In this document: positions 1-64,000 of the stretch, piece by piece
Position numbering within the stretch: the stretch's first letter is position 1
How the letters are laid out: each line of letters starts with the position of its first letter
Source: an uncultured Bacteroidia bacterium
GTDB lineage: Bacteria > Bacteroidota > Bacteroidia > Bacteroidales > Prolixibacteraceae
Assembly (NCBI GenBank): GCA_903918045.1
Contig: CAIXCY010000210.1
Coordinates: forward strand, 1 to 64,000
Direction of reading: 5' to 3'
Length of the DNA stretch: 64,000 bases
Made by a program: the position numbers and the translations under genes
The notes under the pieces: model-generated
The model's input: only the letters and a program-made list of their open reading frames with translations
Database searches by the model: none
Told to the model about the DNA's origin: nothing

Positions 1-45
1 AGCCGCCTGCTCCTCCCTATCCTTTACCCTTAAAATAACGAAAAT

Positions 46-304
46 GTCATTGCGAGGCACTCCCCAAAGCTCCTGTAATCTAAACAATTAATCCTTGGAG
101 TACCGAAGTGGCACACTGAGCCTGTCGAAGTGCAATCTTCCGAAATTCATGGTTTATAAATGATTGTCATTCTCACATTTCACTCCTTGATTACAATATT
201 ATATCCTAAAAATTTGTTATAGTTTTTAGTTTGGAGACTTACAATGAAGTCATAACGTCATTACTATTTTTTTTTCTGATTTCAGAATGGGGACTCGCAA
301 TGAC
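46..304. repeat. Non-coding stretch bounded by 11-bp inverted repeats
   Basis: GTCATTGCGAG at 46-56 is repeated exactly as its reverse complement at 294-304. Between them lies AT-rich sequence without a plausible gene, including the segment CACTGAGCCTGTCGAAGTGC near 113-132, a kind of sequence often seen in dispersed intergenic repeats. This looks like a REP/MITE-like dispersed element or its remnant. No transposase is present. The whole 1-467 stretch holds no other feature that I can support. Confidence 0.45.
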
Positions 305-443
305 AGAGCCTGCGGCGACATCTATTTATTCTCACTACATGGCTTAAAGGAAAATCTGAATTTGGACACCAATTTCGCGAAAAAGATGTGCCTATTATCC
401 ATATGACTATAGCCTTAAAGTCCCTCTAAAGAACAGAACACTA

Positions 444-475
444 TTTGCTGAAAGGTAAATTATTATTTACTTTTG
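444..475 (+). promoter_or_regulatory. Bacteroidota-type promoter for hicA
   Basis: TTTG at 444-447 (-33 element) and TACTTTTG at 468-475 (-7 element, consensus TAnnTTTG) are separated by 20 bp. The hicA start lies 21 bp downstream. Both elements match the consensus known for the primary sigma factor of this phylum. Confidence 0.6.
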
Positions 476-496
476 ATTATTAATATACTAATTTAG

Positions 497-688
497 ATGC
501 CAATTAAGTGTTCCGAACTTCATTGGCTTTTAATAAATGACGGGTGGTATGCGGTTTCTCAAAAAGGATCTCATGTAAAGTTGAAGCATGATTTGAAATC
601 AGGTACAATTATATTCCCCAATCACGGAAGCCAGGAGGTTGGTAAAGGCATGGAACGAAAAATACTCAAGGAAGCAGGATTAAAATAA
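497..688 (+). CDS. hicA: HicA-family mRNA interferase toxin
   Basis: A 63-residue protein of the HicA/YcfA type, a small dsRBD-like ribonuclease that cleaves mRNA and is normally held in check by HicB. The catalytic-histidine segment is visible as QKGSHVKLKH (residues 22-31), followed by the typical IIFPNHG strand and a C-terminal GxxRKILKEAG helix. Length and all conserved blocks are those of an intact toxin. A near-consensus promoter lies directly upstream. The gene downstream is only the C-terminal half of hicB, so the toxin appears to lack its normal inhibitor. Assignment to HicA is firm; whether it is active cannot be read from sequence. Confidence 0.85.
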   Translation: MPIKCSELHWLLINDGWYAVSQKGSHVKLKHDLKSGTIIFPNHGSQEVGKGMERKILKEAGLK

Positions 689-908
689 CCGGGAGAAAAA
701 TAAAATTGATTTCAAACAATTCTTTCAATATTATCGGGTTATTAATGCCCGCTTTCTTGCGGAAAAAATCGGTATGAACCCCACGCTGCTATCCCAGTAT
801 GTTCAGGGGAGAAAGAAGCCATCAGAAATGCAAACGGGAAAAATACTGTCAGGAATTCACCAGATTGGAATAGAACTTTCCGAAATAAACCTGATACAAA
901 GACCTTAA
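684..908 (+). pseudogene. hicB: Truncated hicB antitoxin remnant (C-terminal HTH half)
   Basis: The frame is open from 684, overlapping the hicA stop codon, to a stop at 906-908. It encodes a segment typical of the C-terminal DNA-binding half of HicB, with an HTH (ARFLAEKIGMNPTLLSQYVQ), then GRKKPSE and a terminal helix ending in LSEINLIQ. The N-terminal RNase-H-like half that neutralises HicA is absent. The coding match begins about 14 bp after the hicA stop, leaving no room for it. The only in-frame ATG (774) would give 44 residues. This fits an internal deletion of roughly 60-70 codons. It could still encode a small DNA-binding peptide if translated from a non-ATG start. Confidence 0.75.
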
Positions 909-928
909 AAAACAATCAGTCTAAAAAA

Positions 929-970
929 AGGTTGTATCGAAAGACAAATGAACATCTTCTGATACAACCT
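929..970. terminator. Hairpin downstream of the hicAB remnant
   Basis: AGGTTGTATC at 929-938 pairs perfectly with GATACAACCT at 961-970 (10-bp stem, 22-nt loop). The A-run at 923-928 would be a T-run on the minus strand, so it could terminate the minus-strand oxidoreductase gene that ends at 1026, as well as acting after the toxin gene. Confidence 0.45.
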
Positions 971-1025
971 GGAAAATAGATGATAGGAATTTCAATCTTC
1001 TGAAATATCCTTTATTCACTAAAAT

Positions 1026-2375
1026 TCAATATTTAAAAACCTTCCCTCCTGCCATAACCTGCTGGGTTTTCTCATCGAAGGTAGCCCGCTGACCGGTACG
1101 AAGCGCGGCTGAAGTCATTACAATGGCAATGGCATGACTGTAACCAGCCTCAACAGGTGCATTGGTTTTGGTGTTATTTGCCCGAACACAATCCATCCAG
1201 TTTTTCATGTGGGCATTGGTTAATCCATCGGCACCAGTATTTGAGTTGGTCTCAACTTTCTCCTGAGGAAGGACAAATTCTGAAAGCAGATTTTCCTTCA
1301 TACCCATCTCTTTGGCGTATTTCTCTTTTAATCCACCCTCAGAGGTTATCTTATTGGTATCCAGATCAAGCTTACCACCATTAGAAAAATACCACTCTTT
1401 CGTTCCGCCTGCTTCATTAGTCTGACGCGAAGAATAAATCACCTGGAATCCCTCTTCCTTGTTATCCAGCGGGCCGTAATCGAATACGGCGCTCATCGTG
1501 TCAAAATTCCTCCGGCCATCCTTCCAGACATATATTCCCCCATTTGCAGCAACCGACCGTGGATGTGGAAGATGTGAAAACCAGTGTACCGTATCAATCT
1601 GGTGCGACATCCACTGCCCGGGAATACCGGAAGAGTATGGCCAAAAAAGTCTAAATTCCAAATACTTACGGGGATCCCATTTCTCATACGGGCGATTCAG
1701 CAAAAACCGTTTCCAGTCGGTATCTGACTCCTTAATTGATGCCACCTCTTTAACACGTCGCCACCGACCGGGTTGATTTACATTCCAGGTCATCTCAACA
1801 GCGCACATTTTACCAAACTTCCCCTCCTGAATATAATCATGAGCCGCCTGGTAATTAGCGCCTGACCGACGCTGTGACCCAATCTGAACTACCTTACCGG
1901 TCTCTTTAACGGCTTTCTTCGCAAAAATGGCATCATCCATCGTCTCAGCAAACGGTTTCTCACAATAAACATGCATTCCGGCACGAACCGACTGACCACA
2001 TAAAACGGCATGTTGAAAGTCGGCAGTTGAAATAATCACTGCATCCATTTTTTGGTTGTAAAACTCATCGGTATTGTGTGCCTCAAGTGGCGTGGTACCG
2101 TTATGCTTTTTCACCCATTCGATACCTTCACCACGACGCTTGTTCCATATATCGCAGACTGAGGCAAATTCAAAGTTCATCTCTTTTGCATATTTCTGAA
2201 ATGCTAATCCCAGGGCACCTTCAAAACGACCGGAAAAACCAAGAATTCCAACCTGAATACGATCATTTGCACCAAGAATTCTGCCATAACTTTTTGCGCT
2301 CATTCCTATACCACCTAAGGTTAGGCCGGTAGCCCCAATAGCCGATTTCTGAATAAATTCTCTTCTGTTTGACAT
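1026..2375 (-). CDS. Gfo/Idh/MocA-family oxidoreductase, Tat-exported
   Basis: A 449-residue NAD(P)-dependent sugar or inositol dehydrogenase-like protein. The N-terminus carries a Tat-like signal (NRREFIQKSAIGATG), typical of periplasmic members in Bacteroidota. A Rossmann segment begins near residue 40 (IQVGILGFSGR). It is followed by the VYCEKPFAET segment, the characteristic EKP motif whose Lys is usually catalytic, near residue 137. The C-terminal domain contains the HQIDTVHWF helix. The substrate cannot be inferred. It stands alone, with hairpins on both sides and no sugar-catabolic partner adjacent. Family confidence is high; the specific reaction is unknown. Confidence 0.85.
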   Translation of the reverse strand: MSNRREFIQKSAIGATGLTLGGIGMSAKSYGRILGANDRIQVGILGFSGRFEGALGLAFQKYAKEMNFEFASVCDIWNKRRGEGIEWVKKHNGTTPLEAHNTDEFYNQKMDAVIISTADFQHAVLCGQSVRAGMHVYCEKPFAETMDDAIFAKKAVKETGKVVQIGSQRRSGANYQAAHDYIQEGKFGKMCAVEMTWNVNQPGRWRRVKEVASIKESDTDWKRFLLNRPYEKWDPRKYLEFRLFWPYSSGIPGQWMSHQIDTVHWFSHLPHPRSVAANGGIYVWKDGRRNFDTMSAVFDYGPLDNKEEGFQVIYSSRQTNEAGGTKEWYFSNGGKLDLDTNKITSEGGLKEKYAKEMGMKENLLSEFVLPQEKVETNSNTGADGLTNAHMKNWMDCVRANNTKTNAPVEAGYSHAIAIVMTSAALRTGQRATFDEKTQQVMAGGKVFKY

Positions 2376-2487
2376 AGTATAATTCTTATGTGATTTTTTA
2401 ATGACACTTTGTAATTCCGCCTTCCGTGTGCGATAACGCAGCGAAGATAGGTATAATTAAGAACAGAATAAAAATGTTTTACAACAG

Positions 2488-2536
2488 AAAAAAAGCCTTA
2501 GGTTTTCATTTTAATTGAAAACCTAAGGCTTTTTTT
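2488..2536 (-). terminator. Strong intrinsic terminator after the acyl-CoA dehydrogenase
   Basis: A 21-bp perfect stem (2488-2508 with 2516-2536) encloses a 7-nt loop. The arms carry an A7 run and a T7 run outside a GC-containing core (GCCTTAGG). It lies about 80 bp beyond the minus-strand stop at 2615 and could work in both directions. Confidence 0.85.
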
Positions 2537-2614
2537 CTGTGCGTCATTGTGTGAGGTTTTAAATCTCAATCAGATTACCTGCCAAGTAAAGGAGTCTTTT
2601 ACAGGCGATAAAAA

Positions 2615-4144
2615 CTAGAAATCGAGCCAGAAACTTTTCTCCTCATAATCTGCAACCACCAATGCGCCATTGGCATACTGAAAGGTATTGATCATTGATG
2701 ATATTTCCTGTTTTAAAACAAGTACCGCATTATCCACCAAATCCTTATTGAATCCCTTCTCTTCAAGATAGAGCACAAGATCCATCGAAACGATACGACT
2801 GATTACCTGACCAAACTCAACCAGTTTGCGCTGGGCAAAGGGAGCCTCCAAATCAAAGCTTACCATCTCCTGGATTCGGTCAGCAGCTCTTCCTGCATAA
2901 CCTTTAAGGAATTGATACAGACTTTTTTCCTTTGCTGTTTTCATCAGCTTCAGAACCGATTCGGCAATCTGATTGTAAAGAATATCATTCGATCCTTCAA
3001 AGATCTGGAATGGGCGACTGTCAACGACAGATCTTCCAGCTATATGGTTTAATTTATAACCTTTAGCTCCTACTAACTGAAGTAAAGATTGAGCTGACTC
3101 CTGCATTAAGTCGGATGTTACACTCTTGGTTATATTTGCCTCAAGGCCCATGGTCGACAAATCATGTTCAACGCCGGCAATCTCACCCGATCGGTTGCAA
3201 AAAGCAGAACAGATTGTGAAATTAGCCTGAATTCTTGAAAGACGGTGTTGAACCTGGTCGTAATCAAAGAGTGGTTTATTCCCCACTAAACGTGATTTTG
3301 TATGAGTAATCGCCTCATCAAGAATCCGCTTAACAAACCCAAGAGCCATACCAGGGAACTGAAATCTGCTCCTATGAAGTAAGTCAAGCATCATCTGGAT
3401 ACCATTTGTCTTTGGAATTAGTTTTTTCTCCTCAGGAATATAAACATCCAGAATATTTCGTCCGTAAGGGATCTGATAGAGGCCCAGGTTTTCAAAATAC
3501 TCCTCTACAACAATATTTTGGCCTGGTGCATGAACATCGCAAACAAACATTTCGATATCGCGCATTAAACTACCTGATTCAGTTGTTTTACGTGCAGTAA
3601 GTAACCAGAAATCAGCCATTCCTGTTAATCCAGCCCAATGTTTTTTACCCTTTAAATGATAAATTCCATCTTTTTCAGTACACGAAGTAACCATATTCAA
3701 GGCATCACTGCCGAAATCCGGTTCGGTAATCATCAAACCTCCCATGGCACTATTAGTCAAAAACTGTTCAAAGACCTTTGCCTTGGCTGAATCCTGTCCA
3801 TATTTCGCAACCGGCTGAATAAACAGAGCGTTATTAATTCCAAGTGTTAAGGACAAGGCCAGTGATTCGTATGACGCAGCTGATACGACAGCAATATTTT
3901 CCCTTACATTCCCATTGAATCCTCCATACTGTGAAGGAATACAAAGTGACATTGGATTTGATGACATTAATTCCTTTAAAACAGCGGGTGGCAATCCTCG
4001 GGTGCTGCAAAACTGATCGATTTTATCCTCCTGGTGAAAGGCACGCTTCATGCTAGCTTTAAAGTCTTCCAATAGTTGTCTAAAAGCCTGCTCATTAGTC
4101 TGTAAATCAGAGGCTTGGTTTTCATTTGATGGTAGTAGCGACAT
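2615..4144 (-). CDS. Acyl-CoA dehydrogenase family protein
   Basis: A 509-residue flavoprotein of the acyl-CoA dehydrogenase superfamily, which oxidises acyl-CoA thioesters to enoyl-CoA with transfer of electrons to ETF. Visible features are the FAD/substrate segment MITEPDFGSDA (about residues 138-148), the HWAGLTGMADFWLL strand region, and the C-terminal catalytic region IFEGSNDILYNQIAE, where Glu of FEG is the expected base. The protein is longer than the usual ~380 residues, with about 100 extra C-terminal residues. No ETF, thiolase or CoA-ligase gene is adjacent, so the pathway is unclear. It is followed by a strong terminator. Confidence 0.85.
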   Translation of the reverse strand: MSLLPSNENQASDLQTNEQAFRQLLEDFKASMKRAFHQEDKIDQFCSTRGLPPAVLKELMSSNPMSLCIPSQYGGFNGNVRENIAVVSAASYESLALSLTLGINNALFIQPVAKYGQDSAKAKVFEQFLTNSAMGGLMITEPDFGSDALNMVTSCTEKDGIYHLKGKKHWAGLTGMADFWLLTARKTTESGSLMRDIEMFVCDVHAPGQNIVVEEYFENLGLYQIPYGRNILDVYIPEEKKLIPKTNGIQMMLDLLHRSRFQFPGMALGFVKRILDEAITHTKSRLVGNKPLFDYDQVQHRLSRIQANFTICSAFCNRSGEIAGVEHDLSTMGLEANITKSVTSDLMQESAQSLLQLVGAKGYKLNHIAGRSVVDSRPFQIFEGSNDILYNQIAESVLKLMKTAKEKSLYQFLKGYAGRAADRIQEMVSFDLEAPFAQRKLVEFGQVISRIVSMDLVLYLEEKGFNKDLVDNAVLVLKQEISSMINTFQYANGALVVADYEEKSFWLDF

Positions 4145-4343
4145 TTTTAAACTTAAGTATTATTGAATGATATGACAAAGATGCCCTTTTAAATTCTAAG
4201 ATCTAACAATTGATATTAAGTTTTGTTCTTAAATTGTGGTACTTCATGGCATATTACCCCTATTTATCCCTAAGTTTGTCAATCAAATAAGGCTCTCTGG
4301 TTCTGAAAACAGGATGAGTTCATTTGGTAAATTATGACCGTGT

Positions 4344-5300
4344 ATGTCCGAAATATTTTTCAATACCCTTTCAAGTAATGCCCTTGCACTTGTACAGGTT
4401 TTACTCATTGCATTAGCAGGAGCAGTTTTGGTACGAAAACAGATCTTTAAATCGAGCGATGTCAAAGGGCTTACCTTAATAGTAATCAATGTTTTGCTAC
4501 CATCGATGATCTTTTCGAAGATCGTCCAGTCGCTCGATCCGCTAAAATTTCCACTTTGGTGGGTTTTGCCCTTTGTTGGAATCGGGCTAATTGCTGTTGG
4601 AATAATCTTTGCGCTCCTTTTTTTCATCAGGGATCTGTCCGCAAAAAAAAGCTTGCTACCTATTGCCAGCATGCAAAATGCCGGCTATCTGGCTCTGCCG
4701 CTGGGTCAGGCCATCTACCCGGAACATTTCGATCTATATGCCCTATACACATTTTTAATTATCATGGGATTAAACCCAATTCTTTGGAGTGTCGGCAAAT
4801 TTCTCAATACGGGAGGAAATATGATCGAATTTTCATGGAAACAGTTTATAACGCCCCCTTTTATTGCTAACGTTTTGGGAATCATGTTTGTGTTATCCGG
4901 GTTGCATCACTTTATTCCTAAAATTATTTTCAATGCAATCGAACTGACCGGAACTGCAACAGTTCCAATTGCCAATTTTATTCTTGGGGCAGTTTTGGGA
5001 GGAATTTCGTTAAGAGTATGGCCCTCATTTTCAGATACAGTTCGCGTATTGGGGGTAAAATTTCTGATTATCCCACTGTTCACAGTATTGGTAATGATCT
5101 TTCTGCATATTAAGCAAACAAATGCCCTGATGAGTGATGTTATTCTAATACAAGCTGTTTCGCCACCAGCAATCGCAATTTTAATCCAGATTAAAAACTA
5201 TGGCGGCGATCAGCAAAAGAGCGGAAGTCTCGTGCTGATTGCGTATGCCTCCTGCATTTTAATTATACCGTTATGGATGGCGATTTGGAGCTTTTTTTAA
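4344..5300 (+). CDS. AEC-family (auxin efflux carrier-like) permease
   Basis: A 318-residue integral membrane protein with about ten hydrophobic helices arranged as two inverted halves, as in the AEC/bile-acid transporter-like fold. Typical blocks are the helix NVLLPSMIFSKIV near residue 49 and the NAGYLALPLGQAI helix near residue 111, which matches the conserved NxGxxGxP region. Family members export organic anions such as malate or malonate; the substrate cannot be assigned here. It is divergent from the acyl-CoA dehydrogenase gene and 72 bp upstream of rhamnulokinase, with which it may be co-transcribed. Confidence 0.8.
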   Translation: MSEIFFNTLSSNALALVQVLLIALAGAVLVRKQIFKSSDVKGLTLIVINVLLPSMIFSKIVQSLDPLKFPLWWVLPFVGIGLIAVGIIFALLFFIRDLSAKKSLLPIASMQNAGYLALPLGQAIYPEHFDLYALYTFLIIMGLNPILWSVGKFLNTGGNMIEFSWKQFITPPFIANVLGIMFVLSGLHHFIPKIIFNAIELTGTATVPIANFILGAVLGGISLRVWPSFSDTVRVLGVKFLIIPLFTVLVMIFLHIKQTNALMSDVILIQAVSPPAIAILIQIKNYGGDQQKSGSLVLIAYASCILIIPLWMAIWSFF

Positions 5301-5372
5301 ATAAATCCTTTATTTTTGAAGTGTTATTCTGAAATGCAAATGTCACATTACATAATCTTTTGAATAAATATC

Positions 5373-6851
5373 ATGTCTACAAGGAACTTTCTCGCGTTCG
5401 ATATTGGTGCGTCAAGCGGACGGGCCATTCTGGGTACAATCGCGGACAACCTGCTTAGCCTAAAAGAGATTCACCGATTTGAAAATCAAATGGTTGAGAT
5501 CAATGGATCATTCTACTGGAATATTTTCAGCCTTTTTGGCGAATTAAAAACAGGATTGAAAAAATGCATTCAGGATTTTGGAATTCAACCCGAATCTGTG
5601 GGGGTCGACACCTGGGGTGTAGACATCGTCTTACTCGACAGGAATGGAATGATTGTCGGACTACCTTATGCTTATCGTGATCCACGAACTGATACCGCAA
5701 TGGAAGAGGTTTTTAAAATGATTCCTAAGAACGATCTATACCAGATGACCGGTATCCAATTCATGCAATTTAATACCCTTTTTCAGTTACATGCCTATAA
5801 AAGGGATAATTCACCTCAGCTGGAAATCGCCACAGATATTCTCTTTATACCGGATGCACTTTGCTATTTGTTTAGCGGAATAATGAAAAATGAATTTTCA
5901 ATTGCATCCACTTCTCAATTTTTAAAGCCTGGTAAACTTGAATTTGAATATAACCTGCTAAATACAATAGGGATCGATTGTACGATGATGCAGGAACTCG
6001 TGCTGCCAGGTACCGTGCTTGGAGACCTTAAACCGGAAATTCAGAAAGAAACAGGAAGCAAAGCAATTCCTGTAGTTGCCGTTGCAGCACATGATACGGC
6101 CTCGGCAATAGCTTCAGTTCCGGCAACCGGAAGAAACTGGGCCTATATCAGTTCGGGAACCTGGTCATTAATGGGCATTGAAAGTGATCATCCGCATATC
6201 TCAGAGGAGATTCAAAAGCTGAACTTTACCAACGAAGGGGGTGTCGAAGGCACGACCCGATTTTTGAAAAATATCATGGGACTTTGGCTACTTCAGGAGT
6301 GCAGACGTATTTGGTCTGTCGACCATAATTATACCTGGCCCGAAATGGTTGAAATGAGTTTAAAAGCGCAACCTTTCAAATGTCTGATCGATCCGGATGC
6401 CCGGGACTTTTTAAATCCCGGTGATATGCCCGCTGCAATCGCTGCTTATTGCAGAAAAACAGGACAACCTGAACCTGAGAATCATGGCGAGATCATCCGC
6501 ACTATCTTTGAAAGTCTGGCCCTGAAGTATCGCGCAACACTTGACTCAATCATCGCAGTAAGTCCTGTGAAAATTGAAAAAATTCATATTATTGGTGGGG
6601 GTGCCAATAACGAATTATTGTGTCAATACACTTCCAATGCAACAAATCTTCAGGTTTATGCCGGTCCAACCGAGGCTACGGCAATAGGGAATATTATGAT
6701 GCAGGCAAAAGCTTTAGGAGCAGTATCCTCACTTGAAGAGATCCGAAAAATGGTTTTCGAATCATTTGAAACTAAAGTATTCACTCCGATTGATGCAAAT
6801 ACATGGAGTTTTCAATCCCTAAGATTTAAGTCAATCACTTCAAATTTATAG
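5373..6851 (+). CDS. rhaB: Rhamnulokinase
   Basis: A 492-residue FGGY-family kinase that phosphorylates L-rhamnulose to L-rhamnulose-1-phosphate. It opens with the ATPase phosphate-1 motif FLAFDIGASSGRAI (residues 6-19). It contains the substrate-specific VGVDTWGVDIVLLD block (about 77-90), the VAAHDTASA segment (about 237-245), and ends with the adenosine motif IHIIGGGANN (about 406-415). Length matches RhaB. No rhamnose isomerase or aldolase is in the window, so the kinase is separated from the rest of the pathway here. Fuculokinase is a less likely alternative. Confidence 0.88.
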   Translation: MSTRNFLAFDIGASSGRAILGTIADNLLSLKEIHRFENQMVEINGSFYWNIFSLFGELKTGLKKCIQDFGIQPESVGVDTWGVDIVLLDRNGMIVGLPYAYRDPRTDTAMEEVFKMIPKNDLYQMTGIQFMQFNTLFQLHAYKRDNSPQLEIATDILFIPDALCYLFSGIMKNEFSIASTSQFLKPGKLEFEYNLLNTIGIDCTMMQELVLPGTVLGDLKPEIQKETGSKAIPVVAVAAHDTASAIASVPATGRNWAYISSGTWSLMGIESDHPHISEEIQKLNFTNEGGVEGTTRFLKNIMGLWLLQECRRIWSVDHNYTWPEMVEMSLKAQPFKCLIDPDARDFLNPGDMPAAIAAYCRKTGQPEPENHGEIIRTIFESLALKYRATLDSIIAVSPVKIEKIHIIGGGANNELLCQYTSNATNLQVYAGPTEATAIGNIMMQAKALGAVSSLEEIRKMVFESFETKVFTPIDANTWSFQSLRFKSITSNL

Positions 6852-6917
6852 CCAATTTTATAAAATCCTTTGGCACAATAATTGAGAATAAATTCCTGTC
6901 ATTTAACAAAGAAAATT

Positions 6918-7397
6918 ATGAGAAAATTATATTTTGTGGTTGCGCTGATCCTTTCAGTCAATATGGTTAGCGCCCAGCTCTCTAAAAATGCCTTCGGATT
7001 AAGATTAGGAGGAGGAGAAGGATACGAAACTGAAATATCATTCCAACATAGACTCACAGATAAAAATCGTCTTGAACTCGATTTTGGCATGCTCTCAGGT
7101 AATCATTATACCGCATGGAGCGCTGCCGGAATTTATCAGTGGACCTGGGAAATCGGTGATGGATTTGACTGGTTTGTAGGAGCTGGAGGTAGAATCGGGT
7201 CCTTAAACTGGGATAAGAATTTTAACGCACCGAATAATGGAGGGATGTTGCTCGCAGCTGTGGGAGTTGTGGGAATTGAATATTCCTTTCCGGGGGGAAT
7301 ACAATTGGGATTCGACTACCGGCCTGAACTGGGTCTGATTAATCATGCCAATGCCTTTGGGAATAATGCCGCATTAAGTATCCGATACCGGTTTTAA
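6918..7397 (+). CDS. Small secreted outer-membrane barrel-like protein
   Basis: A protein of about 159 residues starting at the ATG at 6918, which gives a clean signal peptide (MRKLYFVVALILSVNMVSAQ). An in-frame upstream ATG at 6882 is less likely because it would put 12 polar residues before the signal. The mature part alternates Gly and aromatic residues (LRLGGGEGYETEISF, FVGAGGRIG, GIEYSFPGGIQLGFDYRP) and ends in RYRF with a terminal Phe, as in small outer-membrane beta-barrels. No enzymatic motif is visible; the function is unknown. Confidence 0.7.
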   Translation: MRKLYFVVALILSVNMVSAQLSKNAFGLRLGGGEGYETEISFQHRLTDKNRLELDFGMLSGNHYTAWSAAGIYQWTWEIGDGFDWFVGAGGRIGSLNWDKNFNAPNNGGMLLAAVGVVGIEYSFPGGIQLGFDYRPELGLINHANAFGNNAALSIRYRF

Positions 7398-7445
7398 TAA
7401 CGGAATTAAAATTATTTAGGTGGACAACAAACCCCAAAACACTCC

Positions 7446-7676
7446 TTACATTAATTTAATTAACTCATTACCTATATTCTGAGTTGCAATTTCAAGAATG
7501 TGAGCATCCAGCATATAGCAAGGCGAGGTTCCCAATCTATATTTGGGGTCAATAATTTCCTGTGAAAGGTCTGCCTCAGGATGGGTGCCTCCCATTTTCT
7601 CTATAGTGTTAATAGTTTCTGCATTCTTTCCAATAGTAACATTGGCACCTGGAAGAATTTTGACAATTAACGCCGG
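7446..7676 (-). pseudogene. elbB: elbB remnant (C-terminal third of an ElbB/GATase1-like protein)
   Basis: Reading the minus strand from 7676 to the stop at 7446-7448 gives about 76 residues resembling the C-terminus of the ElbB isoprenoid-biosynthesis/GATase1-like family. Recognisable blocks are ILPGANVTIGKN, EKMGGTHPEAD, IIDPKYRLGTSPCYMLDAHI and a final amphipathic helix. The remaining two thirds, including the nucleophile-elbow cysteine region, is missing. The homology begins where the coding sequence of the M50-like gene ends, in a different frame, so this appears to be a recombination or insertion junction. No start codon or RBS fits, hence pseudogene. Confidence 0.72.
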
Positions 7677-8527
7677 ATAAAAATACTTTTTAGAAGATTC
7701 AAAACAAAGAAGAGGATAATAAAAAGCAGATTAGCAACAAATGATAGGATTAACAGAAAATAAAAAGCAGAAATATATTGAACCATAAAGGCTACCCCTT
7801 TGTCCCCAAAATCGCCTGACCAAAGCGTTAAAAAATTAAATATTAACACAAAAATGACGAGCCAAACAAGCCCTGCAAGCGCCCCGTTTAGATCCGATTT
7901 ACTAAGTGTCATAGAACTTCCGGTCGAATAAAGAATATAAATAAGTAAAACTGATTTCCACCAGACTGTTGCAGTTCCACCGAAAACAAGTCCTTTGCAA
8001 TAGTTTAAACCGAACCAAAGATCTGTTAAAAATTGATGGAATATAAGCTTATTTTTAAAAATAGCCGTGGAAATCCGAAATCGAAAGATCTCAGTAATAT
8101 CAATGTGAAAAAGGATCAAAGTAATCAGAAACAAAACTATACCCCCTGCCAGAAGGGGGCCGATTCCAATAAAAAAATTTCCTGTTTTTTGATAGATACT
8201 CCTTTTATTGAACGAATGACTCACATGCCCAAGAGATTCACCATTACTATTAGGCCTGAACAACTCAATCTCTCTGATTTTATGACCAAAAAGCAGTGCA
8301 AAGAAGGCATGACTTAACTCGTGTACGGAACAACCAAACCATCCAAAGCCATACAGAAAGAGATTTCTACCCCAAAATCGAACACTCAAACGCGAAGTAA
8401 TTCCTGCCGAAAGATTAAGCAACAGAGCCAAAATCAAAAGCGGGCCAAACAAGACAAAAAGCTGACTGAAGGCCGACTGAAATACATGAATCAAATACCC
8501 TCCTATTTGACTGAGGTATTTTTCCAT
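7667..8527 (-). CDS. M50-like membrane metallopeptidase
   Basis: A 286-residue polytopic membrane protein with a zinc-peptidase HExxH motif, HELSH at residues 69-73, located in a hydrophobic stretch (GCSVHELSHAFFALLFGH), as in site-2-protease or M50-like families. About six hydrophobic helices are evident. A cytosolic or periplasmic loop around residues 85-110 carries RPNSNGESLGHVSHSF. The second metal-ligand motif cannot be located confidently. The 3' end overlaps the beginning of the elbB remnant, suggesting that this gene was joined to, or replaced, the front of elbB. Substrate and role are unknown. Confidence 0.65.
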   Translation of the reverse strand: MEKYLSQIGGYLIHVFQSAFSQLFVLFGPLLILALLLNLSAGITSRLSVRFWGRNLFLYGFGWFGCSVHELSHAFFALLFGHKIREIELFRPNSNGESLGHVSHSFNKRSIYQKTGNFFIGIGPLLAGGIVLFLITLILFHIDITEIFRFRISTAIFKNKLIFHQFLTDLWFGLNYCKGLVFGGTATVWWKSVLLIYILYSTGSSMTLSKSDLNGALAGLVWLVIFVLIFNFLTLWSGDFGDKGVAFMVQYISAFYFLLILSFVANLLFIILFFVLNLLKSIFIRR

Positions 8528-8549
8528 CTTAAATTTTTATAAATGTTTA

Positions 8550-9851
8550 TCATGGAATAGCTTCTGCTACAACGAAGGTGCTACCACCTATAAAAATCAG
8601 ATCTTCAGCACCTGCATTCCTGCGGGCCGCTTCAAGGGCTGTGATAACCGTCGGATAACTTTCACCGTCCAGTTTAAAAAAAGCAGCCATTTTCATAAGT
8701 TGCTTTTCATCCAGGGCTCGTGGAATCGAAGCCTTCGTAAAATAATAAATTGCCTCGCGCGGCAGAAGGTTTAACACACCTGCAATGTCTTTGTCGTTTA
8801 CCATACCAATTATAAAGTGAAGCTTCTTATAAGGTGTCTTGAGTATCTGATTTACAACCTCCTTCACTCCACCCTCATTATGCCCGGTGTCACATATAAT
8901 GCGCGGATTTGCCCCTATGACCTGCCAGCGCCCCATTAAACCTGTATTCCTGCTAACTCTTGACAATCCTTTACGAACCGCATCCTCAGGAATTTTCCAT
9001 CCCTGTCTCCGAAGCTCTTCTACTGTCATAAGTACAGTACAAACATTTTTTGCCTGATAGCTTCCGAGTAAATCAACCCTTAATTCGGAATATACAACTT
9101 CACCACCCTTTTTGACTGTAAAGATCTGGTTTCCATCTATCGAAAAGAGACCCGCGCCGGCATTAAAAGACTGATCTGCAAATACAATTGGGGATGAAAA
9201 TTCATTCGCAACTCCATTAAAAATGACACTGGTTTGCGGATGCGTCTCACCAATTACCACAGGAATTCCCCTTTTAATAATTCCGGCCTTTTCCAAAGCT
9301 ATTTTCCCAAGAGTGTCCCCAAGGAAGAATGTATGGTCATAACTTATGTTGGTGATTACCGAAATCTCAGGTTTAATGATATTCGTAGAATCAAGCCTTC
9401 CGCCCAAACCCACTTCAATAATGGCAATATCAGCATGATTTTGTGAAAAATAGTCAAATGCCATCATGACAGTCAGTTCAAAAAAGGAGGGTTCAAGCCC
9501 TTTTTCAATATTTAGTTGAAGAAACCTGTCAACGAATTCAACAACAAACTCCTTTTCAATCATCTCTCCATTGATTCTGATCCGTTCCCTAAAATCTTTC
9601 AGATGAGGTGAGGTGTAAAGGCCTGTTTTGTAGCCTGATTCCATAAGAATACTCGAAAGCATATGCGAAACTGACCCTTTGCCGTTTGTTCCTGCAACAT
9701 GAACAGTTTTAAATCTCCTGTGAGGATGATTAAACATTTGGTCCAGAGCTAAGGTATTTTGAAGACTCTCTTTGTAAGCCACCTGCCCGGAACGTTGATA
9801 ATAAGGAAGATGATCGTATAAATAGTTTATTACCGTTTCATAGTTTTGCAT
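8550..9851 (-). CDS. folC: Bifunctional folylpolyglutamate synthase/dihydrofolate synthase
   Basis: A Mur-ligase-family enzyme that adds glutamate to dihydropteroate or tetrahydrofolate. The P-loop is seen in HVAGTNGKGSVSHML near the N-terminus, followed by TGLYTSPHLKDFRERIRING and the AIIEVGLGGRLDSTNII block typical of FolC. The C-terminal ligase domain contains ICDTGHNEGGV, the usual DxAHN-type segment. I place the start at ATG 9851 (MQNYETVINYL), which aligns with the family N-terminus; a longer frame to 9914 adds an unlikely 21-residue extension. About 433 residues. Divergent from phoH. Confidence 0.9.
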   Translation of the reverse strand: MQNYETVINYLYDHLPYYQRSGQVAYKESLQNTLALDQMFNHPHRRFKTVHVAGTNGKGSVSHMLSSILMESGYKTGLYTSPHLKDFRERIRINGEMIEKEFVVEFVDRFLQLNIEKGLEPSFFELTVMMAFDYFSQNHADIAIIEVGLGGRLDSTNIIKPEISVITNISYDHTFFLGDTLGKIALEKAGIIKRGIPVVIGETHPQTSVIFNGVANEFSSPIVFADQSFNAGAGLFSIDGNQIFTVKKGGEVVYSELRVDLLGSYQAKNVCTVLMTVEELRRQGWKIPEDAVRKGLSRVSRNTGLMGRWQVIGANPRIICDTGHNEGGVKEVVNQILKTPYKKLHFIIGMVNDKDIAGVLNLLPREAIYYFTKASIPRALDEKQLMKMAAFFKLDGESYPTVITALEAARRNAGAEDLIFIGGSTFVVAEAIP

Positions 9852-9962
9852 TGCACCGGGTTTAATTGACAAAATCGTGAACAAAGATGACAAATTCCAA
9901 AAGTTTAAAGACAATCGTTCCTATTTTTTTTCTATTTTTAGAGTGAAATAAAACCGGAAATA

Positions 9963-11285
9963 ATGCCAAAGTCAAAAGTGTTTGTTATCGATACCAATGT
10001 AATTTTGCATGATCATGAATGCATTTATCATTTTAACGATAATGATGTTGTCCTACCGATAACCGTTCTGGAAGAGTTGGATCGTTTCAAAAGGGGGAAT
10101 GATCAGATTAATTTTCAGGCAAGACAATTTGTCAGAATACTCGATGATATCGTAGGAAATGACCTGTTTAACGGTGGCATTCCACTTGGTGTCAATAAGG
10201 GAAAACTGACTATTGAAACAGGAAAACCATTTTCAGAAAAACTGAAGGAGTCGTTCCGGGAGGATATCCCTGACCATCGCATACTTGCAATTACCGAATA
10301 CCTTAGGGAGAAATATAAAGACAGAAAGGTCATCCTTGTTACAAAAGATGTGAACCTTCGGATGAAGGCCAAATCGCTTCATATAGAATCAGAAGATTAC
10401 AAAAACGATAAAATACAGGATATCAATGTATTATATCAAGGTATTCGCGAAATCAGGGGGTATAGTGATCTGTTAATTGCCAAACTTTACGAAAATAATT
10501 ACATCTCTACCGAGGAAGCGGGAATTGAAAAACCTCCTTTCCCGAATGAATTTTTCATTCTTAAAAGTGAGCGGTCAAGTGTTCTGGCTCATTATAGTCC
10601 ATTTCGACAACGTTTTGAACGGGTAGATAAAAAAATAGCCTATGGCATTAAGCCACGCAATGCAGAGCAAACATTCTCAATACATGCACTTGTAGATCCC
10701 GAAATCAAACTGATCAGCCTTACCGGAAAAGCCGGAACAGGGAAGACATTACTTGCTTTGGCAGCGGCAATTGCACAACATAACATCTACGAGCAGGTTT
10801 TACTTGCACGACCCATCGTAGCCCTAAGTAACCGCGATATTGGCTTTCTACCTGGCGATGCCGAGGAAAAAGTACTTCCATATATGCAGCCACTATTTGA
10901 TAATCTCGCAGTAATAAAACGGTGCTTCAATCATAACAGTTTAGAATATAAGCAGATAGAAGACCTCAAGAAAGATGAACGGCTGGTGATCAGTCCTCTG
11001 GCGTTTATCAGGGGCCGGAGTTTATCAAACTGTTATTTCATCATCGATGAGGCACAAAATCTCACCCCTCACGAAGTAAAGACCATTATTACCAGAGCCG
11101 GAGAGGGGACAAAAATGATTTTTACAGGTGATATTCAGCAAATTGATTCCCCATATCTCGATATGCAATCAAACGGATTGGCATACCTTACAGACAGGAT
11201 GAAAGGTCAGGATATTTTCGCTCATATTAACCTTGTGAAAGGAGAACGGAGTTATCTGGCAGAACTTGCAAGTGATTTACTATAA
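9963..11285 (+). CDS. PhoH family protein with N-terminal PIN domain
   Basis: A 440-residue protein. Residues about 5-140 are a PIN ribonuclease domain (VFVIDTNVILHD, with acidic residues such as LEELD and the later LVTKDVNLR). Residues about 230-440 are a PhoH P-loop ATPase with Walker A GKAGTGKT at 255-262, the LARPIVALSNRDIGFLPG block and Walker B FIIDEAQN. This is the PhoH2/YlaK type, associated with RNA unwinding and cleavage in toxin-antitoxin-like contexts. Here it is a stand-alone gene divergent from folC. Family assignment is strong. Confidence 0.92.
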   Translation: MPKSKVFVIDTNVILHDHECIYHFNDNDVVLPITVLEELDRFKRGNDQINFQARQFVRILDDIVGNDLFNGGIPLGVNKGKLTIETGKPFSEKLKESFREDIPDHRILAITEYLREKYKDRKVILVTKDVNLRMKAKSLHIESEDYKNDKIQDINVLYQGIREIRGYSDLLIAKLYENNYISTEEAGIEKPPFPNEFFILKSERSSVLAHYSPFRQRFERVDKKIAYGIKPRNAEQTFSIHALVDPEIKLISLTGKAGTGKTLLALAAAIAQHNIYEQVLLARPIVALSNRDIGFLPGDAEEKVLPYMQPLFDNLAVIKRCFNHNSLEYKQIEDLKKDERLVISPLAFIRGRSLSNCYFIIDEAQNLTPHEVKTIITRAGEGTKMIFTGDIQQIDSPYLDMQSNGLAYLTDRMKGQDIFAHINLVKGERSYLAELASDLL

Positions 11286-11426
11286 TTAGACAATTCAGTG
11301 ATGTGAAAATTCGGCAATTTCTTTTCTTCAGGTTCACATAAATTGCTTAAAAGAGGAAGATGGATATCTTGTTAATTCCTGCAGGATATTCCGAAAAATA
11401 ATTTATTCAATTTTAATAAAATAAAT

Positions 11427-11708
11427 ATGTTAAAAGTAAACGAGTATTTTGGAGGGAGTGTAAAATCGATAGGTGTCGAAAATGAAGAAGGCACAGCAAC
11501 TGTAGGTGTAATGGAAGCTGGTGAGTACGAATTTGGAACCTCCTCGGTAGAGATTATGACAATCACAGGTGGAAAACTGGATGTTATGCTCCCGGGTGCA
11601 GAGGAGTGGACAGCCTATCCTAAAGGGGGAATATTTGAAGTTGAGAAGAATGTTAAATTCAAAGTGAGGGCTTCGGCTCCTGTAGCCTACCATTGCCAAT
11701 ATCTTTAA
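11427..11708 (+). CDS. ppnP: Pyrimidine/purine nucleoside phosphorylase
   Basis: A 93-residue single-domain cupin of the PpnP (DUF1255, YaiE) family. In Escherichia coli this family phosphorolyses a broad range of nucleosides to base plus ribose-1-phosphate. The start MLKVNEYFGGSVKSIG, the GVMEAGEYEFGTSSVEIMTI strands and the ending PVAYHCQYL match the family over its full length. It is isolated downstream of phoH, with a convergent SRPBCC gene beyond a hairpin. Confidence 0.9.
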   Translation: MLKVNEYFGGSVKSIGVENEEGTATVGVMEAGEYEFGTSSVEIMTITGGKLDVMLPGAEEWTAYPKGGIFEVEKNVKFKVRASAPVAYHCQYL

Positions 11709-11733
11709 ATCTGGTTCACTAAAATGATTTCAG

Positions 11734-11786
11734 TAACCCTGTGTTGGATCTGCCGGAAATCTTACCAGTAGACTCAACACAGGTTA
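11734..11786. terminator. Hairpin between convergent ppnP and SRPBCC genes
   Basis: TAACCCTGTGTTG at 11734-11746 pairs with CAACACAGGTTA at 11775-11786 with one bulged base and a 28-nt loop. It lies midway between two convergent genes, consistent with a shared transcription end. The T-tract is weak. Confidence 0.45.
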
Positions 11787-11804
11787 AAGTACACCTAAAG
11801 CCAA

Positions 11805-12344
11805 TTATTTTTCAAGAACATTTTTAAGGTTTTCCAACCCATTCTGAAGGTCTTTTCCGAGCATCCCTTCCATATCCCGAATTAACAAAAAAAGGTTCAT
11901 TGGATAATTCATCTTTCCTGAGAATCCCCATTTCACCCTGGTTTGTGATTTTGAAATATCTTCAAAAGTGAAGTCTGCAAAATTGGTTGCCTTAAATGGT
12001 TTCATAAACCGCAATTCATAGTCAATCCTTTCTCCATCAGAAATCTTTATGATCTCCTGTTCCCCCATTCCAACATCTTTCATCTGGCTATCCCAGGATG
12101 AAACAAAACCTACAGTGCCGTCAGTTCCACGAAAATCTTTAATCATATCGGGATCTTTATTCGCCCATACACTGAAATAATCCAGGTTTTTCAAAAGTTT
12201 AACAAAATCAAACACTTCAACCTTAGGTCTATTGATCAAAACCTCACGCACAACTGAAATATTTTTTTTTGTGAAAAGAGGAATGATAAGAATAACTCCA
12301 ATCAGAATTGCAAAACCCATTAAAAGGACTCTCAAAATTTCCAT
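11805..12344 (-). CDS. Membrane-anchored SRPBCC-family protein
   Basis: A 179-residue protein with one N-terminal transmembrane helix (residues 5-26, ILRVLLMGFAILIGVILIIP), then a polyketide-cyclase/START-like SRPBCC domain. The start of that domain, VLINRPKVEVFDFVKLLKNLDYFSVW, and the RVKWGFSGKM strand are typical. SRPBCC domains form a hydrophobic ligand cavity; no ligand can be inferred. It is convergent with ppnP and unconnected to the neighbouring operons. Confidence 0.78.
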   Translation of the reverse strand: MEILRVLLMGFAILIGVILIIPLFTKKNISVVREVLINRPKVEVFDFVKLLKNLDYFSVWANKDPDMIKDFRGTDGTVGFVSSWDSQMKDVGMGEQEIIKISDGERIDYELRFMKPFKATNFADFTFEDISKSQTRVKWGFSGKMNYPMNLFLLIRDMEGMLGKDLQNGLENLKNVLEK

Positions 12345-12557
12345 AGCTATAAAATTAATGGTTATAGTGCAGTAACATAATCCCTCCCTAAAAAGTTTAA
12401 TTAAATAAACCAGTCTGACAATACTTATTTATTATTATTTATGAAAATACAAAGACAACTTTAACAAACCTGGATCTGCATTATTTACCAGATTCTAAAC
12501 CTCACAAAAATGGTGGACGGCAAAAAAGTGATGCTTTTCTGGCATCAGAATTATCCT

Positions 12558-12565
12558 TATTTTTG
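12558..12565 (+). promoter_or_regulatory. -7 element for the inositol-phosphatase gene
   Basis: TATTTTTG matches TAnnTTTG. It lies 10 bp before the ATG at 12576, inside the longest open frame. If real, it rules out the upstream ATG at 12510 and implies a very short leader. Confidence 0.45.
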
Positions 12566-12575
12566 CAAAAAAAAA

Positions 12576-13379
12576 ATGAATCTGGAAAAAATTTGCGCTA
12601 AGGTCCAAACTATTGCCAAAACAGCCGGGGCGTTTATTGCTGGTGAAAGGGAAAAATTTAATCTTGCTGATATTGAGGTGAAAGGGAAAGCCGATTTTGT
12701 TTCCTATGTAGACAAACAGGCTGAGGTCATGATCATTGAAAATCTGCGAAAAATATTACCCGGTTCCGGATTTATTGCAGAGGAGGGAACAGCCTCCAAA
12801 ACTGATGATAAATTCCAGTGGATTATAGATCCTCTGGACGGAACAACAAATTTTGTGCATGGACTACCACCTTTTGCGGTGAGCATTGCCCTTATGGATG
12901 GCATGGAACTAGTCTTAGGTGTGATTTATGAAATTACACAGGACGAATGTTTTTATGCCTGGAAAGGGAGTCAGGCCTTCCTTAATGGCAAGGAGATTAG
13001 CGTTACTACTGCCGCAAAAACTTCTGACGCATTGATTGCAACTGGTTTTCCCTATTCTGCCATGAACATGCTCGATCCATTTGTTAAATCGATGCGCTAT
13101 TTCATGATTCATTCTCATGGATTACGCAGATTAGGCTCCGCTGCCACTGATCTTGCTTACCTTGCTGCCGGTAGGTTCGAAGCTTTTTATGAACACGGAC
13201 TAAAGCCCTGGGATGTAGCTGCCGGAGCAATCATTGTTAAACAAGCGGGAGGAAAAATCTCAGACTTTAACGGTACAGATCAATTTCTGTTCAATGGTGA
13301 AATTGTCGCATCTAATAGCGCCTACTTTGAAGAATTCTATAACCTTGTTCACAATCACCTTGTCATTAATAAAAATTGA
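12576..13379 (+). CDS. Inositol-1-monophosphatase family protein
   Basis: A protein of about 267 residues of the lithium-sensitive Mg-dependent phosphatase family (SuhB/IMPase), which hydrolyses inositol phosphates or related sugar phosphates. Metal-binding motifs are GFIAEEG (Glu69-Glu70), DPLDGTTNF (residues 85-93) and the C-terminal KPWDVAAG. I choose the ATG at 12576 (MNLEKICAKVQ) because it fits the family N-terminus. The open frame continues up to 12510, but those 22 residues look like translated leader. The end overlaps the longest frame of the next gene, whose real start is further downstream. Confidence 0.88.
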   Translation: MNLEKICAKVQTIAKTAGAFIAGEREKFNLADIEVKGKADFVSYVDKQAEVMIIENLRKILPGSGFIAEEGTASKTDDKFQWIIDPLDGTTNFVHGLPPFAVSIALMDGMELVLGVIYEITQDECFYAWKGSQAFLNGKEISVTTAAKTSDALIATGFPYSAMNMLDPFVKSMRYFMIHSHGLRRLGSAATDLAYLAAGRFEAFYEHGLKPWDVAAGAIIVKQAGGKISDFNGTDQFLFNGEIVASNSAYFEEFYNLVHNHLVINKN

Positions 13380-13398
13380 AAACTGGTTATTCGCATTT

Positions 13399-14310
13399 AT
13401 GGAAAAAACAGGTTACACTTTACTGAAAATAATCACCTGGATATTTTGGCTGTTTCCGCTGCGTGTTCACTATTTATTTGCAAATATCTGCTATTTCTTT
13501 ATCTATCACATATTCAGGTATCGAAGGGATGTTGTTGAAAGTAATCTTTTAAATTCATTTCCTGAAAAATCTTCCCGTGAACGAACACGGATTGCAAAGC
13601 ATTTCTACCGTCATTTCTGCGACATCTTTATAGAAACGCTCTATTTTGATCGGATTTCGGAAAAAGAGGGTAAGCAGGTAGTAAAATACCTTAACGCGGA
13701 TTTACCCGATTATTATATGGACAAGGGTAGGCAGGTAGTCGTAATTCTGGGCCATTATAACAACTGGGAATGGTATTGCAACTGGCCTCTCTATTCAAAA
13801 TACCCATTTTATCCGGTTTATAAAAAGATAAAAAGTAAAGCCTTCGAACGATTCTATTACTCCCTAAGAAGTCACTTTGGGGCCATTCCCCTGGAGCGAT
13901 CATTAACTTTTAGAAAATTGATGGACAATTACCAGAAAGGGATTCCCTCCATGTCCGCTTTTCTGTTTGATCAAACACCCCGGATCTATGAGATTCAACA
14001 CTGGGTAAACTTTTTGAATCAGGAAACACCGGTTATCCTTGGAGCAGAAAAAATTGCCCGAAAAACAAATGCGATTGTATTATTCGCCAATTCGCAGAAA
14101 ATAAGGCGAGGCAAATATGAAGTTGAATATCAGTTAGTGACTGATAATCCATCTGAATGTGAAAAATATGAGATCACAGAAAAATGCCTTCAGTTGCTTG
14201 AAAAGCAGATTAAAGAGCACCCTGAATTTTGGCTCTGGTCGCATAAAAGATGGAAACATAAGAAAAATAAATTGGGGAAGATACCAAAAGTGCGTAATTT
14301 TGAGTCTTGA
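13399..14310 (+). CDS. Lysophospholipid (lipid A type) acyltransferase, copy 1
   Basis: A protein of about 303 residues of the HtrB/LpxL-MsbB family, which transfers fatty acyl chains to lipid A precursors or related lipids at the inner membrane. A hydrophobic N-terminal anchor (residues about 10-40) precedes the HX4E catalytic motif in LGHYNNWEWY. The domain continues with PVYKKIKSKAFERFYY and FLFDQTPR and ends in ...WLWSHKRWKHK. The start at 13399 gives the same N-terminal layout as the next gene, so the long upstream extension to 13234 is rejected. It forms a tandem pair with 14420-15331. Confidence 0.85.
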   Translation: MEKTGYTLLKIITWIFWLFPLRVHYLFANICYFFIYHIFRYRRDVVESNLLNSFPEKSSRERTRIAKHFYRHFCDIFIETLYFDRISEKEGKQVVKYLNADLPDYYMDKGRQVVVILGHYNNWEWYCNWPLYSKYPFYPVYKKIKSKAFERFYYSLRSHFGAIPLERSLTFRKLMDNYQKGIPSMSAFLFDQTPRIYEIQHWVNFLNQETPVILGAEKIARKTNAIVLFANSQKIRRGKYEVEYQLVTDNPSECEKYEITEKCLQLLEKQIKEHPEFWLWSHKRWKHKKNKLGKIPKVRNFES

Positions 14311-14419
14311 TAATAATTATCCCTGACCAAACAACCAGGAAAGTTAGTTTCCAAAGTAATTGTATAATCAACAACCCTAAAATTTATGGCATGAAAATGA
14401 ATTCAAATACCAAGGCCGG

Positions 14420-15331
14420 ATGTTAGGCTACTACCTCCTGCGTTCGCTGGCATGGGTGATTTACAAAATGCCTGATTGGGCCGTTTACCTGGTTTCTGAT
14501 TTGCTCTTTGCTATACTATTCTATATAGTTCGCTATCGTCGCCCCGTCGTCGATATGAATCTGAGCAATTCATTTCCTGAAAAATCGAAAAAAGAGTGTG
14601 ATCTGATTGCCCGGAAATATTACCACCACCTCTGCGATTGTTTCCTGGAAACACTCTATTTTGATTGCATTTCGGAGAAAAAGGTTAAAGAACGGGTGAA
14701 ATTTCTAAACCCTGAACTTCCCAATCAATATATGGATCAGGGTAAACCAGTAATTATACTAATGGGACATTACAATAATTGGGAATGTTTCAATAACTGG
14801 GGGCTTCATACAACTCATAAATCGTATGCGATCTATAAAAAACTTCGCAACAATGCCTTCGAAAAGTTCTATATCCACTTACGAAGCAGGTTTGGTTCCC
14901 TTCCTCTCGAAAGAGCAATGACATTCAGAGTTTTGATGGATGACCTTAAAGCCGGAATACCAAACTTATCTCTGTTCCTCATCGACCAGACTCCAAGAGC
15001 TCATGATATACAATATTGGACTAATTTCTTAAATCAGGAAACCGCTGTTTTGGTAGGCCCTGAAAAAATAGCAGTCAAATTAAATACAGTCGTTCTATTC
15101 GGTAAAACAAAAAAAATGAAACGGGGATTTTACCAGGTTGAATTTGTACTTATTACAGATAATGCCAAAGCGTGTGCAAAATTTGAGATTACAGAAAAAA
15201 GCACAAGGCTGATGGAACAACTAATAATCGAAAGTCCTGAATTCTGGTTGTGGTCGCACCGGAAGTGGAAACATAAAAGGCAGGAAATTAAAAATGAATT
15301 AGTTGACAATCATAATCTTGCTGTCGTTTAA
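14420..15331 (+). CDS. Lysophospholipid (lipid A type) acyltransferase, copy 2
   Basis: A 303-residue paralog of the preceding gene, with the same length and order of motifs: an N-terminal hydrophobic anchor, the RYRRPVVDMNLSNSFPEKS segment, the catalytic HX4E motif in MGHYNNWECF, then FLIDQTPR and the terminal WLWSHRKWKHKR. The two copies share many blocks (for example NSFPEKS, LETLYFD, FLNQET) but differ throughout, so the duplication is old. About 110 bp separate them. A GT2 glycosyltransferase follows 39 bp downstream, suggesting a cell-envelope lipid/glycan operon. Confidence 0.85.
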   Translation: MLGYYLLRSLAWVIYKMPDWAVYLVSDLLFAILFYIVRYRRPVVDMNLSNSFPEKSKKECDLIARKYYHHLCDCFLETLYFDCISEKKVKERVKFLNPELPNQYMDQGKPVIILMGHYNNWECFNNWGLHTTHKSYAIYKKLRNNAFEKFYIHLRSRFGSLPLERAMTFRVLMDDLKAGIPNLSLFLIDQTPRAHDIQYWTNFLNQETAVLVGPEKIAVKLNTVVLFGKTKKMKRGFYQVEFVLITDNAKACAKFEITEKSTRLMEQLIIESPEFWLWSHRKWKHKRQEIKNELVDNHNLAVV

Positions 15332-15370
15332 TCTCTGAGTTACCCTGATTTTAATAAATTACACCTTTAG

Positions 15371-16465
15371 ATGAAGCTCTCAATTGTAATTTTAAACTGG
15401 AACGGATACCACCATTTGAAACGGTTTCTCCCTTCGGTTGTGAAATATTCAAACTTCGATTGGGCAGAGCTTATTGTGGCAGACAACCTTTCAACCGATG
15501 ATAGCTGTATGCTGATTGAAAAGGAATTTCCTGAAATTAAACTCCTTAGATTTAACATAAACTACGGTTTTGCGGAGGGTTATAATCAGGCTTTAAAACA
15601 GAACAGCGCCCAATATTTGCTTTTGCTCAATTCTGATGTTGAGGTGACTGAAAACTGGCTGGAACCATTGATTGAAATGATGGAGAGTGATCCGATGATT
15701 GCTGCCTGCCAGCCCAAAATATTATCCCATCGTGAACCTGGGAAATTTGAACATGCCGGTGCTGCCGGTGGGTTTATTGACTATCTTGGCTTTCCATTCT
15801 GCAGAGGTCGGATGATAAATTCAATTGAAAAGGACCTTGGGCAATATGACAATCCTATAAATGTTTTTTGGACAAGCGGTGCGGCAATGCTAATCAATAA
15901 TAAACTCTGGCACGAGTCGGGCGGTTTTGACAGTGATTTCTGGGCACATATGGAGGAGATTGATCTATGCTGGAGATTGAAAAACATGGGTTATAAAATG
16001 GCCATTGTTCCACAGTCAAAGGTGTTTCATCTTGGAGGAGGCAGTCTCCCGTATGGCAATCCCAAAAAAATTTATCTCAATTTCAGAAACAACCTTTTTC
16101 TCCTTTTTAAAAATCTGCCCAAGGGTACACTTTTTAAAACCCTGATGATTAGGATGATACTCGATGGCATTGCTGCAATTCAGTTCCTGGTTACCGGACA
16201 ACCAAAAGCCTTCATTAAGGTTCTGGCTGCGCACCGTGATTTTTATAAAAGTCTGAGGGTCCTTCGAAACAAAAGAGCTGAACTTTCCGCCAAAGTTGTT
16301 TCAACCGATCACCCCGAAATTTACAGGAGATCGATTATTGTTGATTTCTATTTACTCAGAAAGAGGAAATTTTCAACTTTAGATTTTCCATCCTGTGAAA
16401 TAGAAAAAGATGAAAAATTTGTTCAGATAATGGATATTGAAGGAGACAAAATTATACCGTTGTAA
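15371..16465 (+). CDS. Family 2 glycosyltransferase
   Basis: A 364-residue GT2 enzyme of the rhamnosyltransferase-like type that transfers an NDP-sugar to a glycan or lipid. It starts with SIVILNWNGYHHLKRFLPS and carries the DNLSTDDS nucleotide-binding segment, the FAEGYNQAL block, LLLNSDVEV (acidic metal-binding position), and the acceptor-side FWAHMEEIDLCWRL motif (about residues 195-210) with the ED-type acidic pair. There is no transmembrane helix at the start. It follows two lipid A type acyltransferases, so an LPS or lipid-linked glycan substrate is plausible. Confidence 0.85.
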   Translation: MKLSIVILNWNGYHHLKRFLPSVVKYSNFDWAELIVADNLSTDDSCMLIEKEFPEIKLLRFNINYGFAEGYNQALKQNSAQYLLLLNSDVEVTENWLEPLIEMMESDPMIAACQPKILSHREPGKFEHAGAAGGFIDYLGFPFCRGRMINSIEKDLGQYDNPINVFWTSGAAMLINNKLWHESGGFDSDFWAHMEEIDLCWRLKNMGYKMAIVPQSKVFHLGGGSLPYGNPKKIYLNFRNNLFLLFKNLPKGTLFKTLMIRMILDGIAAIQFLVTGQPKAFIKVLAAHRDFYKSLRVLRNKRAELSAKVVSTDHPEIYRRSIIVDFYLLRKRKFSTLDFPSCEIEKDEKFVQIMDIEGDKIIPL

Positions 16466-16959
16466 CCAAATATTATTGATTACGAAAAATCAGGCAAGTA
16501 ACGTGGGATCAAAACAACAAAATAATCAACCTGCAAAAGGCCAACTCCAAACGACCTTTTTACAAAAATGGTTTAACTAATTTATTTCCCAATATAAATT
16601 AATTTAGACTGAATAAAAGAAAGTAACTGTTCCAATCCTCTTTTGTATCCAAAATTTTGTATTTTCGAAAACTTTCAGGAATTTATACCGAGTCTGCCAG
16701 AATCGAGCGAAACGTTAAAGGGAATAACAGTATAAATGCGATCCTGTAAACTGAAAATAAATATAATATGTCGTATAGCTTTACGGAAATGAACCGCTAA
16801 GTCCGAAATAAACATTAAAAGTTGAATTTATCAACTCTTATTTAATGCAATAATTCAGATTATTATTTTGGTCCCGAATTTCTGACAATACCATTTCCGA
16901 AATTTTTGATGATCATCATAGATCCTATTATAAATCACATTTAAAAATGTTTTTAAAAC
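16466..16959. other. 494-bp AT-rich gap without a recognised gene
   Basis: No plausible coding frame is visible. Near 16535-16561 the segments AAAAGG and CCTTTTT could form a weak terminator-like hairpin after the glycosyltransferase. Around 16660-16667, TATTTTCG resembles a -7 element with one mismatch, which could start a transcript of unknown nature. Beyond this I see nothing in the gap. Confidence 0.3.
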
Positions 16960-17382
16960 ATGAAAGATCAAATTTATGCTTGTTTGTGGAGTGACGGACA
17001 GGCTTTACAAATGGCAGAACATTATTGTTCAATTTTTAATAATTCAAAAATTACTTCCCAAAATTCGATGGTTGTCAACTTTGAATTAAATAACACAAAA
17101 TTCATGGCATTGAATGGTGGTCCACTTTACAAATTTAGTCCCGCTAATTCTTACGTAATTGAGTGTGAATCCCAGGATGAGATCGATCACTTTTGGGAGA
17201 AGTTGGGTGAAGGTGGCACCTACAGCAGATGTGGATGGCTAGATGACAAATTTGGTGTAACCTGGCAAATCATACCGAAGATCTTAGGGCAACTAATGAG
17301 TGATCCGGAAAAATCGCAACGTGTAGCTTCTGCGTTTATGCAAATGACAAAGTTTGATATTGCCACCTTGTTAAACATATAA
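16960..17382 (+). CDS. PhnB-like VOC-superfamily protein
   Basis: A 140-residue protein of the PhnB/3-demethylubiquinone-methyltransferase-like branch of the vicinal-oxygen-chelate fold. It starts IYACLWSDGQALQMAEHYCSIF (family consensus: predicted helix over the modified-residue site), has the FMALNGGP strand, and ends with WGVTWQI-like (DDKFGVTWQIIPK) and the terminal alpha segment. The usual function of these small proteins is unknown. It is isolated in a low-density region. Confidence in the fold is good; the reaction is unknown. Confidence 0.78.
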   Translation: MKDQIYACLWSDGQALQMAEHYCSIFNNSKITSQNSMVVNFELNNTKFMALNGGPLYKFSPANSYVIECESQDEIDHFWEKLGEGGTYSRCGWLDDKFGVTWQIIPKILGQLMSDPEKSQRVASAFMQMTKFDIATLLNI

Positions 17383-19307
<1,925 letters not shown>

Positions 19308-19319
19308 TTATTCCTAAAT

Positions 19320-19327
19320 TATTTTTG
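19320..19327 (+). promoter_or_regulatory. -7 element upstream of the coiled-coil lipoprotein gene
   Basis: TATTTTTG fits TAnnTTTG and lies 55 bp before the ATG at 19383. It suggests that the lipoprotein can be transcribed independently of the ABC-F gene. Confidence 0.45.
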
Positions 19328-19382
19328 TATGTGCAAAAATTCCATTAGTTTTAATCAATATTTAATTTAAAAGATTCAAAAC

Positions 19383-20264
19383 ATGAAAAAGATTATTTAC
19401 ATCTTATTAATTCCGGTAATTATTCTAACCTCCGGATGCGCTCACCGAAAGGAACAAATCGCAAGATTACAGGCGCAAAACGATAGCCTGAGAGCTGTTG
19501 GAACTGACAAAGATTCTAATATAGCTGATTTTGTTACTACTTTTAATGCTGTTGAAGCTAACCTGGATTCAATCAAAAAGATAGAACAGATTATCGATAA
19601 AAGCGCGAAGGCAGGCGAGGTCAAAGGTTCCCGCAAGGAACAAATAACCAGCGATATTAAATACATCTATAACCTGCTTCAGAAGAATCGCAAATTAGTT
19701 GCAGAACTAACTGCCAAGCTTAGCAAATCAAACAGACATGCGGCAGAACTTCAGAAAATGATTGACAATCTGAATAAATCAATTGATGAAAAAAACACAC
19801 AAATTGCTCAGTTGACTGATGAATTGGGTAAACTCAATATCCAGGTAAAAGACCTTAATGTTAAGGTTGCAGATTTAAACACCAATGTGAATAATCTAAC
19901 AACTGATAATGCGAAAAAACAGGCAGATATCGATGCCAAAACTGAAGCCCTCAATACAGCGTATTATGTGATCGGGACTAACCGGGAACTAAAGGATAAA
20001 AAGATCATTACCGGCGCTGGTGGCTTTATTGGAATTGGCCGTACTAAAAATTTACTAGCTGATCTTAACATGAATGATTTCACTAAAGTAGACATCACTA
20101 AGGTGAATGAGATTCCTGTAATGAAAAAGAAGATTACCATTGTAACTTCACATCCAAAGAGTTCATACCGCATCGAGGGTGAGAAATCGGTTGATAAAAT
20201 TGTGATTGTAAATGCAAAAGAGTTCTGGAGTCTTTCCAAAGTACTCGTAATAATTGCAAAGTAA
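19383..20264 (+). CDS. Coiled-coil lipoprotein of unknown function
   Basis: A 293-residue protein with a lipoprotein signal peptide whose lipobox is LTSGC (Cys19). Residues about 21-200 are almost entirely predicted coiled coil, with heptad-like repeats of hydrophobic residues (KEQIARLQAQNDSLRAV; the region KDLNVKVADLNTNVNNLTTD). The C-terminal ~90 residues form a non-coiled domain with GAGGFIGIGRTKNLLADLN and a beta-rich end (VTSHPKSSYRIEGEK). It is probably anchored to the outer or inner membrane with the coil in the periplasm. No enzymatic motif is seen. A good terminator follows. Confidence 0.75.
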   Translation: MKKIIYILLIPVIILTSGCAHRKEQIARLQAQNDSLRAVGTDKDSNIADFVTTFNAVEANLDSIKKIEQIIDKSAKAGEVKGSRKEQITSDIKYIYNLLQKNRKLVAELTAKLSKSNRHAAELQKMIDNLNKSIDEKNTQIAQLTDELGKLNIQVKDLNVKVADLNTNVNNLTTDNAKKQADIDAKTEALNTAYYVIGTNRELKDKKIITGAGGFIGIGRTKNLLADLNMNDFTKVDITKVNEIPVMKKKITIVTSHPKSSYRIEGEKSVDKIVIVNAKEFWSLSKVLVIIAK

Positions 20265-20286
20265 TAACCCGATAAAAAGAAATTTT

Positions 20287-20325
20287 AAAGGCCGGTAGCT
20301 TCAAAGTTACCGGCCTTTATTTTTA
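20287..20325 (+). terminator. Intrinsic terminator after the coiled-coil lipoprotein
   Basis: AAAGGCCGGTA at 20287-20297 pairs with TACCGGCCTTT at 20308-20318, with a 10-nt loop followed by ATTTTT. It could also serve the convergent minus-strand hexosaminidase gene that ends at 20348, since the opposite arm is preceded by A residues. Confidence 0.85.
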
Positions 20326-20347
20326 GAGAATTAAACTTCAATTCGAA

Positions 20348-21979
20348 TTAGTTGACTGCAGATTTGAATTCAGACTTACAAAAAGTGATACCTTCCGATT
20401 CGTATCGTTTAAGTTGAACAAGAAGCCGTTTTTTAAACCATGGGTAATTTCTTGCGGCTTTTGGTGACCATAAGACTTCGGAGAATGCAGCAGCCCTGGG
20501 GAAGGTCATATATTCTACAAATAAAGGTGTTTTTATATAGGGTGTCCAAATATTGGCCTGAGCTCCGATAATATATTTACCATCCGGAATAGAAAGGTTT
20601 ACAGATATGGGGTCAAAATTATAAACCTCTTCAAGGGTTAAAAGACCACCCACAGCGAGTGGTTCCCGGGAGGGGTCTGCCTGATACTGGTCAAAATTAC
20701 AATATTTAACAGGTGATTGAACTGTTTTAATCTTTTTTCGGGCAACTGCATTTGCTTCCTCTCCGTTTTGCCAGGATATCACAACCCCTTTCGATGAGCT
20801 TGTATCTTTAGGCAGTAAATTCCAGGTTACACTTATTTTTCCGAGTGAATCAAGTATATTATTAACCCTTTTCACAAAATAGTTGTGAAGGCCAGTGGTT
20901 GAATCTAAGGTGTCTCTTCGGATTCTAAGCTGACAATCAGGGCATTTCTCCCACCTGATCTGAGGAGATTCTGCACCGCCAATATGGACATACTTTCCGG
21001 GAAAAAGTGTTCCGATTTCAGTCATTACCTCTTTTATAAAAGTATAGGTCCCCTCCTTTCCAGGACAAAAAGTGTCACTAAATATACCCCATCGGGTACC
21101 GACCTCATAGTTTGCTGAGGTGCAACCCAGTTCGGGATAGGCTGCCAATGCAGCAAGGGCGTGACCAGGCATTTCGATTCCGGGAAGTACTGTGATGAAA
21201 CGTTCAGTCGCATACGCAATAATTTCCCTTACATCATTTTGCGAATAGTAACCTTCACTGGCAATTGTATCGGTTCCAGCTATGTTATTGATATGACCTA
21301 AAATAGTTTGTTTTCGGACAGAACCAATTTCAGTAAGTTTTGGATATTTCTTTATTTCAATTCTCCAACCCTGATCATCCGTTAAATGCCAATGAAAAGT
21401 GTTAAATTTATGCATGGCCATCTCATCAAGGTACTTCAGAATAAATGATTTGGGCATAAAATGGCGGCTTACATCCAATTGGAGTCCCCGCCATGCAAAA
21501 CGTGGAGTATCCTTAATCTCAACCCCAGGAATTATAAGTTCGTTAAGATTTTTAGGAGAAGGTGGCATAAGTTGAATTAACGTTTGTACACCATAGAACA
21601 ACCCATTGGGAGCTATTGCCTCAATAATCACACCGGATGGCAAGACCGTAAGATGATAATCTTCCTTTCCCATTTTAAGGTTTTCATTCAGTTTTAGCTG
21701 AACAGATTGCTTTGCTCCAAAGCCTGAGTATACAATCGAATTGGAAATCCCAAAGTATTTTTCAATATGAGCGGTGAGAAACCCAGCAATGGTACGTAAT
21801 TGATCATTCCCGTTGTCTACTTCAATTTTTGTTGCCGGCGTAATTAAAAATAGACCATCCTGTTCCACAACTTCGACAGGTTGTGGAATAATTCGTATAA
21901 CTGGTCTGGGAAGTGGTTCTTTACATGAAAGCAGGGTTAGAGCCACAGCTGTGAATAACAATATTCGGTGCAAATTCAT
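20348..21979 (-). CDS. GH20 beta-N-acetylhexosaminidase-like lipoprotein, altered catalytic pair
   Basis: A 543-residue protein with a lipoprotein signal (ALTLLSCKEP). An N-terminal GH20b-type domain (residues about 25-145) is followed by the GH20 TIM barrel starting FAWRGLQLDVSRHFMP (about 161-176), with FHWHLTDDQGWRIEIK (about 195-210) and GIEMPGHALAAL. In the family these enzymes remove terminal GlcNAc or GalNAc by substrate-assisted catalysis using an Asp-Glu pair in the motif HxGGDE. Here the motif reads HIGGAES: codon GCA at 20972-20974 puts Ala336 in place of the Asp, while Glu337 is kept. The family assignment is firm; activity is uncertain. It sits at the downstream end of a minus-strand glycan locus. 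Confidence 0.88.
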   Translation of the reverse strand: MNLHRILLFTAVALTLLSCKEPLPRPVIRIIPQPVEVVEQDGLFLITPATKIEVDNGNDQLRTIAGFLTAHIEKYFGISNSIVYSGFGAKQSVQLKLNENLKMGKEDYHLTVLPSGVIIEAIAPNGLFYGVQTLIQLMPPSPKNLNELIIPGVEIKDTPRFAWRGLQLDVSRHFMPKSFILKYLDEMAMHKFNTFHWHLTDDQGWRIEIKKYPKLTEIGSVRKQTILGHINNIAGTDTIASEGYYSQNDVREIIAYATERFITVLPGIEMPGHALAALAAYPELGCTSANYEVGTRWGIFSDTFCPGKEGTYTFIKEVMTEIGTLFPGKYVHIGGAESPQIRWEKCPDCQLRIRRDTLDSTTGLHNYFVKRVNNILDSLGKISVTWNLLPKDTSSSKGVVISWQNGEEANAVARKKIKTVQSPVKYCNFDQYQADPSREPLAVGGLLTLEEVYNFDPISVNLSIPDGKYIIGAQANIWTPYIKTPLFVEYMTFPRAAAFSEVLWSPKAARNYPWFKKRLLVQLKRYESEGITFCKSEFKSAVN

Positions 21980-22021
21980 TTTTGGAATGATTTATATTTT
22001 CCGGATCATAAAAGTACTAAA

Positions 22022-23371
22022 TTAATTATTTTTTGTTCGAATACCGACAAAAAGAATCAATGCATTTAAAATGAAACCTATGATTATTAATAAATTACCA
22101 GAGATATTCCCACCATTCAGGGCAATTATTTTTCCGGAAAGTGCGACAATTCCACCAATTATCATAGCAAAACTACTACGTCCTTTAGTTGTAGCAAAAC
22201 CTAAAAGGGCAGCAAGTGTAGGAATAATAAATGCACCAGAGAAAATTGTCAGTGCAATGAGTAGCGACTGGATGATTGAATGGATGCTTAAGGCGAGAAG
22301 AATACTAAGCAGGCCAATAACAACCATAATAATCTTGGTATTTCGTACTGATTTCTGGTGTTTAAATCCGTCAGATAAAGGATCCCCGATTATCGTAGCA
22401 GAGGTAAGCAATGTTGTTGAACCCGTTGACATGACAGCAGAAAGCAATGCAGCCACAAGTAAGCCGATCCCCCACTCAGGCAACGTGCTCATCATCACCG
22501 GAATAAGCGCAGAACTATTAAGTCGATGAATACCAGGATACTTAAAAGCTGCAAAAACACCCAGAAATGTTATACATAACGAGAATGGAATTAGGACAAC
22601 AGCACTAATTAATACACTTTTTCTGGCAATCCGTTCATTTTCTGCACAAAAAATACGTGAATAGATATCGGGGCCAACAACAAAAGTCGTTGAATAGGTT
22701 AAAAGCAGGACAATAAGATCGAAGGGATGAAAACCCTCATTAAATGGGAATTTAAGGGGAGTCATTACAATTGGCGATACCTGTTCTGTAATCAGAAGAT
22801 ATATTGCCGTTAATAAAATTCCACCGATAATTATGAATGATTGGTAAAGGTCAGTTTTTAACACTGAAATCTGACCACCAATAACTGTATAAAATACAAA
22901 GACGGCTCCGGCACCCCAAACACCAGTGTAATAATCTAATCCGGTAAAACCTGTCATAATTTTAGCCGCTCCGATAATCTGAGCTGCAATAATGCCAATC
23001 CAGGCAATTGAAATAATCAATGAAGAAATCATTTTTGCCTCAGTACCGTAAAAGTCTCCAATCATTTGGGGAAGGGTAAATTTCCCAAGACGTCGAACTT
23101 TCATTGAGACCGGAACGAGCATAAAAAGGCCAAAAGAAGCACACAGCAGGAGCCATGAGGCGGCCCAGCCTTGTGTTAATGCCAGATCAGCTGTTCCCAG
23201 AATAGCCGAACTCCCTAAAATGGTAGCTAAGAGGGAACCTGTAATTTGCCAGACACTTCCTTTTTTACCTGCTACAAAGAAATCGCCTTCAGATTTGATT
23301 TTCCTTGAAGAAATAATCCCAACAACGATCATTGAGACGATATAAACAATGATTATGATATATTTGATCAT
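22022..23371 (-). CDS. Sodium:solute symporter family protein
   Basis: A 449-residue SSS-family transporter with about 12-13 hydrophobic helices, probably carrying a sugar or amino sugar with Na+ across the inner membrane. The N-terminus shows the family pattern SRKIKSEGDFFVAGKKGSVWQITGS, followed by the Na-site helix SAILGTADLALTQGW, and LPQMIGDFYG in the third loop. The helix LLSAVMSTGSTTLLTSATII (about residues 310-330) matches the conserved Na2-site region of TM8. It lies 42 bp upstream of the GH20 gene in the same direction, so it is likely to import the product of that locus. Confidence 0.88.
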   Translation of the reverse strand: MIKYIIIIVYIVSMIVVGIISSRKIKSEGDFFVAGKKGSVWQITGSLLATILGSSAILGTADLALTQGWAASWLLLCASFGLFMLVPVSMKVRRLGKFTLPQMIGDFYGTEAKMISSLIISIAWIGIIAAQIIGAAKIMTGFTGLDYYTGVWGAGAVFVFYTVIGGQISVLKTDLYQSFIIIGGILLTAIYLLITEQVSPIVMTPLKFPFNEGFHPFDLIVLLLTYSTTFVVGPDIYSRIFCAENERIARKSVLISAVVLIPFSLCITFLGVFAAFKYPGIHRLNSSALIPVMMSTLPEWGIGLLVAALLSAVMSTGSTTLLTSATIIGDPLSDGFKHQKSVRNTKIIMVVIGLLSILLALSIHSIIQSLLIALTIFSGAFIIPTLAALLGFATTKGRSSFAMIIGGIVALSGKIIALNGGNISGNLLIIIGFILNALILFVGIRTKNN

Positions 23372-23469
23372 TGTTTTACCTCTTTAAAATTACGGGTAAA
23401 TCTAGGAACCGGAATGACAATCTGAATTTTACAAAATTGAAATGTTTCAGAAAGAGCATTGAAAACCCT

Positions 23470-24369
23470 TCAGGATGTAACATTTTTCGGATGTTGTATA
23501 TGTGGGACAGGTTCTCGTCTGAAAGGAGGTAGAAAAACCCAATATAAACCGCCCATTGAGATAATGGCAGAAAGGAGGAAAAACATAAGGCTTAAGGCAA
23601 TACATAATTCATTATTCAGGCCGAGGGTTTTAGCACCTATTAAAAAAACCATCTCGCGGGCTCCAATACCGCCGATTGTAATTGGAAGAGCTGTAGCAAT
23701 GGCGGAAACAAAAAAGAGAAAGAGGTAGTCAAACAAGTCTTTAGACTGATGAAAAGCAGAAAGAATAAGGATTGCAGATATAAACTGCATTCCTTGTAAG
23801 GCGAGTGACCACCAGAATAATCCGGCATGGATTTTAAGAAAACTCTTGAAAAAATATTTCAGCACAACCAGGTAAAAACCATAGATAAAAGGTATCGCGA
23901 TCCACATTTGTTTCCCATATTCGAGATGTAACCCGGACAGATAGTATAAAATAACTGTAATCATACCGATTGCCACAAGACCAGCAATCCGGTTTACAAG
24001 CATTGTTCCGATATTTTTTTTGAGACCATTTTTGCGGTATTTATTCACAAGATATACCTTATAACCATCACCACCAATTCCTCCAGGCAGAAATAGATTA
24101 TAAAACATTCCGAGCCAGAACAATTTAATATTCAGAGCCTGTGAAATATGTGCACCGGTATTTCTGAAGGAGAGATTCTGACGGAAAGCAGAAAAAATAA
24201 ATGAGATAACCAGCAGAATAAATGCACCGATAAGGTAATAGATATTAGCTGTAGAAAATACACCCAAAACCTCCTTAAACGATATTTTTGATAAAACCCA
24301 CAAGATAGCACCAACAGAAACGCCTAGTTTCAAAAGGTTTATTAAAATTTTCTTAATTCTTTGTTTCAC
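23470..24369 (-). CDS. Lysylphosphatidylglycerol synthase TM-region-like flippase protein (UPF0104)
   Basis: A 299-residue integral membrane protein of the AglD2/MprF-transmembrane (UPF0104) family with about seven to eight helices. Family hallmarks are the FRNTG...ALNIKLFWLGMFYNLFLPGGIGGDGYK region, in which the loop LPGGIGGDGYK is typical, and the late segment ALPITIGGIGAREMVF. Members lack the catalytic aminoacyl-transfer domain and are thought to move lipids or lipid-linked substrates; none of this is shown for this protein. It sits between the NagX-like acyltransferase (15 bp apart) and the symporter, so it may take part in the same envelope/glycan process. Confidence 0.8.
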   Translation of the reverse strand: MKQRIKKILINLLKLGVSVGAILWVLSKISFKEVLGVFSTANIYYLIGAFILLVISFIFSAFRQNLSFRNTGAHISQALNIKLFWLGMFYNLFLPGGIGGDGYKVYLVNKYRKNGLKKNIGTMLVNRIAGLVAIGMITVILYYLSGLHLEYGKQMWIAIPFIYGFYLVVLKYFFKSFLKIHAGLFWWSLALQGMQFISAILILSAFHQSKDLFDYLFLFFVSAIATALPITIGGIGAREMVFLIGAKTLGLNNELCIALSLMFFLLSAIISMGGLYWVFLPPFRREPVPHIQHPKNVTS

Positions 24370-24384
24370 TTTCTTTTACTTGAT

Positions 24385-25494
24385 CTACAACTTAATAAAA
24401 ACTTTACGGGCATACAGAAAATAACATATTCCCCATAATCCAGCCCAGACGGCAAGTGTGAGTGCCATGTCGTTAGCTAATTGCCCAAGGGGACTAAAAA
24501 TTAAATTTATAAAAGGTTTGGCAATTGCTTCAATCCAGCTGTTTCCATTGGTGTGGGCAAAGAGATAAATAAAAAGCGGATTCATTCCTACTATTGCAAA
24601 AAAGAGGGAAAACTTTCTAAAATTCATTACATCAATTAACCAGTATGAAAAAGCCATTGCAATCATACACCATCCTCCGCTCACGAATACAAAGGAGGAT
24701 GAACAAATATGTTTGATAATCGGGATGAAAGGGCTTAATGAAAATCCAATGAACAAGCCAATCAGACCTGCCGCCACCATGGTTTGAATTTTTCTTTTAG
24801 GTGTCCAATGGTTCATCAGCATCATTCCTGTGATTACTCCCCAGATGGTATGCGCAGTTGTAGGAATCGCATTAAATGCAACCCAATGACCACCACCGGG
24901 TGTCCCTGTAAGCGCTAAGTCAAACCATGCGCCAAAGTTCTGATCGGGCATAAACGGTTGATTAAATCCTTGAACATTCCAATATAGGTAAAGTAACTGA
25001 GAAATAAGGATCAGCAAAAAAGAGAGGATCAACTGCCATTTAACAGTTTTTCGCATCAACAAAAATGCGATAAAATAGGTTACTGAAAGTTGAGCCAGAA
25101 CATTTGTAAAACGGAAAGTAATCTTTCCCGGACCAATACAATAGAGGGCCCAGCCGAGAAAGAGCAATAATAGGGAACGAATTGCTGCATGGCGTAAAGT
25201 GACATTCCAGCTATCACCCCTGTTCCATCTCCTTGTCATTGAAAAGGGCATCGCAACACCGACAATAAACATGAAAAATGGTTGAATCAGATCCCAGAAA
25301 TGTAATCCGATCCAATCGGCATGTTCCAGTTGATGTCCTAAAGCAGAAATTACCGTCCCGTCAAAAGCTGAATTTGTTAAAGTGCCAAAGAATCCGGAAA
25401 ACTCACCAATTAGCATAAACATCGTAAATCCCCTGAAGAAGTCGATGGAGAGCATTCGTGTCTGCGCCACGCCCGGAAAGTTTTGGTTACTCAT
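24385..25494 (-). CDS. NagX/HGSNAT-like membrane acyltransferase (DUF5009 type)
   Basis: A 369-residue polytopic membrane protein resembling the bacterial NagX and the heparan-alpha-glucosaminide N-acetyltransferase family, which moves an acetyl group across the membrane to glucosamine. It opens with RMLSIDFFRGFTMFMLIGE. Segment LEHADWIGLHFWDLIQPFFM (residues 56-75) contains His58 at the position of the active His of the family. About ten further helices follow, with GGHWVAFNAIPTTAHTIWGVI near the middle. Next to a GH20 gene and a symporter, a role in handling amino-sugar glycans is a reasonable inference. The exact substrate is unknown. Confidence 0.8.
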   Translation of the reverse strand: MSNQNFPGVAQTRMLSIDFFRGFTMFMLIGEFSGFFGTLTNSAFDGTVISALGHQLEHADWIGLHFWDLIQPFFMFIVGVAMPFSMTRRWNRGDSWNVTLRHAAIRSLLLLFLGWALYCIGPGKITFRFTNVLAQLSVTYFIAFLLMRKTVKWQLILSFLLILISQLLYLYWNVQGFNQPFMPDQNFGAWFDLALTGTPGGGHWVAFNAIPTTAHTIWGVITGMMLMNHWTPKRKIQTMVAAGLIGLFIGFSLSPFIPIIKHICSSSFVFVSGGWCMIAMAFSYWLIDVMNFRKFSLFFAIVGMNPLFIYLFAHTNGNSWIEAIAKPFINLIFSPLGQLANDMALTLAVWAGLWGICYFLYARKVFIKL

Positions 25495-25538
25495 TTTGTA
25501 ATTTTCCTGTTAATAATTAGTACCATGTATTGACCAAA

Positions 25539-25582
25539 TTAAGCCACTCAATCAGATAATAAGTCTGATATGAGTGGCTTAA
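25539..25582 (-). terminator. Long hairpin after the HEAT-DUF1080 gene
   Basis: The arms 25539-25556 and 25564-25582 pair (TTAAGCCACTCA and ATCAGA against TCTGAT and TGAGTGGCTTAA, with one unpaired base between segments). The stem is 18 bp with a 7-nt loop. It lies downstream of the minus-strand stop at 25633 and upstream of the NagX-like gene. The run of T after it is short, so it may act as an mRNA-stabilising or partial terminator. Confidence 0.65.
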
Positions 25583-25632
25583 GCGATAAGTTTAAAGTCT
25601 GCTTCTTATCAATTAATCAGCTATAAAAATAG

Positions 25633-28600
25633 CTATTTTTTGTTTAATTCCTTCAATCTGATATTTTTAAACTTAACAACAGATCCATGTCCAAGAAAGC
25701 CAATATGTCCCTTCTCCCGAAACAGGCCCGGATGAGCTTTATGATCCATGGGACCATTTTTCGCAGCCTCTTTTATATCTCCATCAAGTATTATGGTTCC
25801 ATTAAGTGTTACCTTAATGTGGTTTCCTTTAGCCATAATCTCTTCGTAATTCCATTGCCCCACAGGTTTCAGGTAACCACGTTTAGCGGGGATAATCCCA
25901 TATACAGATCCGTGATACTGGTAAGGAGCCAGGTCGTTATAAACAGGGTCTTCGCTGTCGAGAACCTGAATTTCCATACCCTGATAAGCTGCATCCCCTT
26001 CGAGAGGCGCACGGATTCCAATACCGTTATTGGCAGCAGGTGTGAGCTGAAATTCAAAGCGGTAGATAAAATCACTGTATTCGTCTGAAGTAAAGATATT
26101 CCCATGTGAAGGACCATTGTCCAGATGAAGCACAATTTCCCCGTTTTCCACATGGTAGTCTATAAGGTTCCCGGTCCATCCATCGAAATTTTTTCCATTG
26201 AATAGCGCTTTGAATCCATCCTTAACTTCCTCTGCAGGAACGGTATATTCGTCATTATTTAACTCCTTCACGTAGATATCCCTAAATGCCAAATCTGTTC
26301 CGTGTGCCTGCAATTCAATAGATTCTTTGGGAAAAATTGGAATTGAACGATCCCAGTAATTTTCAAGGGTAACATTATCCACAATCAATTCGCCGTTAAG
26401 ATAGACCGTCACCTTTTCGCCGATCATCTTAATCCGGAAAGTATTCCATTCACCTATCGGGTTATCGGCGACTTTGGATGGTTTTGAGGGATACTTCTGA
26501 TTGTTATACAAACCCCCTGATCCCACCTGTGCGCCAACTTCTACACGTGAAGTATCCCAGATCTGCACCTGTGGTGATCCGCGCAGGTAAATGCCGCTAT
26601 CCCCTTTTTTTGTAATTCGCCAATCCACAACCATTTCGAAATCTCCGTATTGTTTTACGGAGCAGAGGTTATCTCCGTCTCCATTAAATACAATGCAACC
26701 ATCTTTTGCACTCCAGTTTCCACTCAATTTCGAATTAGCTTCTACCTGTTTTTTAGCAAGTTCTTTGGGGTCCATTTTCTTCCTTGTAACTGGATTTCCC
26801 ACTAAAGCCTGCCATCCCGTTAGATCCTTTCCATTAAACATAGGGACCAGACCATCCTCATAACTCATCTCATCGAGGTATTTGACAATTTTAGCCCTGT
26901 CATAATCACTTTCGCTGCCAGTAAGGCTGTTTAGTGCTTTATTCAGCGCGTTGCGGACCGCGACACCAGCCATCCCCTTTTGACCCTGAGAAGGCAATGC
27001 AATAGCCATTACGGCTTGAGCAGCTTCCTCTTTTAACTCAGGATTCTCAAGATAGGAAGAAGCAGTAATCAGGGAGAGGAAAGTTTTAACCCGACCTATT
27101 GAACTAATCACAAGCTCTTTGTCCTTAAGGTCAGTCGCATAGCCAAAAATCTTACGATATTGTAATAACTTCTGATCGTCAGGAAGTTTGGAACTCTTGA
27201 TCTGGCGAACAAAACCATTGATGGCTCCGGACAACTTTGTCCCGTGAGCATTCTGAATGATCTCAAATAATGCGCCTGAAGCGGCATGGTCTTTCCAGTT
27301 GACAAGGGCATTAAACGCCGCATCAGCTTCTTCCTTTTCAGATGATGAAATATAGCCGGTTACCGCCTTAAGCGCCTTTATCCCACCTAAACGAGGTAAA
27401 ACTTCAAGAATTCGTCCTTTTTTAGATGCCTCTCCCATTGCTGAAATTAATTGGGCAACCTGCTCATTTTCACCGCTTATTTGCGATGCTGCATTTACTA
27501 ATGCTTCCTGAATACTCTTAATTTTATCGCAGTCTTCTGTGGCATACAGCAGTTTTACCAAGCGATCAATCTCTTTTGGTGTTGCAGTATTGACCATGGC
27601 ACCGTATGCGGCTGACTGAATTAGTGGATCCGAGCTTTGGGTGTATTTATATAACTGATCGAAATAACGTTTTCCTGATTTCGCACCAATCAAAGTAATA
27701 ATTTCATTTTTTGAATTCAGTGGTGCGCTTTCAAGTATCGCGGCAATCGGATCCAACCCTTTTTCGTCTAAGAGTGATGAAAGTGTTTTAGCAGTATATG
27801 CGGGTTGAACTCCATTAGCAAGCAATGCTGTTAAATCGGGGATTGCCTCTTTCCCTTTTAGCTTTGCGTAAGCAGAGATAGCTGCCTCACTTACCATCTT
27901 ATTTTTATCACCAAACTGTTTTTTGACAAATTCTGCAACAGAAAGGTCCCCTTTCTTTCCAAGCACTGTAATGATTTCTGCTTTTGGCTCTGGTTGTCCT
28001 TTAGCCGCCTTTGCCATCCATAATTTTGTTGAAGCCTTCTGGCTTTTTCCGACAAGGTTTAGGATTGAATACCTAAAGGCTTTATCGTTGTTATCAAATG
28101 CTTTAAGAAGTTTTGGCTGCGCCTCATTTTCAAAAAAACGGGTATAGATGGCCAGCGCAGAGGAACTATTATGAAGTTGAGCCGGTGACTGGCAAACCTT
28201 TACAATTTCGTCACAGGCCTTTGCACAAAGCGTAAGGTTTCCGGTTTCTCCTAAGCGGTTGGCATAGGAGACAAAAGCTGAAGTGGCATTTGTTGGTTCA
28301 TAGACAAAACCAGCTTTTTGCGCTGCTTCCAAAAGTGGCTGATAAGATTCATTGGAACCAATGGCAGCTGCAGCTGCAAGCGATACCTTACTTAAATTTT
28401 GGTTATCTGATGAGATATGTTTTAATATTTCTCCATTTGCAGCGGCAAACTGCAATTCACCTAGAGCTCTGATCAGGGTAACCAGGCATTTACCTTCACC
28501 CTTTGATAAGGCAATCAGGAGTGCGCTTTTGGCTGCCTCACTATTTACAGAGGTGAGCACAAAGGTTGCCGGCTCGCATAACTCACTATTATTCAAGTAA

Positions 28601-29025
28601 GAAGCAACGGCTGCAACGGCCTTGTCCTTGCCAATTAATTTTAGCTGACGCATGAAAAAAGCCTTTGTTTCGGTATCCGTGGCTTTTTCCAATGCTGTAA
28701 TGTAAACAGACTCTGCAAAGGCTCTTTGGACTTCCTTACCGGGTTGGCTTGCATAACGGGTCAGTCCGTTTATCGCAAAAACCAAAGATGTATTATCACC
28801 TTTCCCTGAAGGAGTTATTTTATCAGCGAGCAGCTGAAATCCTTCACTACCGAGTGAAATTAGCTCTTCAGCCAATTTATCACGTTGAGGAAGATTAGTT
28901 GATGGCATCTGCGCCAGCAGGTCAGCAATTTTCGTGGTTAAAGTTCTGTTGTCCTGCGCCTGTATTGAAGCGGTAATCATCAATAGGGCAAGCATGACCA
29001 AAAGAGAATTAAATATCTTATTCAT
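25633..29025 (-). CDS. Secreted HEAT-repeat protein with two C-terminal DUF1080 domains
   Basis: A 1130-residue protein with a signal peptide (MNKIFNSLLVMLALLMITAS, cleavage after IQA). Residues about 25-730 are HEAT-like alpha-helical repeats rich in Ala, Glu and Leu. Two DUF1080 (3-keto-disaccharide hydrolase-like, concanavalin-like) domains follow: the first begins near VPMFNGKDLTGWQAL and contains GDSGIYLRGSPQVQIWD; the second begins near FKALFNGKNFDGWTG and contains AANNGIGIRAPLEGDAAYQG. DUF1080 proteins are linked to lyase/hydrolase steps on 3-keto-glycosides. The Gfo/Idh gene 25 bp upstream could supply the keto sugar. The HEAT part may mediate binding. Confidence 0.85.
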   Translation of the reverse strand: MNKIFNSLLVMLALLMITASIQAQDNRTLTTKIADLLAQMPSTNLPQRDKLAEELISLGSEGFQLLADKITPSGKGDNTSLVFAINGLTRYASQPGKEVQRAFAESVYITALEKATDTETKAFFMRQLKLIGKDKAVAAVASYLNNSELCEPATFVLTSVNSEAAKSALLIALSKGEGKCLVTLIRALGELQFAAANGEILKHISSDNQNLSKVSLAAAAAIGSNESYQPLLEAAQKAGFVYEPTNATSAFVSYANRLGETGNLTLCAKACDEIVKVCQSPAQLHNSSSALAIYTRFFENEAQPKLLKAFDNNDKAFRYSILNLVGKSQKASTKLWMAKAAKGQPEPKAEIITVLGKKGDLSVAEFVKKQFGDKNKMVSEAAISAYAKLKGKEAIPDLTALLANGVQPAYTAKTLSSLLDEKGLDPIAAILESAPLNSKNEIITLIGAKSGKRYFDQLYKYTQSSDPLIQSAAYGAMVNTATPKEIDRLVKLLYATEDCDKIKSIQEALVNAASQISGENEQVAQLISAMGEASKKGRILEVLPRLGGIKALKAVTGYISSSEKEEADAAFNALVNWKDHAASGALFEIIQNAHGTKLSGAINGFVRQIKSSKLPDDQKLLQYRKIFGYATDLKDKELVISSIGRVKTFLSLITASSYLENPELKEEAAQAVMAIALPSQGQKGMAGVAVRNALNKALNSLTGSESDYDRAKIVKYLDEMSYEDGLVPMFNGKDLTGWQALVGNPVTRKKMDPKELAKKQVEANSKLSGNWSAKDGCIVFNGDGDNLCSVKQYGDFEMVVDWRITKKGDSGIYLRGSPQVQIWDTSRVEVGAQVGSGGLYNNQKYPSKPSKVADNPIGEWNTFRIKMIGEKVTVYLNGELIVDNVTLENYWDRSIPIFPKESIELQAHGTDLAFRDIYVKELNNDEYTVPAEEVKDGFKALFNGKNFDGWTGNLIDYHVENGEIVLHLDNGPSHGNIFTSDEYSDFIYRFEFQLTPAANNGIGIRAPLEGDAAYQGMEIQVLDSEDPVYNDLAPYQYHGSVYGIIPAKRGYLKPVGQWNYEEIMAKGNHIKVTLNGTIILDGDIKEAAKNGPMDHKAHPGLFREKGHIGFLGHGSVVKFKNIRLKELNKK

Positions 29026-29050
29026 CAGACTATGTGTTTTAAAGGATAAA

Positions 29051-30322
29051 TTAAATCGTTGTCCATGGTGCCCGCATAGGCTGATGGATTAACCGGTTAG
29101 CAGCTTCGTCGTTAATAAATTCCTGCTTGTCAGGATCAAAATTCAACGTTCTGCCTAATCGAACTGCCAGAATTCCCATATTAACCATTGTGCATGAGCG
29201 GTGTCCGTTCATTTCATTGAGGGCAAATTTCTGACGGGTTCTAACCGATTCAGAGAAGGTCGTAATGCGGGGTTCGGGATCAGGTAATGTTTCGATAAAT
29301 TGTTTCAGGTTTGGAATATCAGATTCAAATCCCTTAAATATTTTACCGTGGGGACCTTCAATATAGGCTGCATCTTTATCTTTATTTTCGCCGTCCAGGA
29401 TGATTTTGCATCCATCAGCATAGGTATACTCAATTCTGCGCCATGAACCGACTGCATCTTCGTGTTGTTGAGGAGCATCCACTTCAACCTTAATTGGGCT
29501 GGTATTGTCCTTGCCAAGCAGGTATTGAACCGGGTCGAGGTAATGCTGACCCATATCGCCAAGACCACCACCATCATAATCCCAATAACCGCGGAACTTG
29601 GAATGTACGCGTTCCACATTGTATGGACGATGGGGAGCCGGACCGAGCCAGAAATCGTAATCCAACTCTTCGGGGACAGGTTGTTGCGAGAGGTTGGTTT
29701 CGCCGCGCCAGAAGAATTTCCAGTCAAAGCCGGTATTCCCGCTCACTGTAACTTTAAGCGGCCATCCAAGGATTCCGCTTTCGATAACTTTTTTCAAAGG
29801 TTTAACCTCTGTTCCCAGACCGTAAAAATTATCCTTGAAGCGGAACCAGGTATTCAGGCGGAACATACGACCATGCTTATTCACCTCTTCTACAACCCTC
29901 TGCCCTTCACCGATGGTGCGGGTCATCGGTTTTTCACACCAGATATCTTTCCCGGCGCGGGCAGCTTCGATAGCCATTAAGCCATGCCAATGTGGAGGGG
30001 TTGCAATATGGACGATATCTATCTCCGGACGCAATAGCAGTTCCCTGTAATCGTGGAATAATTCTACTGAATTGGGAATCATTGACTTGGCTAATTCCAG
30101 ATGTTTTTTATCAACATCGCAAATTGCAACGACTTTAGTCCCTTCGTAGGAGATATGGCCGCGACCCATGCCGCCGGTTCCAATTATTGCTTTTGTGAGT
30201 TGGTCACTGGGCGCAACATAGCCAGGGCCACCAAGGACATGACGCGGAATGATCACCATACCGGCTACCGTAGCCGCCGATGTTTTGAGAAAAGTTCTGC
30301 GATTTGGGGATTTTTGCTCCAT
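29051..30322 (-). CDS. Gfo/Idh/MocA-family oxidoreductase, Tat-exported
   Basis: A 423-residue periplasmic NAD(P)-dependent dehydrogenase-like protein. The Tat motif PNRRTFLKTSAATVAGMVI starts at residue 5. A Rossmann fold segment (KAIIGTGGMGRGHI) and the catalytic-Lys motif DIWCEKPMTRTIGEG (about residues 129-143) follow, then the C-terminal family domain with GDMGQHYLDPVQYLLGK. It immediately precedes the HEAT-DUF1080 gene (25 bp), suggesting joint translation and a shared glycan-oxidation pathway. A candidate promoter motif, shared with 32555-32568, lies upstream. Confidence 0.88.
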   Translation of the reverse strand: MEQKSPNRRTFLKTSAATVAGMVIIPRHVLGGPGYVAPSDQLTKAIIGTGGMGRGHISYEGTKVVAICDVDKKHLELAKSMIPNSVELFHDYRELLLRPEIDIVHIATPPHWHGLMAIEAARAGKDIWCEKPMTRTIGEGQRVVEEVNKHGRMFRLNTWFRFKDNFYGLGTEVKPLKKVIESGILGWPLKVTVSGNTGFDWKFFWRGETNLSQQPVPEELDYDFWLGPAPHRPYNVERVHSKFRGYWDYDGGGLGDMGQHYLDPVQYLLGKDNTSPIKVEVDAPQQHEDAVGSWRRIEYTYADGCKIILDGENKDKDAAYIEGPHGKIFKGFESDIPNLKQFIETLPDPEPRITTFSESVRTRQKFALNEMNGHRSCTMVNMGILAVRLGRTLNFDPDKQEFINDEAANRLIHQPMRAPWTTI

Positions 30323-30347
30323 ATAATTTGATTGTTATGTGTGGAAA

Positions 30348-30361
30348 AACATATATAGGGT
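30348..30361 (-). promoter_or_regulatory. Candidate promoter motif shared with the DUF3500 gene
   Basis: AACATATATAGGGT (plus-strand reading) occurs 26-39 bp upstream of the Gfo/Idh start at 30322. The identical 14 bases occur upstream of the DUF3500 start. On the minus strand it contains TATATATG, one mismatch from TAnnTTTG. Confidence 0.45.
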
Positions 30362-30472
30362 AGCAAAAATAAGATTTACTTGGATACCGTCAAGTACTTT
30401 TATTAAGTATTTCGGATCCCGGTCCGTTTTTTATTAAAGTTGTTGCTAAATCGGTTCAATACTTGAATTTTT

Positions 30473-31489
30473 CTATCGGATCTCCTCCTTACCATCCCGG
30501 TATTTTGCAAACCGTCCTCTTGATCTGGGGTGTACCATTTCGTGTTGCGGCCAGGGCCATCCTCCGAACTCTGTCTGCCGGTAATCTGCCATTGCCTGTC
30601 GTATTTCGGTTTGAGTATTCATTACAAAAGGGCCATATTGAACCACTGGTTCTTCGATCGGTTTGCCTTGTAATAGGAGTAACTGAGATTCTGAATTTCC
30701 GTTTGTGATTAAAAGTTCCTGGTCCGGAATCAGGCTAATTGCGCTATGTGAATCGACTTTTACGCCATTAATATCAAGCGTTGATCCATCATGAAAATAA
30801 ATTGTGCGGTTTACTTCCGAGCTGGAAGCCGGAACAATCCACCGGGCTTCCGGCTCCATTTTGACAGTCCAGACAGCAACCAGGTTGTCCGGATCTGCAG
30901 CCCATGAATCGGGGGCTGGAGGGAGCGCTCTAAAATCCTGGTAACTTCCGGCAATAATTTTTATTTCGGTCATTTTACCGTTTGCACTTGGGATTTTATG
31001 AACTGGAATATCCTCAGACCATAACATTTTAAAATGGGGTTCTGCAAATTTTTTAGCTTTGGGGAGGTTTAGCCAAAGCTGAAATAATTCAGTTGGATTG
31101 TTCCCTTCCATATTCAGAAGGGGGAACATTTCGCTATGTTGCAATCCTGATCCTGCCGTCATCCATTGGACGTCTCCCATCCCATACCGGCCTGCCTGAC
31201 CATGAGAATCGGAATGGTCAACCATCCCTTCTCTCACAATTGTAATTGTTTCAAATCCGCGATGAGGGTGGACTGGGAAACCGGGCACTTTATGGCCGTG
31301 ATACATGCGCCATCCATCCTTAATGGTAAAATCGTGTCCAATATCCCTGCCAGTCAGAGAGCTAAGCGGACCCATCTCTGAATTACCTGTGGGATAATTA
31401 TCAAGGTGATGGGCGCAAAAAAGAAATGGGTTTACTGTTGGCCACATAAAACCCAGCAATTTTAAACTAATAATTGCATTTTTTTGCAT
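30473..31489 (-). CDS. Pirin-family cupin protein
   Basis: A 338-residue bicupin of the pirin family (YhhW-like quercetinase/pirin relatives). The first cupin shows the metal-binding triad region FPVHPHRGFETITIV and the downstream SGLQHSE. The second cupin is seen in the strands of the C-terminal half (VNRTIYFHDGSTLDING...). Members bind an iron-like metal and have been linked to dioxygenase or regulatory roles. The true start may be the in-frame ATG near residue 15 (MWPTVNPFLF), since the first 14 residues look non-conserved. It lies in the same run as DUF3500 and GH5. Confidence 0.82.
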   Translation of the reverse strand: MQKNAIISLKLLGFMWPTVNPFLFCAHHLDNYPTGNSEMGPLSSLTGRDIGHDFTIKDGWRMYHGHKVPGFPVHPHRGFETITIVREGMVDHSDSHGQAGRYGMGDVQWMTAGSGLQHSEMFPLLNMEGNNPTELFQLWLNLPKAKKFAEPHFKMLWSEDIPVHKIPSANGKMTEIKIIAGSYQDFRALPPAPDSWAADPDNLVAVWTVKMEPEARWIVPASSSEVNRTIYFHDGSTLDINGVKVDSHSAISLIPDQELLITNGNSESQLLLLQGKPIEEPVVQYGPFVMNTQTEIRQAMADYRQTEFGGWPWPQHEMVHPRSRGRFAKYRDGKEEIR

Positions 31490-31509
31490 GCTAATAAGTT
31501 TTAAATATT

Positions 31510-32523
31510 TTATTTATGATGTTTTGAAGCATGATAATGTTCGCGGATCAGATCTGCCCCAAAATCGCCATTGAAATCACGCCAAACCGTATGTATATGG
31601 TTTGCATTGTCCTGAGTATTATCAAATTCAATTAAAAAAGTCTTCCCCTGGATCCTGTAATAATGCGGTTTTCCGGGAACTGTTTCTCCGCCCCAGCCAA
31701 ATCTGATGGCATTCATATCTTCGGTATCGATCTTTTTTATACGTGCATTGGCCAATTGAGTGGGCATCGATAAGAGGTAGGAAGCAATAACTTTATTTAA
31801 AATTATTTTTTGAGACGGATTCAAATCATGCGCAAAAATACCGACAGGCTCTAGTTGCCCAACCTTTTGCGAATTTGTTGTCACGATTTCAGTGTATGGT
31901 TTTAGCTGAAATATAGCTATGAATTTTTGATCCGGAGTCAATGAATTAATCAATTCAAACCCCAGATCTTCCTGATCTTTTAAGAGTCGTGTCCCTTTTT
32001 TGACACCCTCTTTAACTTCAGCAGGATACACTCCAAAGAAAAAGGGTGCAAAGCCTATCTTATCCTTAACGATTGTAAAGTTCAGTGCAAGATGATGACC
32101 GGAGAATTTCCATCCCCAAATGCTGTCCTGACACGGTGTTCCATAGATTGATACCGAATAATTCTCAGGTATACGGTTTGGATTCTGGGGCTGCATCTCC
32201 TTTAGAAGGTATTCGAAATCCATGATATTGGTTGTTCTGACATATCCTTCCTTACTCAGATAGGCCTGAAGAAGCAGATGAAGGTTTTCCTTTTGTAAGG
32301 AGTCGAGATCCTTCACGGCAATGCCCGTACGTCCAACCATGGCTGCAGGAAGAAAGTGCCATTCATACCGGTTCATTTCATTAAACGGAAATACCGCTTT
32401 TTTTTGCTGCACCGGATTCAATGATTTTACAAAGGCAACGGCTTTGTCGGAACCGGAATTTTGATTAGTCATATTTTGTGCCATTAAGGCAAAGGGAAAC
32501 AGGAACAAAAGGATTAGTTTCAT
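31510..32523 (-). CDS. Secreted DUF3500 family protein
   Basis: A 337-residue protein with a signal peptide (MKLILLFLFPFALMAQ) and the DUF3500 domain over nearly all of the rest. Family-like features are the opening ...MNRYEWHFLPAAMVGRTGIAVKDLDSLQK, the GTPCQDSIWGWKFSGHHLALN segment with conserved HH, and the ending TVWRDFNGDFGADLIREHYH. The biochemical function of DUF3500 is not established to my knowledge. An identical 14-bp promoter-like motif precedes this gene and the Gfo/Idh gene. Confidence 0.8.
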   Translation of the reverse strand: MKLILLFLFPFALMAQNMTNQNSGSDKAVAFVKSLNPVQQKKAVFPFNEMNRYEWHFLPAAMVGRTGIAVKDLDSLQKENLHLLLQAYLSKEGYVRTTNIMDFEYLLKEMQPQNPNRIPENYSVSIYGTPCQDSIWGWKFSGHHLALNFTIVKDKIGFAPFFFGVYPAEVKEGVKKGTRLLKDQEDLGFELINSLTPDQKFIAIFQLKPYTEIVTTNSQKVGQLEPVGIFAHDLNPSQKIILNKVIASYLLSMPTQLANARIKKIDTEDMNAIRFGWGGETVPGKPHYYRIQGKTFLIEFDNTQDNANHIHTVWRDFNGDFGADLIREHYHASKHHK

Positions 32524-32554
32524 GGAATTTGATTTAGTGATTTATATGAGCAAT

Positions 32555-32568
32555 AACATATATAGGGT
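32555..32568 (-). promoter_or_regulatory. Candidate promoter motif upstream of DUF3500
   Basis: AACATATATAGGGT, identical to 30348-30361, lies 32-45 bp upstream of the ATG at 32523. Minus-strand reading gives ACCC followed by TATATATG. Confidence 0.45.
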
Positions 32569-32577
32569 GAATTCAGT

Positions 32578-33552
32578 TTAATTTCTTTTTTCACCGCAGT
32601 AAACCTTAAAGGTTGAATTAAACGGTTCCTGGTATTGTCCCCAAAGCCAGGCCAATACAGAGGTATGCGTACTTCTGCAGGCATCGAGTACCGCCGGATA
32701 TACTTCCTCCCCATTATTGGCAAACTCACCAATTATGATTGGGGCAACATTGATATTCTTAAGTTCATTGATCCTGTTTTCTATCGCAGCGACCGGAATA
32801 TTCCAGTAGGTATTGTAGGCATGAATGTCAAAAACTATATTTTTTCTGCCATTCAATAACTGAGCCCCTTTTTCAAGAAAAGGTTCATGACCCTGTCCCA
32901 TAGCGTTTCCGCAAACCACTAGAATATTGTTTGCACCGGTCTCACGAATGGTGTCTATCAGTGAAGAGGCATCAAGCAGCCATTGATCACTACTGGCTGT
33001 ATTGGCCTTATCCCAGCCGTAGGGTTCGTTCCAGATACCAAACCAAACATCGGACTGATTTGAAAACAGTCTGGCAATATGTTTCCACTTATTGATGATT
33101 TGCGGGTATCTTTGATCCATAGATGGGGTAGAACCCAATAATTGACAATCAGGATATGGAGAAGAACCTCCAGGGAAAGCATCAGAATCATACCAGAATG
33201 CGGTAAGGATGATCACAAAACCTTTATTCCTTGCCAGGGTAACCAGGCGCTCAAGATCATCATCACTTGTCATTTTCATATCGATACATTCCCTTGTGAT
33301 GTCCATTCCCCAGCTGGAGACCTGGTCATAATTCCAATCCCACAGACTCATTTTATTGGTTCCCCTGAACTCCATGGATTTTCCATCCTTCATCAATTTT
33401 GATCCATCCGTATAATAACCCTTACTATTTTCTGCAGGAATATTGTCGGCTCCCGGCTGTTTCGAACATCCGTATTGAAGGTAAGCTATTAAAATTAAAA
33501 AGATGTAAAATACATTTTGATTTCTGAACTTGCCTAATTGCCAGTATCTCAT
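32578..33552 (-). CDS. GH5-like glycoside hydrolase lipoprotein
   Basis: A 324-residue lipoprotein (lipobox LQYGC, Cys29) with a TIM-barrel hydrolase of the GH5/cellulase type, acting on beta-linked polysaccharides such as cellulose or mannan. The acid/base motif is FGIWNEPYGWD with Glu176; the nucleophile is Glu276 in IIIGEFANN. A His/Tyr segment FDIHAYNTYW precedes it. The C-terminus ends only about 20 residues after the final AWLWGQ strand, a little shorter than usual. Position next to DUF3500 and pirin suggests a polysaccharide-use locus. Confidence 0.82.
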   Translation of the reverse strand: MRYWQLGKFRNQNVFYIFLILIAYLQYGCSKQPGADNIPAENSKGYYTDGSKLMKDGKSMEFRGTNKMSLWDWNYDQVSSWGMDITRECIDMKMTSDDDLERLVTLARNKGFVIILTAFWYDSDAFPGGSSPYPDCQLLGSTPSMDQRYPQIINKWKHIARLFSNQSDVWFGIWNEPYGWDKANTASSDQWLLDASSLIDTIRETGANNILVVCGNAMGQGHEPFLEKGAQLLNGRKNIVFDIHAYNTYWNIPVAAIENRINELKNINVAPIIIGEFANNGEEVYPAVLDACRSTHTSVLAWLWGQYQEPFNSTFKVYCGEKRN

Positions 33553-33710
33553 AGAAGCTTATTGGTTAATTCTGAGAATTCACAATTCTGTTCAACTCTT
33601 GCAATTCTTACTTTATACGATTTATACCAATCATTACGCCCTTTCTCTCTGGCAATGGTATGTTCTGAAATCCCTGTTTTCTTGTGCATCGTCTGGTTGG
33701 TTCAAAAGAG

Positions 33711-34103
33711 TCAACTCATGAATGGTTTGAGAAGGCTAACGCGATTTCCTTCCGTATCGAAAAATGATACGTAAAAGCCAATCCCGGGTATTTCCATTGG
33801 TTCACCCAGAACCTCTCCCCCCGCAGATGAAATCTTAATTATGGCCTCCTGAAGATCATCCACCGCAATAACAACGGATGGATGCTGAGCTGGCCAATCG
33901 GCTTTCCGTGGGAAAAATCCACCATTGATGGTTCCGGGCATTTTTGGTCTCCCATTTTCATCATTTTCTCCTGTGTTTGCAATCACATAATTACCCATCT
34001 CCTCCCCGAGCATCTGCATTTTCCATCCAAATACCCCTGAATAAAAATCTGCCATCCGTTTCCTGTCATCTGCCGGCATTTCAAAATGTACTACTGGATT
34101 CAT
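33711..34103 (-). CDS. Glyoxalase/VOC-superfamily protein
   Basis: A protein of about 130 residues starting at the ATG at 34101-34103 (MNPVVHFEMPADDRKRM). An upstream extension to 34166 would overlap the preceding gene and is unlikely. The VOC fold is visible as two beta-alpha-beta-beta-beta modules: VHFEMPADDRKRMADFYSGVF with metal-type His/Glu residues, and the second half VVIAVDDLQEAIIKISSAGG with IGFYVSFFDTEGNRVSLL. Enzymatic role (glyoxalase or resistance) cannot be stated. It begins 1 bp after the stop of the DUF1801 gene, so translational coupling is likely. Confidence 0.82.
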   Translation of the reverse strand: MNPVVHFEMPADDRKRMADFYSGVFGWKMQMLGEEMGNYVIANTGENDENGRPKMPGTINGGFFPRKADWPAQHPSVVIAVDDLQEAIIKISSAGGEVLGEPMEIPGIGFYVSFFDTEGNRVSLLKPFMS

Positions 34104-34104
34104 C

Positions 34105-34482
34105 TTAAAAATTTTTGTTTTTGTTTTTGGATTTTTCATTATTTTCATTGACTCTGAATTCCACAATTCTTGATATTAAATCGACAGGTAATGGTTTGTC
34201 GAGCGGAAATTGAATTGATCCCTTCCCAATTTTATAGGCCGTTAATTCCTCCTTGAAGGCTCTGATTGCAGAGGATACCGGATAAAAACCGATGTGCTTA
34301 GTGAAGGCCGCAAAATAGAACAAAATACCATTCAATTTATAAGCCGGCATATTGTAACTGATAACTTCAACCGCAGCGGGTGCGGAATTTTTAATTATCG
34401 TTCTAAGCATCATTAAATAAGACTGGGAATGCGCAGGGAAACCTGCAATATATCGATCCACTTCGGCTGATTGATTCTCCAT
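34105..34482 (-). CDS. DUF1801 (YdhG-like) protein
   Basis: A 125-residue protein of the DUF1801/YdhG-like, frataxin-fold family. The pattern VDRYIAGFPAHSQSYLMMLRTIIKNSAP is the family start. The central VISYNMPAYKLNGILFYFAAFTKHIGFYP block and the end GSIQFPLDKPLPVDLISRIV are characteristic. Some members have been proposed as iron-handling proteins; the function is not established here. It is upstream of, and coupled to, the VOC gene. Confidence 0.85.
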   Translation of the reverse strand: MENQSAEVDRYIAGFPAHSQSYLMMLRTIIKNSAPAAVEVISYNMPAYKLNGILFYFAAFTKHIGFYPVSSAIRAFKEELTAYKIGKGSIQFPLDKPLPVDLISRIVEFRVNENNEKSKNKNKNF

Positions 34483-34760
34483 TTTAGGCGATGTTTAGTA
34501 GTTTAAACGCTTTACTTTTCGTCCTGGGAAATTCATTTTCAAGTTTTTCAAATTCCATCAACTGCGATCAAAATAATAAACACATTCAGATGCGTATTGT
34601 TTCCGATTAAGAATCTAAGTTACTACCCGAAAATGAATAGTTTGGGTATTCCAATTTTTTAATCAGCTTCATCTTAAAACAGTGGGTTGAAAGGTAGATG
34701 GACTCCGTCAGGTTGAATTGATGAAAACATCCCTCCGAATTCATTATTAAAGAATATTTG

Positions 34761-35540
34761 TCACCTCTTCATCCCGAAGGAATAACTTAACCCGAAAGAT
34801 AATTTAAATAGCGGTCCGATTAAAAGGGATGAACTATTCACATCAAAATAGGATTTGGAATTAATCGCAGGAATGATAACTCCGACCTGAATAATACCTT
34901 TTATTTTATCGCTGCCTGCTTTAAGGGTAAGCGAAGGTTCAAGATTCATAAAATCAAGCGTTGCACCGGAATAATAGTTAAAATTGGTGTTCCACCATTC
35001 AAATTTATTGTAGAGGTAAGCATTTATATCAAACAGGCAGACATAATTGGCCCTTAAATCCAAAGCGACCTCGATATTTTTACTTACATAACCCATGCCG
35101 GGCTGTATGAATAAATTGTAATATTTAGCATTTGCTTCAGGACTAGGCGGATACGAAGAATGTATGATATCTTTTGAACTGCCATAACCTCCCCCCGCAT
35201 AACATTGAAACAGTCCATTTTTTTCAGCACCGAATGTCGTAAAATAACCGGCTCCTGCTTCGGCAAAGAAAATATTGAGCTTCTCAATAATTGAATCAGA
35301 ACTGGTTGATCTCCGATTATGATACATTCCGTCAATCATTAGACCGGTATGGTTGGATATAGCATATGCAGCCTGCAAATTTGTCAATCCTGAGCCAGAA
35401 AGTCCCAATATTGCCGAAGCATTTCCCTCACCCTTGTATTTCAGTAGCGGAGAATGGATTGGGTTCGGCTTGTAAAGCGTAACACAACCTGAAAGGATCA
35501 ATCCGCTTACAAACGATAATATTTTTATGCTCTTGTTCAT
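34761..35540 (-). CDS. Outer-membrane-like lipoprotein of unknown function
   Basis: A 259-residue protein with a lipoprotein signal (lipobox ILSGC, Cys19) and a mature region rich in alternating amphipathic strands (ASAILGLSGSGLTNLQAAYAI, FFAEAGAGYFTTFG, YAGGGYG, FIQPGMGYVSKNIEVALDLRANYVCLF), ending in LSFGLSYSFGMKR. This layout suggests a lipid-anchored beta-barrel-like protein. I do not recognise a named family. No related genes flank it (AlkB upstream, DUF1801 downstream). Confidence 0.6.
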   Translation of the reverse strand: MNKSIKILSFVSGLILSGCVTLYKPNPIHSPLLKYKGEGNASAILGLSGSGLTNLQAAYAISNHTGLMIDGMYHNRRSTSSDSIIEKLNIFFAEAGAGYFTTFGAEKNGLFQCYAGGGYGSSKDIIHSSYPPSPEANAKYYNLFIQPGMGYVSKNIEVALDLRANYVCLFDINAYLYNKFEWWNTNFNYYSGATLDFMNLEPSLTLKAGSDKIKGIIQVGVIIPAINSKSYFDVNSSSLLIGPLFKLSFGLSYSFGMKR

Positions 35541-35625
35541 AAAATATTAACTCCTTTGATGATAAATCAGGATAAGATTTGGTCTTGCTACAATACGAAG
35601 ATACTCATAAATTTCGACTTTTGAT

Positions 35626-36231
35626 TTAGGGGATTGAAACGATGGTTCTGAAGGTTAGGTTTATTCTTGGGCGGGTAATTAATTTTGAAGGAGGCAATCG
35701 ATGCAGCCAATAGGTTTGAGTGGTGCCTTTCATTACAAGCAGACTTCCATGCTCCAGTATTAACGAAACGGTTACCTTGCTCTCTTTATGTTTGAAAGAA
35801 AACTTCCTTTCTGCTCCCAAGGTAAGAGAGGCTATTGCACCCTCTTTCTTAAGATCTTTTTCTCCGTCACTGTGCCAGGCCATCCCTTCATCTCCGTTAT
35901 GATAGAGATTAAGCAGGCACGAGTTATATTGTTCACCTGTTTTTTCTTCAGCCAGGATTCTTAATTCTACCAGTTCCCTGGTCCAGGGCAGCGCATATTT
36001 AGTTGTTCCTGAGTAGGTATATTTAAAATTCGATTCTCCATACCATGCAACTTCCCGTTTTGTTAAGATCCGTTTTCCAAAGATAATCGCTTCATCGTAT
36101 TTCCAGGCAATTGAGTCAAGGAGACAGCTGTAAAAAAAATCAGCCTCCTGATTTGACATAATTTTGCCAAAATAATTTACGATTCCATCTGTTGGAAGAA
36201 GGTTGATACCATTATCACTAAAAAGGTCCAT
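35626..36231 (-). CDS. AlkB-like Fe(II)/2-oxoglutarate DNA/RNA dealkylase
   Basis: A protein of about 201 residues of the AlkB dioxygenase family, which removes alkyl lesions such as 1-meA and 3-meC from nucleic acids. Fe ligands are His120-x-Asp122 (MAWHSDGE) and His177 (WLHRLP). Arg187 and Arg195 in TRPRINLTFR bind 2-oxoglutarate. The nucleotide-recognition region includes NSCLLNLYHNGDEG. I choose the start at 36231 (MDLFSDNGINLL) rather than the upstream ATG at 36255. It resembles the ALKBH2/3-like bacterial branch. Confidence 0.9.
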   Translation of the reverse strand: MDLFSDNGINLLPTDGIVNYFGKIMSNQEADFFYSCLLDSIAWKYDEAIIFGKRILTKREVAWYGESNFKYTYSGTTKYALPWTRELVELRILAEEKTGEQYNSCLLNLYHNGDEGMAWHSDGEKDLKKEGAIASLTLGAERKFSFKHKESKVTVSLILEHGSLLVMKGTTQTYWLHRLPPSKLITRPRINLTFRTIVSIP

Positions 36232-36353
36232 TGACAAATTATTCGTTAACAGCACTTTGCACTATCCTGTGAATCTTTTTTAGCATTTATATTTTGTAAA
36301 GGATTCCAGGGATTGAACCTATTAAATTTTGTAAGTTATTACCTGAATGGCCA

Positions 36354-37370
36354 TTATGTATTCAATGCTTCATGAAGAATTGTGAAAGATTTGAGTTTGG
36401 CTTCAAAATCGAAAATATAACTTGCTGCCATCAGTTCATCGATTCCTGTTTCAGCAATAAAGGCTGACAGATTGGTCCGAAGGGTATTGCGACTTCCGGT
36501 AAAGGTACAGGCCAACATACTATTGACAAAAGCACGCACATCAGGATTTCGGTAACTTTCAGGCAATTCTCCGGGAGGCATCAGCGGACTTCGTGTGTTT
36601 GTAATTATTCCGTTGAACAATCGGATCAGACTACTCTTCAGAAATTCAGCTTCCTCATCCGAGTCAGCCCCGATAACATTAACACAAGCCATCACATAGG
36701 GGGAATCCAATTGTCCTGAGGGTTTGAAATTATTGCGATAAATCTCAATTGCCATTCGGAATTGTGCGGGTGCAAAATGGGCTGCAAAGGCATAAGGCAA
36801 TCCCATTTGTGCGGCAAGGTAAGCGCTGTCGGTACTGGAGCCTAATATCCACAGCGGTATATCCAAACCTTCCCCTGGAAATGCCCGAACCTTGGCAGTT
36901 GCGTTCTCATGCCTAAAATAGGTTTGAAGTTGCTTAACATCTGCTGGGAAATTATACGATGTGTCCATATTATTGCGCCGCAGCGCCATTGCAGTTAGCT
37001 GATCCGTTCCAGGAGCCCTCCCTAAACCCAGATCGATGCGTCCGGGATAAATTGTTTCCAGAGTACCGAATTGTTCAGCAATCACTAAAGGGCTATGGTT
37101 GGGCAACATAATTCCCCCTGATCCCACACGAATGTGATTTGTTTTCCCGGCTACATGGCCGATTAATACAGAAGTTGCAGAACTGGCAATATGCTTCATA
37201 TTATGGTGTTCTGCCATCCAGATACGGCGATAGTTCAGCGATTCGGCATGTCTTGCCACCGCGACTGTGTTGGCAATGGCTAAGGCAGAATCTCCACCTT
37301 GAATAACTGTGGCAAGTTCGAGAACTGATAATGGTATTTTGCGTTTTTGGTGCATCATTGATAACTTCAT
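36354..37370 (-). CDS. Luciferase-like (LLM-class) flavin oxidoreductase, copy 1
   Basis: A 338-residue TIM-barrel flavoenzyme of the bacterial luciferase/F420-like superfamily, close in layout to the MsnO8/YhbW type. It begins [21 protein letters not shown], followed by the family segment [12 protein letters not shown] and [20 protein letters not shown], with [16 protein letters not shown] near residue 111 typical of YhbW-like proteins. It overlaps the upstream gene by 4 bp (ATGA), so the pair is translationally coupled. The substrate is unknown. Confidence 0.85.
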
Positions 37371-38401
37371 GAATTAATTTCTTTTTTGACTGCCGGCACT
37401 ACTTTGTTACCAAACAGTTCAATGGACTTCATGTTCATTTTATGAGGTGTATTTCCCAGACTTGCCTGGGCAAGGAATCGGGTATTCCCGAATAGTTCAT
37501 GTTCATAAAGAATCTTATCAACAACCTGCTGAACGCTTCCAACCATTAATGCACCTTTGGATGAACGTGAATGTTCAAACTTGTTACGGGTAAGCTGACC
37601 CCAACCCCTGTCGCGCCCTACACGATCTATCATTGTGGCATAGTAGGAAAAGAATTCATTTCCTGCCTTCTGAGAATCTTCGCCAATAAAGAGATGATTA
37701 TTGATTCCAATTTGCAAACTTTGAGGCTCTTTACCAACCTTTTTTGCAGTCTCCTTGTAGAGGTTAATAAATGGTACAAATTGTTCCGGATTTCCACCAA
37801 TGATGGCTAACATCAAAGGGAGTCCAAGCGTTGCAGCCCTTACAGCTGAGGCAGTAGTACCTCCTGCGGCAAGCCAGATCGGGATTGTGTTTTGATAGGG
37901 TCTTGGGTATATCCCCTTATTATCAATTGAGGGGCGATGTTTCCCTTTCCAGGAAACTATGTCATTATTATTAAGGGTTAACAGCAAGTCGAGTTTCTCA
38001 GCAAATAATTCCTCATAATCCTTCAGCTGGTATCCGAAAAGGGGGAATGATTCGATGAATGCACCCCGGCCCGCCATTATTTCGACCCTGCCCTCCGATA
38101 AGAGATCAACAGTGGCAAACTCCTGGAATACCCTGACCGGATCGTCAGAACTGAGAACTGTGACTGTACTGGTAAGTTTTATTTTTTTTGTGATCATTGC
38201 GGCAGCGGCCAGGATCACAGCAGGCGTTGATACGGCATAATCGGAGCGGTGGTGCTCTCCAACGCCGAAAACATCAAGATCCAACTGTTCCGCGAGTTTA
38301 ATTTCTTCCATTAGCTCTGTTATCCGCCGATGTCCATTTACACCGCTTCCGGGTTGCGATTCTGGATCCATATCAGCAAAAGTCATTAACCCAAATTCCA
38401 T
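37367..38401 (-). CDS. Luciferase-like (LLM-class) flavin oxidoreductase, copy 2
   Basis: A 344-residue luciferase-family protein distinct from its neighbour. It starts [19 protein letters not shown], carries [23 protein letters not shown], the [46 protein letters not shown] block typical of the branch, and [21 protein letters not shown]. It is the middle gene of an AKR-LLM-LLM run. The reaction is probably FMN-dependent oxygenation of an unidentified compound. Confidence 0.85.
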
Positions 38402-38420
38402 TCACTTTGATTTTAAATTA

Positions 38421-39374
38421 TTATAAATCAGTGGCGTTATCTAGTCTTACCATTTGCTTCGGTGTAAGTATCAAAGATGTTCCTTCCAGAAGTTCTGTCA
38501 ATTGCCACTCATTCGTAGCGCTGGCAATAGGAGCAGTTACGAGTGGTTTTTGAATTAACCAGGCAATGGCAACTTTGGATAAAGAGACATTTAGTTCATT
38601 TGCAATTTCATCCATTGCAGCGAGGATTCTAAAACCTTTTTCATCCAGGTATTTCCTCACCCCTTCTCCCCGCAGACTTTTAACCAGATCGGCTTCGGAT
38701 CTGTATTTGCCGGTAAGAAAACCACTTGCAAGTGAATAGTATGGGATTACACCCAAAGCTTCATCCCTGACCAAATTAGAATATTCATTTTCGAATTGTT
38801 TTCTCTCGCACAGGTTGTATAATGGCTGAAGGCTAATGTAAGGTTTAAGATTATTGGAGCGGACAAAATCGTTGGACGCCCTGATTCTTTCAGCGCTTAG
38901 TTGGGATGCACCGATATACCGGACTTTACCCTCCTTAATTAATTGATTAAATGCCGTCATTGTCTCTTCTACAGTTGTCGCTAAATCATCCTTATGGGAT
39001 TGATAAAGATCGATATAATCAGTACTTAATCTTCTTAAGGAGGCCTCGACAGCCAGTTTCATATATTTGGCACTTAACCCTTTTTTTCCATGCCCCAAAT
39101 CCATCCCAAGTTTAGTAGCAATAATCACATCCTTGCGTTTACCGGTTTTCTTCAACCATTTTCCGATGATTGATTCAGATTCACCTCCTTTGTTCCCAGC
39201 TGCCCAGATCGAATAAGCATCTGCCGTATCAACGAAATTAAAACCAAAATCAAATAAGGTATCGAGTATTTTAAATGAGGACGGTTCATCAACTGTCCAT
39301 CCAAAAACATTACCTCCGAAAGTTAATGGCGGGACCATTAATTCAGACATTCCTAATTTTCGTTTATTGACCAT
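38421..39374 (-). CDS. Aldo/keto reductase
   Basis: A 317-residue NADP-dependent aldo-keto reductase with the catalytic tetrad visible: Asp and Tyr in FNFVDTADAYS (residues about 45-55), Lys in VIIATKLG, His in LYQSHKDD. The family strand KVRYIGASQLSAERI and the cofactor segment VTAPIASATNEWQL also fit. It lies upstream of two luciferase-like genes with a short spacer, so a three-gene redox transcript is likely. A TAnnTTTG promoter element precedes it. Confidence 0.88.
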   Translation of the reverse strand: MVNKRKLGMSELMVPPLTFGGNVFGWTVDEPSSFKILDTLFDFGFNFVDTADAYSIWAAGNKGGESESIIGKWLKKTGKRKDVIIATKLGMDLGHGKKGLSAKYMKLAVEASLRRLSTDYIDLYQSHKDDLATTVEETMTAFNQLIKEGKVRYIGASQLSAERIRASNDFVRSNNLKPYISLQPLYNLCERKQFENEYSNLVRDEALGVIPYYSLASGFLTGKYRSEADLVKSLRGEGVRKYLDEKGFRILAAMDEIANELNVSLSKVAIAWLIQKPLVTAPIASATNEWQLTELLEGTSLILTPKQMVRLDNATDL

Positions 39375-39411
39375 TCTTTTAATTAATATTTTTAAAGTTT
39401 ACACCGCCTTA

Positions 39412-39419
39412 CAAAGATA
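39412..39419 (-). promoter_or_regulatory. -7 element for the aldo/keto reductase run
   Basis: The minus strand reads TATCTTTG, matching TAnnTTTG, 37 bp upstream of the ATG at 39374. Confidence 0.45.
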
Positions 39420-39522
39420 GGAGGTGAATAACCATAAAAGTGGAATAATAAGGTAAAAGTGTAGCATTTTCAGTAATAATAGATTGCCAGACAAGGTCTG
39501 ACTGAGGATCGAATTACTGAAA

Positions 39523-39572
39523 CAGATTCAAATGGCTCTCATTTGAGTCATTTGAAGTTATAAACGAATCTG
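39523..39572 (-). terminator. Two-level hairpin after the zinc-ribbon SDR gene
   Basis: CAGATTC (39523-39529) pairs with GAATCTG (39566-39572), and CAAATG (39529-39534) with CATTTG (39540-39545) inside it. It lies just past the SDR stop at 39597 on the minus strand. It lacks a T-tract, so the terminator call is weak. Confidence 0.35.
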
Positions 39573-39596
39573 ATTATTTAGCAGCCTTTGGAAATT

Positions 39597-41150
39597 TCAC
39601 CAGCTTATCGGGAAATAATCTTTTAAAAACTGTCCGCTCCAATGTTTACCCGTATTGGCTCCATCAATAAATGGATCACAAACACGTGCAGCGCCATCGA
39701 CAATATCTAAGGGTGGCTGAAAATCATGAACTTTTTGCTTGTGTTTTGCCAATTCCGCAGGATCTTCATCAGTTACCCAGCCAGTATCGACTGCGTTCAT
39801 AAAAATTCCATCTTTTGCTAGGTCGCTGGCTGCTGTATGAGTCAACATATTAAGGGATGCCTTTGCCATATTGGTATGCGGATGGCGGTCAGCTTTCATA
39901 AAGGTATGAAATTTCCCTTCCATGGCAGATACATTTACGACATGTTTCTTGCCCGTATAATCCTTTCTCATCAGATTAGTCAGGCGATTGCAAAGAACAA
40001 ACGGGGCAATCGAATTTACAAGTTGCACTTCAACCATTTCAAGGGTTTCTATTTGTCCTAGCTTTAATCGCCAGCTATTTGTCTTTCTTAAATCGACTTG
40101 CTGGAGATCGGCATCTAATTTCCCTTCGGGAAAAACTTCCCTCGTTTCGATCGAATTATCGAAAGTATAGGGAACCTGAGAAAGTTGTGCTGAAGCCCTG
40201 ATCCCTATCCCTGGAGCCTGACCGTTCCAGGAGACTGCAAGTTCCTTTTTCGAATCGGCCTCATCGGGATTAAAATGCTCAATTTCATTCAGACATTGCC
40301 GATGATGCGAGAGTAGTTGCTGCACTTCATTGGAATGGCAATGAAACGGAAGGGTCTCGTTGTCCATCAGATGTGTAAAAAAGCCCGAAGGGCGTCGAAC
40401 TGTCTGAGCCGCATTATTTATCAGAATATCAAGTCTTTCATATTTCTGCTCCACATAAGAAGCAAACAGTTCAACACTTGGGATATGTCTCAGATCAAGT
40501 CCATAGATATGAAGCCGGTGACCCCATTGCGCGAAATCTTTTTCCCTGGCAAACCGAATTGCAGAATCAGCAGGGAAACGCGTGGTCGCAATCACTGTTG
40601 CCCCTGAGCGTAACATCATCAACGTAGCGTGGTATCCGATCTTCAGGCGCGATCCGGTAATCAGGGCAATCTGTCCTGTCATTTCGCAGGACTGAAATCT
40701 TTTGGCATAATTCAGATCACCGCACTCCTTACACATCGAGTCATAAAAATGGTGAATCTCGGTATAGAGTTTTTTGCAGACGTAGCAATTTTGTTCGGTT
40801 AACAGAAATTTTTTTTCGGTTAAAGCTGAAGATACGGGTAATGCAACCTGTGCAGGTGCCTCAAATACAGTTGATGTTCGTGCGCTCCGTATACTGGTTG
40901 CTGCGCGAGCATTCCGGTTATGCGTACTTTCAGCCTGTTTCCGGGCAACCTTAACACTCTTGTTCCGTTTATAAATTTCAGCCTTGTCAGGTCGTGTAAT
41001 CTGACCTGCAGCTTTCATCATCCTGAGAAATTGCTCCTTAGACAAATGAACCAACTGATCGCCATTTTGAAGTAAATGTTCCAAAACTGAGATGCAGCTA
41101 TCTATTTCGACATCAGACAATTTCCCTTGTTGTTCCGTATTGTTCTCCAT
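39597..41150 (-). CDS. SDR-family protein with N-terminal zinc-ribbon-like Cys4 motif and non-canonical active site
   Basis: A 517-residue protein. Residues 1-115 are a poorly conserved helical/basic region. Residues 122-143 contain Cys122-x2-Cys125 and Cys140-x2-Cys143, a zinc-ribbon-like pattern. From about residue 160 a short-chain dehydrogenase domain begins ([20 protein letters not shown], cofactor motif TGxxxxIG), with NNAAQ at 245-249 and Ser408 in VVNVSAMEG. Where the catalytic YxxxK is expected, the sequence reads TNMAK, so Thr426 replaces Tyr and Lys430 is kept. An insertion of about 110 residues (260-370) separates NNAA from the Ser strand. NAD(P) binding is likely; a classical dehydrogenase reaction is doubtful. 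Confidence 0.8.
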
Positions 41151-41175
41151 GAACTATTTCAACTTTCTAAATACG

Positions 41176-41183
41176 CAAAGATA
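41176..41183 (-). promoter_or_regulatory. -7 element for the zinc-ribbon SDR gene
   Basis: The minus strand reads TATCTTTG (TAnnTTTG), 25 bp before the ATG at 41150, with no other gene between. Confidence 0.5.
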
Positions 41184-41256
41184 AGGATGTTTCGGTTTAG
41201 GGGCTTTAAAATATTTTCATTCAAAGGATTTTGTTTTCCGGATAGTTTCAGTCATC

Positions 41257-42186
41257 TTATTCTGCTATTTTTTTAATGTATTCCGGAGTTTCTGGTTCCT
41301 CCCTGAAAAAATCACCCTTTTTACCTTTTGAAAGTGCCCATTTGTCCAGCCATGATATTCCCCAGTTGCCGAAGACAGTTATTTGTGTTTGATATACTGG
41401 GTCTTCAAGGGCTTTGTCCATGCTTATGAAGGTATAATTATTCTTCCTGAAAAGGGCTGCCAGTGAATCAGTATAGTCAGAATTCAGGAAACTGGCATGC
41501 AAAAGCAGAATCTGGTTTATATTTCGACCAAAAAGGTTTTTCGCCTGTTTTTCATAATAGATCAATTTTTTTTCTATATAGGATATATAATCTCGCCCAA
41601 TCTTTTTCATCAGACTTGTATCTTTCTTTGAATTTGCCCGGTGATATGCCAACGCGAATAGATAATCTTCATTATCTATTGTAACAGGAGCCTCGCGATA
41701 ACCAAGATTTAAAAGAAAAGAACTCAGTGAGTCGGCCTTGGCTTTAGTATTCCCGACATGAAGAAAAGGGTGTCTGAAATATCTGAGCTTCTTTCCGATA
41801 CCGGTTAGTATTTTTTTTGTAATGATTTCACCCTTCAAAATATCAGAAGTATAATCCTTAAAGGAGGTTGAATTGTAATCCGGATGGGAAAATGTATGAT
41901 TCCCTAATTCCAATCCATTGCTAACCCAACTTTTTAGGAGTTCAACCTGGTTCTGATCGAGGCTATTCTGATCATACAATTTTTGTTCGTTTACAAATCC
42001 AATTGCTGGAATATTATTCCTTTTTAAGGATACAATAAGGTTGTTCATTAATCCTTTTTGAAAACATGTGTCCTGGGAACCGTAGCTTACAACCGGTAAA
42101 TCATCAAAAGAGAGACAAACCTGTTTCTCTTGTCCGGAGCAATAAAGTCCGGTAACAAATAAAATTAAAGTAAAGAGCATTCTCAT
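41257..42186 (-). CDS. Secreted polysaccharide deacetylase (CE4-like)
   Basis: A 309-residue protein with a signal peptide (MRMLFTLILFVTGLYCSG) and a CE4 NodB-like fold that removes N- or O-acetyl groups from polysaccharides. Motif 1 is LSFDDLP (residues 25-31, Asp28-Asp29). Motif 2, the metal-binding His pair, is LGNHTFSHPDY near residue 94. Motif 3 is RYFRHPF. The C-terminal part continues to a Lys/Glu-rich tail. It is next to the GH29 gene and in the same orientation, so host or environmental glycans are possible substrates. Confidence 0.85.
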   Translation of the reverse strand: MRMLFTLILFVTGLYCSGQEKQVCLSFDDLPVVSYGSQDTCFQKGLMNNLIVSLKRNNIPAIGFVNEQKLYDQNSLDQNQVELLKSWVSNGLELGNHTFSHPDYNSTSFKDYTSDILKGEIITKKILTGIGKKLRYFRHPFLHVGNTKAKADSLSSFLLNLGYREAPVTIDNEDYLFALAYHRANSKKDTSLMKKIGRDYISYIEKKLIYYEKQAKNLFGRNINQILLLHASFLNSDYTDSLAALFRKNNYTFISMDKALEDPVYQTQITVFGNWGISWLDKWALSKGKKGDFFREEPETPEYIKKIAE

Positions 42187-42243
42187 TTTGGCGAGTTATA
42201 AGGGATCAGTATTAAAATTACAACAAATGTGTTCGAAAAATTT

Positions 42244-44238
42244 CTAGTGAACTAAGAAAGATTGCTCAATAACAGCCTTTGCCTTACCCCTGGTTTTCCA
42301 TTCCACACTTAAACCATCGCCACCGCCAGCCTGAAAAAACTGGATTTCGACAGGATGCAATCCTTTGGCAAGAGAAACATCCATTGATTTCCCTTGCATT
42401 CCATGAAGACCATCGTTTGAAAGGGTTTTTCCCGAAATGCACATCCTGGATCCATCATTAGAACTCAGCAGAAATTGATAAACCCCGGTTTCCGGAACTT
42501 TCAGATAACCTTTAAAAAGCAAGGCATAATCGGAATTTCGCTTTTTAATGGTCAAATCAATATTGGAAGTCACCCCACTTAATATAGGTTTTAACAGGGA
42601 AAAATCGGGTAGCTGGCCCCACACCCCTTCAAAATAGCTATAGGTTAAGCCTTGATTTGTATTCGGAACATCTGCCGGAGTTAAAGGTTTTTCCATGGCA
42701 AGTTGTATTTCCGACATTCCACATACCGCTTTATTGTTTAGAAAACAGAGGGCCCTAACGGAAAATGAAGCTTTTGCATTCACCCTCACAAGACCATTAG
42801 CTACTGGTGATTCCATAGTTGGAATGGAACCATCGGTTGTAAAACGGATAACACAGTTGGGAATATCAGAAGTAATTGTAAAGGTTACCGCGTTGATGAA
42901 GAGTGAATATTCAGCATTGATCTCAGGACTATTATAAACAACTGCATCATCCCCTGTTTCCAGTACGATTACAGTGGCAAAGTTCTCCTTTTCAACCCCT
43001 GACAGATTAATATTTACATAGTTCCCATCTTTTATAACCTGGAATTTTTGCTCTTTGTTTTTCAATAACCAGGCCTCTTTTATCGTTCCGGATAAACCTG
43101 GAAGTCTTAGAATTCCATCGACAGGAAGATCAAAAACGTGAAGGTAAAACAAGTTGTTTACTCCTGATTTTTTTGTTGTACAGCGCCCCCAATCGAGTTT
43201 TTTAAACGGGCTGGCTGATGTTCCGTATATGGCTTCACCATTGTTTTTCATCCAGGCTCCAATCTCCTTTAGTCGTTCGATCGATGGTTCCGGGAAAATT
43301 CCCATGGAGGTTGGGCCGACATTAAGAAGGTAATTCCCCCCTTTGGAGGCAATGTCAATAAGGTTACGGACTAATACCTCAGCGCTTTTCCAGTTATGAT
43401 CGTTGGCGCCAAATCCCCAGGTTGTGTTCATCGTCATGCACGACTCCCAGTTTTTACCCGGGAAACCAGTAGCGGGAATAAATTGTTCAGGGGTTTCCAG
43501 GTCACCGGAGATTCCTTCGCAGAGGCGGTTATTTACAATTAAATTGGGATATCTGGTAAGTATAGTTGTAAACTTTGCAGCACGCTCCTTTGTCATCTCA
43601 CACGGGGTATCCCACCAAAGAATTTCAGGTTTATAAGTTGAAAGGATCTCATTAATCTGTGGCACAGCAACCTCATCCAGGTATTTGTCAAAACTTCCAT
43701 CCTGAGCCGGATCCCAGTGGCCGCTGCATGCAATACCACCCTCGTGATTCCAGTCCTGAGCCTGAGAGTAATATAATCCAAAGTGCATTCCCTGTTTTTT
43801 ACAGGCTTCGGAGATTGCCAATACAATATCTTTTTTATAGGGAGTGGCATCAACCACATTAAACGGATCTGAAGATTTGAACATGGCAAAACCTTCGTGA
43901 TGTTTAGATGTCAGAACGATGTATTTCATTCCGGCTTCCCGGGCAATGCGCACAAAATCATCTGCATTAAACAGAGTAGGGTTAAACCTCTCAGCGAGCG
44001 ATTTATAGTCGGCTACCGGAATTTTCATGTAACTCTCTATCCATTCGGTGGTCTCCCCTATCTTAGTTTTTTTCCCTTTCCATTCTCCAGCAGGAATACT
44101 GTACAAACCCCAGTGGATAAACATTCCGAATTTGGCATTTTTCCACCATTCCATTTTGTCAGCTGGTTTGGCTGTATTACAGACAAAAAGTTGAAAAATG
44201 AAAATAAATGTGAGTAGTTGTTTTGTCATTCTCTTCAC
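42244..44238 (-). CDS. GH29 alpha-L-fucosidase with C-terminal chitobiase-like and PA14 domains
   Basis: A 664-residue secreted enzyme (signal peptide to about residue 24) that hydrolyses alpha-linked L-fucose. The GH29 barrel starts MEWWKNAKFGMFIHWGLYS, with TSKHHEGFAMF (about residues 110-120) and the nucleophile Asp210 in EILWWDTPCEM. After about residue 350 comes a beta-sandwich. A CHB_HEX_C-like segment (VIRFTTDGSIPTMESPVANG) and a C-terminal PA14-like domain (FKGYLKVPETGVYQFLLSSNDGSRMCI) follow, the latter probably carbohydrate-binding. The rhaB gene at 5373 is not linked to it. A possible partner is the deacetylase downstream. Confidence 0.9.
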   Translation of the reverse strand: MKRMTKQLLTFIFIFQLFVCNTAKPADKMEWWKNAKFGMFIHWGLYSIPAGEWKGKKTKIGETTEWIESYMKIPVADYKSLAERFNPTLFNADDFVRIAREAGMKYIVLTSKHHEGFAMFKSSDPFNVVDATPYKKDIVLAISEACKKQGMHFGLYYSQAQDWNHEGGIACSGHWDPAQDGSFDKYLDEVAVPQINEILSTYKPEILWWDTPCEMTKERAAKFTTILTRYPNLIVNNRLCEGISGDLETPEQFIPATGFPGKNWESCMTMNTTWGFGANDHNWKSAEVLVRNLIDIASKGGNYLLNVGPTSMGIFPEPSIERLKEIGAWMKNNGEAIYGTSASPFKKLDWGRCTTKKSGVNNLFYLHVFDLPVDGILRLPGLSGTIKEAWLLKNKEQKFQVIKDGNYVNINLSGVEKENFATVIVLETGDDAVVYNSPEINAEYSLFINAVTFTITSDIPNCVIRFTTDGSIPTMESPVANGLVRVNAKASFSVRALCFLNNKAVCGMSEIQLAMEKPLTPADVPNTNQGLTYSYFEGVWGQLPDFSLLKPILSGVTSNIDLTIKKRNSDYALLFKGYLKVPETGVYQFLLSSNDGSRMCISGKTLSNDGLHGMQGKSMDVSLAKGLHPVEIQFFQAGGGDGLSVEWKTRGKAKAVIEQSFLVH

Positions 44239-44292
44239 GCTACTTTTTTAATAATTTCTCTGTAAAACACTAATTATCTTATAAGTTAGACA

Positions 44293-45342
44293 TTAAGCTT
44301 TTATTGCCCATCTAAGTTTGGCTGAACGTGCACGGGGATTGGTACTGCACTCTTCGACCGAGGGGCGGACCGGATCGGGAGCCACTTCGCTGTAGATCCC
44401 TTCCCGAAATAAGCGCTGAAAAGATTTTTTCACACGCCGGTCTTCACCTGAGTGAAATGACAGTATGGCCACGCGTCCACCTTTGGCAAGTGCATCAGGC
44501 AGCTTTTCAAGGAATTTTTCCAATGCTTCAAATTCGTCATTTACTTCAATACGCAAAGCCTGAAAACAACGTTGGCACGTTTTTTTGATCTCCTCTTTTC
44601 GAATATCCAATGGCAGAAATTCGAGGGTTGATGCGATAAGCTCCTTTAATTGGGTTGTAGTTTCAATGCTAATCCCTTTAGCGATTGCATCAAAAATAGC
44701 TTTGGCGATCTGCTTATGATAAGGTTCATCAGCATTTTGCAGGAATAACCCCTCCAACTCCTCCTGAGAAAAGATTTTTAAGAGCGCTGCTGCCGGTTTG
44801 CCGGTTTTAGGGTTAAGCCTTAGGTCCAATGGCCCATCAACTTTAAATGAGAATCCCCTATCCGGGTTATCGATTTGCATGGATGATACCCCTAAATCTG
44901 CCAATACGAAATTCAAGGGACCTGACTCTTCGGTTATCAGGTCGATGTGTGAAAAATTCATTTTCTTCACAATCAACACATCAGGTCCAAATCCAAATGA
45001 AGCAAGACGATCTCTTGTTCGTGGCAGTTCGAAAGGGTCAACATCGGTTGCAAAGAGCTTACCCCCTGGAGCCAAATATTTTAGCATCTCCAGACTATGA
45101 CCACCATATCCGAGTGTCGCATCAAGGCCAATTTGTCCGGGAACAATTTGAAGAAAATCGAGTATTTCATTTACACATATCGGACGGTGCATCCCAGCCG
45201 GAGTGCGTCCTTGTTGCATAACTTTGGCAATGTCTTCAGCGTAATTCTCCGGTTGCAACTCCTTGTATTTCTCCTTAAAGGATTTCGGGTGGGTTCCTTT
45301 ATATCGTATCCGACGTAGTGGCTTTGGCGTTTGATCATCCAT
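44293..45342 (-). CDS. RsmH-like 16S rRNA (cytosine-N4)-methyltransferase paralog
   Basis: A protein of about 349 residues of the RsmH/MraW family, which methylates N4 of a ribosomal RNA cytosine. Signature blocks are HRPICVNEILDFL, the SAM motif LDATLGYGGHSLEML, VLADLGVSSMQIDNPDRGFSF, the C-terminal CFQALRIEVNDEFEALEKFL and VAILSFHSGEDRRVKKSF. I choose the ATG at 45342 (MDDQTPKPLRR), which avoids overlapping the GNAT gene; the frame to 45411 overlaps it by 44 bp. There is an N-terminal extension of about 60 residues (TPKPLRRIRYKGTHPKSF) not found in typical RsmH. No mraZ, ftsL or other dcw gene is nearby. Confidence 0.85.
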   Translation of the reverse strand: MDDQTPKPLRRIRYKGTHPKSFKEKYKELQPENYAEDIAKVMQQGRTPAGMHRPICVNEILDFLQIVPGQIGLDATLGYGGHSLEMLKYLAPGGKLFATDVDPFELPRTRDRLASFGFGPDVLIVKKMNFSHIDLITEESGPLNFVLADLGVSSMQIDNPDRGFSFKVDGPLDLRLNPKTGKPAAALLKIFSQEELEGLFLQNADEPYHKQIAKAIFDAIAKGISIETTTQLKELIASTLEFLPLDIRKEEIKKTCQRCFQALRIEVNDEFEALEKFLEKLPDALAKGGRVAILSFHSGEDRRVKKSFQRLFREGIYSEVAPDPVRPSVEECSTNPRARSAKLRWAIKA

Positions 45343-45367
45343 ATCTACAAAATTAGCAAAAGCTACT

Positions 45368-45799
45368 TTATTTGGGCAGAAATCTATAAACGTTAGTCTT
45401 TTTCTGCTCAAACCCTAACCTTTGATACAAATTATTGGCAGTTATTCTTTCTGGTCTTGAGGTAAGCATCACCACATCCGCATGCTGGTCTTTCGTAAAT
45501 TGGATCGCAAAGTTTATAAGGCTTTTACCTACTCCTTCTCCCCTGAATTTCTCATCAACAACAACGTCTTCAATCCAAGCCTTCTTTCCCGTTGGTGAAC
45601 TATAGATTCCGACAGTCACCATACCCATCCAGATTCCATCTTCATTGGCCGCAAAAAACAAATGACTGTTTTTCTCCGAAATGATCATCTCAACCTGCTG
45701 TTTTGTTAAGTGATATCCTACTCCAACCAGCAAATCTAAAAATTTATTGATATTATCCAGTATTTCAGGACTATAGCCTGTGATTTCGTCGATCTTCAT
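45368..45799 (-). CDS. GNAT-family N-acetyltransferase
   Basis: A 143-residue acetyltransferase of the GNAT fold, using acetyl-CoA. The acetyl-CoA-binding motif A is IEDVVVDEKFRGEGVGKSLIN (RxxGxG/A pattern RGEGVG), preceded by the strand GMVTVGIYSS and followed by the NNLYQRLGF segment typical of motif B. The acceptor is unknown. It ends 25 bp upstream of the chosen RsmH-like start, in the same direction. Confidence 0.88.
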   Translation of the reverse strand: MKIDEITGYSPEILDNINKFLDLLVGVGYHLTKQQVEMIISEKNSHLFFAANEDGIWMGMVTVGIYSSPTGKKAWIEDVVVDEKFRGEGVGKSLINFAIQFTKDQHADVVMLTSRPERITANNLYQRLGFEQKKTNVYRFLPK

Positions 45800-45901
45800 T
45801 GCTTTTAATAGGGTATTGGTTTATAAGTTGAAGATTAGTCGGGTCAATATGGCTAAAGTGAAGAGATTGATTGCAATAAATTTGGTAGTTTTTGAATAAG
45901 A

Positions 45902-46687
45902 TCAAAGGATCAGAAAGCTATCCGCATCGGCCGCAACAGGAAATTTTTGGCGGAAAGTATCAAGCTCTATTTTAGAAATTGAATAGGTAAATAATTCACT
46001 TGTATTTATTTCATGTTGAGACATTACCTCTCCCCTAGCATTGACTATTTGACTGTTCCCACTATAAGATATGCCTTCGCCATCGGTGCCTGTGCGGTTT
46101 ACACCTGCAACATACACCTGGTTTTCAATTGCTCTGGATTTAAGCAGTGTATTCCACACCTCAACTCTTGAGGAGGGCCAGTTTGCGGTAAAAATCATCA
46201 GATCGGTATCAGACAAATTTCTGCACCAGACAGGAAAACGGATATCATAGCAAATATAAAGGGCAATTCTCCAACCTAAATACATAACAATCATCCGACT
46301 ACTACCTCTTGTCAAAATGTCTGATTCCCCTCCTATTGAAAAAAGATGCCGTTTATCATAAAATGAGATGCCGCCATCAGGTGTTACAAACACAAATCGA
46401 TTAGAATAAGTTCCCCCTGCCTTTATTAACAAGCTTCCTGCTATTGCCAGATTGGTTGTATGTGCAAGATTTATAAGCCATTTCATTGTAGGTCCATTCA
46501 TTGGCTCTGCCAGTTCGGATGTCCGCACTGAGAAGCCTGTATTAAACGTTTCAGGAAGGACCACCACATCGGTTTTGCCTGTGAGCGAAAGAACCTGTTT
46601 TTCAAGATTCAGACGGTTCTGTGGTGGATTTTCCCAAACGAGATCTACCTGAGCAAGTGTTACACGCAAATTCTCTTTTACTTCCAT
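45902..46687 (-). CDS. Nitrilase-family (omega-amidase-like) hydrolase
   Basis: A 261-residue carbon-nitrogen hydrolase of the YafV/NIT2-like omega-amidase branch, which hydrolyses alpha-keto-glutaramate or similar amides. The Glu-Lys-Cys triad is visible: Glu in VVLPETFNTGFS, Lys in the YDKRHLFSIGGE segment, and Cys in IALYICYDIRFPVWCRN. The protein starts VTLAQVDLVWENPPQNRLN. It lies 9 bp downstream of the PlsC-like gene, so these are probably co-transcribed. Confidence 0.88.
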   Translation of the reverse strand: MEVKENLRVTLAQVDLVWENPPQNRLNLEKQVLSLTGKTDVVVLPETFNTGFSVRTSELAEPMNGPTMKWLINLAHTTNLAIAGSLLIKAGGTYSNRFVFVTPDGGISFYDKRHLFSIGGESDILTRGSSRMIVMYLGWRIALYICYDIRFPVWCRNLSDTDLMIFTANWPSSRVEVWNTLLKSRAIENQVYVAGVNRTGTDGEGISYSGNSQIVNARGEVMSQHEINTSELFTYSISKIELDTFRQKFPVAADADSFLIL

Positions 46688-46696
46688 TATGATTTA

Positions 46697-47263
46697 TTAG
46701 TCAAGACCTTCGCCAAGTACAAACTTCTGCGGGTATTTCCCTTTAACACCGTAAGCTTTATACCACTGTTTGATTCGGTGCATATCGGCATTCAGATCAT
46801 CTGTAAGTTCAATCTGATCCAGAACCCCTATCTCTTTACGACCCCAATCGAAAACAGCACAATAAAGCGGGACATTTGCAGCCCTGGCAATCATATGAAA
46901 GCCACCCTTCCATTTAGAAACGGGATCACGGGTACCTTCCGGAGCAATTGCCAGATGGAGGACTTCCCTATTCTTAAATTCTGCTACAAGTTGTTTTACA
47001 AGGCTCGCCCCGCGTGAAGTATCCAAAGGAATTGCCCCCATATAGTTTAACAAATAACTTGCCGGCCAGAAGAAAAATTTTTTGTTAACGACAATATTCG
47101 GTTTCCCCCCTATCGACTTATAAAATAGCCATGAGATGACAAAATCCCAAATTGAAGTATGAGGGACGCCTAAAACAACGCATTTAGGTACCGGGACAAT
47201 CCCGCTTATAACTTTCCAACCTGTCAACCACAACAGAAATTTTGCAATATATTTCATTTTCAA
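46697..47263 (-). CDS. PlsC-like 1-acylglycerol-3-phosphate acyltransferase family protein
   Basis: A 188-residue short acyltransferase of the PlsC/glycerol-3-phosphate family, which adds acyl chains to lysophosphatidate or similar acceptors. The HX4D motif is VPHTSIWDFV. The downstream blocks IPLDTSRGASLV and IAPEGTRD are the substrate-binding signatures. It is shorter than standard PlsC (~240) and close to the MSMEG/YihG-like short branch. A TAnnTTTG element lies about 15 bp upstream of its start. Confidence 0.85.
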   Translation of the reverse strand: MKMKYIAKFLLWLTGWKVISGIVPVPKCVVLGVPHTSIWDFVISWLFYKSIGGKPNIVVNKKFFFWPASYLLNYMGAIPLDTSRGASLVKQLVAEFKNREVLHLAIAPEGTRDPVSKWKGGFHMIARAANVPLYCAVFDWGRKEIGVLDQIELTDDLNADMHRIKQWYKAYGVKGKYPQKFVLGEGLD

Positions 47264-47278
47264 TTCTTAATTAAGGCA

Positions 47279-47286
47279 CAAAAATA
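47279..47286 (-). promoter_or_regulatory. -7 element for the PlsC-nitrilase pair
   Basis: The minus strand reads TATTTTTG (TAnnTTTG), 15 bp upstream of the ATG at 47263. Confidence 0.45.
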
Positions 47287-47309
47287 ACACTTTATTCATT
47301 AAACTGCTT

Positions 47310-48836
47310 TTAATGGCTACCTCTAGCACGCTCAAACTCTTCCAAAAGCCTTTGGGCTACATCAATTTTTGGATTTATAAAAACATAGATGGAAGTTCCA
47401 TATTCTCTTGAATAATAATTAGTTACTGAATCTGCTTTAAACGCTACTTCAAAAAACCGACTAGTCTGATTTAATTCATTATCCTTACTTTCACTACTTT
47501 TAACCCGAATAAAATTACTTATTTTTTGGCCGGGAATATACCAATTGACATAATCTGCATTAAAGGAGAGGGCCTTAATATTTTTATTCCGGGTATAGTA
47601 ATTTATAGCCCCGGCTTCACCGTAATTATCACAGAGCAAAAACGTTTTTTCTTTATTGGGAAGATTAGAACAAATCAAATCAATCTTTTGTGCCAATTCT
47701 TTCCAACCCAGCATATCGGCAAAATCCTGAGGTAATTGATGGTCTTTGCCATCCTCCCACCGAAGCAGACCCAGTGACCGGTAAGAATCGGGGTGATTGA
47801 CAATATACTCAGGAGATTTATTCGGAAATATTATTCCCGACACTGGAATAAAAACTAAAAGTGGGATCAGCAGAACGATAGGCTGAAGGTATCTTTTCCT
47901 CCCATTTTCCAGAATACTGCCTATAAAAACAGCTCCAAGCGCGATATAAACCGGATAGAGTCCAATCGCATAATAGCTCTTCGCTTTTAGAAACGTAAAG
48001 ACAATTAACGTAATGCATAACGTAAAGAAGAAAAAACGATATTTTGCGAAGGGGGAATAAAACATTAGTGCATAAAGTGATGCCAGAATAACAAAGAAGG
48101 AACCTGCAAAAAAAAGGACCTGCTCCTTTAGAAAATTCCATCTGTTAACATTGACCAGTTGGGTCGCGACAAGTTCTTTTAAATGGTGAAAAACAGGAAA
48201 ATTATGGCTGTATTGCCACCACAGGTTGGGCATAATAAGTATCAGACCGAGTAAAACAGCAAAATAAAAATTCTTTAAAGCAAAAATTCTTCGTTGTGGG
48301 GAAAGTAAGAGAGCCGGAACCAAGCCGATCATCAGGAAAAGAATATTGTATTTATTTAAAAAGCCGAATGCAAAAACAGCTGCCCCGGTAAACAACCATT
48401 TCGAATTTTCAGTATTTATAAATTTGATAACGATATAGTATAAAACAGTCCAGCTTAGAACATCAAATGAATTGGGGTGGTATAGGATATTTAATCTTAA
48501 CAAAACAGAAAATAAGACACAGGTAGCCCCTAAAATCAATGCAAAAAGAGTTCCTTTTAATTCTTCAATAATCTTCCATACAGCGACAATTGTTAACACT
48601 CCAAAAAGAGCAGGGAAAAACCGGACCCAAAACAATGTACCCCCTAAAAAAATGATGACTGCAGAGATCCATGAGGTAAAAGGAGGAATAGACATGAATC
48701 CCCAGGCTAAATGATGAGCCTGATCCAGATGCAGGAACTCATCCCGGTGCAATTCATATTCCGGGCCAACTAAAAAAAAATGGACCAGAAACTTTGCAAG
48801 AACAAATAGCGACAAGATTGTTGTTTTCTTCGTCAT
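47310..48836 (-). CDS. ArnT/PMT-like integral membrane glycosyltransferase (GT39/83)
   Basis: A 508-residue polytopic membrane protein of the dolichyl-phosphate-mannose/ArnT superfamily. It uses polyprenyl-phosphate sugars to glycosylate envelope lipids or proteins. Many membrane helices are evident. The first extracytoplasmic loop carries acidic residues next to the membrane (GPEYELHRDEFLHLDQAHHLAWGFMSIPPF), which is the expected catalytic Asp/Glu region. A large soluble C-terminal domain (about residues 345-508) follows. Substrate unknown. It is followed 46 bp downstream (minus direction) by the PlsC-like gene. Confidence 0.82.
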   Translation of the reverse strand: MTKKTTILSLFVLAKFLVHFFLVGPEYELHRDEFLHLDQAHHLAWGFMSIPPFTSWISAVIIFLGGTLFWVRFFPALFGVLTIVAVWKIIEELKGTLFALILGATCVLFSVLLRLNILYHPNSFDVLSWTVLYYIVIKFINTENSKWLFTGAAVFAFGFLNKYNILFLMIGLVPALLLSPQRRIFALKNFYFAVLLGLILIMPNLWWQYSHNFPVFHHLKELVATQLVNVNRWNFLKEQVLFFAGSFFVILASLYALMFYSPFAKYRFFFFTLCITLIVFTFLKAKSYYAIGLYPVYIALGAVFIGSILENGRKRYLQPIVLLIPLLVFIPVSGIIFPNKSPEYIVNHPDSYRSLGLLRWEDGKDHQLPQDFADMLGWKELAQKIDLICSNLPNKEKTFLLCDNYGEAGAINYYTRNKNIKALSFNADYVNWYIPGQKISNFIRVKSSESKDNELNQTSRFFEVAFKADSVTNYYSREYGTSIYVFINPKIDVAQRLLEEFERARGSH

Positions 48837-48870
48837 TTGATGATTTCGGATAAACTAAGTATAAATTGAG

Positions 48871-49533
48871 CTAACGTATTAAACAGGTTTCAATTTGATC
48901 AGCCTGTGCATATTTTTTCAGTAAATTCAACGACAGATCAACAACCTGCGCTGTGTGGTCTTCACCCGAAAACCCAATAATCACCATCAGGAACCGTTTT
49001 GTGATTGCGGTTACTGAGGTCCTTACGGAATCGCTTGTAGGTGAACCGAATGCCGATATGCCATCCCTGAATACGGGTAAAAATTCAATATTTAATTCTC
49101 CTCTGCCGATTGCCTCATAGGGTTCATCTTTAGCGCCAATATCAAAAGAAATGAGACCTTTGATATTTTCTGCATCATATCCGCCAATTGACAAACCGGT
49201 TTTGAGTGAGATCAGGTTAACCAGATCGACAACATTATTAATTCTGTAAAGCGGGTTGCCTTTAACAACCCTTCGCATTAATGCTTCGGAAGAGAGGCGA
49301 TACCTGGAAGGATCCTTTCCGCAGGTCCTGTATGCAATCCGTGATGCCTTAATAGCCGGATGACTCCCGACCTCCGAAAGTTCGGCCGAGTTTGCGACTT
49401 TATTACAAACACGCTCAATTTCTTGCCACAATTGCGTATTATCTTCCAAAATCGCAACATCACATTCAATACAACCCAGTACCAGATCAGGCAATTTATT
49501 TCTAATATCCTCACTGATAATAATTTCCTTCAT
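48871..49533 (-). CDS. B3/B4 tRNA-binding-domain protein (PheRS-beta-like)
   Basis: A 220-residue protein consisting of a B3/B4 domain, the editing-like module found in phenylalanyl-tRNA synthetase beta subunits but here free-standing. Typical features are the segment HPAIKASRIAYRTCGKDPSRYRLSSEALMRRVVKG, with NNVVDLVNLISLKTGLSIGGYD, and the later DSVRTSVTAITKRFLMVIIGF. Free-standing members may hydrolyse mischarged amino acids or bind nucleic acid; this is unproven. It is upstream of the ArnT-like gene and divergent from tatD. Confidence 0.82.
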   Translation of the reverse strand: MKEIIISEDIRNKLPDLVLGCIECDVAILEDNTQLWQEIERVCNKVANSAELSEVGSHPAIKASRIAYRTCGKDPSRYRLSSEALMRRVVKGNPLYRINNVVDLVNLISLKTGLSIGGYDAENIKGLISFDIGAKDEPYEAIGRGELNIEFLPVFRDGISAFGSPTSDSVRTSVTAITKRFLMVIIGFSGEDHTAQVVDLSLNLLKKYAQADQIETCLIR

Positions 49534-49610
49534 TGTATAAATCAGATTATAAAAGCTTGTTACATTTTTAAAAATACTATTACTTTTGAGATAACAGATT
49601 AGAATTCAAA

Positions 49611-50273
49611 TTGAGAATACCCTATATCGATATTCACACACACCATTCCGGGAAATCAGAAGAGATCATTTCACTCAGAAATCTTTTTCTTCAGGAGATT
49701 GATATTGGTGAAGAGATTAGCTTCCCGTTTTCCGCGGCCATTCACCCCTGGCATGCTGATAAATTTGAAACTGCAGAGGTCGGGCAAATGCTTCAAAATC
49801 TGTATTCTCAAAAAAATCTGATGGCAATCGGGGAGACCGGACTGGACAAAATTTCAAGAGTAGAAAATGAGCTTCAGAAAAAGGTTTTCAAGCTTCAGAT
49901 TGATTTTGCGGAAGCATATCATAAGCCAATAATTATTCACGCGGTCAAATCATGGAACCTGCTAATCCCTATCCTCAAAAAAATTAAGGTTCCAGTAATT
50001 CTTCACGGCTATTCCGAAGGTTTACCACTGACAAGGGAATTGATTGATCTAGGTTGTTATTTCTCACTTGGAAAATCGATTTTAAATCCGTCCGCCAGAT
50101 TTCAGGAAGCCATTCAAATAATACCAGCTTCCAGCCTGTTTCTGGAGACCGATGAATCCCTGATACCTATCGGGGAGATCTATCAGAAAATGGCCGAACT
50201 GCTAAATCTGTCGCTCGATCTGTTAATGAAGTCTATCTACAATAATTTTACAAGTCTGTTTCATTTGTCATAA
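49611..50273 (+). CDS. TatD-family metal-dependent hydrolase
   Basis: A 220-residue TIM-barrel hydrolase of the TatD nuclease family. Metal ligands are all in place: His-x-His in YIDIHTHHSG, Glu in AIGETGLD, His in PIIIHAVKS, His in VILHGYSEG and Asp in SLFLETDESL. It starts with TTG at 49611; there is no in-frame ATG near the N-terminus and an in-frame TGA lies upstream at 49587. The protein is shorter than the usual 250-260 residues, lacking part of the central helices. The natural substrate is unknown, with DNA exonuclease the family's known activity. Confidence 0.85.
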   Translation: MRIPYIDIHTHHSGKSEEIISLRNLFLQEIDIGEEISFPFSAAIHPWHADKFETAEVGQMLQNLYSQKNLMAIGETGLDKISRVENELQKKVFKLQIDFAEAYHKPIIIHAVKSWNLLIPILKKIKVPVILHGYSEGLPLTRELIDLGCYFSLGKSILNPSARFQEAIQIIPASSLFLETDESLIPIGEIYQKMAELLNLSLDLLMKSIYNNFTSLFHLS

Positions 50274-50415
50274 TAAACAAAAGAATTTTGAAGTAACCAC
50301 TGCCAAGGGCACTTCTATTGTCATTTGCAACAATTTAGCTATCGGGGTGTTATTTAAAATACAATCTAGTCTTTTAAATAATATTAAATCCTCTGTTAAC
50401 TAAATAAACCAACTT

Positions 50416-52857
50416 ATGGCAGTAAAATTATATTTCAGTAAGCATAAGCTATTGTTTTTAATAATATGCGCTATCACCTTTCCTTTGCCAGGTTTTACAC
50501 AGATACAAGGGACTATTCATGACAAAAACAATCAGCCCCTTTCGTTTGCCAATATTCTACTAATCAATCAGAAAGACTCATCCATAGTTGCCGGAATAAT
50601 GTCCTCGGATGTTGGCACTTTTAGTATAACCAATTTTAATCCTGGCAAATATCTTATCAGAACCAGTATGGTCGGCTATAAATCCACACTTTCGCAACCA
50701 TTTGAGATTAAAAGTTCAAAGGATCATATTCATATTCAACCGATGGTCGCTGAAGAGGATTCAAAGCTTTTGGAAAACATTGATATTGTAGCAAAAAAGC
50801 CAATTTATGAGCAGCAGATCGACAGATTGGTGGTTAATGTTGATAAAAGTATTACCTCAGTAGGAGGCACGGCTCTTGATGTGCTGGAAAAATCACCCGG
50901 AGTTATCGTTAACCGTCAAAACAAAACGGTTTCGCTGGGTGGCAAAGAGGGTATTATTGTGATGATTAACGGGAAAGAAAGCCAGATGCCATTGGCAGCC
51001 GCCATCGAAATGTTGAGCAGTATGAGCGCAGAGAACATTAAAAAAATTGAACTGATCACGACTCCTCCATCTAAATATTCAGCTGAAGGGGATGCGGGAA
51101 TTATAAACATTATTCTCAAAAAAGATGATGATTTTGGAACTAACGGAACCTATGCCCTGGGAGTTGGGATGGGTGTAAATGGAAAAGAGAATGGGAATAT
51201 AACACTTAATCATCATGTGAAAAAAGTGAATTATTTTGGAATGTATTCTTTTTCACACGATAGAAGCTATCAGACAATAGGAAATGACCGGTTCGTCACT
51301 CAAAACGGGTCAACGACTGAAACGAATTCTGAAAGTCTCAGAAACCCATTTACAAATTTTCATAATGCCCGGATTGGGCTCGATTATACGGTGAGTAGCA
51401 AAACAATTATCGGGTTGCTTGGTACTGGATACATGAGGGATTGGGAGATGAATGCGATGAGTAATATTTTTCACAAGCAGGATAATCAGGTGGATAATCT
51501 TATTAATCAAGCAGTTGTAGAATCTAATAAATGGAACAATTATACTGGAAATTTCAACCTGCAACATTTTTTCAAGGAAGATGAAATACTGAATTTTAAC
51601 GCAGATTATCTCCATTACGACGACAACAACCCATCAGGTTATTTAATTAATTACCAGGATAAAAACAACACATTAACCTCCACCGAAGGGATCAGGGTAA
51701 CCAAAAAGACACCTATAAACACGTTTGTTGGGAAATTAGATTACTCCAAAAACTTTGGCCACGACATAAAGCTTGAAACCGGGCTTAAGTATACTAATAC
51801 CGGTTTTGAGAATGATGTAAGCGTTGCCAATCAGGTTGCCGATGTTTGGACTTTCAACAGCGATCTTACCAACAAATACGCATTACACGAGGACATAAGC
51901 GCAGTATATTCATCGCTGAATTTTAAACTAAATCCCAAAACCAGTGTGATTGCAGGGCTACGATATGAATATACCAATACGGTTTTAAACACAATAGCCC
52001 AACATGGAATTATTGACCGCCATTATGGAGAACTTTTCCCTACAATGTTTCTGTCTCATGAGCTGAATAAGAGCAATACCATTCAGTTTTCATACAGCCG
52101 CAGAATAACGCGACCATCTTTCAATGAACTTGCACCCTTTATCTTCTTTCAATCACCGGACACCTATATGGCCGGAAATGAAAAACTTCAGCCATCCAAC
52201 AGTGATATTCTAAAAACCGATTACAGGTATAAAACATTTCTCTTTTCGCTAACCTACACAATTGAAAACAACGCAATCCGCAGATTTCAACCAAGACAGG
52301 ATACCGTTAAAAACATTCTCTACATGCTATCCCGAAATCTGGACAAGGTGACTACAACCTCTTTCATGGTTTCATTTCCGCTGAACATAACCGGCTGGTG
52401 GAATGTGCAAAACAACTTCAATGGAGTTATACAAAATGTGAAAACTTTATATGATGGTCAACAACTGGATTTAACTGTCAAAAATTTCAATGTCAATATA
52501 ATAAACAATTTCAGGATATCGAAAAGAATTCAGGGTGAGATAGCCGGATATTATGAATCACCCTCGCTATGGGGAGTATATACAAGTGGCAGCATAACTT
52601 CAATCTCATTTGGTTTGCAACTGAAATCAAGGAATGAGAATAATACCTTCAGTCTTAATTTAAGTGATGCTTTTCTAACCAGTATCTGGCACTTGTCTGC
52701 AAATATTCCGGAATTGAACATTAAAAGCAGCGCAATACTGAATTTTGAACCCAGGGTCTTGCGATTTACCTATGCCCACACCTTTGGAAACAACAAATTG
52801 AAGAAGGAAAGAAAACGGGAAACGGGATCTGACGAGGAGCGGAAACGTGTTGATTAA
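50416..52857 (+). CDS. Outer-membrane beta-barrel protein with carboxypeptidase-regulatory-like and plug domains
   Basis: An 813-residue outer-membrane protein. A signal peptide (to about residue 30) is followed by a CarboxypepD-regulatory-like/TonB-linked domain (GTIHDKNNQPLSFANILLIN to about residue 115), then a plug segment with LDVLEKSPGVIVNRQNKTVSLGG and SAEGDAGIINIILKK, and a long beta barrel. The barrel resembles the outer membrane beta-barrel family common in Bacteroidota. It lacks an obvious SusD partner or sigma/anti-sigma pair nearby, so a general import or adhesion role is all that can be said. A charged C-terminal tail after the barrel is unusual. Confidence 0.8.
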   Translation: MAVKLYFSKHKLLFLIICAITFPLPGFTQIQGTIHDKNNQPLSFANILLINQKDSSIVAGIMSSDVGTFSITNFNPGKYLIRTSMVGYKSTLSQPFEIKSSKDHIHIQPMVAEEDSKLLENIDIVAKKPIYEQQIDRLVVNVDKSITSVGGTALDVLEKSPGVIVNRQNKTVSLGGKEGIIVMINGKESQMPLAAAIEMLSSMSAENIKKIELITTPPSKYSAEGDAGIINIILKKDDDFGTNGTYALGVGMGVNGKENGNITLNHHVKKVNYFGMYSFSHDRSYQTIGNDRFVTQNGSTTETNSESLRNPFTNFHNARIGLDYTVSSKTIIGLLGTGYMRDWEMNAMSNIFHKQDNQVDNLINQAVVESNKWNNYTGNFNLQHFFKEDEILNFNADYLHYDDNNPSGYLINYQDKNNTLTSTEGIRVTKKTPINTFVGKLDYSKNFGHDIKLETGLKYTNTGFENDVSVANQVADVWTFNSDLTNKYALHEDISAVYSSLNFKLNPKTSVIAGLRYEYTNTVLNTIAQHGIIDRHYGELFPTMFLSHELNKSNTIQFSYSRRITRPSFNELAPFIFFQSPDTYMAGNEKLQPSNSDILKTDYRYKTFLFSLTYTIENNAIRRFQPRQDTVKNILYMLSRNLDKVTTTSFMVSFPLNITGWWNVQNNFNGVIQNVKTLYDGQQLDLTVKNFNVNIINNFRISKRIQGEIAGYYESPSLWGVYTSGSITSISFGLQLKSRNENNTFSLNLSDAFLTSIWHLSANIPELNIKSSAILNFEPRVLRFTYAHTFGNNKLKKERKRETGSDEERKRVD

Positions 52858-52950
52858 AAATACAGCGTCAATTCCAGCATAAACTTTCCAGGTCTATTCA
52901 TATTTTGCTTCTCTGAGAAGGTATTATCCTCAATACTTAATAGGAAATAA

Positions 52951-52984
52951 AAGAGCAGATTAGGTTTAACCCATATCTGCTCTT
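52951..52984. terminator. Terminator between convergent outer-membrane and Nramp-like genes
   Basis: AAGAGCAGAT (52951-52960) pairs perfectly with ATCTGCTCTT (52975-52984), with a 14-nt loop. It lies between the ends of two convergent genes. It is preceded by AAATAA and followed by CTATAT, so it is a modest bidirectional terminator. Confidence 0.65.
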
Positions 52985-53023
52985 CTATATATACTAATTT
53001 CGGTGGAAAGATCGGATTTAGTC

Positions 53024-54271
53024 TTAGCCGAACAAAGGCATTAAAAGCAGTACCAACGAGAGCGCTATCAATACAATTACGGCGCTCCAACCTATAATAT
53101 TATTAGTCAGCTTATTCACGTATTTCCCCATGATCTTTTTGTTATTCACTAACAGGATCATACAAACCAGGACAACCGGTAAAAGCATTCCGTTAATTAT
53201 CTGTGACCAAAGTGATATTAAAATTAATGGAGCCTCAGGAATTAAAATAATAGCAGCTCCAATAATCAGGATACCGGTGTAGAGGATATAAAATTCTTTG
53301 GCTTCACTCCACTTTTTATCAATACCTGCTTCAAAACCAAAGGCCTCACACACATAGAATGCTGTTGCCAAAGGCAAAATGGTAGCGGAGAAAATAGAGG
53401 CAATAAAGAGGCCAAAGGCAAATACCTGTGAAGCGAATGCACCGGCAAGTGGTTTTAGGGCCAATGCCGCATCTTTGGCTTCATTAATTTGGATTCCATT
53501 TTCGTGTAAAGTTGAAGCACAGGCGACCATGATAAAGAATGCTACAACAACTGTAGCCACACAACCTACCACAATGTCGATCAGGGTATAGCGGTATTGT
53601 TTCATTTTCAATCCCTTTTCAATCACGGATGATTGCATATAAAATTGCATCCAGGGGGCGATAGTGGTTCCGATTATTCCAATAACCATTGAAATACTTT
53701 TTGCGTTCAATTCCATCTGCGGATGGATTATGGAGTGGCCGATTTCGCTCCAATGGGGTTTCCCCATTATGGCAGAGACGACATACATGAGCAAGGAGAG
53801 GCTAAATAACAAAAAGATACGCTCCGCAATCTTATAGGTTCCTTTAACTACCAGAAACCAAACCATGAATCCAACTATCGGAACCGAAATATATTTACTT
53901 ACGCCAAAGACCTCCATACTTCCAGCTACGCCGGCGAATTCAGTCGTTGTATTGCCAATATCGGCAATCAATAACCCAATAAAAATAAAGAAGGTCACTT
54001 TGACACCGGCATTCTCGCGGATCAGATCTGCCAGCCCTTTACCTGTAACAATACCCATCCGGGCATTCATCTCCTGTATAACCACTAATACTATAAAGGA
54101 AGGGATTAGAGTCCAGATCAGGCTGTAACCGTAAACTGCGGCTGCTACAGAATAGGTGGTTATACCTCCGGCATCATTATCGACACTCCCTGTGATTATT
54201 CCTGGTCCCAATATTGCCAGAAATAATCCTAGTCTTTGGAAAAATGATTTTTTATTCTTAAATATTGCCAT
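53024..54271 (-). CDS. Nramp-like divalent-metal transporter with altered metal site (NRMT-like)
   Basis: A 415-residue polytopic membrane protein with the Nramp/LeuT-type layout. The first helix reads GPGIITGSVDNDAGGITTYS: the canonical DPGN of TM1 is replaced by DAGG, so the metal-binding Asn is Gly. In the sixth helix the canonical MPH is APW (IAPWMQFYMQS), so the Met that favours Mn/Fe is Ala. Such changes are the type described for Nramp-related magnesium transporters (NRMT). The gene is 4 bp downstream of a soluble PRC/MgtE_N/CBS protein, supporting a role in Mg2+ rather than Mn2+ uptake. This is inference. Confidence 0.85.
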   Translation of the reverse strand: MAIFKNKKSFFQRLGLFLAILGPGIITGSVDNDAGGITTYSVAAAVYGYSLIWTLIPSFIVLVVIQEMNARMGIVTGKGLADLIRENAGVKVTFFIFIGLLIADIGNTTTEFAGVAGSMEVFGVSKYISVPIVGFMVWFLVVKGTYKIAERIFLLFSLSLLMYVVSAIMGKPHWSEIGHSIIHPQMELNAKSISMVIGIIGTTIAPWMQFYMQSSVIEKGLKMKQYRYTLIDIVVGCVATVVVAFFIMVACASTLHENGIQINEAKDAALALKPLAGAFASQVFAFGLFIASIFSATILPLATAFYVCEAFGFEAGIDKKWSEAKEFYILYTGILIIGAAIILIPEAPLILISLWSQIINGMLLPVVLVCMILLVNNKKIMGKYVNKLTNNIIGWSAVIVLIALSLVLLLMPLFG

Positions 54272-54275
54272 TCAA

Positions 54276-55544
54276 CTATTTATTGGTTCTCCGTTTCTTA
54301 ATTAAATCTTCAATTACATCATCGATGACAACCATACCTTTTAGTACATTCTTTTTGTCAACTACGGGTATTGCCAATAAATTATATTTGGAAACAATCT
54401 CTGCGACTTCGTTAATTTTTTGATAATCACGCAGGTGCACCGGTGATGGCTTCATGATTTGTCGGATCTGCATTTCCGGTGGTGTGATAACAACATCTCT
54501 TATAGAAAATGTTGCCAACAGAACTTCATTGTCATCGGTAACAAAGAGGTTATAAAGGGTTTCAAATTCCGGCTTTTTATCCCTGAGTTCGGTAAGCACT
54601 TCCTCCATGGTTAAATGCTGGTTAAATGACATCACTTCCGACGACATAATACTTCCAACGGTATGATCCGGATAAACAAGCAATTCTCTCACTTCCTGAG
54701 AAGTAATCTTTTCCATCTCATTGAGCAGCAGTTCCGCTTTTTCGTCTTCGAGGGCATCAAGGATATCGGCAACCTCATCGGCAGGCATCTTATCCAATAC
54801 GTCAGCAGCCTTCTCTATTGAAAGACTTTCGAGGATATGAACCTGAGTTTCGGTATCGAGTTCCTCCATTACATCAGCAGCTTTCTCTTCGTCAAGAGCC
54901 GAGAACACCTCTGCACTAGCTTTTCTACCGAGGTCCTCAATAATATCGGCTAAGTCAGAGGGGTGAAGGGTTTGGAGTTTTGCGTAGCTTTTTGAGAGTT
55001 TAATATTCAGATTGGAGAAATCGATCGTTTCGACATCTTCCCATAAAATAAATTTGGAGGGAATAGATCCCCCAAACAGCCCAACAAGAAATTTCATTGG
55101 CTTGGCGATACCAATTCTGCGCAATAACCCTTCAATCCCTATATCTACAGCAACAGCATAGGTACCGCTACTAATTGTAACTAACCGGACATCATTTACC
55201 CTGACCAATTTGCGGCCGTTAAGGTCCACGATCTGATTATCGAGAACCGCTTCAACCAGATACATACTATTATCAGATTCATCTTTAGGCAATTCGACTA
55301 ACTTGTCACATATGATTGTTATCCTCCCGTCAACCTTCTCTACGTGAAAATTCTCAAAAGAATAGAAACTGATGTTTTTAGAATATTTAAGTTTAACACC
55401 CTTAACAACCGGATGTCCAGTGGGATAATTGGAGGGATCAGGGTCAACCAATAAATCTTTAACGGTACCGAGGTATATACCATTATGATCCAGTACTTTC
55501 TGCCCGATAATGCGGCTTAAATAAAATGTGGTAATTGATGTCAT
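54276..55544 (-). CDS. Soluble PRC-barrel/MgtE_N/CBS protein, likely metal sensor of the transporter
   Basis: A protein of about 422 residues with no transmembrane segment. Two PRC-barrel-like domains fill residues about 5-185 (for example IIGQKVLDHNGIYLGTVKDL). A MgtE N-terminal superhelix follows with repeated AADVMEELD, AADVLDKMPADEVADILDALE motifs (about 195-300), then a CBS pair (about 305-415) ending VVIDDVIEDLIKK. In MgtE these modules sense Mg2+ and gate the channel, but here the pore is missing. I choose ATG 55544: AAGGAGG lies 5 bp upstream of it, whereas the GTG at 55550 abuts the SD. Confidence 0.85.
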   Translation of the reverse strand: MTSITTFYLSRIIGQKVLDHNGIYLGTVKDLLVDPDPSNYPTGHPVVKGVKLKYSKNISFYSFENFHVEKVDGRITIICDKLVELPKDESDNSMYLVEAVLDNQIVDLNGRKLVRVNDVRLVTISSGTYAVAVDIGIEGLLRRIGIAKPMKFLVGLFGGSIPSKFILWEDVETIDFSNLNIKLSKSYAKLQTLHPSDLADIIEDLGRKASAEVFSALDEEKAADVMEELDTETQVHILESLSIEKAADVLDKMPADEVADILDALEDEKAELLLNEMEKITSQEVRELLVYPDHTVGSIMSSEVMSFNQHLTMEEVLTELRDKKPEFETLYNLFVTDDNEVLLATFSIRDVVITPPEMQIRQIMKPSPVHLRDYQKINEVAEIVSKYNLLAIPVVDKKNVLKGMVVIDDVIEDLIKKRRTNK

Positions 55545-55550
55545 AAGCAC

Positions 55551-55578
55551 CTCCTTGCTTTTGTGATACTACAAGGAG
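55551..55578 (-). promoter_or_regulatory. SD-sequestering hairpin in the leader of the metal-transport operon
   Basis: On the minus strand CTCCTTG (55578-55572) pairs perfectly with CAAGGAG (55557-55551), with a 14-nt loop. CAAGGAG is part of the AAGGAGG Shine-Dalgarno sequence of the gene starting at 55544. An AAGGAGG SD is rare for Bacteroidota, whose mRNAs seldom use one. The layout is that of a translational switch in which the hairpin blocks initiation. Confidence 0.6.
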
Positions 55579-55586
55579 CGCATACA

Positions 55587-55650
55587 ACGAATGGCCATCC
55601 TGTGATATCAGGTTAATAAAAATATATCTGCAGGCCCTTCGTCCATTCGT
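55587..55650 (-). promoter_or_regulatory. Structured 5' leader, candidate riboswitch aptamer
   Basis: ACGAATGG at 55587-55594 pairs with CCATTCGT at 55643-55650, enclosing short complementary segments (CCTG/CAGG near 55599-55612). It lies between the TACTTTTG promoter and the SD-sequestering hairpin, so the whole leader of about 110 nt is structured. I recognise no known riboswitch class (it does not fit M-box or yybP-ykoY as I recall them). Confidence 0.5.
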
Positions 55651-55673
55651 TTAAATGATATTGGTTTGCGTCG

Positions 55674-55681
55674 CAAAAGTA
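55674..55681 (-). promoter_or_regulatory. Promoter -7 element of the metal-transport operon
   Basis: The minus strand reads TACTTTTG, an exact TAnnTTTG. It implies transcription starting near 55667 and a leader of about 120 nt to the ATG at 55544. Farther upstream (55682-55904) there is no gene; the sequence there is low-complexity and CT-rich near 55840-55900. Confidence 0.5.
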
Positions 55682-55904
55682 GGTTAATTGTTTTAAGAAT
55701 AAAACAATCTTTAATTATAATTTTAACTAAATTCTAAATTCAGATTTTACGACTTTATCGAGGTGTCTGTTGCTGAAATAGGTTTACAGAAAAAGTAGAT
55801 TAAAACCGGGAAGAATCTTATTCTTCACCATTTCGCCAGCTCGCCTCTTCTCCCCTTCGCTCTCCTGCAGTCGTGCCCTCGTGCAATCGTAATCCTCTCC
55901 CCTT

Positions 55905-58010
55905 TTAACTAATAGATCCCCAATTAAGATGATTTTTTTTCAGTGCGATTAATTGTTTTTTAAGGATATCATTCTGAGGTTTTTCAAGCGAGGGATCATC
56001 CGATATAATTGATTCGGCAATATCCCTGGCATATTGAAGGATCTGACCGTCTTTGGCAAGATTGCTTATCTTCAGATCGAAGGCTATTCCACTTTGCTGA
56101 GTACCTTCGATGTCCCCGGGACCCCGAAGTCGCATATCTGCCTCCGCAATCTCGAAGCCATCATTTGTGGCAACCATCGTTTCAATTCTTTTACGGCTTT
56201 CGGCGCCCAATTTAAATCCGGAAAGCAATATGCAGAAGGACTGTTCAGCGCCCCGCCCTACCCTTCCGCGCAATTGATGGAGCTGTGACAGGCCAAATCG
56301 CTCGGAACTTTCAATAATCATTACCGATGCATTCGGCACATCAACACCCACTTCAATAACAGTGGTAGCAACCAGAATCTGGGTTTCCATGCTTTTAAAA
56401 CGTTGCATTTCGAGATCCTTAGCGGCGGGTTTCATCCGGCCATGAACCATCCCAATCGCATAATCAGGTGAAGGAAACAATTTTATAATTTGCTCGTACC
56501 CTTCCTCCAGGTTTTTATAATCCATCTTTTCAGATTCTGAAATCAGTGGAAACACGATATAGATTTGCCTTCCCTCAGCGATCTCTTTACGAATAAAATC
56601 GTAGACTTGAGCCCGCCTATTCTCAAAATAATGGACCGTTTTGATCGGTTTACGTCCCGGAGGAAGTTCATCAATGACAGAAACATCCAAATCCCCATAA
56701 ACTGTCATGGCCAGGGTTCGTGGAATCGGAGTTGCAGTCATAACAAGGATGTGAGGAGGAACAAAATTCTTACGCCACAATTTTGCACGCTGGGTAACTC
56801 CAAAGCGGTGTTGTTCGTCGATGATTACCAATCCCAAGGACTCAAACTGAACAATATCTTCCAGCAAAGCATGAGTACCAATCAATAAATGGAGGTTTCC
56901 ATTCAAAAGCTCACCGTGAATAATCGCACGCTCCCCTTTTTTTGTTGATCCCGTTAGTAGTTTCACCTTTACAGCCATATCACCCAGAAATTTCTGAATC
57001 GAGAGATAGTGCTGATTGGCCAGTATTTCTGTTGGTGCCATAAAACAGCACTGAAAACCATTATCTAAAGCGATAAGTACAGACATTAATGCGACCATTG
57101 TTTTTCCGCTCCCAACATCCCCCTGCAGCAACCTGTTCATTTGCCTCCCTGTCCCCATGTCTTTGCGGATCTCCCTGATGACCCGTTTTTGGGCGCCTGT
57201 TAGCTCGAAAGGAAGGTGATTAAAATAAAAATCGTTGAAATAATTTCCAACCTTTGTAAACAGATGACCCTTAAATTTTTTATGTCGATCCTCCTTTAGG
57301 TGAAGCAATTTCAACTGGATATAGAACAACTCCTCAAATTTGAGTCGATATTCCGCTTTTCGCAGGATCTGAGGGTTTTCCGGAAAGTGAATAGTTATCA
57401 ATGCCGATTCCAGGCTAACCAACCCAAGTTTCTGCACCAACCATGAGGGCATGGATTCATAAATACTACCGCGGACCAGTTGCAGTGCTGCATATTGAAG
57501 TTTAAGGATATTTTTGGAGTGAATAAAATTGGTTTTCAGCTTCTCGGAAGTATTGTAATATGCCTGGATAAACCCCTCTTTTTTAGACTGATCAGCGAGA
57601 TTCTCATCCAGCTCGGGATGGACAATGCTAAACTGCCCGTTAAATTCACCCGGTTTCCCAAAAACGATATATTCCACATTAAGCTTAATGGTCTGAGTGA
57701 TAAATTTTATCCCCTGAAACCAGATCAGTTCCAGAATTCCAGTGCCATCAGTCAGGTAGGCGACCAAACGCTGATTACGTCCGACACCAATAAGTTCTGA
57801 ACCTGTTATCCTTCCCCTGACCTGTATGTAAGGCAAGGATGTGTCAATCTCACGGATAGTATAAAACTTAGTCCGGTCGACATACTTAAATGGAAAATAG
57901 TAAATCAGATCACCGAGTGTAAAGACCTTCAGCTCCTGATTTAATAGCACGGCCTTGCGGGGGCCAACTCCCGGAAGAAATTTAATATCCTGTGATAGTA
58001 TTCCCGACAT
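55905..58010 (-). CDS. recG: ATP-dependent DNA helicase RecG
   Basis: A 701-residue protein that remodels stalled replication forks. The N-terminal wedge domain is in residues 1-250, with GVGPRKA and the OB-fold block YIQVRGRITG near 61-70. The helicase core carries Walker A GDVGSGKT at 297-304, DEQH (Walker B-type box), and motifs such as LVMTATPIPRTL and QLRGRVGRG. Length and motif order match bacterial RecG. It is divergent from the methyltransferase-like gene; its downstream neighbour is the metal-transport operon. Confidence 0.95.
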   Translation of the reverse strand: MSGILSQDIKFLPGVGPRKAVLLNQELKVFTLGDLIYYFPFKYVDRTKFYTIREIDTSLPYIQVRGRITGSELIGVGRNQRLVAYLTDGTGILELIWFQGIKFITQTIKLNVEYIVFGKPGEFNGQFSIVHPELDENLADQSKKEGFIQAYYNTSEKLKTNFIHSKNILKLQYAALQLVRGSIYESMPSWLVQKLGLVSLESALITIHFPENPQILRKAEYRLKFEELFYIQLKLLHLKEDRHKKFKGHLFTKVGNYFNDFYFNHLPFELTGAQKRVIREIRKDMGTGRQMNRLLQGDVGSGKTMVALMSVLIALDNGFQCCFMAPTEILANQHYLSIQKFLGDMAVKVKLLTGSTKKGERAIIHGELLNGNLHLLIGTHALLEDIVQFESLGLVIIDEQHRFGVTQRAKLWRKNFVPPHILVMTATPIPRTLAMTVYGDLDVSVIDELPPGRKPIKTVHYFENRRAQVYDFIRKEIAEGRQIYIVFPLISESEKMDYKNLEEGYEQIIKLFPSPDYAIGMVHGRMKPAAKDLEMQRFKSMETQILVATTVIEVGVDVPNASVMIIESSERFGLSQLHQLRGRVGRGAEQSFCILLSGFKLGAESRKRIETMVATNDGFEIAEADMRLRGPGDIEGTQQSGIAFDLKISNLAKDGQILQYARDIAESIISDDPSLEKPQNDILKKQLIALKKNHLNWGSIS

Positions 58011-58074
58011 AAAACAAACTTACATGAAAAAAACAGCTTTGCAAACTACTCCATCATGTTTCCCGTTTCTTTAC

Positions 58075-58082
58075 TAGCTTTG
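58075..58082 (+). promoter_or_regulatory. -7 element upstream of the methyltransferase-like gene
   Basis: TAGCTTTG matches TAnnTTTG, 20 bp before the ATG at 58103, in the divergent region between recG and this gene. Confidence 0.45.
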
Positions 58083-58102
58083 CCGTTATAATCCGAATAG
58101 TT

Positions 58103-58864
58103 ATGAAATTTAGCACAATCAGCCGGTTAATCTACCTCAGACGAGCGCGACACCGCGGAGGGCACGGAATTCATTCCCCTTTTCTATTCCGTCTGATCAC
58201 CAATGTGATAGAGGATAAATTCCAATACCCTGAATACCAATTCTATAAAGAAAACCGCACCAAAGCCATCCGGTTGTTAACCAATTTTCCGAATCCAACT
58301 GTAAACATCATTTTCAACAGGTTTAATTTAAGTTTATCCAAACCCAAAAAACTTTATAACAAAATAGAGTTTTCTTCAAAATTTGGAAAGCTAATATTCA
58401 GGCTTATACGTGAATTTCACCCAGCCTATATATTCCACTATGGCCCAACCCTTGGGGTTAATCTTATACTTATGGCGATGGCCAATGGTGAAATTCCTGT
58501 TTATCAGGTTTGTGACGATCCTGAATATAGTTTATTTGGGGATGACCTGATAAAAGAATCAGAGTGTTCCAATATCCTCACACTGACCGAAAATCAGGAA
58601 CCCGCCGTTCTACCCCCCTTTATGGTTGTAAACTACCCAAATAATCCGGAGCTTTCGCGGAAAATGATCCAAAAGTATATTACACACCCTGGAGAAAATG
58701 ATGTCCTTATTATACGCGGTATCCACCGGTCACTTGAGATGGAAACCCTATGGAAGGAACTGATTATAAACACAAATGTCCGGGTTACGGTTGACCAATT
58801 TGAAATTGGAATCGTATTGTTTCGGAAAGGATTACAAAAGGAGGATTTTATTCATCGTTTTTGA
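58103..58864 (+). CDS. SAM-methyltransferase-like protein of the Bacteroidota HGxHSPF type
   Basis: A 253-residue protein that starts with the basic segment YLRRARHRGGHGIHSPFLFRLITNVIE, a recurring N-terminus in a Bacteroidota family usually annotated as class I SAM-dependent methyltransferase-like. The expected glycine-rich SAM motif is only weakly visible (IFHYGPTLGVNLILMA near residues 112-127). The region after it keeps alternating strand/helix pattern. I cannot point to catalytic residues, so the protein may be a degenerate or non-canonical member. Function unknown. Confidence 0.6.
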   Translation: MKFSTISRLIYLRRARHRGGHGIHSPFLFRLITNVIEDKFQYPEYQFYKENRTKAIRLLTNFPNPTVNIIFNRFNLSLSKPKKLYNKIEFSSKFGKLIFRLIREFHPAYIFHYGPTLGVNLILMAMANGEIPVYQVCDDPEYSLFGDDLIKESECSNILTLTENQEPAVLPPFMVVNYPNNPELSRKMIQKYITHPGENDVLIIRGIHRSLEMETLWKELIINTNVRVTVDQFEIGIVLFRKGLQKEDFIHRF

Positions 58865-59002
58865 TTCCTTTTTTTGATCCCCGTTAACGTACAAGTAGGT
58901 TTTTGATCATTTCTATTCTTATCTTTACCCACCCATTTTTCTTGAACAAAAAAAGAATATGAAGTGCATTAACATATTAAAATACAACCATTTAAAATAT
59001 AT

Positions 59003-59010
59003 TACATTTG
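59003..59010 (+). promoter_or_regulatory. -7 element for the efflux operon
   Basis: TACATTTG matches TAnnTTTG, 25 bp upstream of the ATG at 59036, following an AT-rich stretch. It would drive the HlyD-permease-TolC-HlyD run. Confidence 0.45.
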
Positions 59011-59035
59011 AGAATCAGATTTTAATCCGGTCATT

Positions 59036-60409
59036 ATGAATAGAAAAAGAGTATTGATTAGTTCAGGTGTCCTAATTGTCCTGTTATTAACTGTTTATTT
59101 GAATTGGAATAAAAGTTCAGATATTGAGGTAATTACTTGTAAGGTTGTAAAGGGTCCCATAGATATTAAGGTTCATACCTCAGGGCAGCTTGAAGCTGAA
59201 AAGTCTGTAAACATAGTTGTTCCTGATGAGTTGTCGGGGAGAAATGTCGGCATTTATGAGATTAAGATATCCGATTTACTGGAAGAAGGAAGTGTCGTCG
59301 ATTCGGGTCAGTTCATTGCAACACTTGACCATAAAGTGATAGAGGAGGTATTGACCAAGGCGAAGGAAGATATGGAACTCTCCCTGGTGGCCCTTCAGGA
59401 TGCCAAAATGGATTCGAATCTTACCTTAAGCAACTTTAGGGATCAATTAATTAACTCCACCTCAGATGTAGAAGAGAAGAAGATCATTGTTGCAGAATCA
59501 GCCTATGAATCACCCTCCGTAATCAAGAAGGCTGAAATGGATCTTGAGAAGGTCCGAAGAAAATTGGAACAGGATAAAAAGGGATTTGAACTCAAAGAGC
59601 GGCAGGCAAAATCGAAGGTAGACAGAGCAGCGTTAGATTTGCAGCAAAAAAATCAGAAAATTGACGAGTTACTCAAACTATCGGATGCCCTAACAATTAA
59701 AGCTCCCAAACAGGGGATGGTAATCTACGCAAAAGACAGGATGGGAACGAAAATTCAGGTAGGATCGAGTGTTAGTACCTGGAATCCGATTATTGCCACC
59801 CTTCCTGATATGACAAGGATGATCTCAAAAACCTATGTGAATGAAATTGATATTTCAAAAATAAAAAATGGGCAGAAAGTTAAATTAAGCATTGATGCTT
59901 TTCCAGAAAAAGAACTCAAGGGAGAGGTATTTGCGGTTGCAAATATTGGACAGCCAATGCCCAAGAGTGATGCGAAAGTTTTTGAGGTAAAGATCAGAGT
60001 CTTTGGATTCGATCCGCTACTTAAACCAGCCATGACCACCAGCAATACAATTGTTACAGGCAACTATACGGAAAAACTGATTATTCCTTCGGATGCTGTT
60101 TACGCCAATGATACAATCAAATACGTTTATGTTAAGAAAAAGCTGGTTGTGCGGCAGATTGTTGACCTTGGAAGTGAGAACGAAAATTTCATTATTGTAA
60201 ATAAGGGTTTGACCGAAGGGGACGAGGTGATTTATAACGAACCTGAAAAGCCTGAAGAGGTCCAAACGGTCGGTTGGGAGATTTATAAGGAGCAGAAGCT
60301 AAAGATCGAAGAGGAAAAGCGAAAATTGTTGGAGTCCTCAAAAAAAGAGCCTTTAGTATCCAATGCTATGGTCGAAGAAGCAGGTCAGAGTGTCTTACCA
60401 GCAAAATAA
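59036..60409 (+). CDS. HlyD/RND-type periplasmic adaptor (membrane fusion protein) 1
   Basis: A 457-residue protein with one N-terminal membrane helix (VLISSGVLIVLLLTVYLNW). A barrel-sandwich/lipoyl part is split by a coiled-coil hairpin (about residues 100-230, Lys/Glu/Gln-rich with LEQDKKGFELKERQAKSKVDRAALDLQ), followed by a beta-barrel (TYVNEIDISKIKNGQKVKLSIDAFP) and a membrane-proximal domain. It bridges an inner-membrane exporter and an outer-membrane TolC. The C-terminal tail (about 415-457) is charged and probably disordered. Paralogous to the partial gene at 63284. Confidence 0.88.
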   Translation: MNRKRVLISSGVLIVLLLTVYLNWNKSSDIEVITCKVVKGPIDIKVHTSGQLEAEKSVNIVVPDELSGRNVGIYEIKISDLLEEGSVVDSGQFIATLDHKVIEEVLTKAKEDMELSLVALQDAKMDSNLTLSNFRDQLINSTSDVEEKKIIVAESAYESPSVIKKAEMDLEKVRRKLEQDKKGFELKERQAKSKVDRAALDLQQKNQKIDELLKLSDALTIKAPKQGMVIYAKDRMGTKIQVGSSVSTWNPIIATLPDMTRMISKTYVNEIDISKIKNGQKVKLSIDAFPEKELKGEVFAVANIGQPMPKSDAKVFEVKIRVFGFDPLLKPAMTTSNTIVTGNYTEKLIIPSDAVYANDTIKYVYVKKKLVVRQIVDLGSENENFIIVNKGLTEGDEVIYNEPEKPEEVQTVGWEIYKEQKLKIEEEKRKLLESSKKEPLVSNAMVEEAGQSVLPAK

Positions 60410-60427
60410 CCGAATAATTCTGAACTG

Positions 60428-61792
60428 ATGAAGCTAAGAGCATATTACCAACGATATTCATACAATGTATTAATTGCCGTTGAAGCAATATTTGCCAATA
60501 AGGTAAAATCATTATTAACGGCACTTGGGATTATTTTCGGTGTCGCGGCAGTTATAAGCATGCTAGCCATCGGAAACGGTGCAGAGCAGGAGATCCTCGA
60601 ACAGATTAAAATGGTTGGGGTTAACAATATTATTGTGACACCTATTCTACCATCCAATCAGGCAACAGCCAATGACCAAAAAAGTGCTGCCTCCGCTGAT
60701 GCGAATCAGTCACAGGCAACAGGTAAAACAAAATTCTCGAAAGGGTTAACCCTCCTGGATGCAGAATCGATTAAAGAGATTATTCCGACTGTCAAAGATG
60801 TTTGTCCTGTAATCAATTTTAATTATTCGGCAATTCTCAACGACAAGAGTAGTCCGATAAAACTGGAAGGGACCACCAATACCTATTTCAGTTTGTTTGA
60901 TATCAGGCTTGAATCGGGAACCTTATTCAGCATGCAGCATCTGGTTAATGGCTACCCTGTTTGTATCATCGGCAACAATGTTAAAAATGTCTTTTTCAAC
61001 CAGGAGAATCCGGTAGGAAAGTTTATAAAATGCGGGCAAATCTGGTTGAAAATCATTGGTGTAATCGAAAAAAGGAGCTTTGTCGGCACGGGAGGAGGTA
61101 CCATGGCCATCAGCAGCACGGATAATAAAATTATCATTCCTGTAAAAACCATGTTATTGAGATACAGGAATAAGGCGTTGATCAGGGCAGACCAGGTAGA
61201 AGCATCCGGAAAGGGGGGAAATCAAAATCCCACGATTGAAGATACCAATCAACTCGACCTTGTAATTATTCAGGTCGCTGAAACTTCCACCCTTACTTCA
61301 ACAGCAAAAATCGCAGGAAAAATGCTTTTACGAAAACACAATAACGTTCAGGATTTTGATGTGAGCATCCCGGAACTGTTATTGAAACAACAGCAAAAGA
61401 CTAAGAACATTTTCAATATTGTCCTCGGAGCTATCGCCGGAATCTCACTTATTGTAGGGGGAATCGGAATTATGAATATCATGCTTGCTTCGGTTATGGA
61501 GCGGATCAGAGAAATCGGCACCCGTCAGGCAATCGGAGCCTCCAGAAAAGATATCGTTTTCCAGTTTCTTTCAGAGTCCACTCTGATCAGTATTTCAGGA
61601 GGATTAATCGGAATTGTCCTTGGGGTTATCCTGACCAAAATAATTGAAACCATGTTTGATATAAAAACGATCATTTCAATTTTTTCGATAATAATCTCAT
61701 TTGGAGTTTCAGTATTTATAGGGATCGTCTTTGGCTATGTTCCGGCAAAGCGCGCAGCGGAGAAGGATCCTGTTGAATCATTACGTCAATAA
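60428..61792 (+). CDS. MacB-type ABC transporter permease (FtsX domain), ATPase subunit absent
   Basis: A 454-residue permease with an N-terminal transmembrane helix (VEAIFANKVKSLLTALGIIFGVAAVISMLAIG), the MacB-like periplasmic core domain (about residues 55-310), and a C-terminal FtsX helix bundle (FNIVLGAIAGISLIVGGIGIMNIML and MERIREIGTRQAIGASRKDIVFQF). No Walker motifs are present, so the ATP-binding protein must be separate. No ATPase gene lies before it in the operon. It is 18 bp downstream of HlyD 1 and 10 bp upstream of TolC. Confidence 0.88.
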   Translation: MKLRAYYQRYSYNVLIAVEAIFANKVKSLLTALGIIFGVAAVISMLAIGNGAEQEILEQIKMVGVNNIIVTPILPSNQATANDQKSAASADANQSQATGKTKFSKGLTLLDAESIKEIIPTVKDVCPVINFNYSAILNDKSSPIKLEGTTNTYFSLFDIRLESGTLFSMQHLVNGYPVCIIGNNVKNVFFNQENPVGKFIKCGQIWLKIIGVIEKRSFVGTGGGTMAISSTDNKIIIPVKTMLLRYRNKALIRADQVEASGKGGNQNPTIEDTNQLDLVIIQVAETSTLTSTAKIAGKMLLRKHNNVQDFDVSIPELLLKQQQKTKNIFNIVLGAIAGISLIVGGIGIMNIMLASVMERIREIGTRQAIGASRKDIVFQFLSESTLISISGGLIGIVLGVILTKIIETMFDIKTIISIFSIIISFGVSVFIGIVFGYVPAKRAAEKDPVESLRQ

Positions 61793-61802
61793 AATAACAC
61801 CT

Positions 61803-63287
61803 ATGTTTCGCCATTTAATACTATTAACGTTTTGTATTTTAAGCTTGACACTAAAAGCCCAGGAGAAGGTCGTTAAGTTAACCCTCGATCAGGTTATTAA
61901 CCTTGCGTCCCAAAATTCAATAGATGCCTTCAAACAAAAGAATATGTACTTCTCGAGTTACTGGGCGTTTAAGTACTACAAGGCCAATAAGCTTCCATCC
62001 CTGTCAATTGGTTCCAATCCGCTATCTTTCAGCAATTCAATCAGACAGGATTATGATTATGTGGCCCACACCTGGATTTATTCACAGCAAAATAATCTAA
62101 CTTCGAGCGCTTCATTAAGAATGGCTCAGCTTGTCGGCTTAACAGGCGGAAGTTTCAATGTCAGTTCTGATCTCGGGATGGCCCGGAATTTTATCGGTGA
62201 TCAGTCAACCCTTTATTCTGCAAATGCCTTAAGTGTTGGATATACCCAAAGGGTTAACGGGTATAACAGCATGCGTTGGGCCTCCAAAATAGAGCCTGTG
62301 AAATTTGAGATGGCCAAAAAGAATCTGATTCAGTCGATGGAAAACATTGCCCTGACAGCTACGAATAAATTTTTTGCCATGATAGATGCACAAATTGAGA
62401 TAAATATTTCACTCACCAATTTAGCAAATGCCGATACCCTATTTCAACTGGGCAAGGGGCGGTACCAGGTGGGAACGGTTACTCAGGATGAATTACTGAA
62501 TCTTGAACTGACCCAGATGAATGCTAAACTTGCGGTAACCCGTGCAAACCAGGGGTTAGTCAGGTCGAGAGCCGATCTCAATTCATATCTTGCTCTTGAC
62601 AAGGGTACGGTCGTTGAATGTGTTCTGCCGTCGACAGTTTCAACCCTTCAGGTCAATGTTGATGAAGCTATTCAAAAGGCGCTTGAGAATAACCCGAACA
62701 TGCTTTCAGAGAAGCAGCGACTACTGGACGAAGATAACAAAGTGGCCCAGACAAGGGCACAGAATGGTCTAAGTGTAGATATCAGTGCTTCTGCCGGAAT
62801 AAACCAGAAAGCAACTGTACTTTCGAGTGCATACCAGAACCCCAATAAATTCCAGAATTTAGGTATAATAGGATTATCGATTCCAATTCTTGATTGGGGA
62901 AGAAGGAAGGGAGCAATCCTTATGGCGAAGTCAAACAGGGAGGTTGTAAGAAGCAGCATTAAACAGGAACTTATTGATTTTCAGCAATCTGTTTTGATGA
63001 ATGTGATGGAATTCAATTTACAATCCGATCAGGTATTGAATTCGGCCAGAGCCGATACCATTGCCAGAATGGGATACAATGTCACCATGCGACGCTTTAA
63101 AATTGGCAAATTAGATGTTACCAAGCTGAATCTGGCTAGAAACGATGTAGAGACTGCACGCCGGGCTTATATCGCCTCACTCCGAAAATACTGGAATAAC
63201 TATTTTACGATAAGACAGTTAACTCTTTTTGATTTTGAAAAACGGAGTGATCTCACCATTGATTTTGACAAAATTCCTACAGAATGA
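61803..63287 (+). CDS. TolC-family outer-membrane efflux protein
   Basis: A protein of about 494 residues starting at ATG 61803 with a signal peptide (MFRHLILLTFCILSLTLKAQ). The frame is open farther up to 61731, but that extension overlaps the permease. The protein has two TolC-type repeats with long coiled alpha-hairpins (for example KKNLIQSMENIALTATNKFF and the later QELIDFQQSVLMNVMEFNLQ) and strands around GGSFNVSSDLG and IIGLSIPILDWG, the latter resembling the conserved strand-turn of the family. It forms the outer-membrane channel of the efflux system. Its stop overlaps the next start (ATGA). Confidence 0.88.
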   Translation: MFRHLILLTFCILSLTLKAQEKVVKLTLDQVINLASQNSIDAFKQKNMYFSSYWAFKYYKANKLPSLSIGSNPLSFSNSIRQDYDYVAHTWIYSQQNNLTSSASLRMAQLVGLTGGSFNVSSDLGMARNFIGDQSTLYSANALSVGYTQRVNGYNSMRWASKIEPVKFEMAKKNLIQSMENIALTATNKFFAMIDAQIEINISLTNLANADTLFQLGKGRYQVGTVTQDELLNLELTQMNAKLAVTRANQGLVRSRADLNSYLALDKGTVVECVLPSTVSTLQVNVDEAIQKALENNPNMLSEKQRLLDEDNKVAQTRAQNGLSVDISASAGINQKATVLSSAYQNPNKFQNLGIIGLSIPILDWGRRKGAILMAKSNREVVRSSIKQELIDFQQSVLMNVMEFNLQSDQVLNSARADTIARMGYNVTMRRFKIGKLDVTKLNLARNDVETARRAYIASLRKYWNNYFTIRQLTLFDFEKRSDLTIDFDKIPTE

Positions 63288-64000
63288 AATTGATTAAATA
63301 TTTAAAGGAAAAATCGAGGCTGGTTATATTAGGATGTACACTGATTCTGGTTATTGCCATTGTGGCCTTTTTAAAATTGCAACGCTCTTCCAATATTTAT
63401 GTAGTCAAAAGGGATTATTTCGAATCTGTTATCACCTGCAAGGGGGAGATGCAGAGTGAGCGAGCCGTTTTGATCAATTTTCCTGATATTCTTGGCGACA
63501 GGAATCTAAGTATTTATCAATTGCAAATCAAAGATCTTGTGCCTGAAGGTACCATCGTTAAAAAAGGGGAATATGTGGCACTATTGGATGAGGGGAGAAT
63601 AAAACAGCTCACCCAACAAAATACCGAGGCGTTACAGAAGGCAACCGCTGCCTTTAATGATTCAAAACTTGACTCAGCGGTTACTTTAAGCACCAGTCGG
63701 GATGATCTGGAGCAACTTGAATTTGATCTGAAATATAAGAAGATAGATGTCGAGCAATCAGTTTACGATTCTCCGGCAAATCTGCGGATGACACAAATCT
63801 CGTATGATCGGACTGCCCGGTTGTTGGATTCGAAAAGGCGCAGTTACAGGATGCAGCAAAATGAATTTAGGATCAGATGTTCAAGAAAAGAGCGGCAATA
63901 CCTTGAATACAAAGCAATGGACGAAAAATATCAGCAGTCTTTAGTTGCCATACGAATCACCGCACCCAGTGATGGGATGGTCATTTATGCCCGTAAGTGG
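63284..64000 (+). CDS. HlyD-like adaptor 2, truncated by the window end
   Basis: At least 239 residues are visible, beginning at ATG 63284, which overlaps the TolC stop. It has an N-terminal helix (LVILGCTLILVIAIVAFL), then ILGDRNLSIYQLQIKDLVPEGTIVKKGEYVALLD, which corresponds in order to the segment of HlyD 1 (GRNVGIYEIKISDLLEEG). A coiled-coil hairpin follows, then ITAPSDGMVIYARK, the returning lipoyl half. The two adaptors are clear but distant paralogs. The gene continues beyond the window. Confidence 0.85.
   Translation, partial: MKLIKYLKEKSRLVILGCTLILVIAIVAFLKLQRSSNIYVVKRDYFESVITCKGEMQSERAVLINFPDILGDRNLSIYQLQIKDLVPEGTIVKKGEYVALLDEGRIKQLTQQNTEALQKATAAFNDSKLDSAVTLSTSRDDLEQLEFDLKYKKIDVEQSVYDSPANLRMTQISYDRTARLLDSKRRSYRMQQNEFRIRCSRKERQYLEYKAMDEKYQQSLVAIRITAPSDGMVIYARKW

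Follow-up and report, generated by a model that had tools for sequence, protein, structure and literature searches.

The DNA analysed here is a stretch of 64,000 nucleotides (the window), and the minus strand of its sequence carries an entire leader together with the operon that follows it. The features of this locus are as follows.

55905-58010, minus strand: recG, on the same strand as the leader, with the operon on the leader's other side
55674..55681, minus strand: promoter-like -7 element TACTTTTG, recognised from the sequence
55608..55646, minus strand: upstream open reading frame (uORF) for a 12-codon leader peptide, MDEGPADIFLLT, stop codon included in the coordinates; recognised from homologous leaders, a codon test and a motif count
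55587..55650, minus strand: outer stem of the earlier note (55587-55594 with 55643-55650), present in the window and without support in relatives
55594..55610, minus strand: region 2, competitor arm for the anti-Shine-Dalgarno (anti-SD) arm, overlapping the uORF stop codon; from duplex prediction, the swap test and its position relative to the stop
55564..55581, minus strand: region 3, the anti-SD arm, partner of region 2 or region 4; from the swap test and alignment
55547..55558, minus strand: region 4, the Shine-Dalgarno (SD) arm, with AAGGAGG at 55556-55550; from the swap test and alignment
54276..55544, minus strand: gene for a protein with PRC, MgtE_N and CBS domains (Pfam), start codon set from relatives
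53024..54271, minus strand: gene for an Nramp-related transporter of NRMT type (Pfam), with the ion-site stretches NDAGG and GTTIAPW

The first operon gene starts at the ATG at 55544-55542 (minus strand), two codons downstream of the GTG at 55550 given in the ORF list. A PRC-barrel domain stands at the N-terminus of its product (54276-55544), in which no match to the MgtE membrane domain was found, and in both respects the protein resembles the MgtE-like partner that has been described in NrmT operons. The solved structure closest to the window transporter was 7QIA (E 1.7e-109; titled a divalent metal cation transporter), which we take to be the Mg2+ transporter EleNRMT, and NDAGG and GTTIAPW were common to both proteins in the alignment. 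The available part of PMC8806188 gives the NRMT motif as DxxG-TxxA/T, and the window transporter carries DxxG on helix 1 and TxxA/T on helix 6. Judged by sequence, the window operon is probably a Mg2+-importer operon, and the PRC, MgtE_N and CBS protein is probably a cytosolic Mg2+-sensing partner.

The earlier note had read the leader as a compact structured RNA, and every element that it named is present on the minus strand. The promoter that it had called clear corresponds to the promoter-like TACTTTTG at 55681-55674 (minus strand). The Bacteroidota -7 consensus is TAnnTTTG, and this string was found no more than 90 nt ahead of the uORF in 48 of the 51 uORF-bearing leaders described below, compared with 174 of 2550 mononucleotide shuffles. 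The 8-bp outer stem pairs perfectly (acgaatgg at 55587-55594 with ccattcgt at 55643-55650, plus-strand letters), and the 7-bp hairpin formed by CTCCTTG (55578-55572) and CAAGGAG (55557-55551) does cover the SD sequence AAGGAGG at 55556-55550. The minus-strand leader was predicted to be more stable than its shuffles, with z = -2.21 for a 141-nt version (6 of 200 equal or better) and z = -3.00 for a 120-nt version (3 of 200 equal or better). The note had been unable to match the leader to a known class, and the whole window was without an Rfam match at the gathering score; the M-box (RF00380) in particular was not found at gathering anywhere in the window, nor up to E 10 in 55400-55800. The only weak match within the leader, to S15-Flavobacteria, lay on the opposite strand with E 3.6 and was taken as chance.

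Homologues of the operon were gathered from related genomes and contigs, and 55 distinct upstream regions were retained after removal of second copies of loci that appeared in both collections and of four cut loci (L043 and L045, in which the 5' gene end is missing, and L015 and L041, with too little upstream sequence). A short putative uORF was present in 51 of these 55 leaders, 93-126 nt upstream of the gene start. Twenty of the 51 were set aside as redundant, leaving 31 non-redundant leaders, and alignment A1 comprised 25 leaders, the other 26 being left out at a protein identity of 60% or less. The Nramp gene lies directly downstream in 44 of the 51 uORF loci, is absent from that place in three (L073, L079 and L082) and was not visible in four. 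In genome G474 the operon genes are separated on two contigs (L079 and L168), each with its own uORF leader: the MgtE_N/CBS gene that no Nramp gene follows has the uORF MDPEPANSWNSPEE, and the lone Nramp gene has MDDLPESILLINFEAEEIL. No uORF was found in the remaining 4 of 55 homologous operons, which keep Nramp (L056, L076, L087 and L088); these leaders also had no M-box at gathering.

The uORFs are conserved at the peptide N-terminus (MDEGPA... in the window) and variable thereafter. Two acidic residues near the start and a single Pro are present in most: Asp2 was found in 49/51, an acidic third residue (Glu or Asp) in 45/51 and Pro5 in 50/51, and 49/51 fit MD[DEGSP]xP, the exceptions being MEEGSS (L017) and MAGDPA (L047). 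The patterns had been written after the sequences were seen. When the 4664 short ORFs of the loci were searched with the strict motif, it turned up 62 times at leaders, counting duplicate loci, and two more times away from them, at a single place present in two copies of one locus; shuffled upstream regions yielded it in 3 of 2550 cases. In the window's own genome four further pattern matches each overlapped a longer open frame and were discarded. Over codons 2-6 of the 31 non-redundant leaders, single-base codon differences, counted pairwise and hence not independent events, comprised 526 synonymous and 365 non-synonymous in the uORF frame; the other two frames gave 261/706 and 238/740. By codon position 1, 2 and 3 the differences numbered 285, 593 and 1192. 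Comparison of the leaders thus indicates that the conserved core is constrained as a putative coding sequence.

Duplex prediction suggested that region 3 (CTCCTTG and the bases downstream of it) can pair with either region 4, the SD arm, or region 2. In a swap test across the 31 non-redundant leaders, native stems were predicted to be more stable than stems with arms exchanged between leaders for both 2:3 (-17.10 vs -10.63 kcal/mol) and 3:4 (-15.22 vs -11.42 kcal/mol), with 0 of 20000 permutations reaching the native value in each case, and the controls 1:3, 1:4 and 2:4 were not significant. When all 51 leaders were used, related ones included, the control 1:3 was reached by 240 of 20000 permutations. 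Stem 1:2, the pairing of the uORF with region 2 in the MgtQ model, was reached by 5745 of 20000, in what is a weak test given that the uORF varies little. Among the 25 aligned leaders, stem 2:3 was formed in 85.3% of cells and 13 cells were doubly changed; its covariation was 0.280 against 0.207 after shuffling (0/500), and sliding it by 1-3 columns lowered formation to 28.7-58.2%; the number of its pairs with double changes (6 vs 3.8) was matched by 31 of 500 shuffles. Stem 3:4 was kept in 88.3% of cells in these 25 close leaders, but without covariation there, and it is over the diverse leader set that the SD hairpin was both conserved and co-varying. Taken together, sequence comparison indicates two co-varying, mutually exclusive stems with region 2 at the uORF end. 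A ribosome terminating on the uORF would cover at least half of the region-2 pairs in 49 of 51 leaders, and for a ribosome at codon 4 this number is zero by construction.

The predicted cost of opening the SD sequence was computed with a ribosome modelled at codon 4, at the uORF stop, or absent. Median costs over the 31 leaders were 5.0, 10.2 and 6.9 kcal/mol, respectively, and, counting only differences above 1 kcal, opening was dearer at the stop than at codon 4 in 46 of 51 leaders and cheaper in 2 of 51. The mean cost with an early ribosome rose from 4.97 to 9.16 when region 2 was shuffled and to 8.98 when it was swapped. For the window leader alone the effect was below average (6.3 kcal/mol at codon 4 vs 11.0 at the stop), and 17.5% of shuffles and 20% of swaps did equally well. 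Predicted absolute opening in the window was 3.6e-5 with the ribosome at codon 4, 1.6e-8 at the stop and 2.4e-6 without a ribosome, such that the SD sequence was mostly closed in all three modelled states. Because absolute opening is low and 17.5% of shuffles equal the native sequence in the window, the argument draws on the leader family and on relative changes.

These observations are best accommodated, with a probability of roughly 0.72, by a uORF-dependent translational attenuator of the Mg2+ importer operon, of the MgtL/MgtQ kind. Leaders of that kind are marked by a short uORF ahead of a Mg2+ transporter, here a putative ORF in 51 of 55 leaders before an NRMT-like transporter; by acidic residues and Pro in the first codons, which are likewise present; and by exclusive RNA structures tied to uORF translation, to which covariation and prediction point in this family. 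A ribosome would initiate on MDEGPADIFLLT. With ample Mg2+ it would read to the uORF stop and cover region 2, and the SD sequence would fold into hairpin 3:4 (OFF). At low Mg2+ the acidic and Pro-containing N-terminus would destabilise or pause the ribosome near codons 3-5 and translation of the uORF would be aborted; region 2, left free, would take the anti-SD arm as stem 2:3 and the SD sequence would be exposed (ON). We infer both that Mg2+ is the signal and that ribosome destabilisation is the sensor; intrinsic ribosome destabilisation was reportedly named in a paper of 2017. Several results speak against this attenuator: predicted absolute SD opening is low, the effect in the window is below average, two leaders run the other way, stem 1:2 is unsupported, stem 3:4 does not co-vary in A1, the double-change count of stem 2:3 is matched by 31 of 500 shuffles, and four operons keep Nramp without a uORF. 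The uORFs also have, for the most part, a single Pro, and one Pro codon is not known to stall ribosomes according to the accessible text of PMC8092293.

Leaders outside the operon were sought with a covariance model (R1) built solely from the 25 leaders and run, with a cut-off of E <= 0.01, on 247 genomes of the order. It returned 30 matches in 28 of the 247 genomes, 20 of them operon leaders by position (training members included) and 10 elsewhere. The gene following these ten further sites was, by Pfam, CorA in six cases, MgtE in two, Nramp in one and an OprB porin in one, such that nine of the ten precede CorA, MgtE or Nramp. All ten carry an MD[DE]xP uORF, a result partly forced by the model. 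The distance from uORF to gene was 87-111 nt in nine, and stems 2:3 and 3:4 could be drawn in the same nine, 2:3 being weakest before the porin. The exception is locus L178 (1513-1766), where the uORF MDDGPETLSDLLNC lies 253 nt before corA, over twice the usual distance. At locus L183 the uORF MDEGPATRLLTVSMER precedes an OprB-family porin gene (127-1506, minus strand), and a uORF leader in this position suggests that Mg2+ uptake may have an outer-membrane component. When R1 was run on 25 relatives, the 15 strong matches were all leaders already known, and a further 24 matches were weak (E 0.007-0.99).

Two other searches in the phylum speak against the attenuator. No M[DE]xxP-type short ORF was seen in any of the 14 loci examined, of 16, that hold full-length MgtE genes of Bacteroidota found by protein similarity, the start codon being set as the first ATG of the frame. 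The strict pattern occurred in 35 of 370 genomes of the phylum, once in each, compared with 14 matches for a reversed control pattern, and the 30 of 35 matches examined contained no leader beyond two already known (L194 and L220). ORFs at least 54 codons long held 25 of these 30, and short ORFs the other five. Matches at L195-L203 and L205-L209 fell in a long open frame containing MDDA-P-[IL]RRG, from another class of the phylum, and were dismissed as ordinary coding sequence; the short-ORF matches at L204, L215 and L223 overlap longer open frames and were rejected as well.

One homologous leader, L047, comes from genome G861, which we take to belong to Bacillota; L047 is the same place as L095 and is counted in both sets. 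The operon protein was found in 27 of 299 genomes of that phylum, and an Rfam scan placed an M-box upstream in 21 of 29 loci (L096-L124). A uORF fitting a loose pattern was present in 19 of 29 upstream regions (L095-L124 without L117, where the match starts at residue 89), compared with 110 of 2900 shuffles, and of the 21 operon leaders with an M-box, 17 have the uORF as well. Nramp follows in 25 of the 29 loci; it does not in L122 and L124, and it was unseen in L095 and L119. In a swap test with 12 of these leaders (7 of the 19 left out, 5 as redundant and 2 as failing the region rule; L116 and L123, with empty or one-base regions, are not among the 12), native stems were again predicted to be more stable than swapped ones (2:3, -21.46 vs -13.00; 3:4, -17.82 vs -11.67; each 0/20000), and the control 2:4 was without a swap effect in these 12. 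Region 2 starts before the uORF stop in all 12; therefore, a ribosome aborting early would not reach it.

M-box loci in the same phylum were also surveyed, with gene identity assigned by eye. Eight of the 30 M-box loci examined, of 47 matches, fit the loose uORF pattern: three before corA-like genes, one (METDPGRS) before an mgtE-like gene, one in the operon, and three odd matches that were taken as chance. The M-box leaders of corA-like genes at L143, L145 and L151 share the conserved uORF MDDP[DE]ADL, with third-position changes. Stems in the corA leaders of this phylum were weak (-8.4 and -7.2 kcal/mol in L143; -12.1 and -12.4 in L145), and no switch is claimed for them. Sequence comparison indicates that the uORF leader is associated with Mg2+ transporter families.

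A leader-peptide attenuator responding to another signal (charged tRNA-Pro, a ribosome-targeting compound or Mn2+) could draw on the switch itself, which is silent on the signal, on the near-invariant Pro5 and on the NrmT outgroup member that, in the available part of PMC4072509, restored Mn2+ transport and Mg2+ transport only weakly. Against it stand the presence of just one conserved Pro codon; the NRMT ion-site motif of the transporter; and the recurrence of the uORF before three Mg2+ transporter families and behind M-boxes. Mn2+ or charged tRNA is less likely as the signal because of these CorA, MgtE and M-box contexts, and we consider the alternative as a whole unlikely.

We regard as quite improbable the proposal of the earlier note, a metal-binding riboswitch in which the conserved region is the aptamer, the SD hairpin the expression platform and the ORF incidental. 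Translational riboswitches, too, combine SD sequestration with a competing stem, and the metal-transport context of the operon would suit one. The locus does read as a regulated leader, with a platform that sequesters the SD sequence ahead of an operon for divalent-metal transport, and has co-varying pairs in relatives; the aptamer is not supported. The conserved core varies as a short coding sequence would, the competing arm overlaps the uORF end, and nothing in Rfam matches at gathering. When conserved and co-varying pairs were sought in relatives, as the note had suggested, they were found for the SD hairpin but not for the outer stem, whose native value was reached by 1701 of 20000 permutations with 31 leaders, 648 with the 25 closest and 795 with all 51. 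That stem pairs with the uORF start region and, among eight genomes compared, is strong in the window genome only. An RNAalifold consensus of the 25 leaders held 6 pairs, none with double changes; this low number probably arises because two exclusive stems share region 3. Ribosome-mediated Mg2+ sensing therefore appears, on this analysis, more likely than a metal-binding riboswitch.

Least probable of all is simple inhibition by the SD hairpin, or translational coupling, in which the uORF would supply ribosomes and no sensor would exist: the uORF is close to the gene and the hairpin is there, yet conservation of the peptide is confined to its N-terminus, and stem 2:3, superfluous under such a scheme, co-varies.

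The leader is real and regulatory; on present evidence it is not a new aptamer, and it is probably a variant of the Mg2+ leader-peptide attenuators. A broader proposition, to which we give slightly better than even odds, is that MDxxP-type Mg2+-sensing leader peptides control unrelated Mg2+ transporters (NRMT, CorA and MgtE) by translational attenuation in Bacteroidota and Bacillota, alone in Bacteroidota leaders and in tandem with an M-box in many Bacillota leaders, where one leader would hold two Mg2+ sensors, one RNA and one ribosome. Titles and abstract openings in the open literature contained no description of uORFs of this type, either in Bacteroidota or upstream of NRMT genes, a search outside which most subscription papers fall and in which absence is not proof. 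In the available portions of the literature cited here, Mg2+ leader peptides acting via ribosome stability have been worked out experimentally in E. coli and Salmonella only. If the proposition is true, the translating ribosome would be a general Mg2+ sensor, through ancient use or repeated invention. The leader set offers natural sequences with which to examine what residues at a peptide's N-terminus destabilise ribosomes, and the leader signature may help to call the Mg2+ specificity of Nramp-related transporters.

The window leader was compared with known systems as described in the accessible parts of the papers cited. A gammaproteobacterial corA motif has been named as a riboswitch candidate (PMC6429828). 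The M-box (RF00380), like the window leader, precedes Mg2+ transporter genes, Nramp-related ones included (PMC4072509); unlike it, the M-box is absent from the window, and in the phylum of G861 the putative uORF switch sits between the M-box and the gene. The mycobacterial M-box leader (PMC12810186) resembles the window family in having a conserved uORF and a platform of SD, anti-SD and anti-anti-SD arms; there the M-box controls the uORF, and the peptide is described as mycobacteria-specific. MgtQ, located before mgtB in Salmonella, is likewise a tiny acidic uORF upstream of a Mg2+ transporter gene, with acidic codons 2 and 5 and alternative stems 2:3 and 3:4, the latter holding the ribosome-binding site, that exert translational control (PMC8092293), an arrangement that is predicted for the window. 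It differs in lying between two genes of an operon and in pairing its uORF (region 1) with region 2 (PMC8092293), a pairing that is unsupported in the window family, in which region 2 and the end of the uORF overlap. The same paper mentions an mgtQ-like ORF in some other Proteobacteria (PMC8092293); MgtQ belongs to a different phylum from the window leader, and no sequence homology is claimed. MgtL, which precedes mgtA in E. coli and Salmonella, shares with the window an acidic and Pro-containing N-terminus (EPDP) and a Mg2+ transporter as its target (PMC11282234, PMC11552253). Low Mg2+ causes ribosome drop-off at EPDP; refolding of the mRNA and transcription of mgtA follow (PMC11282234). Efficient uORF translation thus represses and drop-off at low Mg2+ induces, which is the logic proposed here for the window, with the difference that the output of MgtL is Rho-dependent transcription termination (PMC11282234, PMC11552253) and the visible output in the window is sequestration of the SD sequence.
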